Assembly (NCBI GenBank): GCA_003138485.1
Contig: PLGF01000147.1
Span: forward strand, 1 to 42,502
Reading direction: 5' to 3'
From: Verrucomicrobiales bacterium
Lineage (GTDB): Bacteria; Verrucomicrobiota; Verrucomicrobiia; Limisphaerales; Palsa-1400
Length of the DNA: 42,502 nt
Position 1 is the first letter of the stretch; every line of letters starts with the position of its first letter. Positions 1 to 42,502 of this stretch are shown here, in pieces. Both the position numbers and the translations under genes were made by a program. The notes below the pieces were generated by a model. The model did no database searches. It had not been told where the DNA came from and saw nothing but the letters and a program-made list of their open reading frames with translations.

Positions 1-1640
1 TCGAGCACATCACCGCCCTGGTCGCCCTCTATCGCCCGGGGCCGATGGACCTGATCCCCGATTTCATCAAACGCCGCCACGGCGAGGTGAAAATCGAATA
101 CGAGCACCCGCTGCTCGAACCGTTGAGCCGGGAAACCTACGGCGTGCTGATTTACCAGGAACAAGTGATGCAGGCCGCGCAGGTGCTGGCCGGCTTCACC
201 CTGGGCGCGGCCGACTTGCTGCGCCGCGCCATGGGCAAAAAAAAGCCCGCGGAAATGGCCCGGCAGCGCGAAGCCTTTGTCAAGGGCTGCGCCAAAGTCA
301 ACAATATCCCCGCCCCCAAGGCCAATCAGATTTTCGATTTGCTGGAAAAGTTCGCCGGCTACGGTTTCAACAAGTCCCACGCCGCCGCTTATGCCGTCGT
401 CGCCTATCAAACCGCCTGGCTCAAGGCCAATTATCCCGTTGAGTTTTTCAGCGCGATGATGACCAACGACATGAATGACATGGCCAAGTTGAGCATTCTC
501 ATCGCCGAGGCGCGCCTTTTTGGCATTGAAGTCCTGCCTCCTGATGTCAATCAAAGCGGCGTCTTTTTCACTCCGGGCCGGGGCGCTGCCATCCGCTTCG
601 GTTTGGCCGCCATCAAGGGCGTCGGCCAGGTCGCGGTGGAGAGCCTCCTGGCCCCGCGGCAGGCGGGCCAATTCAAGTCGCTGGCCGACCTTTGCCAGCG
701 GGTTGATGGCCGCACCGTCAACCGCAGGGTGTTGGAAGCCTTGATTAAATCCGGGGCCTGCGATTGCTTCGGCGAGAATCGCGCCACGATGTTCGCAAAA
801 ATTGACCGCGTGCTGGCGCGCGCCGCCGGCATTATTCAAGACCGCCAGCGCGGGCAGGACACCCTTTTTGGCAAGCTGGAGGAACGGGCCGATGACAAGC
901 CCGAACCGGAAAAGCAACTGCCCGAATGGCCCCAGCACGAATTGCTCGCCCACGAACGCGAGCTGCTGGGCTTTTATGTCACCGGCCATCCCTTGACCCC
1001 CTTCGCGCCCATCCTGGAAAAGTATGCCTTGCACACCACCGGCCAACTGGCCGCCCTGGCCAATCACACCATGACACGCATCGGCGGCCTGGTGACCGAG
1101 GCGCAAAAAGGCGTTTCAAAAAAGACCGGCAAACCCTACGCCATGGTGACGCTGGAAGATTTGGCCGGCTCCGTCCAAATTCTCTGCCTCAATGACAATT
1201 ACGAAAAATTCATCCACCTCATCACGCCCAACGCCGCCCTCCTCGTCACCGGCGAGGTCAATCGTTCCGAGGACAAGCCAAAGATTTTCCCGCAGGAAAT
1301 CGTCCCCCTGCAAGACGCGCCCCACCTCTACACCAAACAAGTCCATCTGCGCCTGCAAACGGCCCATTTGACCCCGGCCGATCTGGAAGCGGTCCGGGAG
1401 TTGAGCGGGGCTTACCCGGGCAAGTGCCCGTTATTTCTGTGCCTGAAGTGGCCCGGCGGCGAAGTCGTTTTTATCGAAGCGCACCAGAGGTACTCCGTCA
1501 AGCCATCCGCCGCGTTGCAACAGGCCGTGGACGAAAAGTTCGGGGAAGACACTTACTACGCCAAAGTGGATGCGACCCTCCCGCAACGCGCCGCGCGCCA
1601 GTGGGAAAAGAAGTTCAACGGCGGCAACGGCGGTGAATAA
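1..1640 (+). CDS. dnaE: DNA polymerase III alpha subunit, C-terminal part (5' end outside window)
   Basis: This is the catalytic subunit of the replicative DNA polymerase, cut by the window edge. The frame is open from base 3, so the ATG at 45 (inside ALYRPGPMDLIPDF) is internal and not a start. Visible parts, numbered from that ATG: the family-typical stretch YQEQVMQAAQVLAGFTLGAA near residues 37-56 followed by LLRRAMGKKKPAEM; FAGYGFNKSHAAAYAVVAYQ near 103-122; a helix-hairpin-helix DNA-binding segment (RFGLAAIKGVGQVA) near 186-199; and an OB-fold (RIGGLVTEAQ...GKPYAMVTLED...VQILCL) near 345-385. The PHP domain and palm aspartates of full-length DnaE (about 1150 residues) would lie upstream. 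The C-terminus is intact and ends in TAA. It converges with the rhodanese gene across a hairpin. No frameshift is seen. Confidence 0.97.
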   Translation, partial: EHITALVALYRPGPMDLIPDFIKRRHGEVKIEYEHPLLEPLSRETYGVLIYQEQVMQAAQVLAGFTLGAADLLRRAMGKKKPAEMARQREAFVKGCAKVNNIPAPKANQIFDLLEKFAGYGFNKSHAAAYAVVAYQTAWLKANYPVEFFSAMMTNDMNDMAKLSILIAEARLFGIEVLPPDVNQSGVFFTPGRGAAIRFGLAAIKGVGQVAVESLLAPRQAGQFKSLADLCQRVDGRTVNRRVLEALIKSGACDCFGENRATMFAKIDRVLARAAGIIQDRQRGQDTLFGKLEERADDKPEPEKQLPEWPQHELLAHERELLGFYVTGHPLTPFAPILEKYALHTTGQLAALANHTMTRIGGLVTEAQKGVSKKTGKPYAMVTLEDLAGSVQILCLNDNYEKFIHLITPNAALLVTGEVNRSEDKPKIFPQEIVPLQDAPHLYTKQVHLRLQTAHLTPADLEAVRELSGAYPGKCPLFLCLKWPGGEVVFIEAHQRYSVKPSAALQQAVDEKFGEDTYYAKVDATLPQRAARQWEKKFNGGNGGE

Positions 1641-1651
1641 CCGGGTTTTAA

Positions 1652-1718
1652 AACAGAAGGAAACGAAGGAAACCAAGAAGCCTTGGAAATCTCTTCGTTC
1701 CCTTCGTTATCTTCTGTT
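1652..1718. terminator. Long imperfect inverted repeat between convergent genes, probable bidirectional terminator
   Basis: The arms at 1652-1673 and 1697-1718 are 22 bases each and pair with three mismatches. They are purine-rich on one side (AACAGAAGGAAACGAAGG) and pyrimidine-rich on the other. The right arm covers the stop codon of the minus-strand rhodanese gene, and the left arm starts 12 bases after the dnaE stop. The position suggests a shared terminator. There is no clean T-run, so it could equally be a dispersed intergenic repeat. Confidence 0.5.
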
Positions 1719-2109
1719 ACGTCTTTGAACCCGGCTCGGTTTTCTCGCCCGCGTCCTTCCAACCCATGATGCCGGCCGTCAAATGCTTGACGTTTTTGTA
1801 GCCGAGCTTTTTGGCGGCATCAGCGGCGGCTTGATAGGCGTGACATTGTGGATTGCCGCAATAGGCCACCACGAGCGCGTCCTTGTCCTGGGGCAGGACG
1901 CTGGCCAGGTTATCTTTCTTGGTGGAATAGTCAATGGCGCCGGGGATATGTCCCTTTTGCCACGACTCCGAGCCGTTGGCGTCGAGCAACACGACATGGC
2001 TGGAAGCCATGGCCGTCTTGAGATCGCCAATGGTGATGGTGGGGAATTCGGCCGCGTAAACGCTGGCCGCGACAATAAACGCTGAAGCAAAAACAACTAA
2101 TTTTTTCAT
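1717..2109 (-). CDS. Exported single-domain rhodanese-like protein
   Basis: A 130-residue protein with a Sec signal peptide (MKKLVVFASAFIVAASVYA, likely cleaved after A19 or A20) and one rhodanese domain. The domain shows the substrate-loop aspartate region VVLLDANGSESWQKGHIPGA (39-58), the active-site loop YCGNPQCHAY with candidate catalytic C84, and the closing GIMGWKDAG motif (113-121). Rhodaneses handle sulfane sulfur; here the protein would act outside the cytoplasm. C89 in the active loop is a second thiol, so a redox or persulfide-carrier role is possible. The gene is monocistronic, convergent with dnaE, and has a strong Crp/Fnr-type palindrome 42 bases upstream of the ATG. No clear Shine-Dalgarno is visible. 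The family is certain; the physiological substrate is not known. Confidence 0.9.
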   Translation of the reverse strand: MKKLVVFASAFIVAASVYAAEFPTITIGDLKTAMASSHVVLLDANGSESWQKGHIPGAIDYSTKKDNLASVLPQDKDALVVAYCGNPQCHAYQAAADAAKKLGYKNVKHLTAGIMGWKDAGEKTEPGSKT

Positions 2110-2150
2110 AAGGCTGGAAACCTAGCACGCCTGAATCCACAATGCAACAT

Positions 2151-2174
2151 AAATTGTGAACAAAATCACAATTT
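2151..2174 (-). promoter_or_regulatory. Crp/Fnr-family operator-like palindrome upstream of the rhodanese gene
   Basis: The arms AAATTGTGA (2151-2159) and TCACAATTT (2166-2174) are perfect 9-base inverted repeats separated by six bases. This is the TGTGA-N6-TCACA geometry of Crp-type sites. A second palindrome, GAACAAAA (2158-2165) / TTTTGTTC (2173-2180), overlaps it. The nearest downstream gene is the rhodanese on the minus strand (ATG at 2109). Which Crp/Fnr paralogue binds, and whether it activates, cannot be read from the DNA. Confidence 0.6.
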
Positions 2175-2288
2175 TTGTTCAGGACGGATTTTTCGCGGGG
2201 AGGAATGGTTCCCATGGCCGCGGAGCGACGGCGGAAATGAGCCGGACACGCGGTGTCTGGAGAACGCCTTTTAAAAGACCCCGCCGCT

Positions 2289-2316
2289 CTTGACGAACCG
2301 GGATGCTTCCGTCAAG
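2289..2316 (-). terminator. Hairpin downstream of the ferredoxin gene
   Basis: The stem CTTGACG (2289-2295) / CGTCAAG (2310-2316) has seven pairs and a 14-base loop. It starts eight bases past the ferredoxin stop on the minus strand. A short T-run (CTTTT) follows only after a GC-rich stretch, so this is a weak terminator call. If real it would close the nuo-ferredoxin transcription unit. The rest of 2110-2288 holds no gene and only the palindromes listed separately. Confidence 0.35.
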
Positions 2317-2323
2317 CCGGGGA

Positions 2324-2563
2324 TCATGCCTGGTCGCCGTTGTCGCCGATGGCTTCAACGGGGCAGCCTTCCTTGGCTTCCTTGCATTGGGCTTCTTCCT
2401 CGGGGGTGCCGGGTTGCTTGAAGACGTAAGAATAACCTCCATCGTCGCTGCGGGTGAAATTGGCGGGGGCCGTTTCGCGACAGAGATCGCAATCAATGCA
2501 TTGATTGTCAACGTAGTATTTGCCCGCGACGTTGTCGGGATATTTATTTGCAATGTCAGCCAT
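2324..2563 (-). CDS. Small single-cluster [4Fe-4S] ferredoxin
   Basis: A 79-residue soluble electron carrier. Cysteines C22, C25 and C28 (QCIDCDLCRE) plus C67 in the CPVEAI motif form one [4Fe-4S] site of the CX2CX2C...CP type. The second cluster of clostridial 2[4Fe-4S] ferredoxins is missing. A fifth cysteine, C60, has no obvious disulfide partner. The middle segment (DGGYSYVFKQPGTPEEE) is acidic and typical of monocluster ferredoxins. The gene lies 67 bases behind nuoN on the same strand with no visible terminator between them, so co-transcription with the complex I genes is plausible. An electron donor or acceptor role near complex I is an inference. Confidence 0.93.
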   Translation of the reverse strand: MADIANKYPDNVAGKYYVDNQCIDCDLCRETAPANFTRSDDGGYSYVFKQPGTPEEEAQCKEAKEGCPVEAIGDNGDQA

Positions 2564-2630
2564 AAAATTCTTTTGTAAACTTCTTCCAGGGGAGGACTAT
2601 AACCGGCTCAGGGGAACAAGAGCAAGCCTT

Positions 2631-4082
2631 TTAGAATTTCAGCGCCTTGACCGCCTCGGTTGCGCCGGCCAAAACCGCCCCGGGCATGACGCCCAGATAA
2701 ATCATCGCCACCAGGCACACGGCCAGGGGGATTTGCACCCGGGCCGGAACAATAATCGGGGAAAGGTCCGGCGGGTCCTTGGCCCAATACATCACCCGGA
2801 TCACCGCAAAATAATAATAGAGCGAAATCACCACCCCGATGACGGCCACGCCGGCCAGCCAGTAACTCCGGAAGCTTTCGGGGCTTTCAGCCGCGCCGCG
2901 TTCGATGAGCGCCCTGAACAGCAGGAACTTTCCCAGGAACCCCGCCAATGGCGGAACGCCCGCCAGTGAAACCATCGCCAGCGCCAATGCCCCGGCCAGC
3001 AACGGCGAGCGACGGCTCAATCCGGCCAGCGCCCCAATGTCCTCGTTGTCGCGCATGACCACGCATATCACCAGGAAGGCGGCGGCCAGCGTGAATAAAT
3101 ATCCGGCCAGATAATACAAAACCGCCGCCGCGCCGGAGGCGTTGACCGCCGCCACGCCCAGCAGCAAATAGCCGGCATTGGCGATGCTGGAATACCCCAG
3201 CAACCTTTTCAAATTGCGCTGCGGGATGGCGCAGAGGTTGCCATAGAGAATCGTCACCGCGGACGCCAGCATCAGCAATTTGCTCCAGTGCGCCGCCAGG
3301 ACGGGGGCGGCGACAAACAAGACCCGCAGCAGCAGGACGAAGCCTGCGGCTTTCGAGCCGATGGCCAGGAGGGCCGTCACCGGCGTCGGCGCGCCCTGAT
3401 AGACATCGGGCGCCCACATCTGCAAGGGGAAAGCGGCGATTTTAAAGGCCAGGCCCAGCAGGACCATGAGGAGGCCCAGCCAGTAGAGCTTGTCCTGGGC
3501 GAGCCGGACGCCTTCGGCGTTGAGGGCGGCGAAATTGGTGGTGTTGCCCACGCCAAAAATCAGCGCGATGCCAAAGACCAGGAAGGCCGCCGCCAGCGCG
3601 CTCAAGATCAAATACTTGACTCCCGCCTCCAGCGACGGCAGCCGCGACCGCTGGAAACTCACCAGGACGTAGAAGCTGACGGACATCAATTCCATGGCCA
3701 CAAAGAGCAGCACGAAATCGTTGGCCGAGGCCGCGAACATCATTCCCGCAAGCGCGATCAGCAAGATGACGTTGAATTCGCCGAAACCCAGGGCCAGGCG
3801 CTCGCGGTATTCCACGCCCATCAACACCACCAGGACGCCCACCGCCAAAAAGAGGCGCTTGAAAAACAACGCCAGCCCGTCCCGCGCGAACATGCCGCCG
3901 CAACCGACGACCGGCGGGCCGCCGGACATGTTCCAGCTCAGGGCCAGAATGAGCAGCAGGCCGATGGCCGCGGCCAAGCCGAGCCGGCCCGTGAGAGCGG
4001 GCGGGGTCCACAGGTCGATGAGCAGCAGCGCCAGGGCCAGCCCGATCACCCCCAGTTCCAATGTCAGGAGGGAAAGATTCAT
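2631..4082 (-). CDS. nuoN: NADH-quinone oxidoreductase subunit N
   Basis: An antiporter-like membrane subunit of respiratory complex I, 483 residues and the normal family length. It is hydrophobic throughout and begins MNLSLLTLELGVIGLALALL. The Mrp-type core is recognisable: FVLLFVAMELMSVSFYVLV carries the TM5 glutamate, AFPLQMWAPDVYQGAPTPVT is the broken-helix signature, and GSKAAGFVLLLR carries the TM8 lysine. GYSSIANAGYLLLG and GFLGKFLLFRALIE follow in the C-terminal half. The ATG overlaps the nuoM TGA as ATGA, showing translational coupling. It is the last nuo gene before the ferredoxin. No residue anomalies were noticed. Confidence 0.97.
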   Translation of the reverse strand: MNLSLLTLELGVIGLALALLLIDLWTPPALTGRLGLAAAIGLLLILALSWNMSGGPPVVGCGGMFARDGLALFFKRLFLAVGVLVVLMGVEYRERLALGFGEFNVILLIALAGMMFAASANDFVLLFVAMELMSVSFYVLVSFQRSRLPSLEAGVKYLILSALAAAFLVFGIALIFGVGNTTNFAALNAEGVRLAQDKLYWLGLLMVLLGLAFKIAAFPLQMWAPDVYQGAPTPVTALLAIGSKAAGFVLLLRVLFVAAPVLAAHWSKLLMLASAVTILYGNLCAIPQRNLKRLLGYSSIANAGYLLLGVAAVNASGAAAVLYYLAGYLFTLAAAFLVICVVMRDNEDIGALAGLSRRSPLLAGALALAMVSLAGVPPLAGFLGKFLLFRALIERGAAESPESFRSYWLAGVAVIGVVISLYYYFAVIRVMYWAKDPPDLSPIIVPARVQIPLAVCLVAMIYLGVMPGAVLAGATEAVKALKF

Positions 4083-5620
4083 CGGCGGCGCAGGATGGGG
4101 ATGGGGCTGGAAGCGGTGTCCGTCGGATCGGCTCCGATGGATCGGACGACGGGTCCGACGCTGATTTTGATGTTGTCAGTCAGCAGCCGCGGGAAACAGC
4201 CAAAGATGATCAAGCCGGCCAGGAGCAGGCCGAAGGGGAACTTGCGCCACAGATTGGGCGCGTCGGGCGCCTCCGTCCAGGTCTTGTCGCCATGCCAGAT
4301 TTGGCGGATGGCGCGCAGCATGTAAATGCCGGCGATGACCAGCGCGCCCCAAATCGCCAGGGCGGTGACGACGGCGGAGCGGTCCCAATTGCCGAAGAGA
4401 ACCAGCGCCTCGCCGGGAAATCCGGCGAAACCGGGCAGGCCGCAGCCCGCCAGCATCGCCATGATCATAACCGTGCCGATAAAGGGCAACCGGCTCAACA
4501 ACCCGCCCATTTCCCCGATGTTGAGCGTCTTGACTTCGTCGCGCAAGTAGCCGCTGAGGGCGAAGGTCAGCGCGGCCAGAAAACCGTGGGCGACCATGAC
4601 CAGCACCGTGCCCGTCAGGCCGATCAAGCTCAAGCTGGCAATGCCCAGGAATGCGAAGCCCATGTGGGCGACGCTGGAATTGCCGATGAGCAGGTTCAGA
4701 TCGCGCTGGCGCATGGCGACCATCCCGCAATAAAGGATGTTGCCCAGGCAGAGGGCCGACAAGACATAGACCCACTTTTGCGCTTCGTCGGGCATGAGAG
4801 GCAGGGCGACGCGGATGAGGCCGTACAGCCCGAATTTCTTCACCACACCGGCGTGGACCATTGCGGTGGCGCTCGGCGCGGAGCCGTAGCCCGGCGGCGC
4901 CCAGGAGTGGAAAGGCCAGAGCGCCACCAAGATTCCAAAGCCAAAGAGGAGCGTGGGGAAAATCCAATGCTGCGCCCCCGGCGGCATCGGGTGGGCCTTG
5001 AACCATTTGGTCAACTCGACGAGGTCAAAACCAACCGTCGCGCGCTGGTCAACAGGCAATTGCAGGTAGATGCCCAGGAAACCGAGCAAGACGAGCAAGG
5101 CCCCGGCGCTGAGGTAAATCGTGATCTGAAAGGTTGCGTAAGTCTTGTCCTCGCCCCGGCCCCACAACCCGATCATAAGGAAGGTCGGCACCAGCGCCAG
5201 CTCGTGCAGGAAGTAGAAGAAAAAAAGGTCCAGCGATGCGAACGAGCCGAGAATCCCCCCGCCCATGAGGAGGAGCAGGATGTAAAAGTCCTTTTCACGG
5301 TCGGCAATCCGCCAGGAAACGCAGGTGGCCGCAAAAAGCACCACCGCCCCCATCAAGATCAGGCCCAGATTGATGCCATCCACGCCGACGTGGTAACTGA
5401 TGCCCAGACTCGGCGCCCAAGCGTGTTGTTCGACGAACTGATACCCCCGCACCGCCTGCCCCGGATCGAACGAGCAAAACATCCAGATCGCCGTGAGCAT
5501 CGAGACAAACGTCGCCAGCAACGCCAGGCTGCGAATGACAAAGCGGTAGTTGCGCGGGACAAGCCCGATCAAGAGCGCGCCCAGCAATGGCACAACAAAT
5601 ATGACAGTCAGTGGCGACAT
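4079..5620 (-). CDS. nuoM: NADH-quinone oxidoreductase subunit M
   Basis: The second antiporter-like proton-pumping subunit, 513 residues. FFYFLHELALVPTFLMIGLW holds the TM5 glutamate, and GVVKKFGLYGLIR holds the TM8 lysines. Later stretches (GNSSVAHMGFAFLGI, GFPGEALVLFGNW) fit the family. One segment is atypical: the usual P(L/F)HTWLPDAH.EAPT region reads WPFHSWAPPGYGSAPSATAM, so the LPDAH acid and histidine are replaced. Flanking motifs are intact, so this looks like a lineage variant and not damage. The ATG lies two bases after the nuoL stop, and the 3' end overlaps nuoN by four bases. The product is integral to the cytoplasmic membrane. Confidence 0.97.
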   Translation of the reverse strand: MSPLTVIFVVPLLGALLIGLVPRNYRFVIRSLALLATFVSMLTAIWMFCSFDPGQAVRGYQFVEQHAWAPSLGISYHVGVDGINLGLILMGAVVLFAATCVSWRIADREKDFYILLLLMGGGILGSFASLDLFFFYFLHELALVPTFLMIGLWGRGEDKTYATFQITIYLSAGALLVLLGFLGIYLQLPVDQRATVGFDLVELTKWFKAHPMPPGAQHWIFPTLLFGFGILVALWPFHSWAPPGYGSAPSATAMVHAGVVKKFGLYGLIRVALPLMPDEAQKWVYVLSALCLGNILYCGMVAMRQRDLNLLIGNSSVAHMGFAFLGIASLSLIGLTGTVLVMVAHGFLAALTFALSGYLRDEVKTLNIGEMGGLLSRLPFIGTVMIMAMLAGCGLPGFAGFPGEALVLFGNWDRSAVVTALAIWGALVIAGIYMLRAIRQIWHGDKTWTEAPDAPNLWRKFPFGLLLAGLIIFGCFPRLLTDNIKISVGPVVRSIGADPTDTASSPIPILRRR

Positions 5621-5622
5621 TC

Positions 5623-7446
5623 TTAGTGCAACAGCATGAAATAAAGCACGACCGCGATGCCCGCGGCGAAAAGCAGGGTGTAGGTTTGCAGGTTCCCCGT
5701 CTGCGCCAGACGCAACGCGCGCCCGGTCAATTCCGCCGTGCCGTGCAGGGCGCGGATGACCAACTTGAGGACGAAATCAAGGGCATTGGCGGCCTTGGCC
5801 AGGCTCTCCTGCGTCAGGTCGATGAGTTCGGCGTAAATTTCGTCAAAGTAAAACTTGTGCCGCAGAAGGCCGCAGGTCCATTGCATTTGGGCGGGCAGCG
5901 GATCGGACTGGGCCTTGAAGTAAAGGGCGAAGGCGGTGACGGCGCCGGCGGCAAAGGCGGCAAAGCCGAACCCCGCAGCCTTGATGAAGAACGATGCCGC
6001 CTCCGGTGCCGGCGCGAATTGGGGCGCGAGAAACTGCTCAATGCCAAAAAAACCGCCAAAGATCGAAGCCGCCGCCAAAACAAACAGCGGAACAACCATG
6101 ATGAGCGGGGATTCATGCGCGTGGCCGGCCGCGTCGGATTTGGACCGGTTGAAAAACACCACCAGGATCAGCCGGAACATGTAGAACGTTGTCAGAAACG
6201 CCACGAATATCCCAACGGCAAACAAGGTTGGGCTTTTCTCGCAGGCCAGCGCCAGAATGGCATCCTTGCTAAAGAAACCGCTGAAAGGCCAGAGGCCGCA
6301 CAAGGCCAGCGCGCCGGCCAGGAATGTCCAGAAGGTGAGAGGCATCCGCTCCTTGAGCCGCCCCATTTTCCAGATGTCCTGCTCGTGGCTCATGCCGTGG
6401 ATGACCGAGCCGGCCGCCAGAAACAGCAGCGCCTTGAAGAAGGCGTGCGTCCCCAAGTGGAACATCGCCGCGGGCGGTTCGCCCAAACCGACCGCCATGA
6501 CCATGTAGCCGAGTTGGGAGAGGGTGGAATACGCCAGAATGCGTTTAATGTCGTCCTGCTGCACGGCGATCAAGCCGGCCATGAGAGCGGTCAACCCGCC
6601 TATCCAGGCAATGATTTGCAGGGCCGGCACGTTAAAAATAAAGAAGACACGGCATATCATGTAAACGCCCGCCGCCACCATCGTCGCCGCATGGATGAGC
6701 GCGCTGACCGGCGTGGGGCCTTCCATCGCGTCCGGCAACCACACATGCAGGGGGAATTGCGCCGATTTGCCCACCGCACCGCAGAATATCAGCAGTCCCA
6801 CCCCCGTCGCCGCCGCGTCAAACAACTCCGGGTTGCGCATCATCTCTTCCCTCACCCGGATGAAGTCCATCGTGCCCGCCATTGACCAGACCAGGATGAT
6901 GCCGGTGAAAAACCCGAAGTCACCGAGGCGATTGGTCAGGAACGCCTTCTTGGCGGCGTCCGCCGCGGCGGGCCGCCGGTGCCAGAACCCGATCAGCAAA
7001 TAGCTGCACACGCCGACCAACTCCCAGAAGATAAACATCTGGAAAAAATTCCCGCTCAGAACAACGCCCAGCATCGAAAAAGTGAACAGGCTCATGCACC
7101 CGAAAAATCGCGGGTAACCCGGATCGCCTTTCATGTAGCCGACGGAGTAGATGTGGATGACCGCGCCCACGCCGGTGACGATCAGCACCATGAGCAGGCT
7201 CAGGGCATCGAACCGCAGGGCGAAGTCGATGGTCAGATGGCCAACCCGCAGCCAGTTGAACTTGGCGGAGAGCATCGCGCCCCCCAGGAACTGCGCGAGA
7301 AGGTCCAGGCTCAGTATGAACGAAACCACCACCGCGCCGACCGAGACCAGCGCGCTCAGGCGCGGCTTCCCTTGGAGGAACAGCGCAATCAGAACCGCCG
7401 CCAGAAGCGGCAGGAAGAGGATCAGCCAGGGGAGCGGGTCGTTCAT
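5623..7446 (-). CDS. nuoL: NADH-quinone oxidoreductase subunit L
   Basis: The distal antiporter-like subunit of complex I, 607 residues. Conserved landmarks: IVTGVGAVIHIYSVGYM, FIFWELVGVCSYLLIGFW with the TM5 glutamate, GKSAQFPLHVWLPDAMEGPT with the broken-helix signature, LAYSTLSQLGYMVMAVG and THAFFKALLFLAAGSVIHG. The C-terminus continues after residue 500 with a long, partly amphipathic segment (FYFDEIYAELIDLTQESLA) and a final transmembrane helix (AGIAVVLYFMLL). This matches the lateral helix HL that ties NuoL to NuoM and NuoN. Two bases separate it from nuoM and three from nuoK. Length and motifs are normal. Confidence 0.97.
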   Translation of the reverse strand: MNDPLPWLILFLPLLAAVLIALFLQGKPRLSALVSVGAVVVSFILSLDLLAQFLGGAMLSAKFNWLRVGHLTIDFALRFDALSLLMVLIVTGVGAVIHIYSVGYMKGDPGYPRFFGCMSLFTFSMLGVVLSGNFFQMFIFWELVGVCSYLLIGFWHRRPAAADAAKKAFLTNRLGDFGFFTGIILVWSMAGTMDFIRVREEMMRNPELFDAAATGVGLLIFCGAVGKSAQFPLHVWLPDAMEGPTPVSALIHAATMVAAGVYMICRVFFIFNVPALQIIAWIGGLTALMAGLIAVQQDDIKRILAYSTLSQLGYMVMAVGLGEPPAAMFHLGTHAFFKALLFLAAGSVIHGMSHEQDIWKMGRLKERMPLTFWTFLAGALALCGLWPFSGFFSKDAILALACEKSPTLFAVGIFVAFLTTFYMFRLILVVFFNRSKSDAAGHAHESPLIMVVPLFVLAAASIFGGFFGIEQFLAPQFAPAPEAASFFIKAAGFGFAAFAAGAVTAFALYFKAQSDPLPAQMQWTCGLLRHKFYFDEIYAELIDLTQESLAKAANALDFVLKLVIRALHGTAELTGRALRLAQTGNLQTYTLLFAAGIAVVLYFMLLH

Positions 7447-7449
7447 GCG

Positions 7450-7758
7450 TTATAATCGCAACGTCGCCAAATCCTCCACATGCGTGGTTTGGCGGCGGCG
7501 GTAAAGGGCCACAATCAGAGCCAGGCCGACGGCCACCTCGGAAGCGGCGACGGCTATGATGAAGAAGACGAGGACCTGGCCGTTGAGATTGTTGTTGAAA
7601 CGGGAAAAGGCGGCCAGGGCGAGGTTGGCGGCGTTGAGCATCAATTCCAGCGACATGTAGATGACCAGGATGTTGCGCCGCACGATGACACCGAGCAAAC
7701 CGAGGCAGAACAGCAGCGCGCTGACCACCAGGTATTCTTGAAGCGAGACGGCGTTCAT
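7450..7758 (-). CDS. nuoK: NADH-quinone oxidoreductase subunit K
   Basis: A small three-helix membrane subunit, 102 residues, homologous to MrpC and ND4L. Both buried glutamates needed for proton coupling in the family are present: the one in [14 protein letters not shown] and the one in [19 protein letters not shown]. The start [20 protein letters not shown] is standard. The ATG overlaps the nuoJ stop by four bases, and three bases separate its stop from nuoL. The short C-terminal tail ([12 protein letters not shown]) is polar, as usual. Confidence 0.96.
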
Positions 7759-8258
7759 CGCAGGTCCTTTTTGCTCAGGAGCACCGCTCCGATCATCGCC
7801 ACCAGCAGCAGCAACGAAACCAGCTCAAAGGGCAGCGCGAAATTGGCGAAAAGATTCTTCCCCAGCGCGATCGTCGAACCCTCCGCCACGTTGCTCTCCA
7901 GGCCCAGGCCGACGCGGGAGTGCCGCATGGCGCCGATCATTGCCAGCGCGATCACCCCCGTGGCCACCGCTCCCAGAACGACCGCGGCCAGCTTCATCCG
8001 GCGCCGCTCCTCTTCTTTCAAATCCAGGAGCATGATGACAAATACAAAAAGCACCATCACCGCGCCCGCGTAAACCAGGACTTGCACCGCGGCCAGAAAG
8101 AAGGCGTGAAGGAGGACAAACAGCCCGGACATCGAGAGGATGGTCAGGAACAAGAACATCGCGCTGGTGACGGGGTTGCGCGTGAACGGGTTGGCGATGA
8201 CCAGCCCGCCGCACAGCAGCGTCAGCCCGGCAAAAATGTAAAAGAAAACCGGTTCCAT
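7755..8258 (-). CDS. nuoJ: NADH-quinone oxidoreductase subunit J
   Basis: A membrane subunit of 167 residues, with about five transmembrane helices and homology to ND6. The third helix, [20 protein letters not shown], carries the YAGA..VLF motif that forms the pi-bulge linking the quinone site to the proton channel. A loop with [11 protein letters not shown] follows. The last helix ends in SKKDLR. The gene ends in a four-base overlap with nuoK and starts directly at the nuoI stop with no gap, so translation is tightly coupled. It is somewhat shorter than some homologues but complete. Confidence 0.95.
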
Positions 8259-8759
8259 CTATTTGTGCTTCCACTTCCAGACTCCGTCCTGGCGGACGCC
8301 GCCCAGGGACAGCAGTTTGGCCTTGTCATAGACCATCTCCTGGCGGGCCAGCCCGGTCAGGGAGTAATCTTTCATCAGAAAAATGGCCTCCTCGGGGCAA
8401 ACTTCCTCGCAAAAGCCGCAGAAGATGCACCGGAGCATGTCAATCTTGAATTCGCGCGGCGCCTTTTCCACATTGCCGGCGGCAGGGTCAGGAAGCGGGC
8501 CGGGCGGGGTGATGCGAATGGCCTTGGGCGGGCAGATGAATTCACAAAGCTGACAGGAAACGCATTTGGTCCGCCCTTCGGGGTCTTTGACCAGATACGG
8601 CGCCCCGCGATAGCCTTCCGGCACGGTCCATTTCTCCTCCGGGTACTGCATGGTCACTTTCTTCTTGAAGAAGTGGCGGAGGGTGACGCGGAAGCCGGCC
8701 GCCACCGCCGGGAGGTAGAGGCGTTCCCAAAAGTTCAAGTTTGTTCGTTTGACAATCAT
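8259..8759 (-). CDS. nuoI: NADH-quinone oxidoreductase subunit I (2x[4Fe-4S])
   Basis: A 166-residue peripheral-arm protein carrying the N6a and N6b clusters that feed electrons to N2. It has two classical motifs: C66, C69, C72, C76 (CVSCQLCEFICP) and C111, C114, C117, C121 (CIFCGFCEEVCP). The first 35 residues (IVKRTNLNFWERLYLPAVAA) form the amphipathic membrane-contact helix. The same frame stays open upstream to 9905, but that part is the antisense-free shadow of nuoH. The ATG at 8759 gives the normal family length and leaves five bases to the nuoH stop, so it is chosen as the start. Confidence 0.96.
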   Translation of the reverse strand: MIVKRTNLNFWERLYLPAVAAGFRVTLRHFFKKKVTMQYPEEKWTVPEGYRGAPYLVKDPEGRTKCVSCQLCEFICPPKAIRITPPGPLPDPAAGNVEKAPREFKIDMLRCIFCGFCEEVCPEEAIFLMKDYSLTGLARQEMVYDKAKLLSLGGVRQDGVWKWKHK

Positions 8760-8764
8760 GCGAC

Positions 8765-9832
8765 TCAGGCGACCGCGCCCGCCAGCCAAAGGATGACGGC
8801 GGTCAACACGATGTTGGCCAGGGCCAGCGGCAGCAGCCGCCGCCAGCCCAAGTCCATCAATTGATCGTAGCGGAACCGCGGCCACATCCAGCGCACCCAA
8901 ATAAACAGACCCACCAGCGCCGCCACCTTCCCCGCGAAAATGGCGATGTGAATCAACCCCAGGCCGATGGAGGCGGCTGGTTTGTCCAAACCCGCCAGCG
9001 GCAGCGTCCAGCCGCCCAGAAACAACGTCACCATCATGCCCGAAACCGCGATCATGTTGGCGTATTCCCCCATGAAGAAAAGCGCAAACTTCATCGAGCT
9101 GTACTCCGTGTTGTAGCCGGCCACCAACTCCTGCTCTGATTCGGGCAGGTCGAACGGCAGCCGGTTGGTCTCCGCGAACCCCGCGATCAGGAAAATCACG
9201 AACGACACCGGGGCATAGACGATCAGCCAGCCGTGCCCGGCCTGGAAGGAGATTACCCGGCCCAGGTTCAAGTCGCCCACGATCAGGAACACGGGAACGA
9301 CTGACATCCCCATCGCAATTTCGTAGGAGATCAGTTGCGCGCTGGAACGGATGCCGCCCAGAAAGGGGTATTTGGAGTTGGAAGCGTATCCGGCCAGCAC
9401 AATCCCGTACACCCCCAGCGACACAATGCCAAACGTGTAAAGGATGCCCACGTTGAGATCGGCTATCACCATTTTTACGTTGCCCAGTTGCGCGCCCAAC
9501 GGGATCTGCGAGCCGAAAGGAATCACCGCCAGGACAAGCAGCGACGGGATCATGGTGATCATCGGCGCCAGCCAAAAATAGGCTTTGCGGACGTGCGCCG
9601 GGGTGAAATCCTCCTTCAAAAACGACTTGACGCCATCGGCCACCGGTTGCAAGACGCCGAAGGGGCCGACTCGGTTTGGCCCGTGGCGGTCCTGGATGAA
9701 AGCGGAGATTTTGCGTTCGGCCAGCACCGCGTACGCCACCGCCGCCATGACCACCGAGAAAACCGCAACGATCTTGATGGCGCTGAGAACCACAAAGAGT
9801 TGGGTTGGAGACATATAAGCAAACAAGGTCAT
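8765..9832 (-). CDS. nuoH: NADH-quinone oxidoreductase subunit H
   Basis: A 355-residue membrane subunit that forms much of the quinone channel. Recognisable stretches: LAERKISAFIQDRHGPNRVG, GVLQPVADGVKSFLKEDFTP, RLPFDLPESEQELVAGYNTE and KFALFFMGEYANM, with the acidic loop that contacts the quinone site. The start used is the ATG at 9832. A second in-frame ATG at 9814 (MSPTQLFVV) is possible, since neither has a clear Shine-Dalgarno. The stop lies five bases before nuoI. Upstream, three bases separate it from the kinase-Nudix fusion gene, which replaces the usual direct nuoG-nuoH junction. Confidence 0.96.
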   Translation of the reverse strand: MTLFAYMSPTQLFVVLSAIKIVAVFSVVMAAVAYAVLAERKISAFIQDRHGPNRVGPFGVLQPVADGVKSFLKEDFTPAHVRKAYFWLAPMITMIPSLLVLAVIPFGSQIPLGAQLGNVKMVIADLNVGILYTFGIVSLGVYGIVLAGYASNSKYPFLGGIRSSAQLISYEIAMGMSVVPVFLIVGDLNLGRVISFQAGHGWLIVYAPVSFVIFLIAGFAETNRLPFDLPESEQELVAGYNTEYSSMKFALFFMGEYANMIAVSGMMVTLFLGGWTLPLAGLDKPAASIGLGLIHIAIFAGKVAALVGLFIWVRWMWPRFRYDQLMDLGWRRLLPLALANIVLTAVILWLAGAVA

Positions 9833-9835
9833 GGC

Positions 9836-11209
9836 TCAAAGCAATCGCAGGTCGGTTGGAACCGAACCGGCGGCAAGGATGTGTCTGACAATAAGTTCCG
9901 ACCACGGTTCCAGCTTATTTGGATCCTTGGCCATTATTTCAAGCAAGTCCTCAATTCTCACGAACTGGCCGCTGAGAGAAGTCCCTCGCCGCTCAAAAAA
10001 CTCTGTTCCGCTGAGAACTATATCGACATCATCGGTGGAGGCGTTCCATTGATACACCAAGGCCACATGTTTGGAGGTTGAGCCGCCTAAATCGCGGTAG
10101 ATTGCGCCAACCAGTTCCAAGGACTCGGAGTCCAGGCTTAAGCGTAATTCCTCATGAACTTCGCGCAACGCGCCTTGAATCAGGGAATTGCCATTGGTCG
10201 CGTCTTCTTTCCGAACATGCCCTCCCGCCCAAACCACCAGACGTTCGTGCAGCGGGTTGTCCGGTGATTTTTCCCGCCGTTTCATCAGGAGGACCCGGCC
10301 GTTGTTGGCCCGGACGATGACAATGGGAAGCGCCTGCAACTGATCTTTCAAATCCTCGGCTTGCTGCCGGGCAATGTAGGTTCCCCGTTTGACGAAATAG
10401 TCGGCGACATTCAAAGCGGCTTTGCCGGTGACACACTCGTTTCCGGAGAATAGCGCCATGAGATCACTCCGCGGGGCGCAGAGGATGTTCTCTTCCAATT
10501 GTTCGGAGATAATATCAAGCATAATTCCAGCAACTTTTTCCGCTGTGGCCGCGTGATGGCCGCGGAATTCCTTTTTTGATGTGTCCAAATGAAAAATCCT
10601 AAATTCTCGTTCCAACCGCCGGCATTCCGAGAGAATAGTCTCCCGGAACTTCTTAAGCCATGGTTCGTTCATGATTGATCCCTCGACTCCCTCAACGGGC
10701 AACGCCCCCTTCTCCCTCTCCATCGAATCTGTTGGGGAAGAAGTCATGACAACAACGCCAAATATCCGCTTCCGCCAGTCAGGCATCAACAGGAAACGCT
10801 CCACGACCTCCAACTCCCGCTTTTGGATTTTAGCCAAATGCTCCATCATCACCAGCCAGACTATCGCGTCGAAAAGTCCCCGATCCAATATCAGGATTTC
10901 CGGCGCGTCCGCGTCTGGTTCCATCCGGTGCTGGTGCTGGGTTTTCTCAAGGATTTTCGACAGGGTCGTGCATGCTGTCCAGATGTTAGAATTGGCGTGT
11001 TTTTTGTCCCGAATTGGGCAGACAGATGCGCGCTCAATCACCACCTCCACTTTGAAACCGCATCGCTTAAGAAACGTCTGCACTGTGGCGAGGGTGGATG
11101 TTTTTCCCGCCTTTGGGGACCCCGCGAATTCAATCACGACAGGCTTGCGGCCTCTCTTCTTGAATTCCTGGGCCAGCGACTCCGCGCGTTGTTGAAGGGG
11201 GGTCTTCAT
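9836..11209 (-). CDS. P-loop nucleotide-kinase-like / Nudix hydrolase fusion embedded in the nuo operon
   Basis: A 457-residue two-domain protein. Residues about 20-240 form a P-loop domain with Walker A GSPKAGKT (30-37), a DRG motif after a hydrophobic strand (ILILDRG, 105-111, as in deoxynucleoside and thymidylate kinases) and a later strand VVVMTSSP followed by an E/R-rich segment that may act as a lid. Residues about 293-440 form a Nudix-like domain: PIVIVRANNGRVLLMKRR, then a degenerate Nudix box with G330, a roughly five-residue insertion, and REVHEEL at 349-355. The glycine normally following EE is arginine. No signal peptide or membrane helix is seen, so it is cytoplasmic. Four bases separate it from nuoG and three from nuoH, so it is co-transcribed. 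Its base composition looks less GC-rich than its neighbours. Substrate unknown; a nucleotide or dinucleotide is the obvious guess. Confidence 0.85.
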   Translation of the reverse strand: MKTPLQQRAESLAQEFKKRGRKPVVIEFAGSPKAGKTSTLATVQTFLKRCGFKVEVVIERASVCPIRDKKHANSNIWTACTTLSKILEKTQHQHRMEPDADAPEILILDRGLFDAIVWLVMMEHLAKIQKRELEVVERFLLMPDWRKRIFGVVVMTSSPTDSMEREKGALPVEGVEGSIMNEPWLKKFRETILSECRRLEREFRIFHLDTSKKEFRGHHAATAEKVAGIMLDIISEQLEENILCAPRSDLMALFSGNECVTGKAALNVADYFVKRGTYIARQQAEDLKDQLQALPIVIVRANNGRVLLMKRREKSPDNPLHERLVVWAGGHVRKEDATNGNSLIQGALREVHEELRLSLDSESLELVGAIYRDLGGSTSKHVALVYQWNASTDDVDIVLSGTEFFERRGTSLSGQFVRIEDLLEIMAKDPNKLEPWSELIVRHILAAGSVPTDLRLL

Positions 11210-11213
11210 TTGG

Positions 11214-12938
11214 TTAGGTCCGCGCTGGCGCGCCCAAATCTCCCAGGCCGGCCCACGTCAGGCCGTTGAAGGCCGGCACGTCCGCGGCCATTTGGTTGAA
11301 GGCGCCTTCAATGCTCGAAACGTCCGGCAGGCCGGCCACCCCTTGGGCCAGTTCGTGCAGGAATTCCCATTCCGCGCGCGCGTTGCCTTTGGGCTGCACA
11401 CTTTGCATGAAGCGCTGCACCCGGCCTTTGACGTTGACGAAGCTGCCCCGCTTCTCGGCGTGGGCGCAACCGGGCAAAAGGTAGTGCGCCATTTCAGTGG
11501 TTTTGTTGGGCAGGATGTCGCTGACAATCAACATGTCCAGTTTCCCCAGCAAATTCTGTCCCAGGCCCACTTTGGTAACGTCCTCCCCGAAAACGATGAG
11601 CGTCTTGACAATCTCGTTGGCAATGTCCGAGGCGATGCGGGCGAGGTTGGAGCCGGGCCGTTCGGGGGCCAGGCCGATGAGCCGGGCGCCCGTGCTGTTG
11701 GGATTGCGGTCGGCGTTCAGGAGCAGGCGGTCGCCCTGGCCGGCGCGCGGAATAGTATCGGTGACCGCTTCGAGTTTGGCGGCCAGGCATTTGAGCAGGA
11801 AAAGCTCCTCGTTGGTCTGCCGGGCGGAGGCGATTATGGCTGCGGAACCCGGCCGGGTCTTGTTGAGAATCTCGATGATCTCGGCCAGGGCGCGCGACCA
11901 GGCCCCGGCTGGATCGAGGCGGCCGGTTTTTGAGCCTTCGACCTCTGTCAAGCGATCCTCGCGGTTGATCCACTTGTAATTGAGCCGCCCGTAGTCGCAC
12001 ATCCAGCAGGAGTTGACGGCGTCGTTCTCGCGCGGTTCGAAGCGGTACACCTTCTCCTCGCGGGAGCTGATGATGATGTTGCAGCCGGTGCCGCAACTGG
12101 CGCAGAGGCTCTTGCTTTCCTTCAGGAACCAGACGCGCATTTGAAATCGAAAATCCTTCGAGGTCAGCGCTCCCACCGGGCAAATATCGACCGTGTTCAG
12201 CGTGTAATTGTTGTCAAACGCTTTCCCAGGATAGCGCGTCAGCGCGCTGTGGCTGCCGCGATCGGCAAACCCCAGCGCGTCGTCTCCAGCGATGTCCCGC
12301 GAGAACCGGATGCAGCGGGAGCACAGGATGCAGCGCTCGTCGTCCAGCATGATCCGCGGTCCAAGGTCCACCTGCTTGGGCTTGTGCACTTTTTCCTCCG
12401 CAAAGCGGCTGGCCGACTGCCCGTGGTCCACCGAGTATTCCTGCAATTTGCATTCGCCCGCCTGGTCGCAGATCGGGCAATCCAGCGGATGATTGACGAG
12501 GAGGGATTCCAGCACCGCCTCCCGCATTTGTTTGGTCGCGGGCGAATTGGGGTAAATCTCCATGCCCGGCGATATGGGCGTGGCGCACGCGATGGCCCCG
12601 CGCGCAGTGGACGGTTCATAAGGCAAGACTGATTGGGAAATCTTAGGGGTGCCGTCCGGGTTGAGCACCGGCTTGCGGTCCGGCCCGATGACCGGCGTGC
12701 CGAACTCGACCAGGCACATCCGGCAATTGCCGGCGATGGGCAGCTTGGGATGATAGCAATAGTGCGGGACCTCGACCCCGGCCAGCGAGCAGGCTTGGAG
12801 CATCGTGGTCGGCTGCAACTTGCCCTGCCAATCCGGCATGGCCTTTGGCACTTCGATCTCGCGCCCATCGACCTTGATCTTCACCCTTTCCACCGGTGGC
12901 GGCGCTGGTTTTGATTCGGCTGTCTTCTCGTTCGGCAT
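11214..12938 (-). CDS. nuoG: NADH-quinone oxidoreductase subunit G, short form
   Basis: An iron-sulfur subunit of the complex I peripheral arm, 574 residues from the ATG chosen here. Cluster ligands seen: C61, C72, C75 and C118 for the [2Fe-2S] site; HPLDCPICDQAGEC for the His/Cys-ligated N5 cluster; CILCSRC...DICPVGAL for N4; and CASCGTGC followed by a fourth cysteine exactly 27 residues on (CX2CX3CX27C), the N7 motif. The molybdopterin-like C-terminal part is much reduced; the E. coli protein is about 900 residues. The frame is open to a TTG at 12983 inside nuoF, but the ATG at 12938 (MPNEKTAESK) is preferred because the extra 15 residues look like read-through and no Shine-Dalgarno precedes the TTG. 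It ends in TAA four bases before the kinase-Nudix gene. Confidence 0.94.
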   Translation of the reverse strand: MPNEKTAESKPAPPPVERVKIKVDGREIEVPKAMPDWQGKLQPTTMLQACSLAGVEVPHYCYHPKLPIAGNCRMCLVEFGTPVIGPDRKPVLNPDGTPKISQSVLPYEPSTARGAIACATPISPGMEIYPNSPATKQMREAVLESLLVNHPLDCPICDQAGECKLQEYSVDHGQSASRFAEEKVHKPKQVDLGPRIMLDDERCILCSRCIRFSRDIAGDDALGFADRGSHSALTRYPGKAFDNNYTLNTVDICPVGALTSKDFRFQMRVWFLKESKSLCASCGTGCNIIISSREEKVYRFEPRENDAVNSCWMCDYGRLNYKWINREDRLTEVEGSKTGRLDPAGAWSRALAEIIEILNKTRPGSAAIIASARQTNEELFLLKCLAAKLEAVTDTIPRAGQGDRLLLNADRNPNSTGARLIGLAPERPGSNLARIASDIANEIVKTLIVFGEDVTKVGLGQNLLGKLDMLIVSDILPNKTTEMAHYLLPGCAHAEKRGSFVNVKGRVQRFMQSVQPKGNARAEWEFLHELAQGVAGLPDVSSIEGAFNQMAADVPAFNGLTWAGLGDLGAPART

Positions 12939-12966
12939 ACTCACGAATGATGAAGGGCTGCGGTGC

Positions 12967-14388
12967 TCATGGGCTGGCGGCAACTTTCATTGCGTGGGCC
13001 GGTCCGCCGCCGGTGTTTTTCGCCTCGTCCGCCGCGCCGCGGGCTTCAAATTCGTCGCGGAATTTGCCGACAAAGCTTAGGACCGGCCAGGCGCAGGCTT
13101 CGCCAAAGGCGCAGATGGTGCGGCCCTGGATGTTTTGCGCGATATGAAGCAGGTAAGCGGCGTCCTGCTTGCGGCCGTGTCCGCTGGAGAACCGGCGCAG
13201 CGATTTGGCCAGCCAGAGCGAGCCTTCCCGGCAGGGCGTGCATTGCCCGCAGCTTTCATGGGCGTAGAATTCCGCGATGTTCGACAACGCCTCCACAATG
13301 TCGGTGGTGTCGTCCATGACGATAATCGCCCCCGAACCGGACATGCTGCCGGCTTGTTGGAGCGAATCGAAATCGTAGGGAATGTCCAGCATGTCAACCT
13401 CGGCCACCGCCATCTGGCCGTCCTCCCCTTTGCGCCGCATCTTGAACTTCTCGCCCGCTTTGAAGACTTTGGCCGATGAGCCGCCGGGGATGACCGCCTT
13501 GAGTGTCCGGCCCTCGCGCAGGCCGCCGCCAAAATGCGGGTCGAAGATCAATTCGCCCAACGTCGCCTTGCCCACCTCCACCTCGTAGCAGCCCGGTTTC
13601 CTGACATGGCCGCTGACGCTGACGATGCGGGTGCCGGTGTTGTTGGGGGCGCCCAATTTGGCGTACTGCGACCCGCCCATCTGAACGATATGTTTAACCG
13701 CGGCAAGAGTTTCGACGTTGTTGACAATGGTGGGGCACTGGTAAAGACCCAGGACAGCCGGGAAATAGGGCGGCTTGATGCGCGGGTAGGCGCGTTTGCC
13801 TTCCAGCGACTCGATCAGACCGGTCTCCTCCCCGCAGATATAAGCGCCGGCGCCGCGATGCAGGTGGATTTCCAGGTCGTAGCCGCTGCCCAGGATGTTC
13901 TTGCCCAAAAAGCCGCGCGCGCGCGCCTCGCCCAAAGCCTGACGCAGGAGGCGGGCGCCGCCGGTCATTTCGCCGCGGATATAAATGTAAGCCAGGTGAA
14001 CCTCATTGGCGTAGCAGGAGATGATCATGCCTTCCAGCAACTGATGCGGGTCCTTGTACAGAATCTGGCGGTCCTTGAACGTGCCCGGCTCGGATTCATC
14101 GGCGTTGCATATCAGGTAGATCGGCTTGCCGCTCCTGCGATCGACAAACGACCACTTCAGCCCGCAGGAGAAACCCGCCCCACCCCGTCCGCGCAGTCCC
14201 GAATTCTTCACTTCCTCCCGAAGCTGTTCCTGCGGAGAGATTCTCTTGCCGTCGGGGAGCTCCCTGGACGGCAGGGCGAGGGCCTTTTTGAGGGCCTCGT
14301 AGCCGCCGTGGCGCAGATAGCAGTCCAGGTCGGGCGTGTAACCCGGCTGGCCCATGTTCTTTAAAATGAGGCGATATTCTTCCGGCAT
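12967..14388 (-). CDS. nuoF: NADH-quinone oxidoreductase subunit F (NADH/FMN-binding)
   Basis: A 473-residue protein that oxidises NADH and holds FMN and the N3 [4Fe-4S] cluster. The glycine-rich NADH/FMN segment GLRGRGGAGFSCGLKWSF is followed by CNADESEPGTFKDRQI, AYICGEETGLIESLEGKR and the cluster motif ESCGQCTPCREG, with the fourth cysteine in GRTICAFGEACAWP. This is the complete family architecture. It is the first nuo gene of the cluster. nuoE, its usual upstream partner, is absent, and only 46 bases separate its ATG from the divergent tRNA gene. Its promoter must lie in or across the tRNA region. No Shine-Dalgarno is evident before the ATG. Confidence 0.97.
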   Translation of the reverse strand: MPEEYRLILKNMGQPGYTPDLDCYLRHGGYEALKKALALPSRELPDGKRISPQEQLREEVKNSGLRGRGGAGFSCGLKWSFVDRRSGKPIYLICNADESEPGTFKDRQILYKDPHQLLEGMIISCYANEVHLAYIYIRGEMTGGARLLRQALGEARARGFLGKNILGSGYDLEIHLHRGAGAYICGEETGLIESLEGKRAYPRIKPPYFPAVLGLYQCPTIVNNVETLAAVKHIVQMGGSQYAKLGAPNNTGTRIVSVSGHVRKPGCYEVEVGKATLGELIFDPHFGGGLREGRTLKAVIPGGSSAKVFKAGEKFKMRRKGEDGQMAVAEVDMLDIPYDFDSLQQAGSMSGSGAIIVMDDTTDIVEALSNIAEFYAHESCGQCTPCREGSLWLAKSLRRFSSGHGRKQDAAYLLHIAQNIQGRTICAFGEACAWPVLSFVGKFRDEFEARGAADEAKNTGGGPAHAMKVAASP

Positions 14389-14391
14389 ATC

Positions 14392-14419
14392 TTGACGCCG
14401 CCATCAAATTGGCTACATT
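14392..14419 (+). promoter_or_regulatory. Sigma70-type promoter of the tRNA-Gln gene
   Basis: A -35 element TTGACG (14392-14397) and a -10 element TACATT (14414-14419) are separated by 16 bases. The mature tRNA begins 16 bases after the -10 box, which fits a short 5' leader removed by RNase P. The element lies in the 46-base gap between the nuoF ATG and the tRNA, so the two divergent promoters must overlap. Confidence 0.6.
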
Positions 14420-14434
14420 TTCACTCTGCGCGCC

Positions 14435-14508
14435 TGCCCGATGGTGTAACGGTAGCACAACAGACTCTGGATCTGTTTGTCATGGTTCAAATCCATGTCG
14501 GGCAGCCA
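14435..14508 (+). tRNA. tRNA-Gln, anticodon CTG, CCA encoded
   Basis: A full cloverleaf can be folded by eye. The acceptor arms TGCCCGA (14435-14441) and TCGGGCA (14498-14504) pair over seven bases, followed by discriminator G and an encoded CCA (14506-14508). The anticodon stem ACAGA/TCTGT encloses the loop CTCTGGA, with anticodon CTG at 14467-14469. The T arm is CATGG-TTCAAAT-CCATG. The D arm GTG...CAC contains the GG pair. The U1-A72 end pair is the one typical of bacterial tRNA-Gln. Confidence 0.97.
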
Positions 14509-14748
14509 ATTTGGCCGCACTCGCCCTATTCCCCGAGCCACCCAAAAAGCTCAATGGCCAGACCCATCGCAAAGCTGCGGACCGCTCTTGGCCTCTTGTT
14601 CTTACCGTGAAACGCATCGGTCTGCCTTTAGCCATAGAGCAATCCAGCCCTTTTCGCAAGGGCAAAACCGCGCCGACAGGGCAAATCCCGCTCCGGCCTC
14701 GTCTCAATTTCTGCACATCACGCGTAGTCAACCGGCCAAACCAGGAAC
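14509..14748. other. Non-coding stretch behind the tRNA gene
   Basis: No convincing gene is seen. Short open frames here have no Shine-Dalgarno or recognisable content. One small hairpin, GCCCTT (14647-14652) / AAGGGC (14658-14663), has a five-base loop. It is followed by AAAA and not a T-run, so it is not a clear tRNA terminator. Confidence 0.5.
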
Positions 14749-14844
14749 AATGACGAATGACGAAAGAATTCCCAAATAACTCAATGACGAAATGGCCGCT
14801 CGAAGTCATTTTAGCCATTCGGGCTTCGTCATTCTTTCGTCATT
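14749..14844. repeat. Nested intergenic inverted repeat built on AATGACGAA
   Basis: A perfect 14-base inverted repeat, AATGACGAAAGAAT (14756-14769) with ATTCTTTCGTCATT (14831-14844), encloses a second pair, AATGACGAA (14783-14791) / TTCGTCATT (14825-14833), and a third, AATGGC (14791-14796) / GCCATT (14814-14819). A further AATGACGAA copy sits at 14749-14757, so the unit recurs directly and inverted. Between it and the esterase stop (14845-14926) nothing else is recognised. The stretch may act as a terminator for the esterase gene on the minus strand or be a dispersed repeat. Confidence 0.6.
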
Positions 14845-14926
14845 GGTGCTTAGACATTAGTCATTCCAGCGCCTCCGTTCCAGTGGGATTGCTGAAAAGT
14901 TGCGAATATTGTTTTTTTGCGATGTC

Positions 14927-16486
14927 TTACTGATCCGGCGGAGGATAACTGTCCGAGCGAAATGGCGAGGCGGGCAGCCCGGCTTTGTTCCAGAGATTGA
15001 CATCCGGATAATTGGCCCAGCCGTAGCGCACCGCGACCGGATGCGGGACTGACGGGCATCGCACCGCCACCCGGTCCAGCCCTTGAATCTCCGCCGTGGC
15101 CCAGTGGAATTTGCGGTCCTTGCCCGCGACGGCAAAGCCCTTCAGCTCCCCGCCGCGCGCTTCCAATCCGCCCGCCGCGTGCGCGAATGTCAAAATAATT
15201 TCGTCATCCACGACGCGCTTTGCGATGGGAAACGGCCCCTGGAATTCAACCGGGTGATGATAGGCAATGGCGCGGGCGGCCAGGGCCAGGCGGTCGCCCA
15301 CGGGCTTCTTCTTCTTTGGATGGATGTTCTGTTCGTCCCCCACGTCCGTGATGACGGCCATGCCGGTATTGGGGACGGTTTGGGTGGTGAAAAGTTGCGC
15401 CTCGCGCAGCAGCGCCCAGTCGCTCTCGCCCGGCTCCGTTTGGATTTTCATGTAGGGCGCCAGTTGCACCAGCAGGAAGGGGAAATCTCCCTCACCCCAG
15501 ACCTTCCGCCAGTCGCGGATCAAGTCGGGCAAAAGCGTGCGGTACTGCGTGGCGCGATAAGAACTTCCGGCGTTGGCTTCGCCCTGATACCAAATGGCGC
15601 CTTTGATGGCAAAGGGAAGCAGCGGGGCGATCATGCCGTTGTAAAGCTCGCCCGGTGTCCACGGGCGGCTTGGTGGCCTGTTGGTGACTTGAGTGTTGTT
15701 CTCGCCGGCTTGGCGCTGTGCGGCTTGATAAGCCGCCAAATCGTTGACGTAATTATCATGGTCGATCGCCCAGCCTCCGAGGATCTCGATCTCGTAACGG
15801 GGGATCGCCTTCAGAAAATCATACCCCATCCAGGCCTCCGCCGGAGTCCCGCCCCAATCCGATTCCAGAATGCCGATGGGCACGCCCAGATTTGCCTGCA
15901 AATTCCGCGCAAAGTAATACGCCACAGCCGAAATGCCCGCCGCCGTCTCCGGTTTGCACTCCTGCCAACTGGCGTGGATGTCATTGGTCGGCTGGTCCAG
16001 TCGCGTTCTGGGCACTCTCAACAGGCGGATCATCGGGTTGTCGGCCGCGGCGACGTCCGGGGCGGAATCGGAGGCGTTCCTGAGGGGGAATTCCATATTG
16101 GATTGGCCCCCGGCCAGCCAGATGTCGCCGACCAACACGTTGGTAAATGTCAGCGGTATTCCGGCGCTGATCGTCAGTGTCCCGGGGTGTCCCGGCTTGA
16201 GATTATGCAACCAGGCGACCCATTTGCCGTCTTTGACGCGGGCCGCCACCGTCTGCTGCTCAAAGGTCACCGTCACCTCCGCTCCCTCCACGCCCCAGCC
16301 CCATACGGGCGTCGGCGCGTCCCGCTGCAGGATCATGTTATCCGAGAAGATGCTCGGCACGCGCACGGCGGACGGCGGCTGGGATGCCGCGGCAGAGGCG
16401 GGCGTGCGGTGGTTTTGGGCGGACTGGCAGCCGGCCAGAAGCAGCGCGGCTCCAAGGACCGCGAGTTTGCGATAGTTACGAAGCAT
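14927..16486 (-). CDS. Sialate O-acetylesterase-like SGNH-type lipoprotein
   Basis: A 519-residue exported esterase. The signal peptide ends in a lipobox (LLLAGC, lipidated C20), so it is probably anchored in an outer or inner membrane leaflet facing outward. After a small N-terminal beta domain (SIFSDNMILQRDAPTPVWGW, family-typical opening), the catalytic serine block DIWLAGGQSNME places S129 in GQSN. GAIWYQGEANAG is the second conserved block, and DEQNIHP carries the candidate catalytic His with Asp. The family removes O-acetyl groups from sialic acids or plant and algal polysaccharides; the substrate here is not readable. Length is normal. The gene stands alone on the minus strand, downstream of the S53 peptidase gene with 68 bases between. 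Confidence 0.92.
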   Translation of the reverse strand: MLRNYRKLAVLGAALLLAGCQSAQNHRTPASAAASQPPSAVRVPSIFSDNMILQRDAPTPVWGWGVEGAEVTVTFEQQTVAARVKDGKWVAWLHNLKPGHPGTLTISAGIPLTFTNVLVGDIWLAGGQSNMEFPLRNASDSAPDVAAADNPMIRLLRVPRTRLDQPTNDIHASWQECKPETAAGISAVAYYFARNLQANLGVPIGILESDWGGTPAEAWMGYDFLKAIPRYEIEILGGWAIDHDNYVNDLAAYQAAQRQAGENNTQVTNRPPSRPWTPGELYNGMIAPLLPFAIKGAIWYQGEANAGSSYRATQYRTLLPDLIRDWRKVWGEGDFPFLLVQLAPYMKIQTEPGESDWALLREAQLFTTQTVPNTGMAVITDVGDEQNIHPKKKKPVGDRLALAARAIAYHHPVEFQGPFPIAKRVVDDEIILTFAHAAGGLEARGGELKGFAVAGKDRKFHWATAEIQGLDRVAVRCPSVPHPVAVRYGWANYPDVNLWNKAGLPASPFRSDSYPPPDQ

Positions 16487-16554
16487 TCCTCATCAATCGC
16501 CTAAAACACCCGCCGGAGTCAAGCTTGTCGATTTGGAATTATGCCGCATGCAAA

Positions 16555-19461
16555 TCAGGGAGACGACAGCAGGATCACTCGATAAAACTGGTGCGACGCC
16601 CCGCCAAGAGGCACGGATGCGCTCACCAGGCCGCCGGAGCCGCTTACAGCAGCCACGTTCGTCCAGTTGGGTCTGCTCAAATCGCTTGCGGACTGGAGTC
16701 GATAGGTGAGGTTGGCGACCCCGCTCCAAGTCAACGTGATGTTGCTCTGCGTCATGCTGACCGACTGAAAAGCGGGCGCGGGAGCAGGCGCCACGCTGAC
16801 GTCATCCAACCCGAATCCCGCCCAATAATTGTAGAAATCAAATTCCAGCGTTGTCAGGGCGCGTGTGGCCGGAACGACGTATTGCAGGTTGGTCCAGCCG
16901 AAAGCGCCCAGGTTGGTTTGAGCGTAGAGCGTCGAGCCGTTCCAGGTCGCCGCGAAGTTGTTCGGGATTGTCACTCCGTTGGACGGGACGCTCGTCAACC
17001 AAAATGATACCAGGTATTTCTGACCGGGCGTCGTGGCAACAGCCTGGGAGAGGGAACCGTCCGCGGGCGCCTCCCCGAGGTACGCGCCATAAAGCCCCGA
17101 ATGCACGAACAGCGCGTCGGCTGCCCCGGTCAACTGATTCGTTCCCGCCACGTCCACGTCATCGGCGGCCAAAACAATATCAAGGTTGGTGTTGCCGACA
17201 AGGGTCCAGTCGGTGAAGTCGCCGCTTTCAAAGCCGCCGTTGCCCGCGTACAAATCAAATTGCCGGTTCTGGGCCGTGCCGTCGCCAAGATCGACTATCG
17301 ACACATTGGCGCTGTAGTTCCCGATCAAAAAGTTGCTGGCCGCCGAATTGAGACTGACCGTGACAGTCGATGCGGCGCCGCCGGGCTTCAGCGTGCCGGC
17401 GGTCGATGAAACGGTGAGCCAAAGCGAGGTGTTGACGACGCTCCACTTCAACGGGGCCGAGCCGATGTTGGTCAGAACGTAAGTTTGGGAAGCCACGGTA
17501 AAAGGCCCGCCGCCAGGTCCGCTGGAGGTAAAACCCAGGGGCGGCTTGATGACCAGGCTTTCCGAGGGCGGGGCCAAAAGCGCCTGCATCAGGTTCGCTC
17601 CGATCATCGTGCCCCACCCGCTGCAGAGGTCATAACCGACAGCCGACGTGTATTTGCCCGGGCTGCTGGCGCTGAAATTGTTTCCATTCGTAATGTCGTG
17701 AAAGCAGGAACTGTAGTTGGTGCTTTTTCCAATGGCGTATAGAACGGGATTGGCAAACCCGATCGGGGGCTGGCCATTGATGGCCGCCTGCTGGTTGACC
17801 AGCGCCATGAAACCCGCCCATAGCGGCGTGGACAGGCTTGTGCCCGATGTCGGGAGGTCAAACCCTTGGCCTAAGTACTGGCCAAATATGGAATCATTGC
17901 CCCACGTTACAATGATATTGTCAGCCACCAGGGCTACGTCCGGCAGGTTGCGCATCGTGGTGGAGCCTTGGTTGGCGGTCATGCTGATGCCCTGCTGCCA
18001 GGACGGGATCGCGTAAGCCAGGCTCACTCCGCCGCCGGTAGCCCCGTATGGAATCGGAATACCGTAAGTAGGATCGACCCCCGCGGGCGTCAGCCATACG
18101 ACTTCCGACTGCCATGAGCCATCCGCGTCGTTTGTCGTCAACGTCGTTCCGCCTACAACCGTCACATAGGGATCGTCCGCCGGTTCGTCTATCGCCCCGG
18201 GAAAAGCCCCGGAGTCGCCGGCGGCTTGAAAAAAGCTTTGGCCCTGCGCGGCATACTGCTGGAAAATCTGCACGGTCGAAGAGTTGATATCCATCTGGTA
18301 AGAGCAACTCAATTGCCGTGCCAGGTTGTCCGTGGCCATGCGATTGAGCACGTCGTTGATCTGCGCGGTCGTTGTCGCGTATTGGTAATAGTTTGTTTCC
18401 AGCGGCGCCTCATATACCGGCGTCGGGCCTTCATAAACCAACACCTTGCTCAACCCTGGCGCCATCGCGATCGCCATTTCGATGTCACCCGTGACCTCGT
18501 AGGCGTAGTTCGTGTACATGTCCGTGCCGTCAAATCCGTCAATCAAAATATTGGTCAGCATGAGATTGGTCGGCAAGACATTCAAGGCCGCTTCGCTTTC
18601 GTATTGGGCGATGTCGTCGGAATCGTAACCCGACAATTCAAAAAGCCCCACCGCCTGTCCACTGCCGTCCTGCGCAACGCCGGCGGCATAAGCCGTGCGA
18701 AAGTCATAGCCCATATAGGGACCGCCGACACCGCCCCCTCCACCGTTGCCTCCACCGGGTCCTCCACCCAACGGACGGACCTCGGGCTGGAACAGCGCGC
18801 CCGACCAGTGCATCTGCGGACGCGGCGTCACATAATTGTCCAGACCGCTGATCGCCAGCACCGGCGCATCCAGTTCCATCGACGGCTCAACATCCGGCGC
18901 GAAGAAAGTGCGCGCCTCAACCGGGTGTTGATAGACGCGCATCTTGATGTGAAATGCCTTCTCAATATCCGCGACCGATCCGCTGACATCGAGCAAAGTG
19001 CGGTTGGGATGGGTCGTCTTGACAACCAGCCCGTGCGACTGCGCGAAAGCAATCACCGCCTGATAGTCCTCCTGGCTGGGGCCAAAGGAGGAGGCGAACT
19101 GATCCGAGGTCAAATAGTGGCGAAAATTGGCGCTGGACGGCTCATAAAGCTCCTCAAGCAGGTTTGTGAGTTTCCCGCCGTTCCGCAACGGCAGGCCGAT
19201 TGCCAGGTCCAGGCGCCTGCCGCTCTCAAGCCGGCCAACGGACGTGAGCCGTTTGGTTATCGGCGGCACATGGCCTCTGAGAGCCTGTTGCGCCCCCTGG
19301 GCCGGCGGCGAGAACCCCAGCCAGCACGCCGCCACAAGTCCCGTTGCGGCGGTAAGGCCGCCTGGAAACGCGCCCCGCCCCGCCTTCCGCGCAACGCCGA
19401 GCGCAAAAGCCGCCAAGGGGGGGCAAAACCCGCCCAGTCGCGTAAAAAACATCTTTCGCAT
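16555..19461 (-). CDS. Secreted S53 (sedolisin/kumamolisin-type) serine-carboxyl peptidase with C-terminal sugar-binding-like and Verrucomicrobia-type domains
   Basis: A 968-residue secreted protease. The N-terminus has a basic, long signal segment (to about residue 55, ...FSPPAQGAQQ), then a prodomain (LYEPSSANFRHYLTSDQF...) and a Gly-rich linker (GGGPGGGNGGGGG), a plausible processing site. The catalytic domain starts near MGYDFRTAYAAG. S53 residues are visible: E322 and D326 in YEVTGDIE, and S542 in SGTSLSTPLWAGF, with GYDLCSGWGT near the calcium site. The C-terminal third has an Ig-like part, a jelly-roll-like part (GGFESGDFTDWTL...FDFYNYWAGFGLDDVSV) and a last domain with TYRLQSASDL...NWTNV...FYRV. 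The frame opens further upstream to 19716, but the ATG at 19461 begins the signal peptide and has GGAGGAG 13 bases ahead. Confidence 0.9.
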   Translation of the reverse strand: MRKMFFTRLGGFCPPLAAFALGVARKAGRGAFPGGLTAATGLVAACWLGFSPPAQGAQQALRGHVPPITKRLTSVGRLESGRRLDLAIGLPLRNGGKLTNLLEELYEPSSANFRHYLTSDQFASSFGPSQEDYQAVIAFAQSHGLVVKTTHPNRTLLDVSGSVADIEKAFHIKMRVYQHPVEARTFFAPDVEPSMELDAPVLAISGLDNYVTPRPQMHWSGALFQPEVRPLGGGPGGGNGGGGGVGGPYMGYDFRTAYAAGVAQDGSGQAVGLFELSGYDSDDIAQYESEAALNVLPTNLMLTNILIDGFDGTDMYTNYAYEVTGDIEMAIAMAPGLSKVLVYEGPTPVYEAPLETNYYQYATTTAQINDVLNRMATDNLARQLSCSYQMDINSSTVQIFQQYAAQGQSFFQAAGDSGAFPGAIDEPADDPYVTVVGGTTLTTNDADGSWQSEVVWLTPAGVDPTYGIPIPYGATGGGVSLAYAIPSWQQGISMTANQGSTTMRNLPDVALVADNIIVTWGNDSIFGQYLGQGFDLPTSGTSLSTPLWAGFMALVNQQAAINGQPPIGFANPVLYAIGKSTNYSSCFHDITNGNNFSASSPGKYTSAVGYDLCSGWGTMIGANLMQALLAPPSESLVIKPPLGFTSSGPGGGPFTVASQTYVLTNIGSAPLKWSVVNTSLWLTVSSTAGTLKPGGAASTVTVSLNSAASNFLIGNYSANVSIVDLGDGTAQNRQFDLYAGNGGFESGDFTDWTLVGNTNLDIVLAADDVDVAGTNQLTGAADALFVHSGLYGAYLGEAPADGSLSQAVATTPGQKYLVSFWLTSVPSNGVTIPNNFAATWNGSTLYAQTNLGAFGWTNLQYVVPATRALTTLEFDFYNYWAGFGLDDVSVAPAPAPAFQSVSMTQSNITLTWSGVANLTYRLQSASDLSRPNWTNVAAVSGSGGLVSASVPLGGASHQFYRVILLSSP

Positions 19462-19574
19462 ATTAGTAAACCAACTCCTCCGAAGCCAACATAGCAGACC
19501 CGCCCGCACAGGGCAAATTCTGACACCCCTTTTCTGAGTGACTTCGGCGGAAGAGGGGGTATAGTAGGATCGAT

Positions 19575-20759
19575 ATGTTGGGTCGAAGACTTTTGCGGTG
19601 GAGCCTGCTCCTGGCGGGCGCGCTGAACGGCGGCGGTGTCCTCGCCGGCGCGGGGGCGGAGAATGCCGCGACACCCATTCGCTTCGTAAGCGTCCAGGCA
19701 ACCGATCCGCTTGCAACGGAGCCAGGCGGCAATCCGGGGGCTTTCACCATCAGCCGCGCGGAGGGGACCAATTTGGACCTGACCTTTTCCTTCACGCTGG
19801 GCGGCACGGCGAGCAACGGCGTTGATTACGCGGCGGTCCCGACATCGGTGACGCTGGTTGCCGGGCAGGTTTCCACGAACATTGCCATCGCGCCGATCAG
19901 CCGGCCCCAGGCGACCGGTTACAAGACGGTGATCCTGACTCTGCCGCGCCACGCCCTGGCGAATCCGCCGGCTGTTCCTGAACTTATTGTGGGTTCCCTG
20001 GATCGGGCGGTGGTGTACATCGTCTATAATTACACGAATGCGCCGCCGCAAGCCACATGGGTCACTCCGACCAACGGCGCGTCTTTCCTGTCGCGGCCCA
20101 ATATCGAGCTGGCCGCGGAGGCCGGGGATTCCAACGGGTGGGTGACGGCGGTGGGGTTTTTCGCCAACGGCAAGCTTATTGGCACGACGACCAACGATGC
20201 GTTTGGAGCCGGCACGCCCCGGACGGTTGTGATGCGGGAGTCGCACGGGTCGATCATGCCGCTCCTGCCCGGAGGGCGCGAGCGCCGGTTTCAGTTTGTG
20301 TGGACCAATGTCCCGCCAGGAACTTACGCGCTCAACGCCGTGGCGGCGGACAATGCCGGACTGCAAACGACCTCCGCGTCGGCGAACATCGCCGTCACGA
20401 CGAACCTGCCGGAACCGCGGGTGCGGATCGTCAACCCGGCCAAAGGGGCCGATTTTCCGGCTATGGCGGCCATCAACATCTACGCGGCGGCTGGCGAGGC
20501 GGGGGGCGTGGTGGACGCGGTGGAATTCTTTGCCAACGGCGCCAGCCTGGGCGTGGCGACCAATTATCTGGCGGCGGAACCCAGCAGCCAGTTCCATCTG
20601 CGGCTGCAATGGTTGCCTTACCATTTCCGCTGGACCAACGCCCCCGAGGGCAGCAACGCGCTCACAGCGGTGGCCCTGGACAACAACGGAACTCTGGCCA
20701 CTTCGGCCCCGGTCACCGTCAACGTGACGACCAATCTGTACCATCATCGGCGCGATTGA
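19575..20759 (+). CDS. Secreted Calx-beta / Ig-like repeat protein
   Basis: A 394-residue exported protein of unknown function. The signal peptide is residues 1 to about 28 (RRLLRWSLLLAGALNGGGVLA). Residues about 30-125 resemble a Calx-beta domain (EPGGNPGAFTISR..., GGTASNGVDYAAVPTSVTLVAGQ). Two Ig-like units follow: PPQATWVTPTNGASFLSRPN...VGFFANGKLIGT...NVPPGTYALNAVAADN, and a repeat, PRVRIVNPAKGADFPAMAAI...VEFFANGASLGV...EGSNALTAVALDN. These are adhesion or scaffold modules often appended to enzymes, but no catalytic domain is present. AGGA lies five bases before the ATG. It is divergent from the S53 peptidase across 113 bases, so shared control is possible. The tail NLYHHRRD is short and carries no sorting signal. 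Confidence 0.85.
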   Translation: MLGRRLLRWSLLLAGALNGGGVLAGAGAENAATPIRFVSVQATDPLATEPGGNPGAFTISRAEGTNLDLTFSFTLGGTASNGVDYAAVPTSVTLVAGQVSTNIAIAPISRPQATGYKTVILTLPRHALANPPAVPELIVGSLDRAVVYIVYNYTNAPPQATWVTPTNGASFLSRPNIELAAEAGDSNGWVTAVGFFANGKLIGTTTNDAFGAGTPRTVVMRESHGSIMPLLPGGRERRFQFVWTNVPPGTYALNAVAADNAGLQTTSASANIAVTTNLPEPRVRIVNPAKGADFPAMAAINIYAAAGEAGGVVDAVEFFANGASLGVATNYLAAEPSSQFHLRLQWLPYHFRWTNAPEGSNALTAVALDNNGTLATSAPVTVNVTTNLYHHRRD

Positions 20760-20819
20760 GGGCGAGCGCCGGCCTTTGACGGGCGCGGGCTGGAGTAGAT
20801 ACATCTGTAGTATAAAGAA

Positions 20820-20854
20820 CCCGCCCTTTCGGGAACTTGTGCCGAAAGGGCGGG
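20820..20854 (-). terminator. Intrinsic terminator between convergent genes
   Basis: A perfect 13-pair stem, CCCGCCCTTTCGG (20820-20832) with CCGAAAGGGCGGG (20842-20854), has a nine-base loop. On the minus strand it is followed by TTCTTTAT, a fair U-rich tail, and it lies 30 bases past the stop of the triple-repeat gene. It may also stop transcription from the plus-strand Ig-like gene, although the plus side lacks a T-run. Confidence 0.8.
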
Positions 20855-20884
20855 GCAACCTCCTATTAATGACCCGGTTTGGAC

Positions 20885-21760
20885 TCAGTAGCCATTGTAG
20901 TTATAGGGCTGCTGGTTGCCGGCCTGCGCGGTCTGCGAGGAGGCCGGCGCCGCCGACTCCATGCCGATTGTGCCAGTCATCGGACTGAGTCTGTTCGCTA
21001 TGAGCACACCGTCTTTGTTGTCGTAGCTGAGAGACACCCTTTCGCCAATCCGCAGATCACTCAGTCCTCCGTTGAGCTTTCCGTTGATGACGATTGGGCA
21101 ACTGTCAGCCAGATTAAATTTCCGTTCGGCAATGCCGCCCCTGACCTTGACGGATCGGGTGGTGGCGTCAACGGCCTGGAGTGTTCCCACGAAACTATCG
21201 CTCTTCTGCTCGATCCGGCGCGCCACGGGCGAGCCATTGGCCGGTTCATAAATGACATGAACGGTATCGCCGACTTGCAGGGCGGCACACGTTCCCGATT
21301 GATCACCCTTCAGGACCACCGCGCAATCCGGCGCTATGGCGAGGTCGCGCGTCATTATGCCCTCCTTAAGGGCGAGCTTTCGCGCCACCGGGTCGATGGC
21401 GGCGATGTGGCCTGTGTAAGCCATGTCGTGTTGGGCTATGTTTTTGGCAATCAACACGCCATCGGCGCTCTCGTAACGGATGGCCACCTTCTGGCCGGGC
21501 CGAAGTTCCGCCAGCGAGGCCACAGCCTTGTCATCGAGGGACACTTTGCAATCCGCGGCGGTGTTGAAGTTTCTGGTGAAGAAGACGCCTTTCACCGAGA
21601 TAGTATTGTCAGCGGCATTGATGGCGATGACGTTGCCGTTGAATGATCTTTCATTTTGAGCGGCATCCCATGAACTGTTGGCGGGAGCCGGGCCGGCATG
21701 AGCCAGATTCAGAACCGCCATGGCGGCCGTCGCTGCGGCGGATTTTAGTATCGTATTCAT
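20885..21760 (-). CDS. Exported protein with three tandem ~70-residue beta-rich repeats (DUF5666-like)
   Basis: A 291-residue protein with a signal peptide (MNTILKSAAATAAMAVLNLAHA). The mature part is three homologous units of about 70 residues. Each opens with F/Y-x-G-xx-x-AI/V-D/N, then a strand with a charged G-I/V-x-x-R block, then a conserved D-C (AADCKV, APDCAV, ADSCPI), a GE/GD/GQ-V loop and an exit (DGVLIAKNI, GSPVARRIEQ, DGVLIANRL). One cysteine per unit is kept at the same place. This pattern fits small OB/beta-barrel repeats of the DUF5666 type. The C-terminal tail is Gln/Tyr/Asn-rich (NQQPYNYNGY). A good Shine-Dalgarno (AAGGA, five bases before the ATG) is present. The gene follows the sigma54 activator gene and may have a sigma54 promoter. 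Function unknown. Confidence 0.85.
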   Translation of the reverse strand: MNTILKSAAATAAMAVLNLAHAGPAPANSSWDAAQNERSFNGNVIAINAADNTISVKGVFFTRNFNTAADCKVSLDDKAVASLAELRPGQKVAIRYESADGVLIAKNIAQHDMAYTGHIAAIDPVARKLALKEGIMTRDLAIAPDCAVVLKGDQSGTCAALQVGDTVHVIYEPANGSPVARRIEQKSDSFVGTLQAVDATTRSVKVRGGIAERKFNLADSCPIVINGKLNGGLSDLRIGERVSLSYDNKDGVLIANRLSPMTGTIGMESAAPASSQTAQAGNQQPYNYNGY

Positions 21761-21819
21761 TTCAGTCCTTTCTTTGTCCAGCCACGGGGCCGGTAAAGTC
21801 TAACGGGCAAGTTTCATGC

Positions 21820-21835
21820 CGCCCAAAAAAGGGCG
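21820..21835 (-). terminator. Short hairpin downstream of the sigma54 activator gene
   Basis: CGCCC (21820-21824) and GGGCG (21831-21835) flank a run of six A/T pairs. It lies between the activator stop and the triple-repeat gene's ATG. The stem is only five pairs and no T-run follows, so termination here is doubtful. It would fall in the 5' leader of the triple-repeat gene if the upstream sigma54 site is used. Confidence 0.25.
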
Positions 21836-21885
21836 TCAAGCGGTCTTGTTTAAGGGGAATGTGAATATGTGCGGCTGAAGTGCTG

Positions 21886-21900
21886 GCACATTTGGAACCA
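21886..21900 (-). promoter_or_regulatory. Candidate sigma54 promoter for the triple-repeat gene
   Basis: Read on the minus strand, TGGTTCCAAATGTGC has the GG-N10-GC spacing and outer bases of the sigma54 consensus (TGGCAC-N5-TTGC). It lies in the 162-base gap between the sigma54 activator stop (21923) and the next gene's ATG (21760). It would give a leader of about 110 bases. The inner -24 bases deviate from consensus, so this is a candidate only. Confidence 0.4.
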
Positions 21901-21922
21901 CCGCTGGAATGGAAACGACCAG

Positions 21923-23341
21923 TTATTCGTCCTGCTCGTTCTGCGCGGGGTGCAGTCCGAGTTGGGCGAGTTTCTCGCGCATTTTCAACCGGGTGACACC
22001 CAGCCAGCGGGCGGCTTTGGCTTGGTTGCCGTGCGCCAGGCGGATGGCCTGGCTGAACAATTCAGGTTCAAGGTCCGCGATCATTCGCGCATAAGCGTCC
22101 TGGACTTCGCCCTTTTGCGCGCGCGCCAATAGTTCGGCGACGTAGGCCGCATGGGCTTGGTGATCGGCGGCGGGTTGCGCCGCCTTGGCGATGACCTGTT
22201 GGGCATGTTCGAGGCTGATGGCAAAAGGCCTGGCCAGCAGCAAGGCTTGGCGCACGACATTTTCCAGTTCGCGCACATTGCCGGGCCAGGGCTGGTTTTG
22301 CAGGAAGGCAATGGCTTCAGGCTGAACGGCTGGCGCCTGGAGTCCCAGTTCGCGGGCATAGCGTTGGATGAAGTACTTGGCCAACTGCGGAATGTCCTCC
22401 GCGCGCCTGGCCAAAGGCGGCAGCGCAATGGTGACGACACTCAGCCGGTAAAACAAATCCTGGCGAAACTCCTTCTCCTGAATGGCCTCTTCCAGATCGC
22501 GATGAGTCGCGGCCAGCACCCGCACATCGACCGCAACATCGGCTTGACTGCCCAGCCGCTGGATGCGGCGTTCCTGCAACACCCGCAGCAGCTTGCCTTG
22601 GGTGTTCGCGTTCAAGTCGCCGATTTCATCCAGGAAGAGCGTGCCGCCGTGGGCCTGCTCGAAACGGCCAATGCGCCGGGATTGCGCGCCGGTGAACGCG
22701 CCGCGTTCGTGTCCGAAGAGTTCGCTCTCCAGCAACGCGTCGGGGATGGCCGCGCAGTTGACGGCGATGAACGGCTTGTCCGCCCGGTCGCTGTGCTGGT
22801 AAATCGCCCGCGCGATCAGCTCCTTGCCGGTGCCGGTCGGACCGCGGATGAGGACAGTCGCGGACGTGGCGGCCACGCGGCCGATTTCCTTGTAGATCGC
22901 CTGCATGGCGCGGCTGTTGCCGATGATGGCCGAGCAATCCAAACGCGCTTCGCCCATATCGACCGGTTCCGACATGAGCCGGCTGCTGGCGACGGCTGAG
23001 GCGATCAAATCAAACAATTCATCGGCTTCGAACGGTTTGACCAGGTAATCGCAGGCGCCCAACTTGGTCGCCTCGATGGCGGTCTCGGTGCTGCCGTGGG
23101 CCGTCATCAAAATGATGGGCTGCTTTGGTTTGGCGGCGTGCAGTTGGGCGACCAGTTCCAAGCCGCCCAACCCCGGCAGTCTCAAATCGGTGACAACCAC
23201 GTTGTAATTATGTTCCCGCGCCCGGGCCAGGCCATCGTCGCCGCGGGCGGCGATGTCCACTTCATATCCTTCCGCGGAAAGCACCTTCTGCAAGGAGGCC
23301 GCGGTGCTGGCGTCATCTTCGATGAGCAATACTTTAGGCAT
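21923..23341 (-). CDS. NtrC-family sigma54-dependent response regulator
   Basis: A 472-residue transcription activator. The receiver domain (1-115) has acidic D9/D10, phospho-acceptor D52 (VVTDLRLPG) and K102 (VKPF). The AAA+ domain has Walker A GPTGTGKE (167-174), the sigma54-contacting GAFTGA loop (214-219) and Walker B GGTLFLDEIGD (232-242). The C-terminal Fis-type helix-turn-helix reads AIRLAHGNQAKAARWLGVTR. All parts needed for sigma54 activation are intact. The frame opens upstream to 23431, but MPKVLLIEDD at 23341 is the family start, with GGAG six bases ahead; an ATG at 23344 is the alternative. It overlaps the histidine kinase stop by eight bases, so the pair is translationally coupled. 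Targets are unknown; the adjacent triple-repeat gene is a candidate. Confidence 0.95.
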   Translation of the reverse strand: MPKVLLIEDDASTAASLQKVLSAEGYEVDIAARGDDGLARAREHNYNVVVTDLRLPGLGGLELVAQLHAAKPKQPIILMTAHGSTETAIEATKLGACDYLVKPFEADELFDLIASAVASSRLMSEPVDMGEARLDCSAIIGNSRAMQAIYKEIGRVAATSATVLIRGPTGTGKELIARAIYQHSDRADKPFIAVNCAAIPDALLESELFGHERGAFTGAQSRRIGRFEQAHGGTLFLDEIGDLNANTQGKLLRVLQERRIQRLGSQADVAVDVRVLAATHRDLEEAIQEKEFRQDLFYRLSVVTIALPPLARRAEDIPQLAKYFIQRYARELGLQAPAVQPEAIAFLQNQPWPGNVRELENVVRQALLLARPFAISLEHAQQVIAKAAQPAADHQAHAAYVAELLARAQKGEVQDAYARMIADLEPELFSQAIRLAHGNQAKAARWLGVTRLKMREKLAQLGLHPAQNEQDE

Positions 23342-24752
23342 CATTTTCTCCGGTTTGGGGCAGGATGACGCGGAAGGTCGTGCCGCGATTGTGCGCGGTT
23401 TGATACTGGAGCTTGCCGCCATGTTTTTCAACTATGCGCGCGGCGATGGGCAGGCCCAGGCCCGTCCCGCCTGCCTTGGTGGTGAAGAACGGGTCGAACA
23501 GCCGCTTCTGCACTTCCGGCGGGATGCCCTTGCCGGTGTCGGAAACCTCCATGACCACTGTCTTGTCCGCTCCATTTCGCCCCGGGCCGGACGGCTCGGA
23601 AACGCGCAGCGTGATCACGCCGTCGCGCCCGATGCTGTCCGCGGAATTCTGGATGAGGTTGATGAGCACCTGCTTGATTTGCTGAACATCCGCGCGCACC
23701 CAAACCGGCTCGGAGGCCTCCATTTCCAGCTTGATCGCGGACTTTTCCAACTGGGGCCGCAACAGGTCATGCGCCTCCTGTATGATGCGTTGCGCGGGAA
23801 TGGCAACCAATTCCGGTTCGGATGGCCGCGCGAACTCCAGAAAGTCTTTCACAATCCGCTCCAGCCGGCTGATTTCGCCGGTGATCACGTCGGCGTCCTC
23901 CTGGGCGGGCGCGGCCAGGGACTTTTTCAGACTGAACAGACGGAATTTAATGGCGGTGAGCGGATTGCGGATTTCATGCGCGACACCGGCCGCGAGCACG
24001 CCGAGGGAAGCGAGCTTTTCCTGCCGCGCGATAATGGCCTGGCTTTCGGTTAACCGGAGGCGGAGCGGGGCAATCATGCCGCGGTAAACGAGCAAAAGAA
24101 GCGCGGCGGCCAAGGCGAGCAAAAGCCCCGCCGCAATTTGGAGAAGTTGCTTGAAAATGGCCAGCGTGCCGTCGGACCCTCTGAGAAAGTCATTAAAGGC
24201 TGAACGCTGATCGGCAATGAATTTGTCGCACAAGGACAGCAATTCTTCGGACTGTTTCTGGACTTTCACATAGCTGACCTGGAAAGCCTTGGCTTGCGTA
24301 AGGCTCCATCTGGCGCGGCTGGCTTCGAGCACCTTTGCGCCTTCAATCGAGTAATCGTTGTAAGCCGTCCGAATGCGCCGCAGAAACTCGATCTCCATCG
24401 AAGTGGCTGCATGGGTGCTGTTGCTTTCCAGCCGCTCTTTGAAATCCTGCGTTCCGCTGTAAAAGGCCTCCGCGTCGGCCGGGTCCCCATGCAGCCTGTA
24501 GCGCAGCAAATTATCGTTCATGCGCTCAATGTCGCTGCGCATGCGGACGCCCCTGTAAAAGCTGTCCGCCTTCAAGGTGGCGAACTGGCGCTGCAAGTTG
24601 TCCACCCGTTCCCAGGTGGCGCGGCTGACCCAGATGACCAGGATGGACCCAACAAAGGCGGTCAGGACAAGACCGGCCGCGCGCAATTTCGTCCCCGGGC
24701 TTCTCCCGGTGACATGCGGGAAACCACTTATGGAATGATTTGTTCCATTCAT
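23334..24752 (-). CDS. NtrB-type membrane sensor histidine kinase
   Basis: A 472-residue sensor kinase. TM1 spans about residues 24-43, followed by a roughly 160-residue extracytoplasmic, helix-rich domain (RQFATLKADSFYRG... to ...AFNDFLRG) that resembles four-helix-bundle sensors such as CHASE3, and TM2 spans about 203-223. The cytoplasmic part has HisKA with H259 in GVAHEIRNPLTAIK and an HATPase domain with NLIQNSADS (N box), VSDTGKGIPPEVQ (G1) and GGTGLGLPIAARIVEKHGG (G2). No HAMP is obvious; a short juxtamembrane coiled segment (LTESQAIIARQEKLASLG) links TM2 to HisKA. The open frame begins at a TTG (24761), but the ATG three codons later is preferred. It forms an operon with the sigma54 activator. 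Confidence 0.94.
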   Translation of the reverse strand: MNGTNHSISGFPHVTGRSPGTKLRAAGLVLTAFVGSILVIWVSRATWERVDNLQRQFATLKADSFYRGVRMRSDIERMNDNLLRYRLHGDPADAEAFYSGTQDFKERLESNSTHAATSMEIEFLRRIRTAYNDYSIEGAKVLEASRARWSLTQAKAFQVSYVKVQKQSEELLSLCDKFIADQRSAFNDFLRGSDGTLAIFKQLLQIAAGLLLALAAALLLLVYRGMIAPLRLRLTESQAIIARQEKLASLGVLAAGVAHEIRNPLTAIKFRLFSLKKSLAAPAQEDADVITGEISRLERIVKDFLEFARPSEPELVAIPAQRIIQEAHDLLRPQLEKSAIKLEMEASEPVWVRADVQQIKQVLINLIQNSADSIGRDGVITLRVSEPSGPGRNGADKTVVMEVSDTGKGIPPEVQKRLFDPFFTTKAGGTGLGLPIAARIVEKHGGKLQYQTAHNRGTTFRVILPQTGENDA

Positions 24753-25136
24753 CGTCTTCAAGTTCCGCGAGGCCGCCGCGCAAAGCCCTTGATTTCATTC
24801 GAGAAACCACCGCTCGTCCCAGTTGGCACGCGAACCGCTACTCACCAGCAAACAGAGGGCCAATTTGGCGGCGCACAATTAATTATACCTGAGACGCATG
24901 AAAACACGAATTGTTCTAAAATCCTTTGAAGCTTTGTCCTTCACTGCGTTTGTCGCAGGAAGGCAAAATGGCGGGGAAACACCCGTGGGCGGCGCGACCG
25001 TTGCGCAGAACCCGGCCCGGCAACCGCGCCATTCCGCCAGTCAGGCTGTCCAAAGGCCGGGTTACCCCGGATTCTTCACCTCGCCGGACCCGCACTCTGC
25101 CCGCCTGGGCTTGGACAAAAGCGCACTGAATGATAT
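24753..25136. promoter_or_regulatory. Divergent regulatory gap between histidine kinase and receiver-only regulator
   Basis: This stretch of 384 bases has no convincing gene. A perfect minus-strand TATAAT (24882-24887) could be the -10 box of the kinase-activator operon, about 130 bases upstream of its ATG; the matching -35 (TTCGTG) is poor. On the plus strand, TGGCACGCGAACCGC (24824-24838) has GG-N10-GC spacing, but its -12 half is weak and it is 300 bases from the next ATG. Open frames here carry no domain signature. Confidence 0.35.
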
Positions 25137-25661
25137 ATGAATACACGAACAGCCGATGTTGGCGAGCCGTTGCCGATGGCCGGACGCGAGAAGAAGAATG
25201 TGTTGATCGTAGATGATGATTCATCTGTCCGCAAATCGATCAGCAGGGTGTTGAAGGACGCCGGCTACGAAGTGTCGCAGGCGCGGGATGAGCAGGAGGC
25301 GATGACACAATTTGACTCGAAGCAGATTGATCTGGTCCTGCTGGACCTCGGTCTTCCGAACAGGAGCGGGTGGGACATGTTTGAGGGTTTCACCAGCCGG
25401 AATCCCACGCTGCCCATCATCATTATCACGGGTCGAGCCGGCCAATTTGAAATAGCGATGGCGGCGGGCGTGGGCGCTTTGATGGAAAAACCGCTGGATG
25501 CGGCGCAGCTCCTGCAAACCATGCACGATCTGTTAATCGAAACTGAGGAAGCCCGTCTGCGCCGCATGTGCGGCTACACCCGGGATGTCCGTTACATCCC
25601 CATCGTGCCGCGTTTCATCCATGCGGACGCTTCCGCTCCAGCCCGGCATAAGCCCAAATAG
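25137..25661 (+). CDS. Single-domain response regulator (receiver only)
   Basis: A 174-residue protein with one receiver domain (about 20-135) and a short C-terminal extension, no output domain. Acidic D26-D28 (IVDDDSS), phospho-acceptor D70 (VLLDLGLPNRSGWD), T98 (IITGR) and K118 (MEKPLD) are all present. The extension (EEARLRRMCGYTRDVRYIP) belongs to a small family I recall from Verrucomicrobia genomes, though this was not searched. Such proteins pass phosphate or bind partners and not DNA. It is divergent from the NtrB/NtrC-like pair, so it may share its kinase (inference). The second ATG at residue 14 is an alternative start; neither has a clear Shine-Dalgarno. It converges with the beta-propeller gene with 16 bases between and no terminator seen. 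Confidence 0.9.
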   Translation: MNTRTADVGEPLPMAGREKKNVLIVDDDSSVRKSISRVLKDAGYEVSQARDEQEAMTQFDSKQIDLVLLDLGLPNRSGWDMFEGFTSRNPTLPIIIITGRAGQFEIAMAAGVGALMEKPLDAAQLLQTMHDLLIETEEARLRRMCGYTRDVRYIPIVPRFIHADASAPARHKPK

Positions 25662-25677
25662 AATCCCAAGCTAATTC

Positions 25678-26757
25678 CTAGCGGCCAACGGCCAATATAT
25701 CAAGGAATCCCGGACCGCCGCCGCGTCCGCCGCGCGGTCCGCGCTCCCCGGCCTGCGGAGCGGGAGCGGCCGGAGCGGGGGTTTCCGCGCCCGCCGGAGC
25801 CGGCGCGCGCTCGGTGGCGATCACGATGATGCGATTGTTCTTTGTGTCCAGCGTGCAGGTCTTGCCGCCCTGCTTGGTTTGAACGGTCTGTTCCACCTCA
25901 AAGCTGCTTGGGCTGTTTTCCTTGATGATGGTCAGCGTGCCGTCCCGCTGCGAACTGAAGGCTTCCATCGTGTTGGGATTGAATCCGCCGGCATCGGTGC
26001 CGTTGCCGATCGGCAGGGTGGCCAGGATTTTGCCGTCGTCGGCGCTGAGGACAACGCAGGTGGCCGGCTCGTGGCACATGGCGAAAAGAATGTGGTTCTT
26101 GGCGTCCAGGCCAAGCCCGCCCGGACCGCCGCCTTTGCCCGCCAGGTCGAAGTGTGCTGTCACCTTGAGAGTCTTGACGTCAACGACGGCGATGTTGTCC
26201 TTGTCCTCAAGATCGACATAAAGATGTCCTTTTTCGTCGCTTGCCGCCTGTTCGGGCGCGCCGCCCAGGTCGATGGTGCCGACGATGGAGCCGTCCTTGG
26301 GATCGAGCAGCGTGGCGTTGGGCTGACTGTGGCTGAAGACATAGACGCGCTCCGAGGCGGGTTCAAACAGAATGCCGTCAGGCCTGCCCGTGACTGTGAT
26401 TTTCTTGATCAGTTCCAGGGTCTGTGTGTCAAACATGCAGACGGGGCCGCTGCTGCTGAAGCCGTGGTGGGATTTGGGGTCAACGGCGACGCCGTGGCCG
26501 CCCGCGTTTGAAATGGCGCCGGCCGGTTTGAGGGTGTCCAGGTCGAAGGCAAGGATTTGCGAGCCGCGGGGCACATAAAGGCGGCGGCCATCGTTGTCGG
26601 CGTAAACATAATCAATTCCGCCAGCGCCCATGGTCTGGGTGGAGTTGACGATCTTGTAAGGCTCGGCGGAGGAGGCGGTCTGGCTCAAAGCCAGGGAGGC
26701 GAGCAGGGCGGCTCCCGCGGCGAAGAAAACGGGCGACAGGTGATTTTGAATCTTCAT
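25678..26757 (-). CDS. Exported YncE-like seven-bladed beta-propeller protein
   Basis: A 359-residue protein with signal peptide MKIQNHLSPVFFAAGAALLA...SSA (to about 33) and YVTN/NHL-type blades: VYADNDGRRLYVPRGSQILA, GHGVAVDPKSHHGFSSSG, GRPDGILFEPASERVYVFSH, QAASDEKGHLYVDLEDKDNI, GLGLDAKNHILFAMCHEPAT, and a last blade TCTLDTKNNRIIVIATER. The tail is Ala/Pro-rich and then Gly/Arg-rich. YncE-like propellers bind ligands and some are metal-responsive; no enzyme motif is seen. The frame opens upstream to 26844, but the signal peptide starts at the ATG at 26757. A CusR-like box lies 47 bases ahead, the same motif as at the efflux regulators, so it is probably co-regulated with the RND pump. No Shine-Dalgarno is visible. 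Confidence 0.88.
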   Translation of the reverse strand: MKIQNHLSPVFFAAGAALLASLALSQTASSAEPYKIVNSTQTMGAGGIDYVYADNDGRRLYVPRGSQILAFDLDTLKPAGAISNAGGHGVAVDPKSHHGFSSSGPVCMFDTQTLELIKKITVTGRPDGILFEPASERVYVFSHSQPNATLLDPKDGSIVGTIDLGGAPEQAASDEKGHLYVDLEDKDNIAVVDVKTLKVTAHFDLAGKGGGPGGLGLDAKNHILFAMCHEPATCVVLSADDGKILATLPIGNGTDAGGFNPNTMEAFSSQRDGTLTIIKENSPSSFEVEQTVQTKQGGKTCTLDTKNNRIIVIATERAPAPAGAETPAPAAPAPQAGERGPRGGRGGGPGFLDILAVGR

Positions 26758-26803
26758 AGGGGAACAATCTAACTTCCGAGTACTAAGAAGCAATGAATTG
26801 AAC

Positions 26804-26819
26804 ATTACAGTTTTGTCAT
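26804..26819. promoter_or_regulatory. CusR-like box in front of the beta-propeller gene
   Basis: ATTACAGTTTTGTCAT is an inverted repeat (ATTACA-N4-TGTCAT) with the same half-site spacing as E. coli CusR boxes (TGACA-N4-TGTCA). A 17-base match with one change, including the following C, occurs at 32635 beside the two-component genes. It lies 47 bases upstream of the propeller ATG on the minus strand and 50 bases past the RND stop. Confidence 0.6.
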
Positions 26820-26868
26820 CAAAAACGGCATTCTGGTCTGGCATAGGCGGCCGGGAATCCAGGGCTGC

Positions 26869-29800
26869 TCACTCCTCGTTCCTGTTCTCCGCCCCAAATC
26901 TTCCGTGGCGCAGGGCCAGCGTCGGAAGGATAAGCAAGTTGAGGCAGGTGGAAGTGATGAGGCCGCCGAGAATGACCAGCGCCATCGGGCCTTCGATTTC
27001 CTGGCCAGCTTCCCCTGTGCCCAACGCCAGCGGCAACAGGCCCAGCGCCGTCACCAATGCCGTCATCAGAATGGGAACGACGCGCTCGGAGGCGCCGCGA
27101 ATGGCCGCGGCTTGGCCCCAGGCGACGCCCTCCACGTTGACCAGGTGCTCAAAGTGGGAAACCATCATGATGGAATTGCGCATGGTGATCCCAAACAACG
27201 TGACAAAGCCAACCAGCGAGCCGATTGTCAGCGCGTTGGCGCCCGGCTCGCCAAACCGGGTGGTGGCCCATATCGCCAGCACCCCGCCGACGAGCGCGAA
27301 AGGCACGTTGGCCAGCACCAGAAGCAAATTGCGCCAGTTCCGCGTCACCACGATGAGCAGCAAGAGTATGCCCGCGGCGGCGATGGCCGAATGAATGAGC
27401 AATTCCTGTCGCGCCCGCGCGGACGCTTCGGCATTGCCGCCAAAAACCGGATAGACACCCTTGGGAAAGTTGACCCGGGCCGCCACCTCCTTTTTGGCCT
27501 CGTTCACAAAACTCGTGATGTCGTTGCGGGTCGGGGTGCAGGTCACCACCTGGCGCCGGCTGGCGCCGTCGTGCAGGATGGAATACCGGCCAGTCGTCAA
27601 GTATATGTCGGCAAGCTCCCGCAGCGGCATCACCAGCCCGGCCTCGCTCTTGAGCAGCAGCGAGCCGATTTGCTCGGGTTCGCGGCGCTCGGCGGGGTCC
27701 GCGATCACATTGACATCGGTCACCCGGCTGCCCTCGTGAACTTGAGCCACCACGGACCCCGCGAAGGCGGTCTGGATGGTTTGGAGGACTTCCAAGGGGC
27801 GGAAGCCCAGTTGCGTCAAACGCTCCGTCCGCAGGCGCACGGCCATGCGCGGCGCGCCGGGGGGGGATTTGACCTGCGCATTTTTGCCGCCGGGCAGGGA
27901 CTGGAGAACGCGCGCGATTTCCCTGGCCTTGTCGTCGATCACGTCCAGATCGTCGCCATAGACGTTGACGACCACCGGGGCGGATTCGCCCGTGATGGTT
28001 TCGCTGATGCGGTCGCCCAGGAACGTCACCACTTCGCCCTGGATGCCGGGGAAGCCGTCGAGCATTTCGCGAAGATCGTCCATCAGCTTCGCCTGCGCCT
28101 TGCCGGGGATGTTTGGTTTCAACTCGACGTGGAACTCGCAACGGTTCGGCTCCCAAGTGTCCTCGCCTTGCTCGGCGCGGCCTACCTGCATCTCGGCCGT
28201 GTCGATCTCCTTCCTGGCCAGGAGCAGCTTGGTGATCTCGCCGCCGATCCGCAACATCTCCGGCAGCGAAGTTCCGGGAATGGCCTGGATCTGGAGGACA
28301 AAGTGTCCTTCGCGAAAGTCAGGAAGATACTCACCGCCGGGTTTGGGCAGGAGAAAGAAGGAGCCGGCGCAAAGGGCCACTCCGGCCGCCAGGAGGGTGC
28401 GGGGCCGGAGGGAAACGAAGCCGAGGATTTTGCCGTAGGCCGATTTCACCCAGCGCTGCAGGAGCGGATCGGCGGTGTTTCGGACTCCGTTGGAGAAGAA
28501 CAGGAGGGACAGGGCCGGGGTGACGGTCAGCGCCACCGCCAGGGAGGCCATGATCGCCAGAATGTAACTCAAGGCCAGCGGCGCAAAAAAACTGCCCACC
28601 AACCCGGTCAGAGTGAGCACAGGCAGGAAGATCAGGGCCACGATGAACGTGGCGTAAACCACGGCGCTGTAAACCTCGGTGCAGGCGTCCAGGGTCACTT
28701 TGAAGGTGGAACGCGGACGGCCCAGCGCCTGGTTTTCGCGCAGACGCCGGAAAATGTTCTCCACGTCAATAATAGCGTCATCCACCACCGCCCCGATCGC
28801 GATCGCCAGGCCGCCGATGGTAATGGTGTTGAGGGTCACCCCGAATTTATCCAGCAGGATGATGGCGGTGAGCAGGGAGAGGGGGATGGCGGTCAGAGAG
28901 ATGAAGGCGGTGCGGAAATGGCCGAGAAAGAGAAAGAGCACGACCGCGACCATGATGGCGCCCAGATAGAGGGAATGATTGATGTTGTGGAGCGAATTCT
29001 CGATGAAGGTGGCGGGGCGGTGAAGACGGTCATACAATGTCACCTGTTCCCGCTCGAAGAGCGGCCGCATTGCCTTCAAGGCGGCTTCCACGGCAAGCGT
29101 GACGTCCATGGTGTTGGCGCCGTATTGGCTGCCCATGGACAGGAAGACGCCGGGGCGGCCCATGATGAGGGTGTCGCCAAATTTGGGAGCGCCGGCCTGG
29201 GCCACCGTCGCAACGTCTTTGAGGCGGACGCTCTGGCCCTGGCTTTGGGCGACAACGACCTGGCCGAGTTCCTCCGGCGTGACCGTCTGCCCCTCGGCAA
29301 GGATGAGGATGCGCTGGTTGGCGTTCTCGACAAAGCCCGCCCCGACCACTCCGGTGGAGGCGCGCGCCGCGTTGAGCACATCGGCAATGGCCAGGCCGCG
29401 GGCCATGAGGCGGTCGGGCTGTATCTGGATTTGGAGCTGGCGGACCTCGCCGCCAAAAACGATGCAGCGCGCGACGCCGGGGATGGAGAGTATTCTAGGT
29501 TTGACAACCCAATCGGCCAGCGACCTCAATTCCATGGGGGAAAGGTTGGTGGAGACCAGCCCGATCTTCAGCAGGTCCATGGTTGCGGAGGTCATGGGGG
29601 ACATCACCGGCCTTTCGACGCCGGCGGGCAACTGGCCGGCCGTTTCCACCAGCCGCTCGTTGAGCATCTGGCGCGCGATGAATATGTCCGTCCCATCCTT
29701 GAAAACGGCCGTGATGGTGGACAAACCGGAAATGGATTCGGAGCGCAGCGAGGCCATGTTGCCCAAGCCGTTGATGGTGTTTTCTATCGGGCGTGTGACA

Positions 29801-29991
29801 AGGACCTCCACCTGTTCGGGCGACAACCCCGGCGCCTCGGTTTCCACCGACACTTCCGGAGGGACGAAATTGGGCAGCACATCAAGCTTGGCGTGCGCGG
29901 CGGTGTAAACGCCGTAGCCGGTCAGCACGATGGCAAGCGCAACCACGACGCCGCGAAATCGCAATGAGAAGTGAACGATCCAATTGAGCAT
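26869..29991 (-). CDS. Heavy-metal efflux RND transporter permease (CusA/CzcA family)
   Basis: A 1040-residue inner-membrane, proton-driven pump of the HME-RND group. The start MLNWIVHFSLRFRGVVVALA and the LDVLPNFVPPEVSVETEAPG segment are family-typical. TM4 carries the proton-relay acids D404, D405, D409 and E411 (GAVVDDAIIDVEN). The two periplasmic loops with porter subdomains and twelve predicted helices fit a full-length protein. The C-terminal half has the GDDLDVIDDKA region and SLVGFVTLFGITMRNSIMMVSH. Whether the substrate is Cu/Ag or Zn/Co/Cd cannot be settled by eye; the CusRS-like regulators and box lean to Cu/Ag (inference). It is co-transcribed with the membrane fusion protein (eight bases apart) and outer-membrane component. 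A long open frame antisense to it is a shadow. Confidence 0.95.
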   Translation of the reverse strand: MLNWIVHFSLRFRGVVVALAIVLTGYGVYTAAHAKLDVLPNFVPPEVSVETEAPGLSPEQVEVLVTRPIENTINGLGNMASLRSESISGLSTITAVFKDGTDIFIARQMLNERLVETAGQLPAGVERPVMSPMTSATMDLLKIGLVSTNLSPMELRSLADWVVKPRILSIPGVARCIVFGGEVRQLQIQIQPDRLMARGLAIADVLNAARASTGVVGAGFVENANQRILILAEGQTVTPEELGQVVVAQSQGQSVRLKDVATVAQAGAPKFGDTLIMGRPGVFLSMGSQYGANTMDVTLAVEAALKAMRPLFEREQVTLYDRLHRPATFIENSLHNINHSLYLGAIMVAVVLFLFLGHFRTAFISLTAIPLSLLTAIILLDKFGVTLNTITIGGLAIAIGAVVDDAIIDVENIFRRLRENQALGRPRSTFKVTLDACTEVYSAVVYATFIVALIFLPVLTLTGLVGSFFAPLALSYILAIMASLAVALTVTPALSLLFFSNGVRNTADPLLQRWVKSAYGKILGFVSLRPRTLLAAGVALCAGSFFLLPKPGGEYLPDFREGHFVLQIQAIPGTSLPEMLRIGGEITKLLLARKEIDTAEMQVGRAEQGEDTWEPNRCEFHVELKPNIPGKAQAKLMDDLREMLDGFPGIQGEVVTFLGDRISETITGESAPVVVNVYGDDLDVIDDKAREIARVLQSLPGGKNAQVKSPPGAPRMAVRLRTERLTQLGFRPLEVLQTIQTAFAGSVVAQVHEGSRVTDVNVIADPAERREPEQIGSLLLKSEAGLVMPLRELADIYLTTGRYSILHDGASRRQVVTCTPTRNDITSFVNEAKKEVAARVNFPKGVYPVFGGNAEASARARQELLIHSAIAAAGILLLLIVVTRNWRNLLLVLANVPFALVGGVLAIWATTRFGEPGANALTIGSLVGFVTLFGITMRNSIMMVSHFEHLVNVEGVAWGQAAAIRGASERVVPILMTALVTALGLLPLALGTGEAGQEIEGPMALVILGGLITSTCLNLLILPTLALRHGRFGAENRNEE

Positions 29992-29999
29992 ACGTGCGT

Positions 30000-31007
30000 T
30001 CAGTCAGGCGAAAGCGCCGCTTTGAGTTCTTCCGATAGGAGGGTCTGCGCGCCTCGGACGACCACGTAATCGTCCGACTTGACTTTCTCCGTCACGAACC
30101 ACCCCCCGCCGGTCGGGCGGTCCAACTGGATCCTTGTCCGCGTGAACGCTTCGCCGCCCTTGTCTTTTTTCATGATATAAACCCAGCCCGCGCCTTCGAC
30201 CCGCACGACGCTGTCGCGCGGGAGGATGACTCCCGCCAGAGCCTCGCCTGGCATTTCCAACCACGCGGTGACGGACTGGCCGGGGGCCAGCGCGTTGGTC
30301 TGAGACTGGACGAAGAAAATGAATCCCTCGCCTTGCGTTTGCGGGTCCACCTCCACCGCGCGGCTGAGGAACTTGGCCTCCGATGTGGCGCCGGACAACG
30401 CGACCACGCGCGCGGCGGCGGGCTGAGCCGCCAGACTTTCGCCTCCCGGCAAGTCAACGCGGACGAGCGCGGCCTGGCGTGCCACCAACAATTGAACAAA
30501 ATCCGCCAGATCCCCGCGTCCAGCCAGGCCGACGCCCCAAGCCAGCGTCAGACGGTCCCGCACGGACTGCTCGGCCAACCGGTCGCGTTGGGCCGCGGCT
30601 TCGGCTGCTTGCGCGGCGCGGGCCGATGTATTGTTTTGGGCGCTCAATGTTTTTTGCCGTTCCCATTCCGCGGCCGTGGCTGAGGCGGCGGCCCGCGCCG
30701 ACACCAATTCGTTGACCAGAGCCGCCAGCGGCGACGGATCCATCACCCGCCCATGGCCCTTGACCTCCTGACTCCACTGTCCGGGCAGGGGATTGCCAAC
30801 GACTATCCCCGCGTCTCCCTGCTCGTCGTCACTCATCTCGACGACGGTGTTGCCTTGTTCGTCATGGGTGACGTGGGCGCCCTGGGCCTGTTCGGCCGGC
30901 TTGTCAGAGGTGTGGGCGGCATCGGCGGGGGCGCGAAGCTTGAACCGCCAGACGCCGGCGCCAATCGCGACGGCAATAATAATGATTATGACAATGGCTC
31001 GCTTCAT
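30000..31007 (-). CDS. Membrane fusion (periplasmic adaptor) protein of the RND efflux system
   Basis: A 335-residue adaptor linking the RND pump to the TolC-like channel. One N-terminal membrane anchor (AIVIIIIIAVAIGAGVW) is followed by an acidic, His-containing linker (AHTSDKPAEQ...HVTHDEQGN). Next come a short barrel-like stretch (GQWSQEVKGHGRVMDPSPLA), an Ala-rich helical hairpin (about 95-165) and lipoyl/beta-barrel parts (VRVDLPGGESLAAQ, GQSVTAWLEMPGEALAGVILPRD). The C-terminus has VVVRGAQTLLSEELKA. At 335 residues it is shorter than CusB, with a short hairpin. No CusB-type N-terminal methionine triad is apparent, so metal binding at the N-terminus is not supported. Its ATG overlaps the TolC-like stop as ATGA. 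Confidence 0.9.
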   Translation of the reverse strand: MKRAIVIIIIIAVAIGAGVWRFKLRAPADAAHTSDKPAEQAQGAHVTHDEQGNTVVEMSDDEQGDAGIVVGNPLPGQWSQEVKGHGRVMDPSPLAALVNELVSARAAASATAAEWERQKTLSAQNNTSARAAQAAEAAAQRDRLAEQSVRDRLTLAWGVGLAGRGDLADFVQLLVARQAALVRVDLPGGESLAAQPAAARVVALSGATSEAKFLSRAVEVDPQTQGEGFIFFVQSQTNALAPGQSVTAWLEMPGEALAGVILPRDSVVRVEGAGWVYIMKKDKGGEAFTRTRIQLDRPTGGGWFVTEKVKSDDYVVVRGAQTLLSEELKAALSPD

Positions 31008-32431
31008 GGTCGTCTTTCCTTTGAGGGCGCCGGACTTTGCTCGATGACGGCTGGCGCCAGCATTTCCATGGGAAATTGCACGGCGTCTTCGATGGCGGCC
31101 AGGGCCTGCTGCCTTTTAACCCGCGCCTCCAACTGCCCGGCTTCGGCTTCGGCCAATTCAAGTTGGGCGCTTAACAGATCAAGCGGGGTGGCCGCTCCCG
31201 CGCTGACCTGCGCGGCGAGGGCGTCGCGGGACCTGGCCTGGGCGTCCGTCAAATCCCGCAGCAGGGCCGCGCTGGTTTCCGTCGCGCGCAAACTTTCCAT
31301 CGCGGAGTCAACGTCCGCTAGCACCTTGGCCTGCAGCGCGTTGAACTCGGCGGCGGCTTCAGCGCGGCGGGCGACGGCCTCGGCAATGGGGCCTTGGTTG
31401 CGATTGAGCACGGGCAACTCGACGGTGAGGCCGAGGCTCCACTTGTTGTCACCCTGGTCAAACTGATAGCTGGGACTGAGATGAACATCGGGATATTGCC
31501 GCGCGATCTCCAGTTGCAAGGCGGACTGGGCCGCCGCGTAAGCGGCCAATCCCGCCAGAATGTCGGCGCGGCCCAACAACGCCTGTCGCCGGATTTCCGG
31601 GGTGTTCAGGCCGGCGGCGGCGTTGTCTGGAAAAGCAACCGACACTTCAACGTCATCCAGCGCGCGCACGGGAACACCGATGGACTGGGCAAGGCGCGGG
31701 CGAGACTCGGCGCTCTCGCGTTGAGCGTCGGCGAGTTCAAGCCGGGTTCTTTGGAGGGCGATGCGGAAGACTGCCGCCTCCGGCGCGGCCAGGGCGCCGG
31801 CCTGGATTTGCTGATCCAGGAGCGCGACGATCTGCTCGCGAATGGCAAGCTGGTTGCGCAGGAGAGCCGCTCGCTGCCGGGCCGCGGAGTAACCCAGCAG
31901 GCTCGCGCGCACATTGGCGCGCACCCGCCAGGCCGTGGAGGCGATGTTCAGGCGCGCGGATTCGGACAACTGCCGGGCTTGGGCGATTCGATGGCCCCGT
32001 TTGCCGGCGGTCTCCAGGGGCAGATCAAAGCTGACCACCGGAATCCACGGGCTCAGACCCGGGGCGGCATTGATGTGGCTGAGATTGAGGCCAGGCGTCG
32101 CGCTCAAAACGGGATTGGGTCGTCCGCCGGCGGTTTGGATCGCGGCCCGCGCGACGTCCCATTGCGCGCGCGCGACATCCAGATCCGGGTGAAAATAGAA
32201 GGCTGCCAGAACGAGCATTTCAAAATCCCAGACGGTAGGCGGGCTGGCGGCGGGATCGCGGTGGAGGTTATTATCCAGGAAACTCTTCAGGCCCGGATCG
32301 TCCAGGGCGCGGCTTTCGAGCGCGGCGGCGGTCTGGGCGGGGGAAATGGGTTTCGCCTCGAAGTGGGCGCAGCCGGCCGCCAGCGCGCACGCAAGTGGAA
32401 CCAGACAGAGTCTTTGTATCGGAATCAACAA
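31004..32431 (-). CDS. TolC-family outer-membrane efflux lipoprotein with TTG start
   Basis: A 475-residue CusC/OprM-like channel subunit. The signal peptide ends in LAAGC, so it is a predicted lipoprotein. Two OEP repeats with long amphipathic helices are seen: FHPDLDVARAQWDVARAA...AGGRPNPVLS, and later RADILAGLAAYAAAQSALQLEIARQYPD with SLGLTVELPVLNRNQGPIAEA. The only start that keeps the signal peptide is TTG at 32431 (or the next TTG codon); no in-frame ATG lies nearby and no Shine-Dalgarno is visible. A 40-codon frame ends ten bases upstream, suggesting that translation is coupled to it. It overlaps the membrane fusion gene by four bases. Confidence 0.92.
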   Translation of the reverse strand: MLIPIQRLCLVPLACALAAGCAHFEAKPISPAQTAAALESRALDDPGLKSFLDNNLHRDPAASPPTVWDFEMLVLAAFYFHPDLDVARAQWDVARAAIQTAGGRPNPVLSATPGLNLSHINAAPGLSPWIPVVSFDLPLETAGKRGHRIAQARQLSESARLNIASTAWRVRANVRASLLGYSAARQRAALLRNQLAIREQIVALLDQQIQAGALAAPEAAVFRIALQRTRLELADAQRESAESRPRLAQSIGVPVRALDDVEVSVAFPDNAAAGLNTPEIRRQALLGRADILAGLAAYAAAQSALQLEIARQYPDVHLSPSYQFDQGDNKWSLGLTVELPVLNRNQGPIAEAVARRAEAAAEFNALQAKVLADVDSAMESLRATETSAALLRDLTDAQARSRDALAAQVSAGAATPLDLLSAQLELAEAEAGQLEARVKRQQALAAIEDAVQFPMEMLAPAVIEQSPAPSKERRP

Positions 32432-32441
32432 TTACAAGAGT

Positions 32442-32564
32442 CTAAGGCTTCTGCATTTCGTACACCAGCACCGTGAAGAAATGGTACTCGGCGGCGCCCA
32501 GCGGCGCCTGGGCAGCCAGGGCGCCACCCAGAACCAGCAGTGGGAAGACTTGATTTCTTTTCAT
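32442..32564 (-). CDS. 40-residue exported micropeptide leading the efflux operon
   Basis: A small open frame, MKRNQVFPLLVLGGALAAQA followed by PLGAAEYHFFTVLVYEMQKP. The first 24 residues are a textbook signal peptide with AXA-type cleavage (LGAA), leaving a mature part of about 16 residues with Tyr, His and one Met. It is the first open frame of the minus-strand efflux operon, 70 bases from the CusR-like box. Its TAG lies ten bases before the TTG start of the TolC-like gene. A weak purine-rich GGAAA precedes the ATG. It could be a metal-binding leader, a coupling leader, or chance. I do not recognise a family. Confidence 0.5.
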   Translation of the reverse strand: MKRNQVFPLLVLGGALAAQAPLGAAEYHFFTVLVYEMQKP

Positions 32565-32634
32565 AAAGGAATTTCCAGTTTTTGTTCCGGGCGGAAAATG
32601 CGGGAGGTGGCGCAACGTTGACAAGACCCGAATG

Positions 32635-32650
32635 ATTACAGTTCTGTCAT
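32635..32650. promoter_or_regulatory. CusR-like box between efflux operon and its two-component system
   Basis: ATTACAGTTCTGTCAT differs by one base from the element at 26804-26819, and both are followed by C. The geometry ATTACA-N4-TGTCAT matches CusR/PcoR-type half sites. It is 48 bases upstream of the response regulator ATG and 70 bases upstream of the micropeptide ATG, in a position to control both directions. Confidence 0.65.
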
Positions 32651-32697
32651 CTAAGAATTAGCTTCAATGTTCCTTTGCTTTTCGTTAGGTTTTGCAC

Positions 32698-33372
32698 ATG
32701 CGCGTATTAGTCGCCGAAGACGAAAGAAAAACGGCGTCGTTCATCCGCTCGGCCCTCGAAGCCGAACACATCGCCGTCGATGTCTGCCACGACGGCCCGC
32801 AGGCGCTGGCCGGCGCCATGGGCGTCTCCTTCGACGCCATCGTCCTGGACATCATGCTGCCCGGGCAGGACGGGTTGAGCGTGCTTCGGCAAATGCGCCA
32901 GCGGCGCAACCGCACGCCGGTCTTGCTGCTCTCGGCGCGCGGCGAGGTCAACGACCGGGTGGAAGGATTGAACATCGGGGCCGACGATTATCTGGCCAAG
33001 CCGTTCGTGCTGGCGGAATTGGTGGCGCGGCTCCGCGCCCTGGTCCGGCGCGGCAACGAACCCACGCCCCGCCTCCTGCGCGTGGCCGACCTGACGCTGG
33101 ACACGATCACGCGGCAGGCGCGCCGCGGCGCAACCGCGTTCGACCTGGCCGCCCGCGAATACCGGTTGCTCGAATTCCTCATGCGTTCGGCCGGCCGCGT
33201 TTGCGGGCGGATGACGATTCTCGAGAAGGTATGGGATTACAATTTCGATCCGGGAACCAATATAGTTGACGTTTACGTGCGGCGGCTGCGGGAGAAAATT
33301 GACGCGGATTTCGAGCGCAAACTGCTCCACACCGTTCGCGGGTCCGGTTACGTGTTAAAGGAGGGGAAGTGA
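32698..33372 (+). CDS. OmpR-family response regulator, CusR/CopR-like
   Basis: A 224-residue DNA-binding regulator. The receiver has acidic E7/D8 (VAEDERKTA), phospho-acceptor D51 (IVLDIMLPGQDGL) and the KPF motif (ADDYLAKPFVLAELVAR). The output domain is a winged helix (RVADLTLDTITRQ...LAAREYRLLEFLMRSAGRV...VWDYNFDPGTNIVDVYVRRLREKID), and the VRGSGYVL end is canonical for the heavy-metal regulator group. The ATG at 32698 (MRVLVAEDE) is chosen; the open frame starts two codons earlier at a TTG. The leader from the CusR-like box to the ATG is 47 bases. The histidine kinase follows ten bases after the stop. It likely activates the divergent efflux operon and the beta-propeller gene. Confidence 0.94.
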   Translation: MRVLVAEDERKTASFIRSALEAEHIAVDVCHDGPQALAGAMGVSFDAIVLDIMLPGQDGLSVLRQMRQRRNRTPVLLLSARGEVNDRVEGLNIGADDYLAKPFVLAELVARLRALVRRGNEPTPRLLRVADLTLDTITRQARRGATAFDLAAREYRLLEFLMRSAGRVCGRMTILEKVWDYNFDPGTNIVDVYVRRLREKIDADFERKLLHTVRGSGYVLKEGK

Positions 33373-33382
33373 GTTCAAGCCC

Positions 33383-34498
33383 ATGACCATCCGCGCCCGC
33401 CTGACTATCTGGCACGCCGGCGTCCTTCTGGCCTCCCTGCTGGCGATGGGGGTCCTTTCCTACCGCCATTTTGTGTCGATCCCGGCCCGCCGCGCCAGCC
33501 ACGGACGCGAGTCGGAGGATGAAGTGGCCGACCAGGCGATGGATTTCCGGGAGGTCCGGGAAATCGTGTTGTGGAGCGGGACGCCGGCTCTGCTGCTCGC
33601 CCTGGGCGGCGGCTGGTGGCTCACCCGCAAAGCTCTGGCTCCCGTCGCCGCTCTTACCCAGGCGGCTGAACGCATCAACGAGCGCAGTCTCCATGACAAA
33701 TTGCCCCGTTCAGGCAACGGCGACGAACTGGACCGCCTGACCGAAGTGTTCAACGCCATGACCGCGCGCCTGGAAGGCTCCTTTGAGCGCGTGCGCGAGT
33801 TCACCCTGCACGCCTCCCACGAACTAAAGACTCCGCTCACCGTCATCCGCGGCGAGTTGGAGACCGCCCTCCACGAGGAGACAAGCGGCGCTCCCGCGCC
33901 CTCCGCCCGCCTCTTGAGCCAGTTGGATGAGATTGACCGGCTCACAAAAATTGTGGACGGACTCACGCTCCTGACCAAGGCCGACGCCGGGCAGGTCATC
34001 CTGCGCCGCGAAGAGGTCCATTTGGACGAGCTGGTGCGCGAATGTTTCGCTGACGCCAACATTCTGGCGCAACCCTCAGCCGTGCGCGTCAGCCTTTCCG
34101 ACTGCGAGGCCGCGGCCATCCAGGGCGACCGCCATCGCCTGCGCCAGTTGCTGCTCAATTTGACGGACAACGCAATCAAGTACAATAACCCGGGCGGCAC
34201 GGTGACCATTTCACTGAAACAGCGCGGGCCGTCCGCCGAGTTGCGCGTCGCCAACACCGGGCCGGGACTGGCCGTCGCGTTGCAACCGCACGTCTTCGAG
34301 CGCTTTTTCCGCGGCGACGCCAGCCACAACCGCGACGTGGAAGGCTGCGGCCTGGGCTTGAGCATCGCCCAATGGATCGTTCACGCCCACGGCGGCGCCA
34401 TCGAGTTCGTCTCCCAACCGGGCCAGTTGACAACCGTCACAGTCCGCCTCCCGTTGAGAAACCTGACCGATACCGGGGTGGTGAAAACCAATCCGTGA
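33383..34498 (+). CDS. CusS-like sensor histidine kinase with a very short sensor loop
   Basis: A 371-residue membrane kinase. TM1 is about residues 9-27 and TM2 about 61-80, leaving only about 33 periplasmic residues ([20 protein letters not shown] and onward) instead of the roughly 140 of CusS. HAMP follows TM2 ([20 protein letters not shown]). HisKA has H146 in [19 protein letters not shown]. The HATPase has [22 protein letters not shown] and [18 protein letters not shown]. The pair with the OmpR-type regulator and the divergent RND operon points to metal sensing, but the short loop with two histidines and an acidic run gives little room for a CusS-type metal site. It may sense through the membrane helices or a partner protein. 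Confidence 0.93.
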
Positions 34499-34529
34499 GA
34501 AGCCTCCATTGGAACAAAGACATATCTTC

Positions 34530-34541
34530 ATATCAGGATAT
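34530..34541. promoter_or_regulatory. AT-rich palindrome upstream of metH
   Basis: ATATC-AG-GATAT (34530-34541) is a perfect palindrome around a two-base centre, and a third ATATC half site lies at 34522-34526. It sits in the 94-base gap between the kinase stop and the metH ATG. It has the look of an operator, but no regulator gene is adjacent and I cannot assign one. No cobalamin or SAM riboswitch fits in the gap. Confidence 0.35.
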
Positions 34542-34592
34542 ATTGATTTTAAACTTGCAACGGCCCGTGGACGCGCTTATGATCGTGGCATC

Positions 34593-37500
34593 ATGAACGA
34601 GAATCCGAGTCAAAGGGCCAATCGGGTGAGAGCGCTGGCGCGGCTCCTGCGCGAGCGCATCGTCATTCTCGACGGCCCCAAGGGCACGATGATCCAGCAG
34701 CGCAACCTGACGGAAGCCGGCTTTCGCGGGGAGCGATTCAAAGATTGGAAGGGGAAGGACCTCAAAGGGCTGAACGATCTGCTCAACGTGACGCGCCCGG
34801 ACATCATCGAGGAATTTCACCGGCAATACCTGGAAGCCGGCGCGGACATCATCGGGACCAACACGTTCAACTCCCAGGCCGTCTCGCTGGCGGATTACGG
34901 GATGGAATCGCTCGCCCGGGAGCTGTCGCGAGCCGGGGCGCAATGCGCGCGGCGCATGGCGGACCAGGTGGAACGAACGCAGCCGGGGCGCGTCTGCTTC
35001 GTGGCCGGGTCGATCGGACCGACGACCAAGACATCGTCCTTCTCGACCGACGCGAACAATCCGGCGGCGCGCGGCTGCACGTTCGACGAGCTGGTGGCGG
35101 CCTACTCGGACCAGGCGCGCGGGTTGCTGGAGGGCGGAGCGGACATGCTGCTGGTGGAAACCATATTTGACACGCTCAACGCCAAGGCCGCGTTCTTCGC
35201 GATTCAAAATGTCCTGGACGAACTCGGGCTGGCGCCTTTCCCCTATTCCGCCGCGCTGGACCCCGGGCAGCCGGCGGCCGATCCCCAACCCGTCCCGATC
35301 CTGGCGTCCGTCACGTTCATCCAGGCGGGCGGCAATCGGGGCGTCACGGGCCAGACGGTGGAGGCGTTTTGGAATTCGATTTCGCACGTGCCGCTCTTGA
35401 GCGTGGGAATGAACTGCGCGCTGGGGCCAAAGGAGATGCGCCCGCTGATCGGGGAACTCGCGGCCCTGGCCCCCATTTACGTCAGCGCCCATCCCAACGC
35501 CGGCCTGCCCAATCCCCTGCTGCCCACCGGATTCCCGGAAACGCCCGAATCGCTCGCGCCGCAATTGGCCGACTGGGCCGCGTCGGGCTGGCTGAACATC
35601 GTCGGCGGCTGCTGCGGCACGACGCCGGCCCACATCCGGGCGGTGGCGCAAGCCGCGCGGACGTTCGCCCCGCGCGTGCCGCCCAAAGCCGAGCCTTGCC
35701 TGCGCCTCAGCGGCCTGGAAGCGCTGACCGTCCGGCCGGACGCCAATTTCGTCAACATCGGGGAGCGGACCAACGTGACAGGCTCGCCTAAGTTCGCGAA
35801 GCTCATCCTGGCCGGTCAATACGAGGAAGCCATCGCCGTCGCCCGGCAGCAGGTGGAAAACGGCGCGCAGATCATCGACGTCAACATGGACGAGGGGATG
35901 CTGGACGGCGTCCAGGCCATGACCCATTTCCTGAATCTGGCGGCGTCGGAGCCGGACATCGCGCGCGTGCCCGTGATGATTGACAGTTCGAGATGGCCGG
36001 TGATTGAGGCGGGGTTGAAGTGCGTCCAGGGAAAGGGCGTGGTGAATTCGATCAGCCTCAAGGAAGGCGGGGAGAAATTCAAGCGCCTGGCTCGGCTGGC
36101 GCGGCGTTACGGCGCCGCCGTGGTGGTGATGGCCTTTGACGAAAAGGGGCAGGCCGACACTTTGGAGCGGCGCCGGCAGATTTGCGGGCGGACTTACCGG
36201 ATACTGACCGAGGAGTGCGGCTTCCCGCCGGAAGACATCATCTTCGATCCCAACGTGCTGACGGTCGGCACGGGGTTGGAGGAGCACAACAATTACGCCG
36301 TCGATTTCATCGAGACCGTCCGCTGGATCAAGCGGAACCTGCCGCGGGCCAAGGTCAGCGGCGGGATCAGCAACATTTCGTTTTCGTTCCGGGGCAACAA
36401 CGTCGTGCGCGAGGCGCTGCACACGGCGTTCCTGTACCACGCCATCAAGGCGGGGCTGGACATGGGCATCGTCAACGCCGGGCTGCTGGGCATTTACGAG
36501 GAAATCCCCAAGGACCTGCTCGAATTGGCCGAGGACGTTCTGCTCAACCGGCGGCCCGACGCCACCGAGCGGCTGGTGAAGTTCGCCGAGAACGTCAAGT
36601 CCAAGGATAAGACCGAGGCCGTTGAGGACGCATGGCGCCAGGGCGCAGTCGAGCAACGCCTGGAACACGCCCTGGTCAAGGGCATTGTCGATTTCATCGA
36701 AACGGACACCGAGGAGGCCCGCCAAAAATTGGGCCGCCCTCTCTCCGTCATCGAAGGCCCGCTCATGGCCGGCATGAGCGTCGTCGGCGACCTTTTTGGC
36801 TCGGGCAAAATGTTTCTGCCGCAAGTCGTCAAAAGCGCGCGCGTCATGAAGAAAGCCGTCGCCTATCTGCTGCCCTTCATGGAGGAGGAAAAGAAGACGA
36901 CGGGCCAGGGACGGGCGCAGGGGAAAATCCTGATGGCAACCGTCAAGGGCGACGTTCACGACATCGGCAAGAACATCGTCGGAGTGGTCCTGGCCTGCAA
37001 CAACTACGAGATCATCGACCTGGGCGTGATGACGCCGTGCGAGAAGATTCTGGAAACCGCCCGCGAGCAGAAGGTGGACATGATCGGGCTGAGCGGCCTG
37101 ATCACGCCGTCGCTTGAGGAAATGGCGCATGTGGCGCGGGAGTTGCAGCGGGAGGGGTTTGCCCTGCCCTTGCTCATCGGCGGCGCGACCACGAGCAAGG
37201 CGCACACGTCAGTGAAAATTGCGCCGCATTACCACGGAGCGGTCGTCCACGTCCTGGACGCCTCGCGGGCCGTCGGCGTGGCGGGGAATTTGATCAACCC
37301 GCAGTCGCAGGCGGCGTTCGCTCAGAAGAACCGCGGCGAACAGGAGAAGCTGCGCCAGCAACACGCCGGCCCGCGCGCCAAACTCCTTTCCCTTGACGAA
37401 GCGCGCCGGCGCCGTCCGAAGCAGGATTGGACCCCGGCCGACATCGCCACGCCTGAATGGACCGGCACGCGCGCGCTGGACACGCAGGACGGGACGCTCT

Positions 37501-38369
37501 CGCTGGGCGAGCTGGTCCCGTTCATCGATTGGTCCCCCTTCTTCCACACCTGGGAATTGCGGGGCCGTTACCCGTCGATTCTGAAACACGAAAAGTACGG
37601 CGAAGAGGCGCGCAAGCTCTTCGCCGACGCCCAGGCGCTGCTGGGCCGGATTGTCAATGAGAAATTGTTGAGGGCGCGCGGCGTTCATGGATTTTTCCCG
37701 GCCATTTCGGACGGCGACGACGTCACGCTCTTCACCGGCCCCGAGCGGCGCGAGGTCCTGGCCTCGTTCCATTTCCTGCGCCAGCAGATGGAAAAGCCCG
37801 ACGGCCAGCCCAATTTGTGCCTGGCGGATTTTATCGCGCCGGCCGGCGATTTCATCGGCGCCTTCGCGGTGACGACGGGCCTGGGAGCGGAGAAGCTGGC
37901 GCAGGCGTTCAAGGCGGACCACGACGATTACAGCGCGATCATGGCGGAGGCGCTGGCGGACCGCCTGGCGGAAGCGTTCGCCGAATTCCTGCACAAGCGC
38001 GTCCGGGCGCAATGGGGTTACGGCAAGAGCGAGAATCTTTCAACGGAGCAATTGATCGAGGAGCAATATCGCGGCATCCGCCCGGCGGCGGGCTATCCGG
38101 CCTGCCCGGACCACACGGAGAAATGGACGCTGTGGAAGCTGCTGGATGTCGAGAACAAAGCCGGCATCCGGCTGACGGAAAGCGCCGCGATGTGGCCGGC
38201 CAGCAGCGTCAGCGGCCTCTATTTTGCGGGCGCGCGCTCGAAGTATTTCGGCGTGGGGAAAATCGAGCGGGACCAGGTGGAGGATTACGCCCGGCGCAAG
38301 GCCATCGACGTTCCCACCATCGAGAAATGGCTCGCCCCCAATCTCAATTACGAGCGATCATCAGCTTGA
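34593..38369 (+). CDS. metH: Cobalamin-dependent methionine synthase, full four-module form
   Basis: A 1258-residue enzyme that transfers the methyl group of 5-methyltetrahydrofolate to homocysteine through cobalamin. The modules are in order. The homocysteine/Zn domain has MNCALGP and GGCCGTTP ligands. The pterin domain has [29 protein letters not shown] and the MIDSS motif. The B12 cap follows, then the cobalamin Rossmann domain with [14 protein letters not shown] (His ligand near residue 790). The AdoMet-dependent reactivation domain has [30 protein letters not shown] and [16 protein letters not shown]. Length and motifs are complete. The open frame reaches 34509, but the ATG at 34593 ([12 protein letters not shown]) fits the family. 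The stop is seven bases from the restriction-modification gene, which is probably a chance neighbour and not a functional partner. Confidence 0.97.
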
Positions 38370-38376
38370 ATGTCAG

Positions 38377-41300
38377 ATGACATTGACGCCGCCGGCTTTC
38401 CAGCGCACACTCGCCGCGTTAAATGTCATGCACCCGCTGGAAACTTATCTTTCAGAAATCGCCACGTTGAGCGGCGCGACGAAGGAAACTTCCGGCTACC
38501 CGGCGCTGGCTAATCTCCTCAATGCCATCGGCCACACGCTCAAGCCCCAGGTCAAGTGCGTCATCCATCCCAGGAACAGCGGCGCGGGCATTCCCGACGG
38601 CGGGTTGTTTTTGCCCGACCAGTTGAAAAACCGGAGCGAGGAAGAATCTTTCAATGACCAGAAACCCGCGCGCGGTGTCATTGAAGTCAAATCCGCCCGC
38701 GATGAAATTGCCGGCATCGCCGAAACACCACAGGTAAAAGAATACCTCGAACACTACGGTCTGGTCTTGCTGACAAACTACCGGAGTTTTCTGCTCCTGA
38801 GACGCGGCAACAACGGCATACCCATCCGGCTCGAATCTTTCCAACTTGCGCCCGACGAGAAATCTTTCTGGCTCGCCACCGCGCATCCGCGCAAAGCCGC
38901 GGACGAACTCGGCGAACGCTTTCTTGAATACCTCAAGCGCGTGATGCTCCACGCCGCGCCGCTGAACAATCCAAAAGACGTTGCCTTTTTCCTCGCGTCG
39001 TATGCGCGCGACGCCCGCTCGCGCGTGGAAACCGCTGGCGACCTGCCCGCGCTCAACGCCGTGCGCGGCGCGTTGGAGGAGGCGCTGGGCATGAAGTTCA
39101 CGGCGGGCAAGGGCGAACACTTCTTCCGTTCCACTCTTGTCCAAACGCTTTTCTACGGCGTGTTCTCGGCCTGGGTTCTCTGGCACAAGGAAAAACCGCG
39201 GCGCCAAGACGCTTTCGACTGGAAATCCGCCGCGTGGACGCTCCATGTGCCGATCATCTCCGCGCTCTTTCACCAAGTCGCCGACCCGCAAAAACTCCGG
39301 CCGCTTGGCTTGGATGAAATACTCGACTGGACCGCCGCAGCGCTCAACCGCGTCGTCCGCGAGGAATTCTTCGCCCGCTTTGTCGAAGATCACGCCGTCC
39401 AGTATTTTTACGAACCGTTCCTTGAGGAATTTGACCCCGATCTCCGCAAGGAACTCGGCGTCTGGTACACGCCGCCGGAGATCGTGCAATATCAGGTCGC
39501 CCGCGTGGATGCCGCGTTGCGCGAGGAACTGGACATTCCCGACGGCCTCGCCGATCCGCGCGTGTTCGTGCTCGACCCCTGCTGCGGCACCGGCGCGTAT
39601 CTCGTCGAGGTGCTGCGGAAAATTGAAAAGACGTTGAAGGAAAACAAAGGCGAAGATGCGTTGGCGGCTGCCGAATTGAAAGAAGCCGCAATGAAGCGCG
39701 TCTTCGGGTTTGAAATCATGCCTGCGCCGTTCGTCGTGGCGCATTTGCAAATGGGCTTGCTTCTGCAAAACCTCGCCGTGCCGCTGGACGATGCCAAAGG
39801 AGAACGCGCCGGAATTTTTCTGACCAATTCACTGACAGGCTGGGATGAGAACACGGCAAACCCGTATCTCGCCAACTGGCCGGAGCTGGAAGCCGAGCGC
39901 AAAGGCGCTGGAATGATAAAACAGGAAAAGCCTATTCTCGTCATCCTTGGCAATCCGCCTTACAACGCATACGCGGGCATCAGCCCGCGGGAGGAACAAG
40001 GTTTGGTGGAAATCTACAAGGGCGTCTATTGGACTCGAAAGAGAAACAAGAAGGGTGAAGACTTATTTGACGACGAAGGCCAGCCGGTGATGGAACGCCA
40101 CTACAAATTGTCCGATCCCGTCAGCAAGGGCGGATGGGGAATCAAGAAGTTTAACCTTGATGAACTTTATGTGCGCTTCTTTCGATTGGCGGAGCGACGC
40201 ATCGCGGAAAAAACCGGCAAAGGCATCGTCAGTTTCATCTCGAATTTCTCCTGCTTGGGAGACCCGTCGTTTGTCGTCATGCGCCGGCGGTTCCTGCAGG
40301 AGTTCGACACCCTTTGGTTCGACTGCTTGAACGGCGACAGCCGCGAGACGGGCAAACTCACGCCCGAAGGCGGACCCGATCCGTCCGTGTTTTCCACCGA
40401 ATACAACCACGAAGGAATCCGCGTCGGCACGGCGATTGCCATGATGGTGCGGCGTCCGGCCCGCTCCAGAAAGCCGCGCGTCTTCTTTCGCGAGTTCTGG
40501 GGCGCAGGCAAGCGCGCGGAGATTCTCGCAAGCTTGAAGACAAAACAATTCTCCAGGCAGTATGCGAAGGTCGCGCCTGCCGGAGAAAATCGCTTTTCGT
40601 TCCGCCCTTCAGACGTTGCCGGACATTACTACAAATGGCCGGCTCTCACCGATCTTTGCGCCGCGGCCCCCAGCAACGGGCTGATGGAAAAGCGCGGCGG
40701 CGCGCTCATGGACATTGACGTGCGCGCTTTGCAAACGCGGATGCGGGATTATTACGACCCGACTGTTTCCTGGGAGCAGTTGATGGCATTGAAAACAGGA
40801 CTGACGGAAAATGCCGCCGGATTTGACGCCAAGAAGGTTCGTCTTGGAGTTCAGGCAAAAGAAGAATTTGAACCGGAACATCTGCGCCCGTATGCGCTCC
40901 GGGCGTTCGATTCTCGTTGGTGTTATTTCAGCAATGTCAGCCCGTTATGGAATCGATGCCGTCCGACGCTTTGGCAGCAATGTTGGAAAGGTAATAAGTT
41001 CTTGATGAGCCGTCCTGCTGGTGTGGCGAACCCCGAAGGCTTTCCGCTGTTTTACACGCCGCTGCTTGGCGACAATGATTTTCTTCGCGGCCATGCTTAC
41101 TATTTTCCTTTGCGTCTGCGCTCGGCAGCGAAGGAAAAACCAGAAGAGAGAGACGATGGCAACGGCCACTTCGGCAGCATTTTGCAAGAGGCAGCCCCAG
41201 CCTATGAAGTGAGCGATGACAAAACCACCGCCAATCTTTCTCCCGCCGCCCGCGCCTATCTCGCCAAACTTGGCATTAAGAATCCTGACGCGGACGAGGA

Positions 41301-41952
41301 CACGGCGACATTGATTTGGATGCACGCGCTCGCCATCGGCTACGCCCCTGCTTATCTCGCCGAACATGCTGATGGTATTCGAGAGAATTGGCCGCGAGTT
41401 CCACTGCCAAAAACACGCCTGGCTTTGCTCGCCTCCGCCAAGTTGGGCGGACAAGTTGCCACATTGCTCGACACCGAGACACCGGTTCAAGGCGTGACGG
41501 CTGGAAAGATTCGACCGGAGCTGATTGAGATCGCTGTTGTGAAGCCGTTGACAGAAGAGACGTTGAATCTGTCCCTCACCGCCGGCTGGGGTCACGGGGG
41601 CAAAGGCGGCGTGACGATGCCCGGCAAGGGCAAATTGGAAACGCGCGCCTATGCCCCCGGCGAAACAGCCGCCGCCCTGGGTCAATCCACTCATGACATT
41701 TATCTCAACAACTCCGCTTGCTGGCAGAATGTGCCGGAGAAAGTTTGGGTTTACACCATCGGCGGTTATCAGGTCATCAAGAAGTGGTTGAGCTACCGGG
41801 AATTTGAATTGCTCGGTCGCCCGCTCACGCCCGACGAGGCGCGCGAAGTCACGCACATGGCCCGCCGCATCGCCGCGCTCATTCTTCGCCAACCCGAATT
41901 GGACGCCAACTATCTGCGCGTGAAAGAGCAGACGTTCGCATGGAAACCCTGA
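38377..41952 (+). CDS. Single-chain restriction endonuclease / N6-adenine DNA methyltransferase (type IIG or ISP-like)
   Basis: A 1191-residue protein. The N-terminal PD-(D/E)xK nuclease core is visible: P73-D74 in GAGIPDGGLF and E103-x-K105 in GVIEVKSA. A helical linker region follows. The gamma-class N6-adenine methyltransferase has motif I LDPCCGTGAYL (from residue 399) and motif IV NPPY (526-529). The C-terminal part (about 700-1190) would hold target recognition, with blocks LRPYALRAFDSRWCYFSN and WVYTIGGYQVIKKWLSYREF seen in this enzyme group. No helicase motifs are visible, so it differs from full type ISP enzymes such as LlaBIII. The ATG at 38377 lies seven bases after metH; MHPLETYLSE at 38425 is an equally plausible start. 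Recognition site unknown. Confidence 0.88.
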   Translation: MTLTPPAFQRTLAALNVMHPLETYLSEIATLSGATKETSGYPALANLLNAIGHTLKPQVKCVIHPRNSGAGIPDGGLFLPDQLKNRSEEESFNDQKPARGVIEVKSARDEIAGIAETPQVKEYLEHYGLVLLTNYRSFLLLRRGNNGIPIRLESFQLAPDEKSFWLATAHPRKAADELGERFLEYLKRVMLHAAPLNNPKDVAFFLASYARDARSRVETAGDLPALNAVRGALEEALGMKFTAGKGEHFFRSTLVQTLFYGVFSAWVLWHKEKPRRQDAFDWKSAAWTLHVPIISALFHQVADPQKLRPLGLDEILDWTAAALNRVVREEFFARFVEDHAVQYFYEPFLEEFDPDLRKELGVWYTPPEIVQYQVARVDAALREELDIPDGLADPRVFVLDPCCGTGAYLVEVLRKIEKTLKENKGEDALAAAELKEAAMKRVFGFEIMPAPFVVAHLQMGLLLQNLAVPLDDAKGERAGIFLTNSLTGWDENTANPYLANWPELEAERKGAGMIKQEKPILVILGNPPYNAYAGISPREEQGLVEIYKGVYWTRKRNKKGEDLFDDEGQPVMERHYKLSDPVSKGGWGIKKFNLDELYVRFFRLAERRIAEKTGKGIVSFISNFSCLGDPSFVVMRRRFLQEFDTLWFDCLNGDSRETGKLTPEGGPDPSVFSTEYNHEGIRVGTAIAMMVRRPARSRKPRVFFREFWGAGKRAEILASLKTKQFSRQYAKVAPAGENRFSFRPSDVAGHYYKWPALTDLCAAAPSNGLMEKRGGALMDIDVRALQTRMRDYYDPTVSWEQLMALKTGLTENAAGFDAKKVRLGVQAKEEFEPEHLRPYALRAFDSRWCYFSNVSPLWNRCRPTLWQQCWKGNKFLMSRPAGVANPEGFPLFYTPLLGDNDFLRGHAYYFPLRLRSAAKEKPEERDDGNGHFGSILQEAAPAYEVSDDKTTANLSPAARAYLAKLGIKNPDADEDTATLIWMHALAIGYAPAYLAEHADGIRENWPRVPLPKTRLALLASAKLGGQVATLLDTETPVQGVTAGKIRPELIEIAVVKPLTEETLNLSLTAGWGHGGKGGVTMPGKGKLETRAYAPGETAAALGQSTHDIYLNNSACWQNVPEKVWVYTIGGYQVIKKWLSYREFELLGRPLTPDEAREVTHMARRIAALILRQPELDANYLRVKEQTFAWKP

Positions 41953-42242
41953 ACACCGTGCAACCCGAACTCTTTGCCGCGTCATCGGCGCGCGGCCCTT
42001 TTCACGTTCCGCCCGGCGATTGGGCGCGACGGGGCCTGGTGGATGCGGCGTTCGTGGCGCGCTCCGTCACCGCATTGCGCGGTGCGCCGGGTGCGGAGCG
42101 GCAGATGAGCGAGGCGATGGCGGAGAAATTGGAGAGCATCCGCGCGATTGATCGGGTCTATGGCACTGAACCGAACGAATGGGCCACCGCAACGCGCGAG
42201 CGATTATGGCTGGAACATTACACGGCGGAAGCGCTCTTATGA
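41940..42242 (+). CDS. Small protein overlapping the restriction-methyltransferase gene
   Basis: A 100-residue cytoplasmic protein that starts inside the preceding gene (13-base overlap, other frame), so it is likely translated by coupling. There is no signal peptide, membrane segment or cysteine. The N-terminal third has FHVPPGDWARRGLVDAAFVA; the rest is helical and charged (ERQMSEAMAEKLESIRAIDR...WATATRERLWLEHY). I do not recognise a family. The overlap suggests a partner of the restriction-methyltransferase, for example a specificity or control subunit, but the sequence alone does not show this. Confidence 0.6.
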   Translation: METLNTVQPELFAASSARGPFHVPPGDWARRGLVDAAFVARSVTALRGAPGAERQMSEAMAEKLESIRAIDRVYGTEPNEWATATRERLWLEHYTAEALL

Positions 42243-42259
42243 GAGTTGAAATCGGCGAA

Positions 42260-42351
42260 GGGGAAATCTTTCCCCGCGGATCACGCAGAACACGCGGAAA
42301 GATGAGAAGAAGCGCCAGACTCCCCTTTCTGCGTCATTCTGCGTGTTCCGG
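42260..42351. repeat. Intergenic inverted repeats behind the restriction-modification genes
   Basis: Two elements are nested here. GGGGAAA-TC-TTTCCCC (42260-42275) begins 18 bases after the small gene's stop. A longer imperfect inverted repeat pairs 42275-42301 (CACGCAGAACACGCGGAAAG region) with 42325-42351 (CTTTCTGCGTCATTCTGCGT region), with a few mismatches and one base offset. It may terminate transcription or be a dispersed repeat unit. The stretch 42243-42502 holds no gene. Confidence 0.5.
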
Positions 42352-42356
42352 CCCGC

Positions 42357-42422
42357 GCGCGAGCGTCTTTCCAGTAATTTGTTCACTCCACGCGCAAGCG
42401 TCTGCCCAATAATTTGTTCACT
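42357..42422 (+). repeat. Two-copy tandem repeat, period 35 bases
   Basis: Copies at 42357-42387 and 42392-42422 are 31 bases each with four differences. Both end in TAATTTGTTCACT and start with GCGC. Only two copies lie in the window, and the second is followed by unrelated sequence, so this is not a CRISPR array. Confidence 0.7.
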
Positions 42423-42436
42423 TGTGCAAAAAACTC

Positions 42437-42464
42437 TTGCAATCCCTCTTTGTTGTGTTACATT
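42437..42464 (+). promoter_or_regulatory. Promoter-like element reading out of the window
   Basis: TTGCAA (42437-42442) and TACATT (42459-42464) are spaced 16 bases apart, each matching four of six sigma70 consensus positions. The -10 hexamer and spacing are the same as in the tRNA-Gln promoter. The surrounding DNA is AT-richer than the window average. The gene it would serve lies beyond 42502. Confidence 0.35.
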
Positions 42465-42502
42465 TCGGATGCAGGATTGTTCTTTGAAAGGCTGTTGGCG
42501 CG

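Follow-up and report, generated by a model that had tools for sequence, protein, structure and literature searches.

A kinase-Nudix fusion gene of a rare family lies between nuoG and nuoH in three verrucomicrobial lineages

Results

We identified a gene encoding a P-loop kinase domain fused to a Nudix module, packed between the complex I genes nuoG and nuoH in a Verrucomicrobiales contig (PLGF01000147.1; the whole 42,502-nucleotide stretch analyzed is referred to as the window). Our preferred explanation, to which we assign a probability of about 0.5, is that the product is a two-domain nucleotide-handling enzyme of a rare family, whose gene was horizontally acquired and became parked at a well-expressed nuo junction. 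The protein is probably not a component of complex I itself.

An initial annotation of this DNA, given without strand, had placed a 457-residue reading frame four bases after nuoG and three before nuoH. Both the frame and its spacing were confirmed, and the gene could be assigned to the minus strand. The relevant features of the window are as follows.

14388-12967, minus strand: nuoF, upstream, on the same strand as the kinase-Nudix gene
11214-12983, minus strand: nuoG, ending 4 bp upstream of the kinase-Nudix gene
9836-11209, minus strand: kinase-Nudix fusion gene (ATG at 11209, stop codon ending at 9836; 457 amino acids)
10511-11209, minus strand: N-terminal P-loop kinase domain, residues ~1-233 (AAA_28, Foldseek matches to TMPK/dNK structures, invariant alignment columns)
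9836-10510, minus strand: C-terminal TM1382-type Nudix module, residues ~234-457 (3e57 profile, Foldseek, Pfam NUDIX); the complete module spans ~234-450, and the C-terminal half as mapped runs to 457
G329 to L355 of the protein: Nudix box, GGHVRKEDATNGNSLIQGALREVHEEL, with metal-ligand residues E350, E353 and E354
8765-9832, minus strand: nuoH, starting 3 bp downstream of the kinase-Nudix gene

Downstream of nuoH, the window continues with nuoI to nuoN in order. Given the 4-bp and 3-bp spacings, co-transcription and translational coupling of the kinase-Nudix gene with the nuo genes are likely. The arrangement is not an assembly artefact, because the same junction is present in three separate assemblies.

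The proposed kinase/Nudix fusion was borne out by a Pfam search, an AlphaFold2 model and fold matches in the PDB. The model, based on a 20-member alignment, has a mean pLDDT of 81.9 and a pTM of 0.68, and Foldseek matched it to thymidylate/deoxynucleoside kinase (TMPK/dNK) structures with E values of ~1e-6, the half covered by each match being judged from match lengths and the nature of the match. These structures, which include A. aeolicus TMPK (2pbr), M. mycoides dAK (2jaq) and AbmG (8j5f), share with the kinase half a P-loop core and a Walker A motif, a glutamate and a DR motif in the expected order, at only 12-18% identity. Searches against the Pfam dNK, TMPK and AAA_28 families gave no match above the curated cut-off for the kinase half: AAA_28 matched residues 28-124 with an E value of 4.6e-5 (24.1 versus a cut-off of 27), and dNK matched a distant relative over most of the domain (1.9e-4; 21.7 versus 27).

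The motifs of the kinase half comprise the Walker A sequence GSPKAGKT (residues 30-37), E59, DRG (109-111), R165 and GSIMN (177-181). Within the close family, the Walker A motif (GxPKAGKT), E59, D109-R110, D114, W118, R165 and GSIMN are invariant or nearly so; the catalytic-type residues are invariant across 20 members and most are retained in far members. We take E59 to occupy the position of the catalytic glutamate of dNK/TMPK enzymes, and on this assignment the N-terminal half combines a P-loop kinase fold with the Walker A, glutamate and DR motifs. It also carries conserved signatures of its own, ERASVCPIRDKKH..N.W and GSIMN. When the kinase domain was searched alone in the phylum sample, a single extra distant member was recovered, which is itself a fusion.

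The Nudix half is matched by Pfam NUDIX at residues 296-425 (E 1.8e-7), with a score of 31.6 bits that exceeds the cut-off of 21.1. Sequence searches of the PDB gave a single convincing match, Tm1382 (3e57), with an E value of 8.8e-9 for the single sequence and 1.2e-16 for a 20-member profile, the latter over residues 234-385 and including the Tm1382 lead-in and long box. Foldseek comparison of the C-terminal half with Tm1382 gave an E value of 1.1e-9 and a TM-score of 0.80 on the target. Tm1382 resembles this half in its lead-in, its long Nudix box with an insert and its lack of the late glycine, but it stands alone without a kinase domain and shares ~24% identity with the window protein.

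The canonical 23-residue spacing (Gx5Ex7REUxEExGU) was matched by none of the 22 members compared. In the window protein, Gx5E is followed by 13 residues rather than 7, with a similar insert in Tm1382. The REUxEE catalytic helix is invariant in all 22 members (REVHEEL in the window protein), E350, E353 and E354 being kept throughout, and the late glycine, which is absent from both the window protein and Tm1382, is present in far members (EELG). The insertion and the missing late glycine had therefore been recognized correctly, but their description as an altered box did not hold, since Tm1382 has the same form and REUxEE is invariant. The box has the normal form of the TM1382 type with the catalytic REVxEE kept, and it thus provides no argument for a binding-only role.

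The NudC motif SQPWPF (SQPWPFPxS after the box) is absent from all 22 members, and the 30 residues that follow the box in the window protein contain no proline, whereas ADP-ribose pyrophosphatases have one ~15 residues on. An NAD-specific Nudix type was rejected on the absence of both motifs, and the sequence points to no particular substrate.

At the C-terminus (window 9836-9860, minus strand), many members have a short hydrophobic tail (PRLF, PRLL or DMPLF; QLDLF in locus L039). This low-confidence region resembles beta-clamp-binding pentapeptides, with a leading Q that is not conserved.

The kinase-Nudix family is rare and patchy and occurs in at least six phyla. Orthologues are 51-63% identical to the window protein along its full length. 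The class had full-length relatives in 3 of 384 genomes and the order in 5 of 250; a class sample of Vicinamibacteria yielded them in 7 of 193 genomes (two with the Nudix half only), and a Bacteroidota order contained one intact member in 247 genomes. Extending the Bacteroidota search with a mixed profile returned no further members. A pattern search of ~85,000 species, which misses divergent family members, recovered ~20 loci in Verrucomicrobiota, Planctomycetota, Acidobacteriota, Nitrospirota, Nitrospinota, Gammaproteobacteria and Bacteroidota. No full-length relatives were found in phage, plasmid and viral-contig collections. TM1382-like Nudix proteins that stand alone, with no kinase half, occur in Verrucomicrobiota and phages; they align to the Nudix half, and those in relatives share ~27-32% identity with it. 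Loci L023 and L024 represent one locus that appears in two bins, labelled Verrucomicrobia and Planctomycetota. Mislabelling or contamination probably affects one of these bins, and the order search assigns the locus to Verrucomicrobiota (G1586).

Nuo genes neighbour the kinase-Nudix gene only in the window and in genomes G004 and G414. Elsewhere, the gene is found inside a BREX operon, before ppk1 (G002/L029), beside CBASS, restriction-modification (RM) or Hma loci, or alone. These contexts raise the possibility that the protein belongs to anti-phage defence islands, as a component or as cargo, and would alter, deplete or signal via nucleotides on infection, the nuo copies being secondary landings. 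We rank this next after our preferred explanation, as a tentative alternative that falls clearly short of being likely. In its favour, the L023/L024 copy lies in a BREX-type operon, between pglX and a run of AbiEi_2, SLFN_AlbA_2/RecG-like, brxL and GajA-like ATPase genes; this BREX-like operon (L024:4149-13335) has an unusual arrangement. The copy in L021, at a contig end, adjoins a tRNA-Leu gene, an integrase and an HmaA helicase. Two Nitrospira copies (L026 and L028) share the same downstream genes and sit at the edge of a spot whose upstream side carries a type I RM system in one genome and, in the second, CBASS together with a type II MTase, while a relative from Alkaliflexus (~30% identity) lies between a type IIG RM system and Hachiman.

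In all four distant relatives, the gene immediately upstream of the kinase encodes a small membrane protein, which also fits a defence role. These genes are located as follows.

L039:5459-5926: upstream membrane-protein gene
L091:9478-9993: upstream membrane-protein gene
L139:3708-4280: upstream membrane-protein gene
L140:8765-9382: upstream membrane-protein gene

The membrane proteins of Alkaliflexus and G338 are homologous (155 and 171 aa; E ~1e-19), and those of G1029 and G644 (190 and 205 aa) look unrelated and occupy the same position. The G644 kinase is without the Nudix half, and the membrane-protein gene is still upstream. None of these proteins has a Pfam match. Beside the close-clade copies no such gene stood out, NuoH at the nuo sites excepted.

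Five loci in our survey lay near defence systems. Against a defence role, the other 13 neighbourhoods contained no convincing one. Arbitrary stretches of the same genomes, used as a control that was not resolved per locus, also gave defence-type matches (AbiEii, type II MTase and SspH), and the early, strong-looking defence counts were downgraded as a result. In Nitrospira, the gene occupies the conserved flank of the variable spot, and known defence models (PADLOC) gave no match, the best being DolB with an E value of 0.049.

We then consider the history of the nuoG-nuoH junction. The survey took in 54 nuoH loci, drawn from close relatives and the family of G414 (abutting was defined as an estimated gap of at most 150 bases). 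The insert was present in three loci (window, G004 and G414), 44 were abutting, two were gapped without the gene and five could not be judged. The expectation that the nuo operon is normally uninterrupted in this group was therefore sound, with 44 of 46 readable insert-free junctions abutting. The two gaps without the gene measure 309 and 218 bases (L047 and L058, in G013 and G022) and are possibly remnants or other small inserts. In the three occupied junctions, the gene is packed between nuoG and nuoH with gaps of at most ~22 bp.

It is quite unlikely, in our assessment, that a single old insertion in the ancestor of the order was inherited vertically and kept for an operon-shared function while most lineages lost the gene. 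The three nuo copies do group with the G015 (L021) copy in the gene tree, which is poorly resolved, and their 61-63% identity to the window copy resembles the divergence of several Nuo subunits. In the NuoH tree, however, the window, G004 and G414 are separate tips in three verrucomicrobial lineages, and parsimony gives three gains, compared with one gain and at least ~14 precise losses (15 side branches). The closest NuoH relatives also have insert-free junctions: the junction is intact in G002, sister to the window (96/97 support), whose own copy lies beside ppk1 and branches elsewhere in the gene tree, and G697 is the sister of G414 (100/95).

The distances also differ between the two trees. 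The window and G002 are separated by 1.71 in the kinase-Nudix gene and 0.48 in NuoH, and G004 and G414 by 0.69 and 1.14, respectively; as these distances disagree, the gene must have moved between lineages. Its composition is consistent with the later insertion that had been suggested from its lower GC content: the window gene has 53.3% GC (GC3 0.62) compared with 60-63% in the nuo genes (GC3 0.77-0.84), and all three nuo-located copies lie ~5-8 GC points below their host regions, the difference being 5-7 points for the two copies outside the window.

We also found no sign that the gene was transferred by homologous recombination across nuoG/nuoH. Sliding identity along these genes broadly tracks NuoH kinship up to the junction and revealed no recombination tract, within a sensitivity limited by divergence. 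Different insertion sites have no DNA in common beyond the reading frame, nor conserved ends of a mobile unit, and the G015 copy, near tRNA-Leu and the integrase, has no nuo remnant beside it.

The link to complex I or NAD(H) put forward in the initial annotation was not supported: a product expressed alongside NuoG and NuoH, whether a sensor or an enzyme (for NAD(H) repair, an NADH pyrophosphatase or a nicotinamide riboside kinase), would suit the exact placement in three separate NuoH lineages and the weak match to AAA_28, a NadR-kinase type family, but it is improbable given that nuo neighbours are lacking for most of the family, that G002 and G015 of the same order keep the gene elsewhere with nuoG-nuoH uninterrupted, that the best kinase folds are TMPK/dNK rather than NadR, and that the NudC and ADP-ribose-type signatures are missing as described above. 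Across the relatives, then, nuoG and nuoH are adjacent and the gene is scattered, as such a link would not predict, whereas nuo placement does recur in three lineages and both predicted folds are present.

Discussion

Under our preferred reading, a horizontally acquired nucleotide-handling enzyme would be translated along with the nuo operon in which it came to rest. With ATP as donor, the N-terminal half would phosphorylate a nucleoside- or nucleotide-like substrate through Walker A K36, E59 as base, D109-R110 and R165 in the lid. The C-terminal half would bind a divalent metal via E350, E353 and E354 and hydrolyse a nucleoside-diphosphate-X or NTP bond, presumably acting on the same pool as the kinase half or on a related one. 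The gene may have settled between nuoG and nuoH because the site is tightly packed and strongly transcribed and no gene was disrupted there. Counting against this reading, the same junction was used three times, which is more than random landing predicts; the sequence also names no substrate, and nuoG and nuoH show no recombination tract to account for the transfer. A further reading, which we consider improbable, casts the protein as a previously undescribed enzyme of conflict or stress that remodels the nucleotide pool. Its older form would work with a small membrane protein, and the gene would have been captured repeatedly at the nuoG-nuoH junction because synthesis alongside the membrane arm of complex I couples it to respiration.

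Nucleotide-enzyme fusions are known in NadR, which combines a kinase with an NMN adenylyltransferase, and in NadM-Nudix (PMC9503650). The window protein differs from both in joining a kinase straight to a Nudix module with no adenylyltransferase, and its kinase fold is of the TMPK/dNK type. Our literature searches on Tm1382, COG4112, kinase-Nudix fusions and nuo insertions found nothing relevant, including no paper on the substrate of Tm1382. The direct kinase-Nudix fusion is thus undescribed in the papers searched, and it has no whole-protein model in Pfam, NCBIfam or PADLOC. It represents a compact, assayable enzyme with two predicted activities. The repeated use of the very same junction, in a respiratory operon that is otherwise without interruption, provides a clean case of mobile single genes entering essential operons, and the membrane-protein pairing in distant relatives, together with the BREX-operon copy, makes a defence role testable.

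Several other features were observed around the nuo cluster. A tRNA-Gln gene (14435-14508, plus strand) adjoins nuoF, opposite the start of the nuoF-N cluster. No nuoA-E genes were seen directly upstream of nuoF in the window, and a nuoD-like gene occurs slightly upstream in L012 and L022. Another NuoH-like protein, with 45% identity, is encoded at G000:C88:11203-12198, so that the window genome probably has two complex I-type clusters, as do most relatives. Further along the window (16555-19716, minus strand), a large protein resembles secreted proteases of the sedolisin/kumamolisin type, as judged by eye from its translation.
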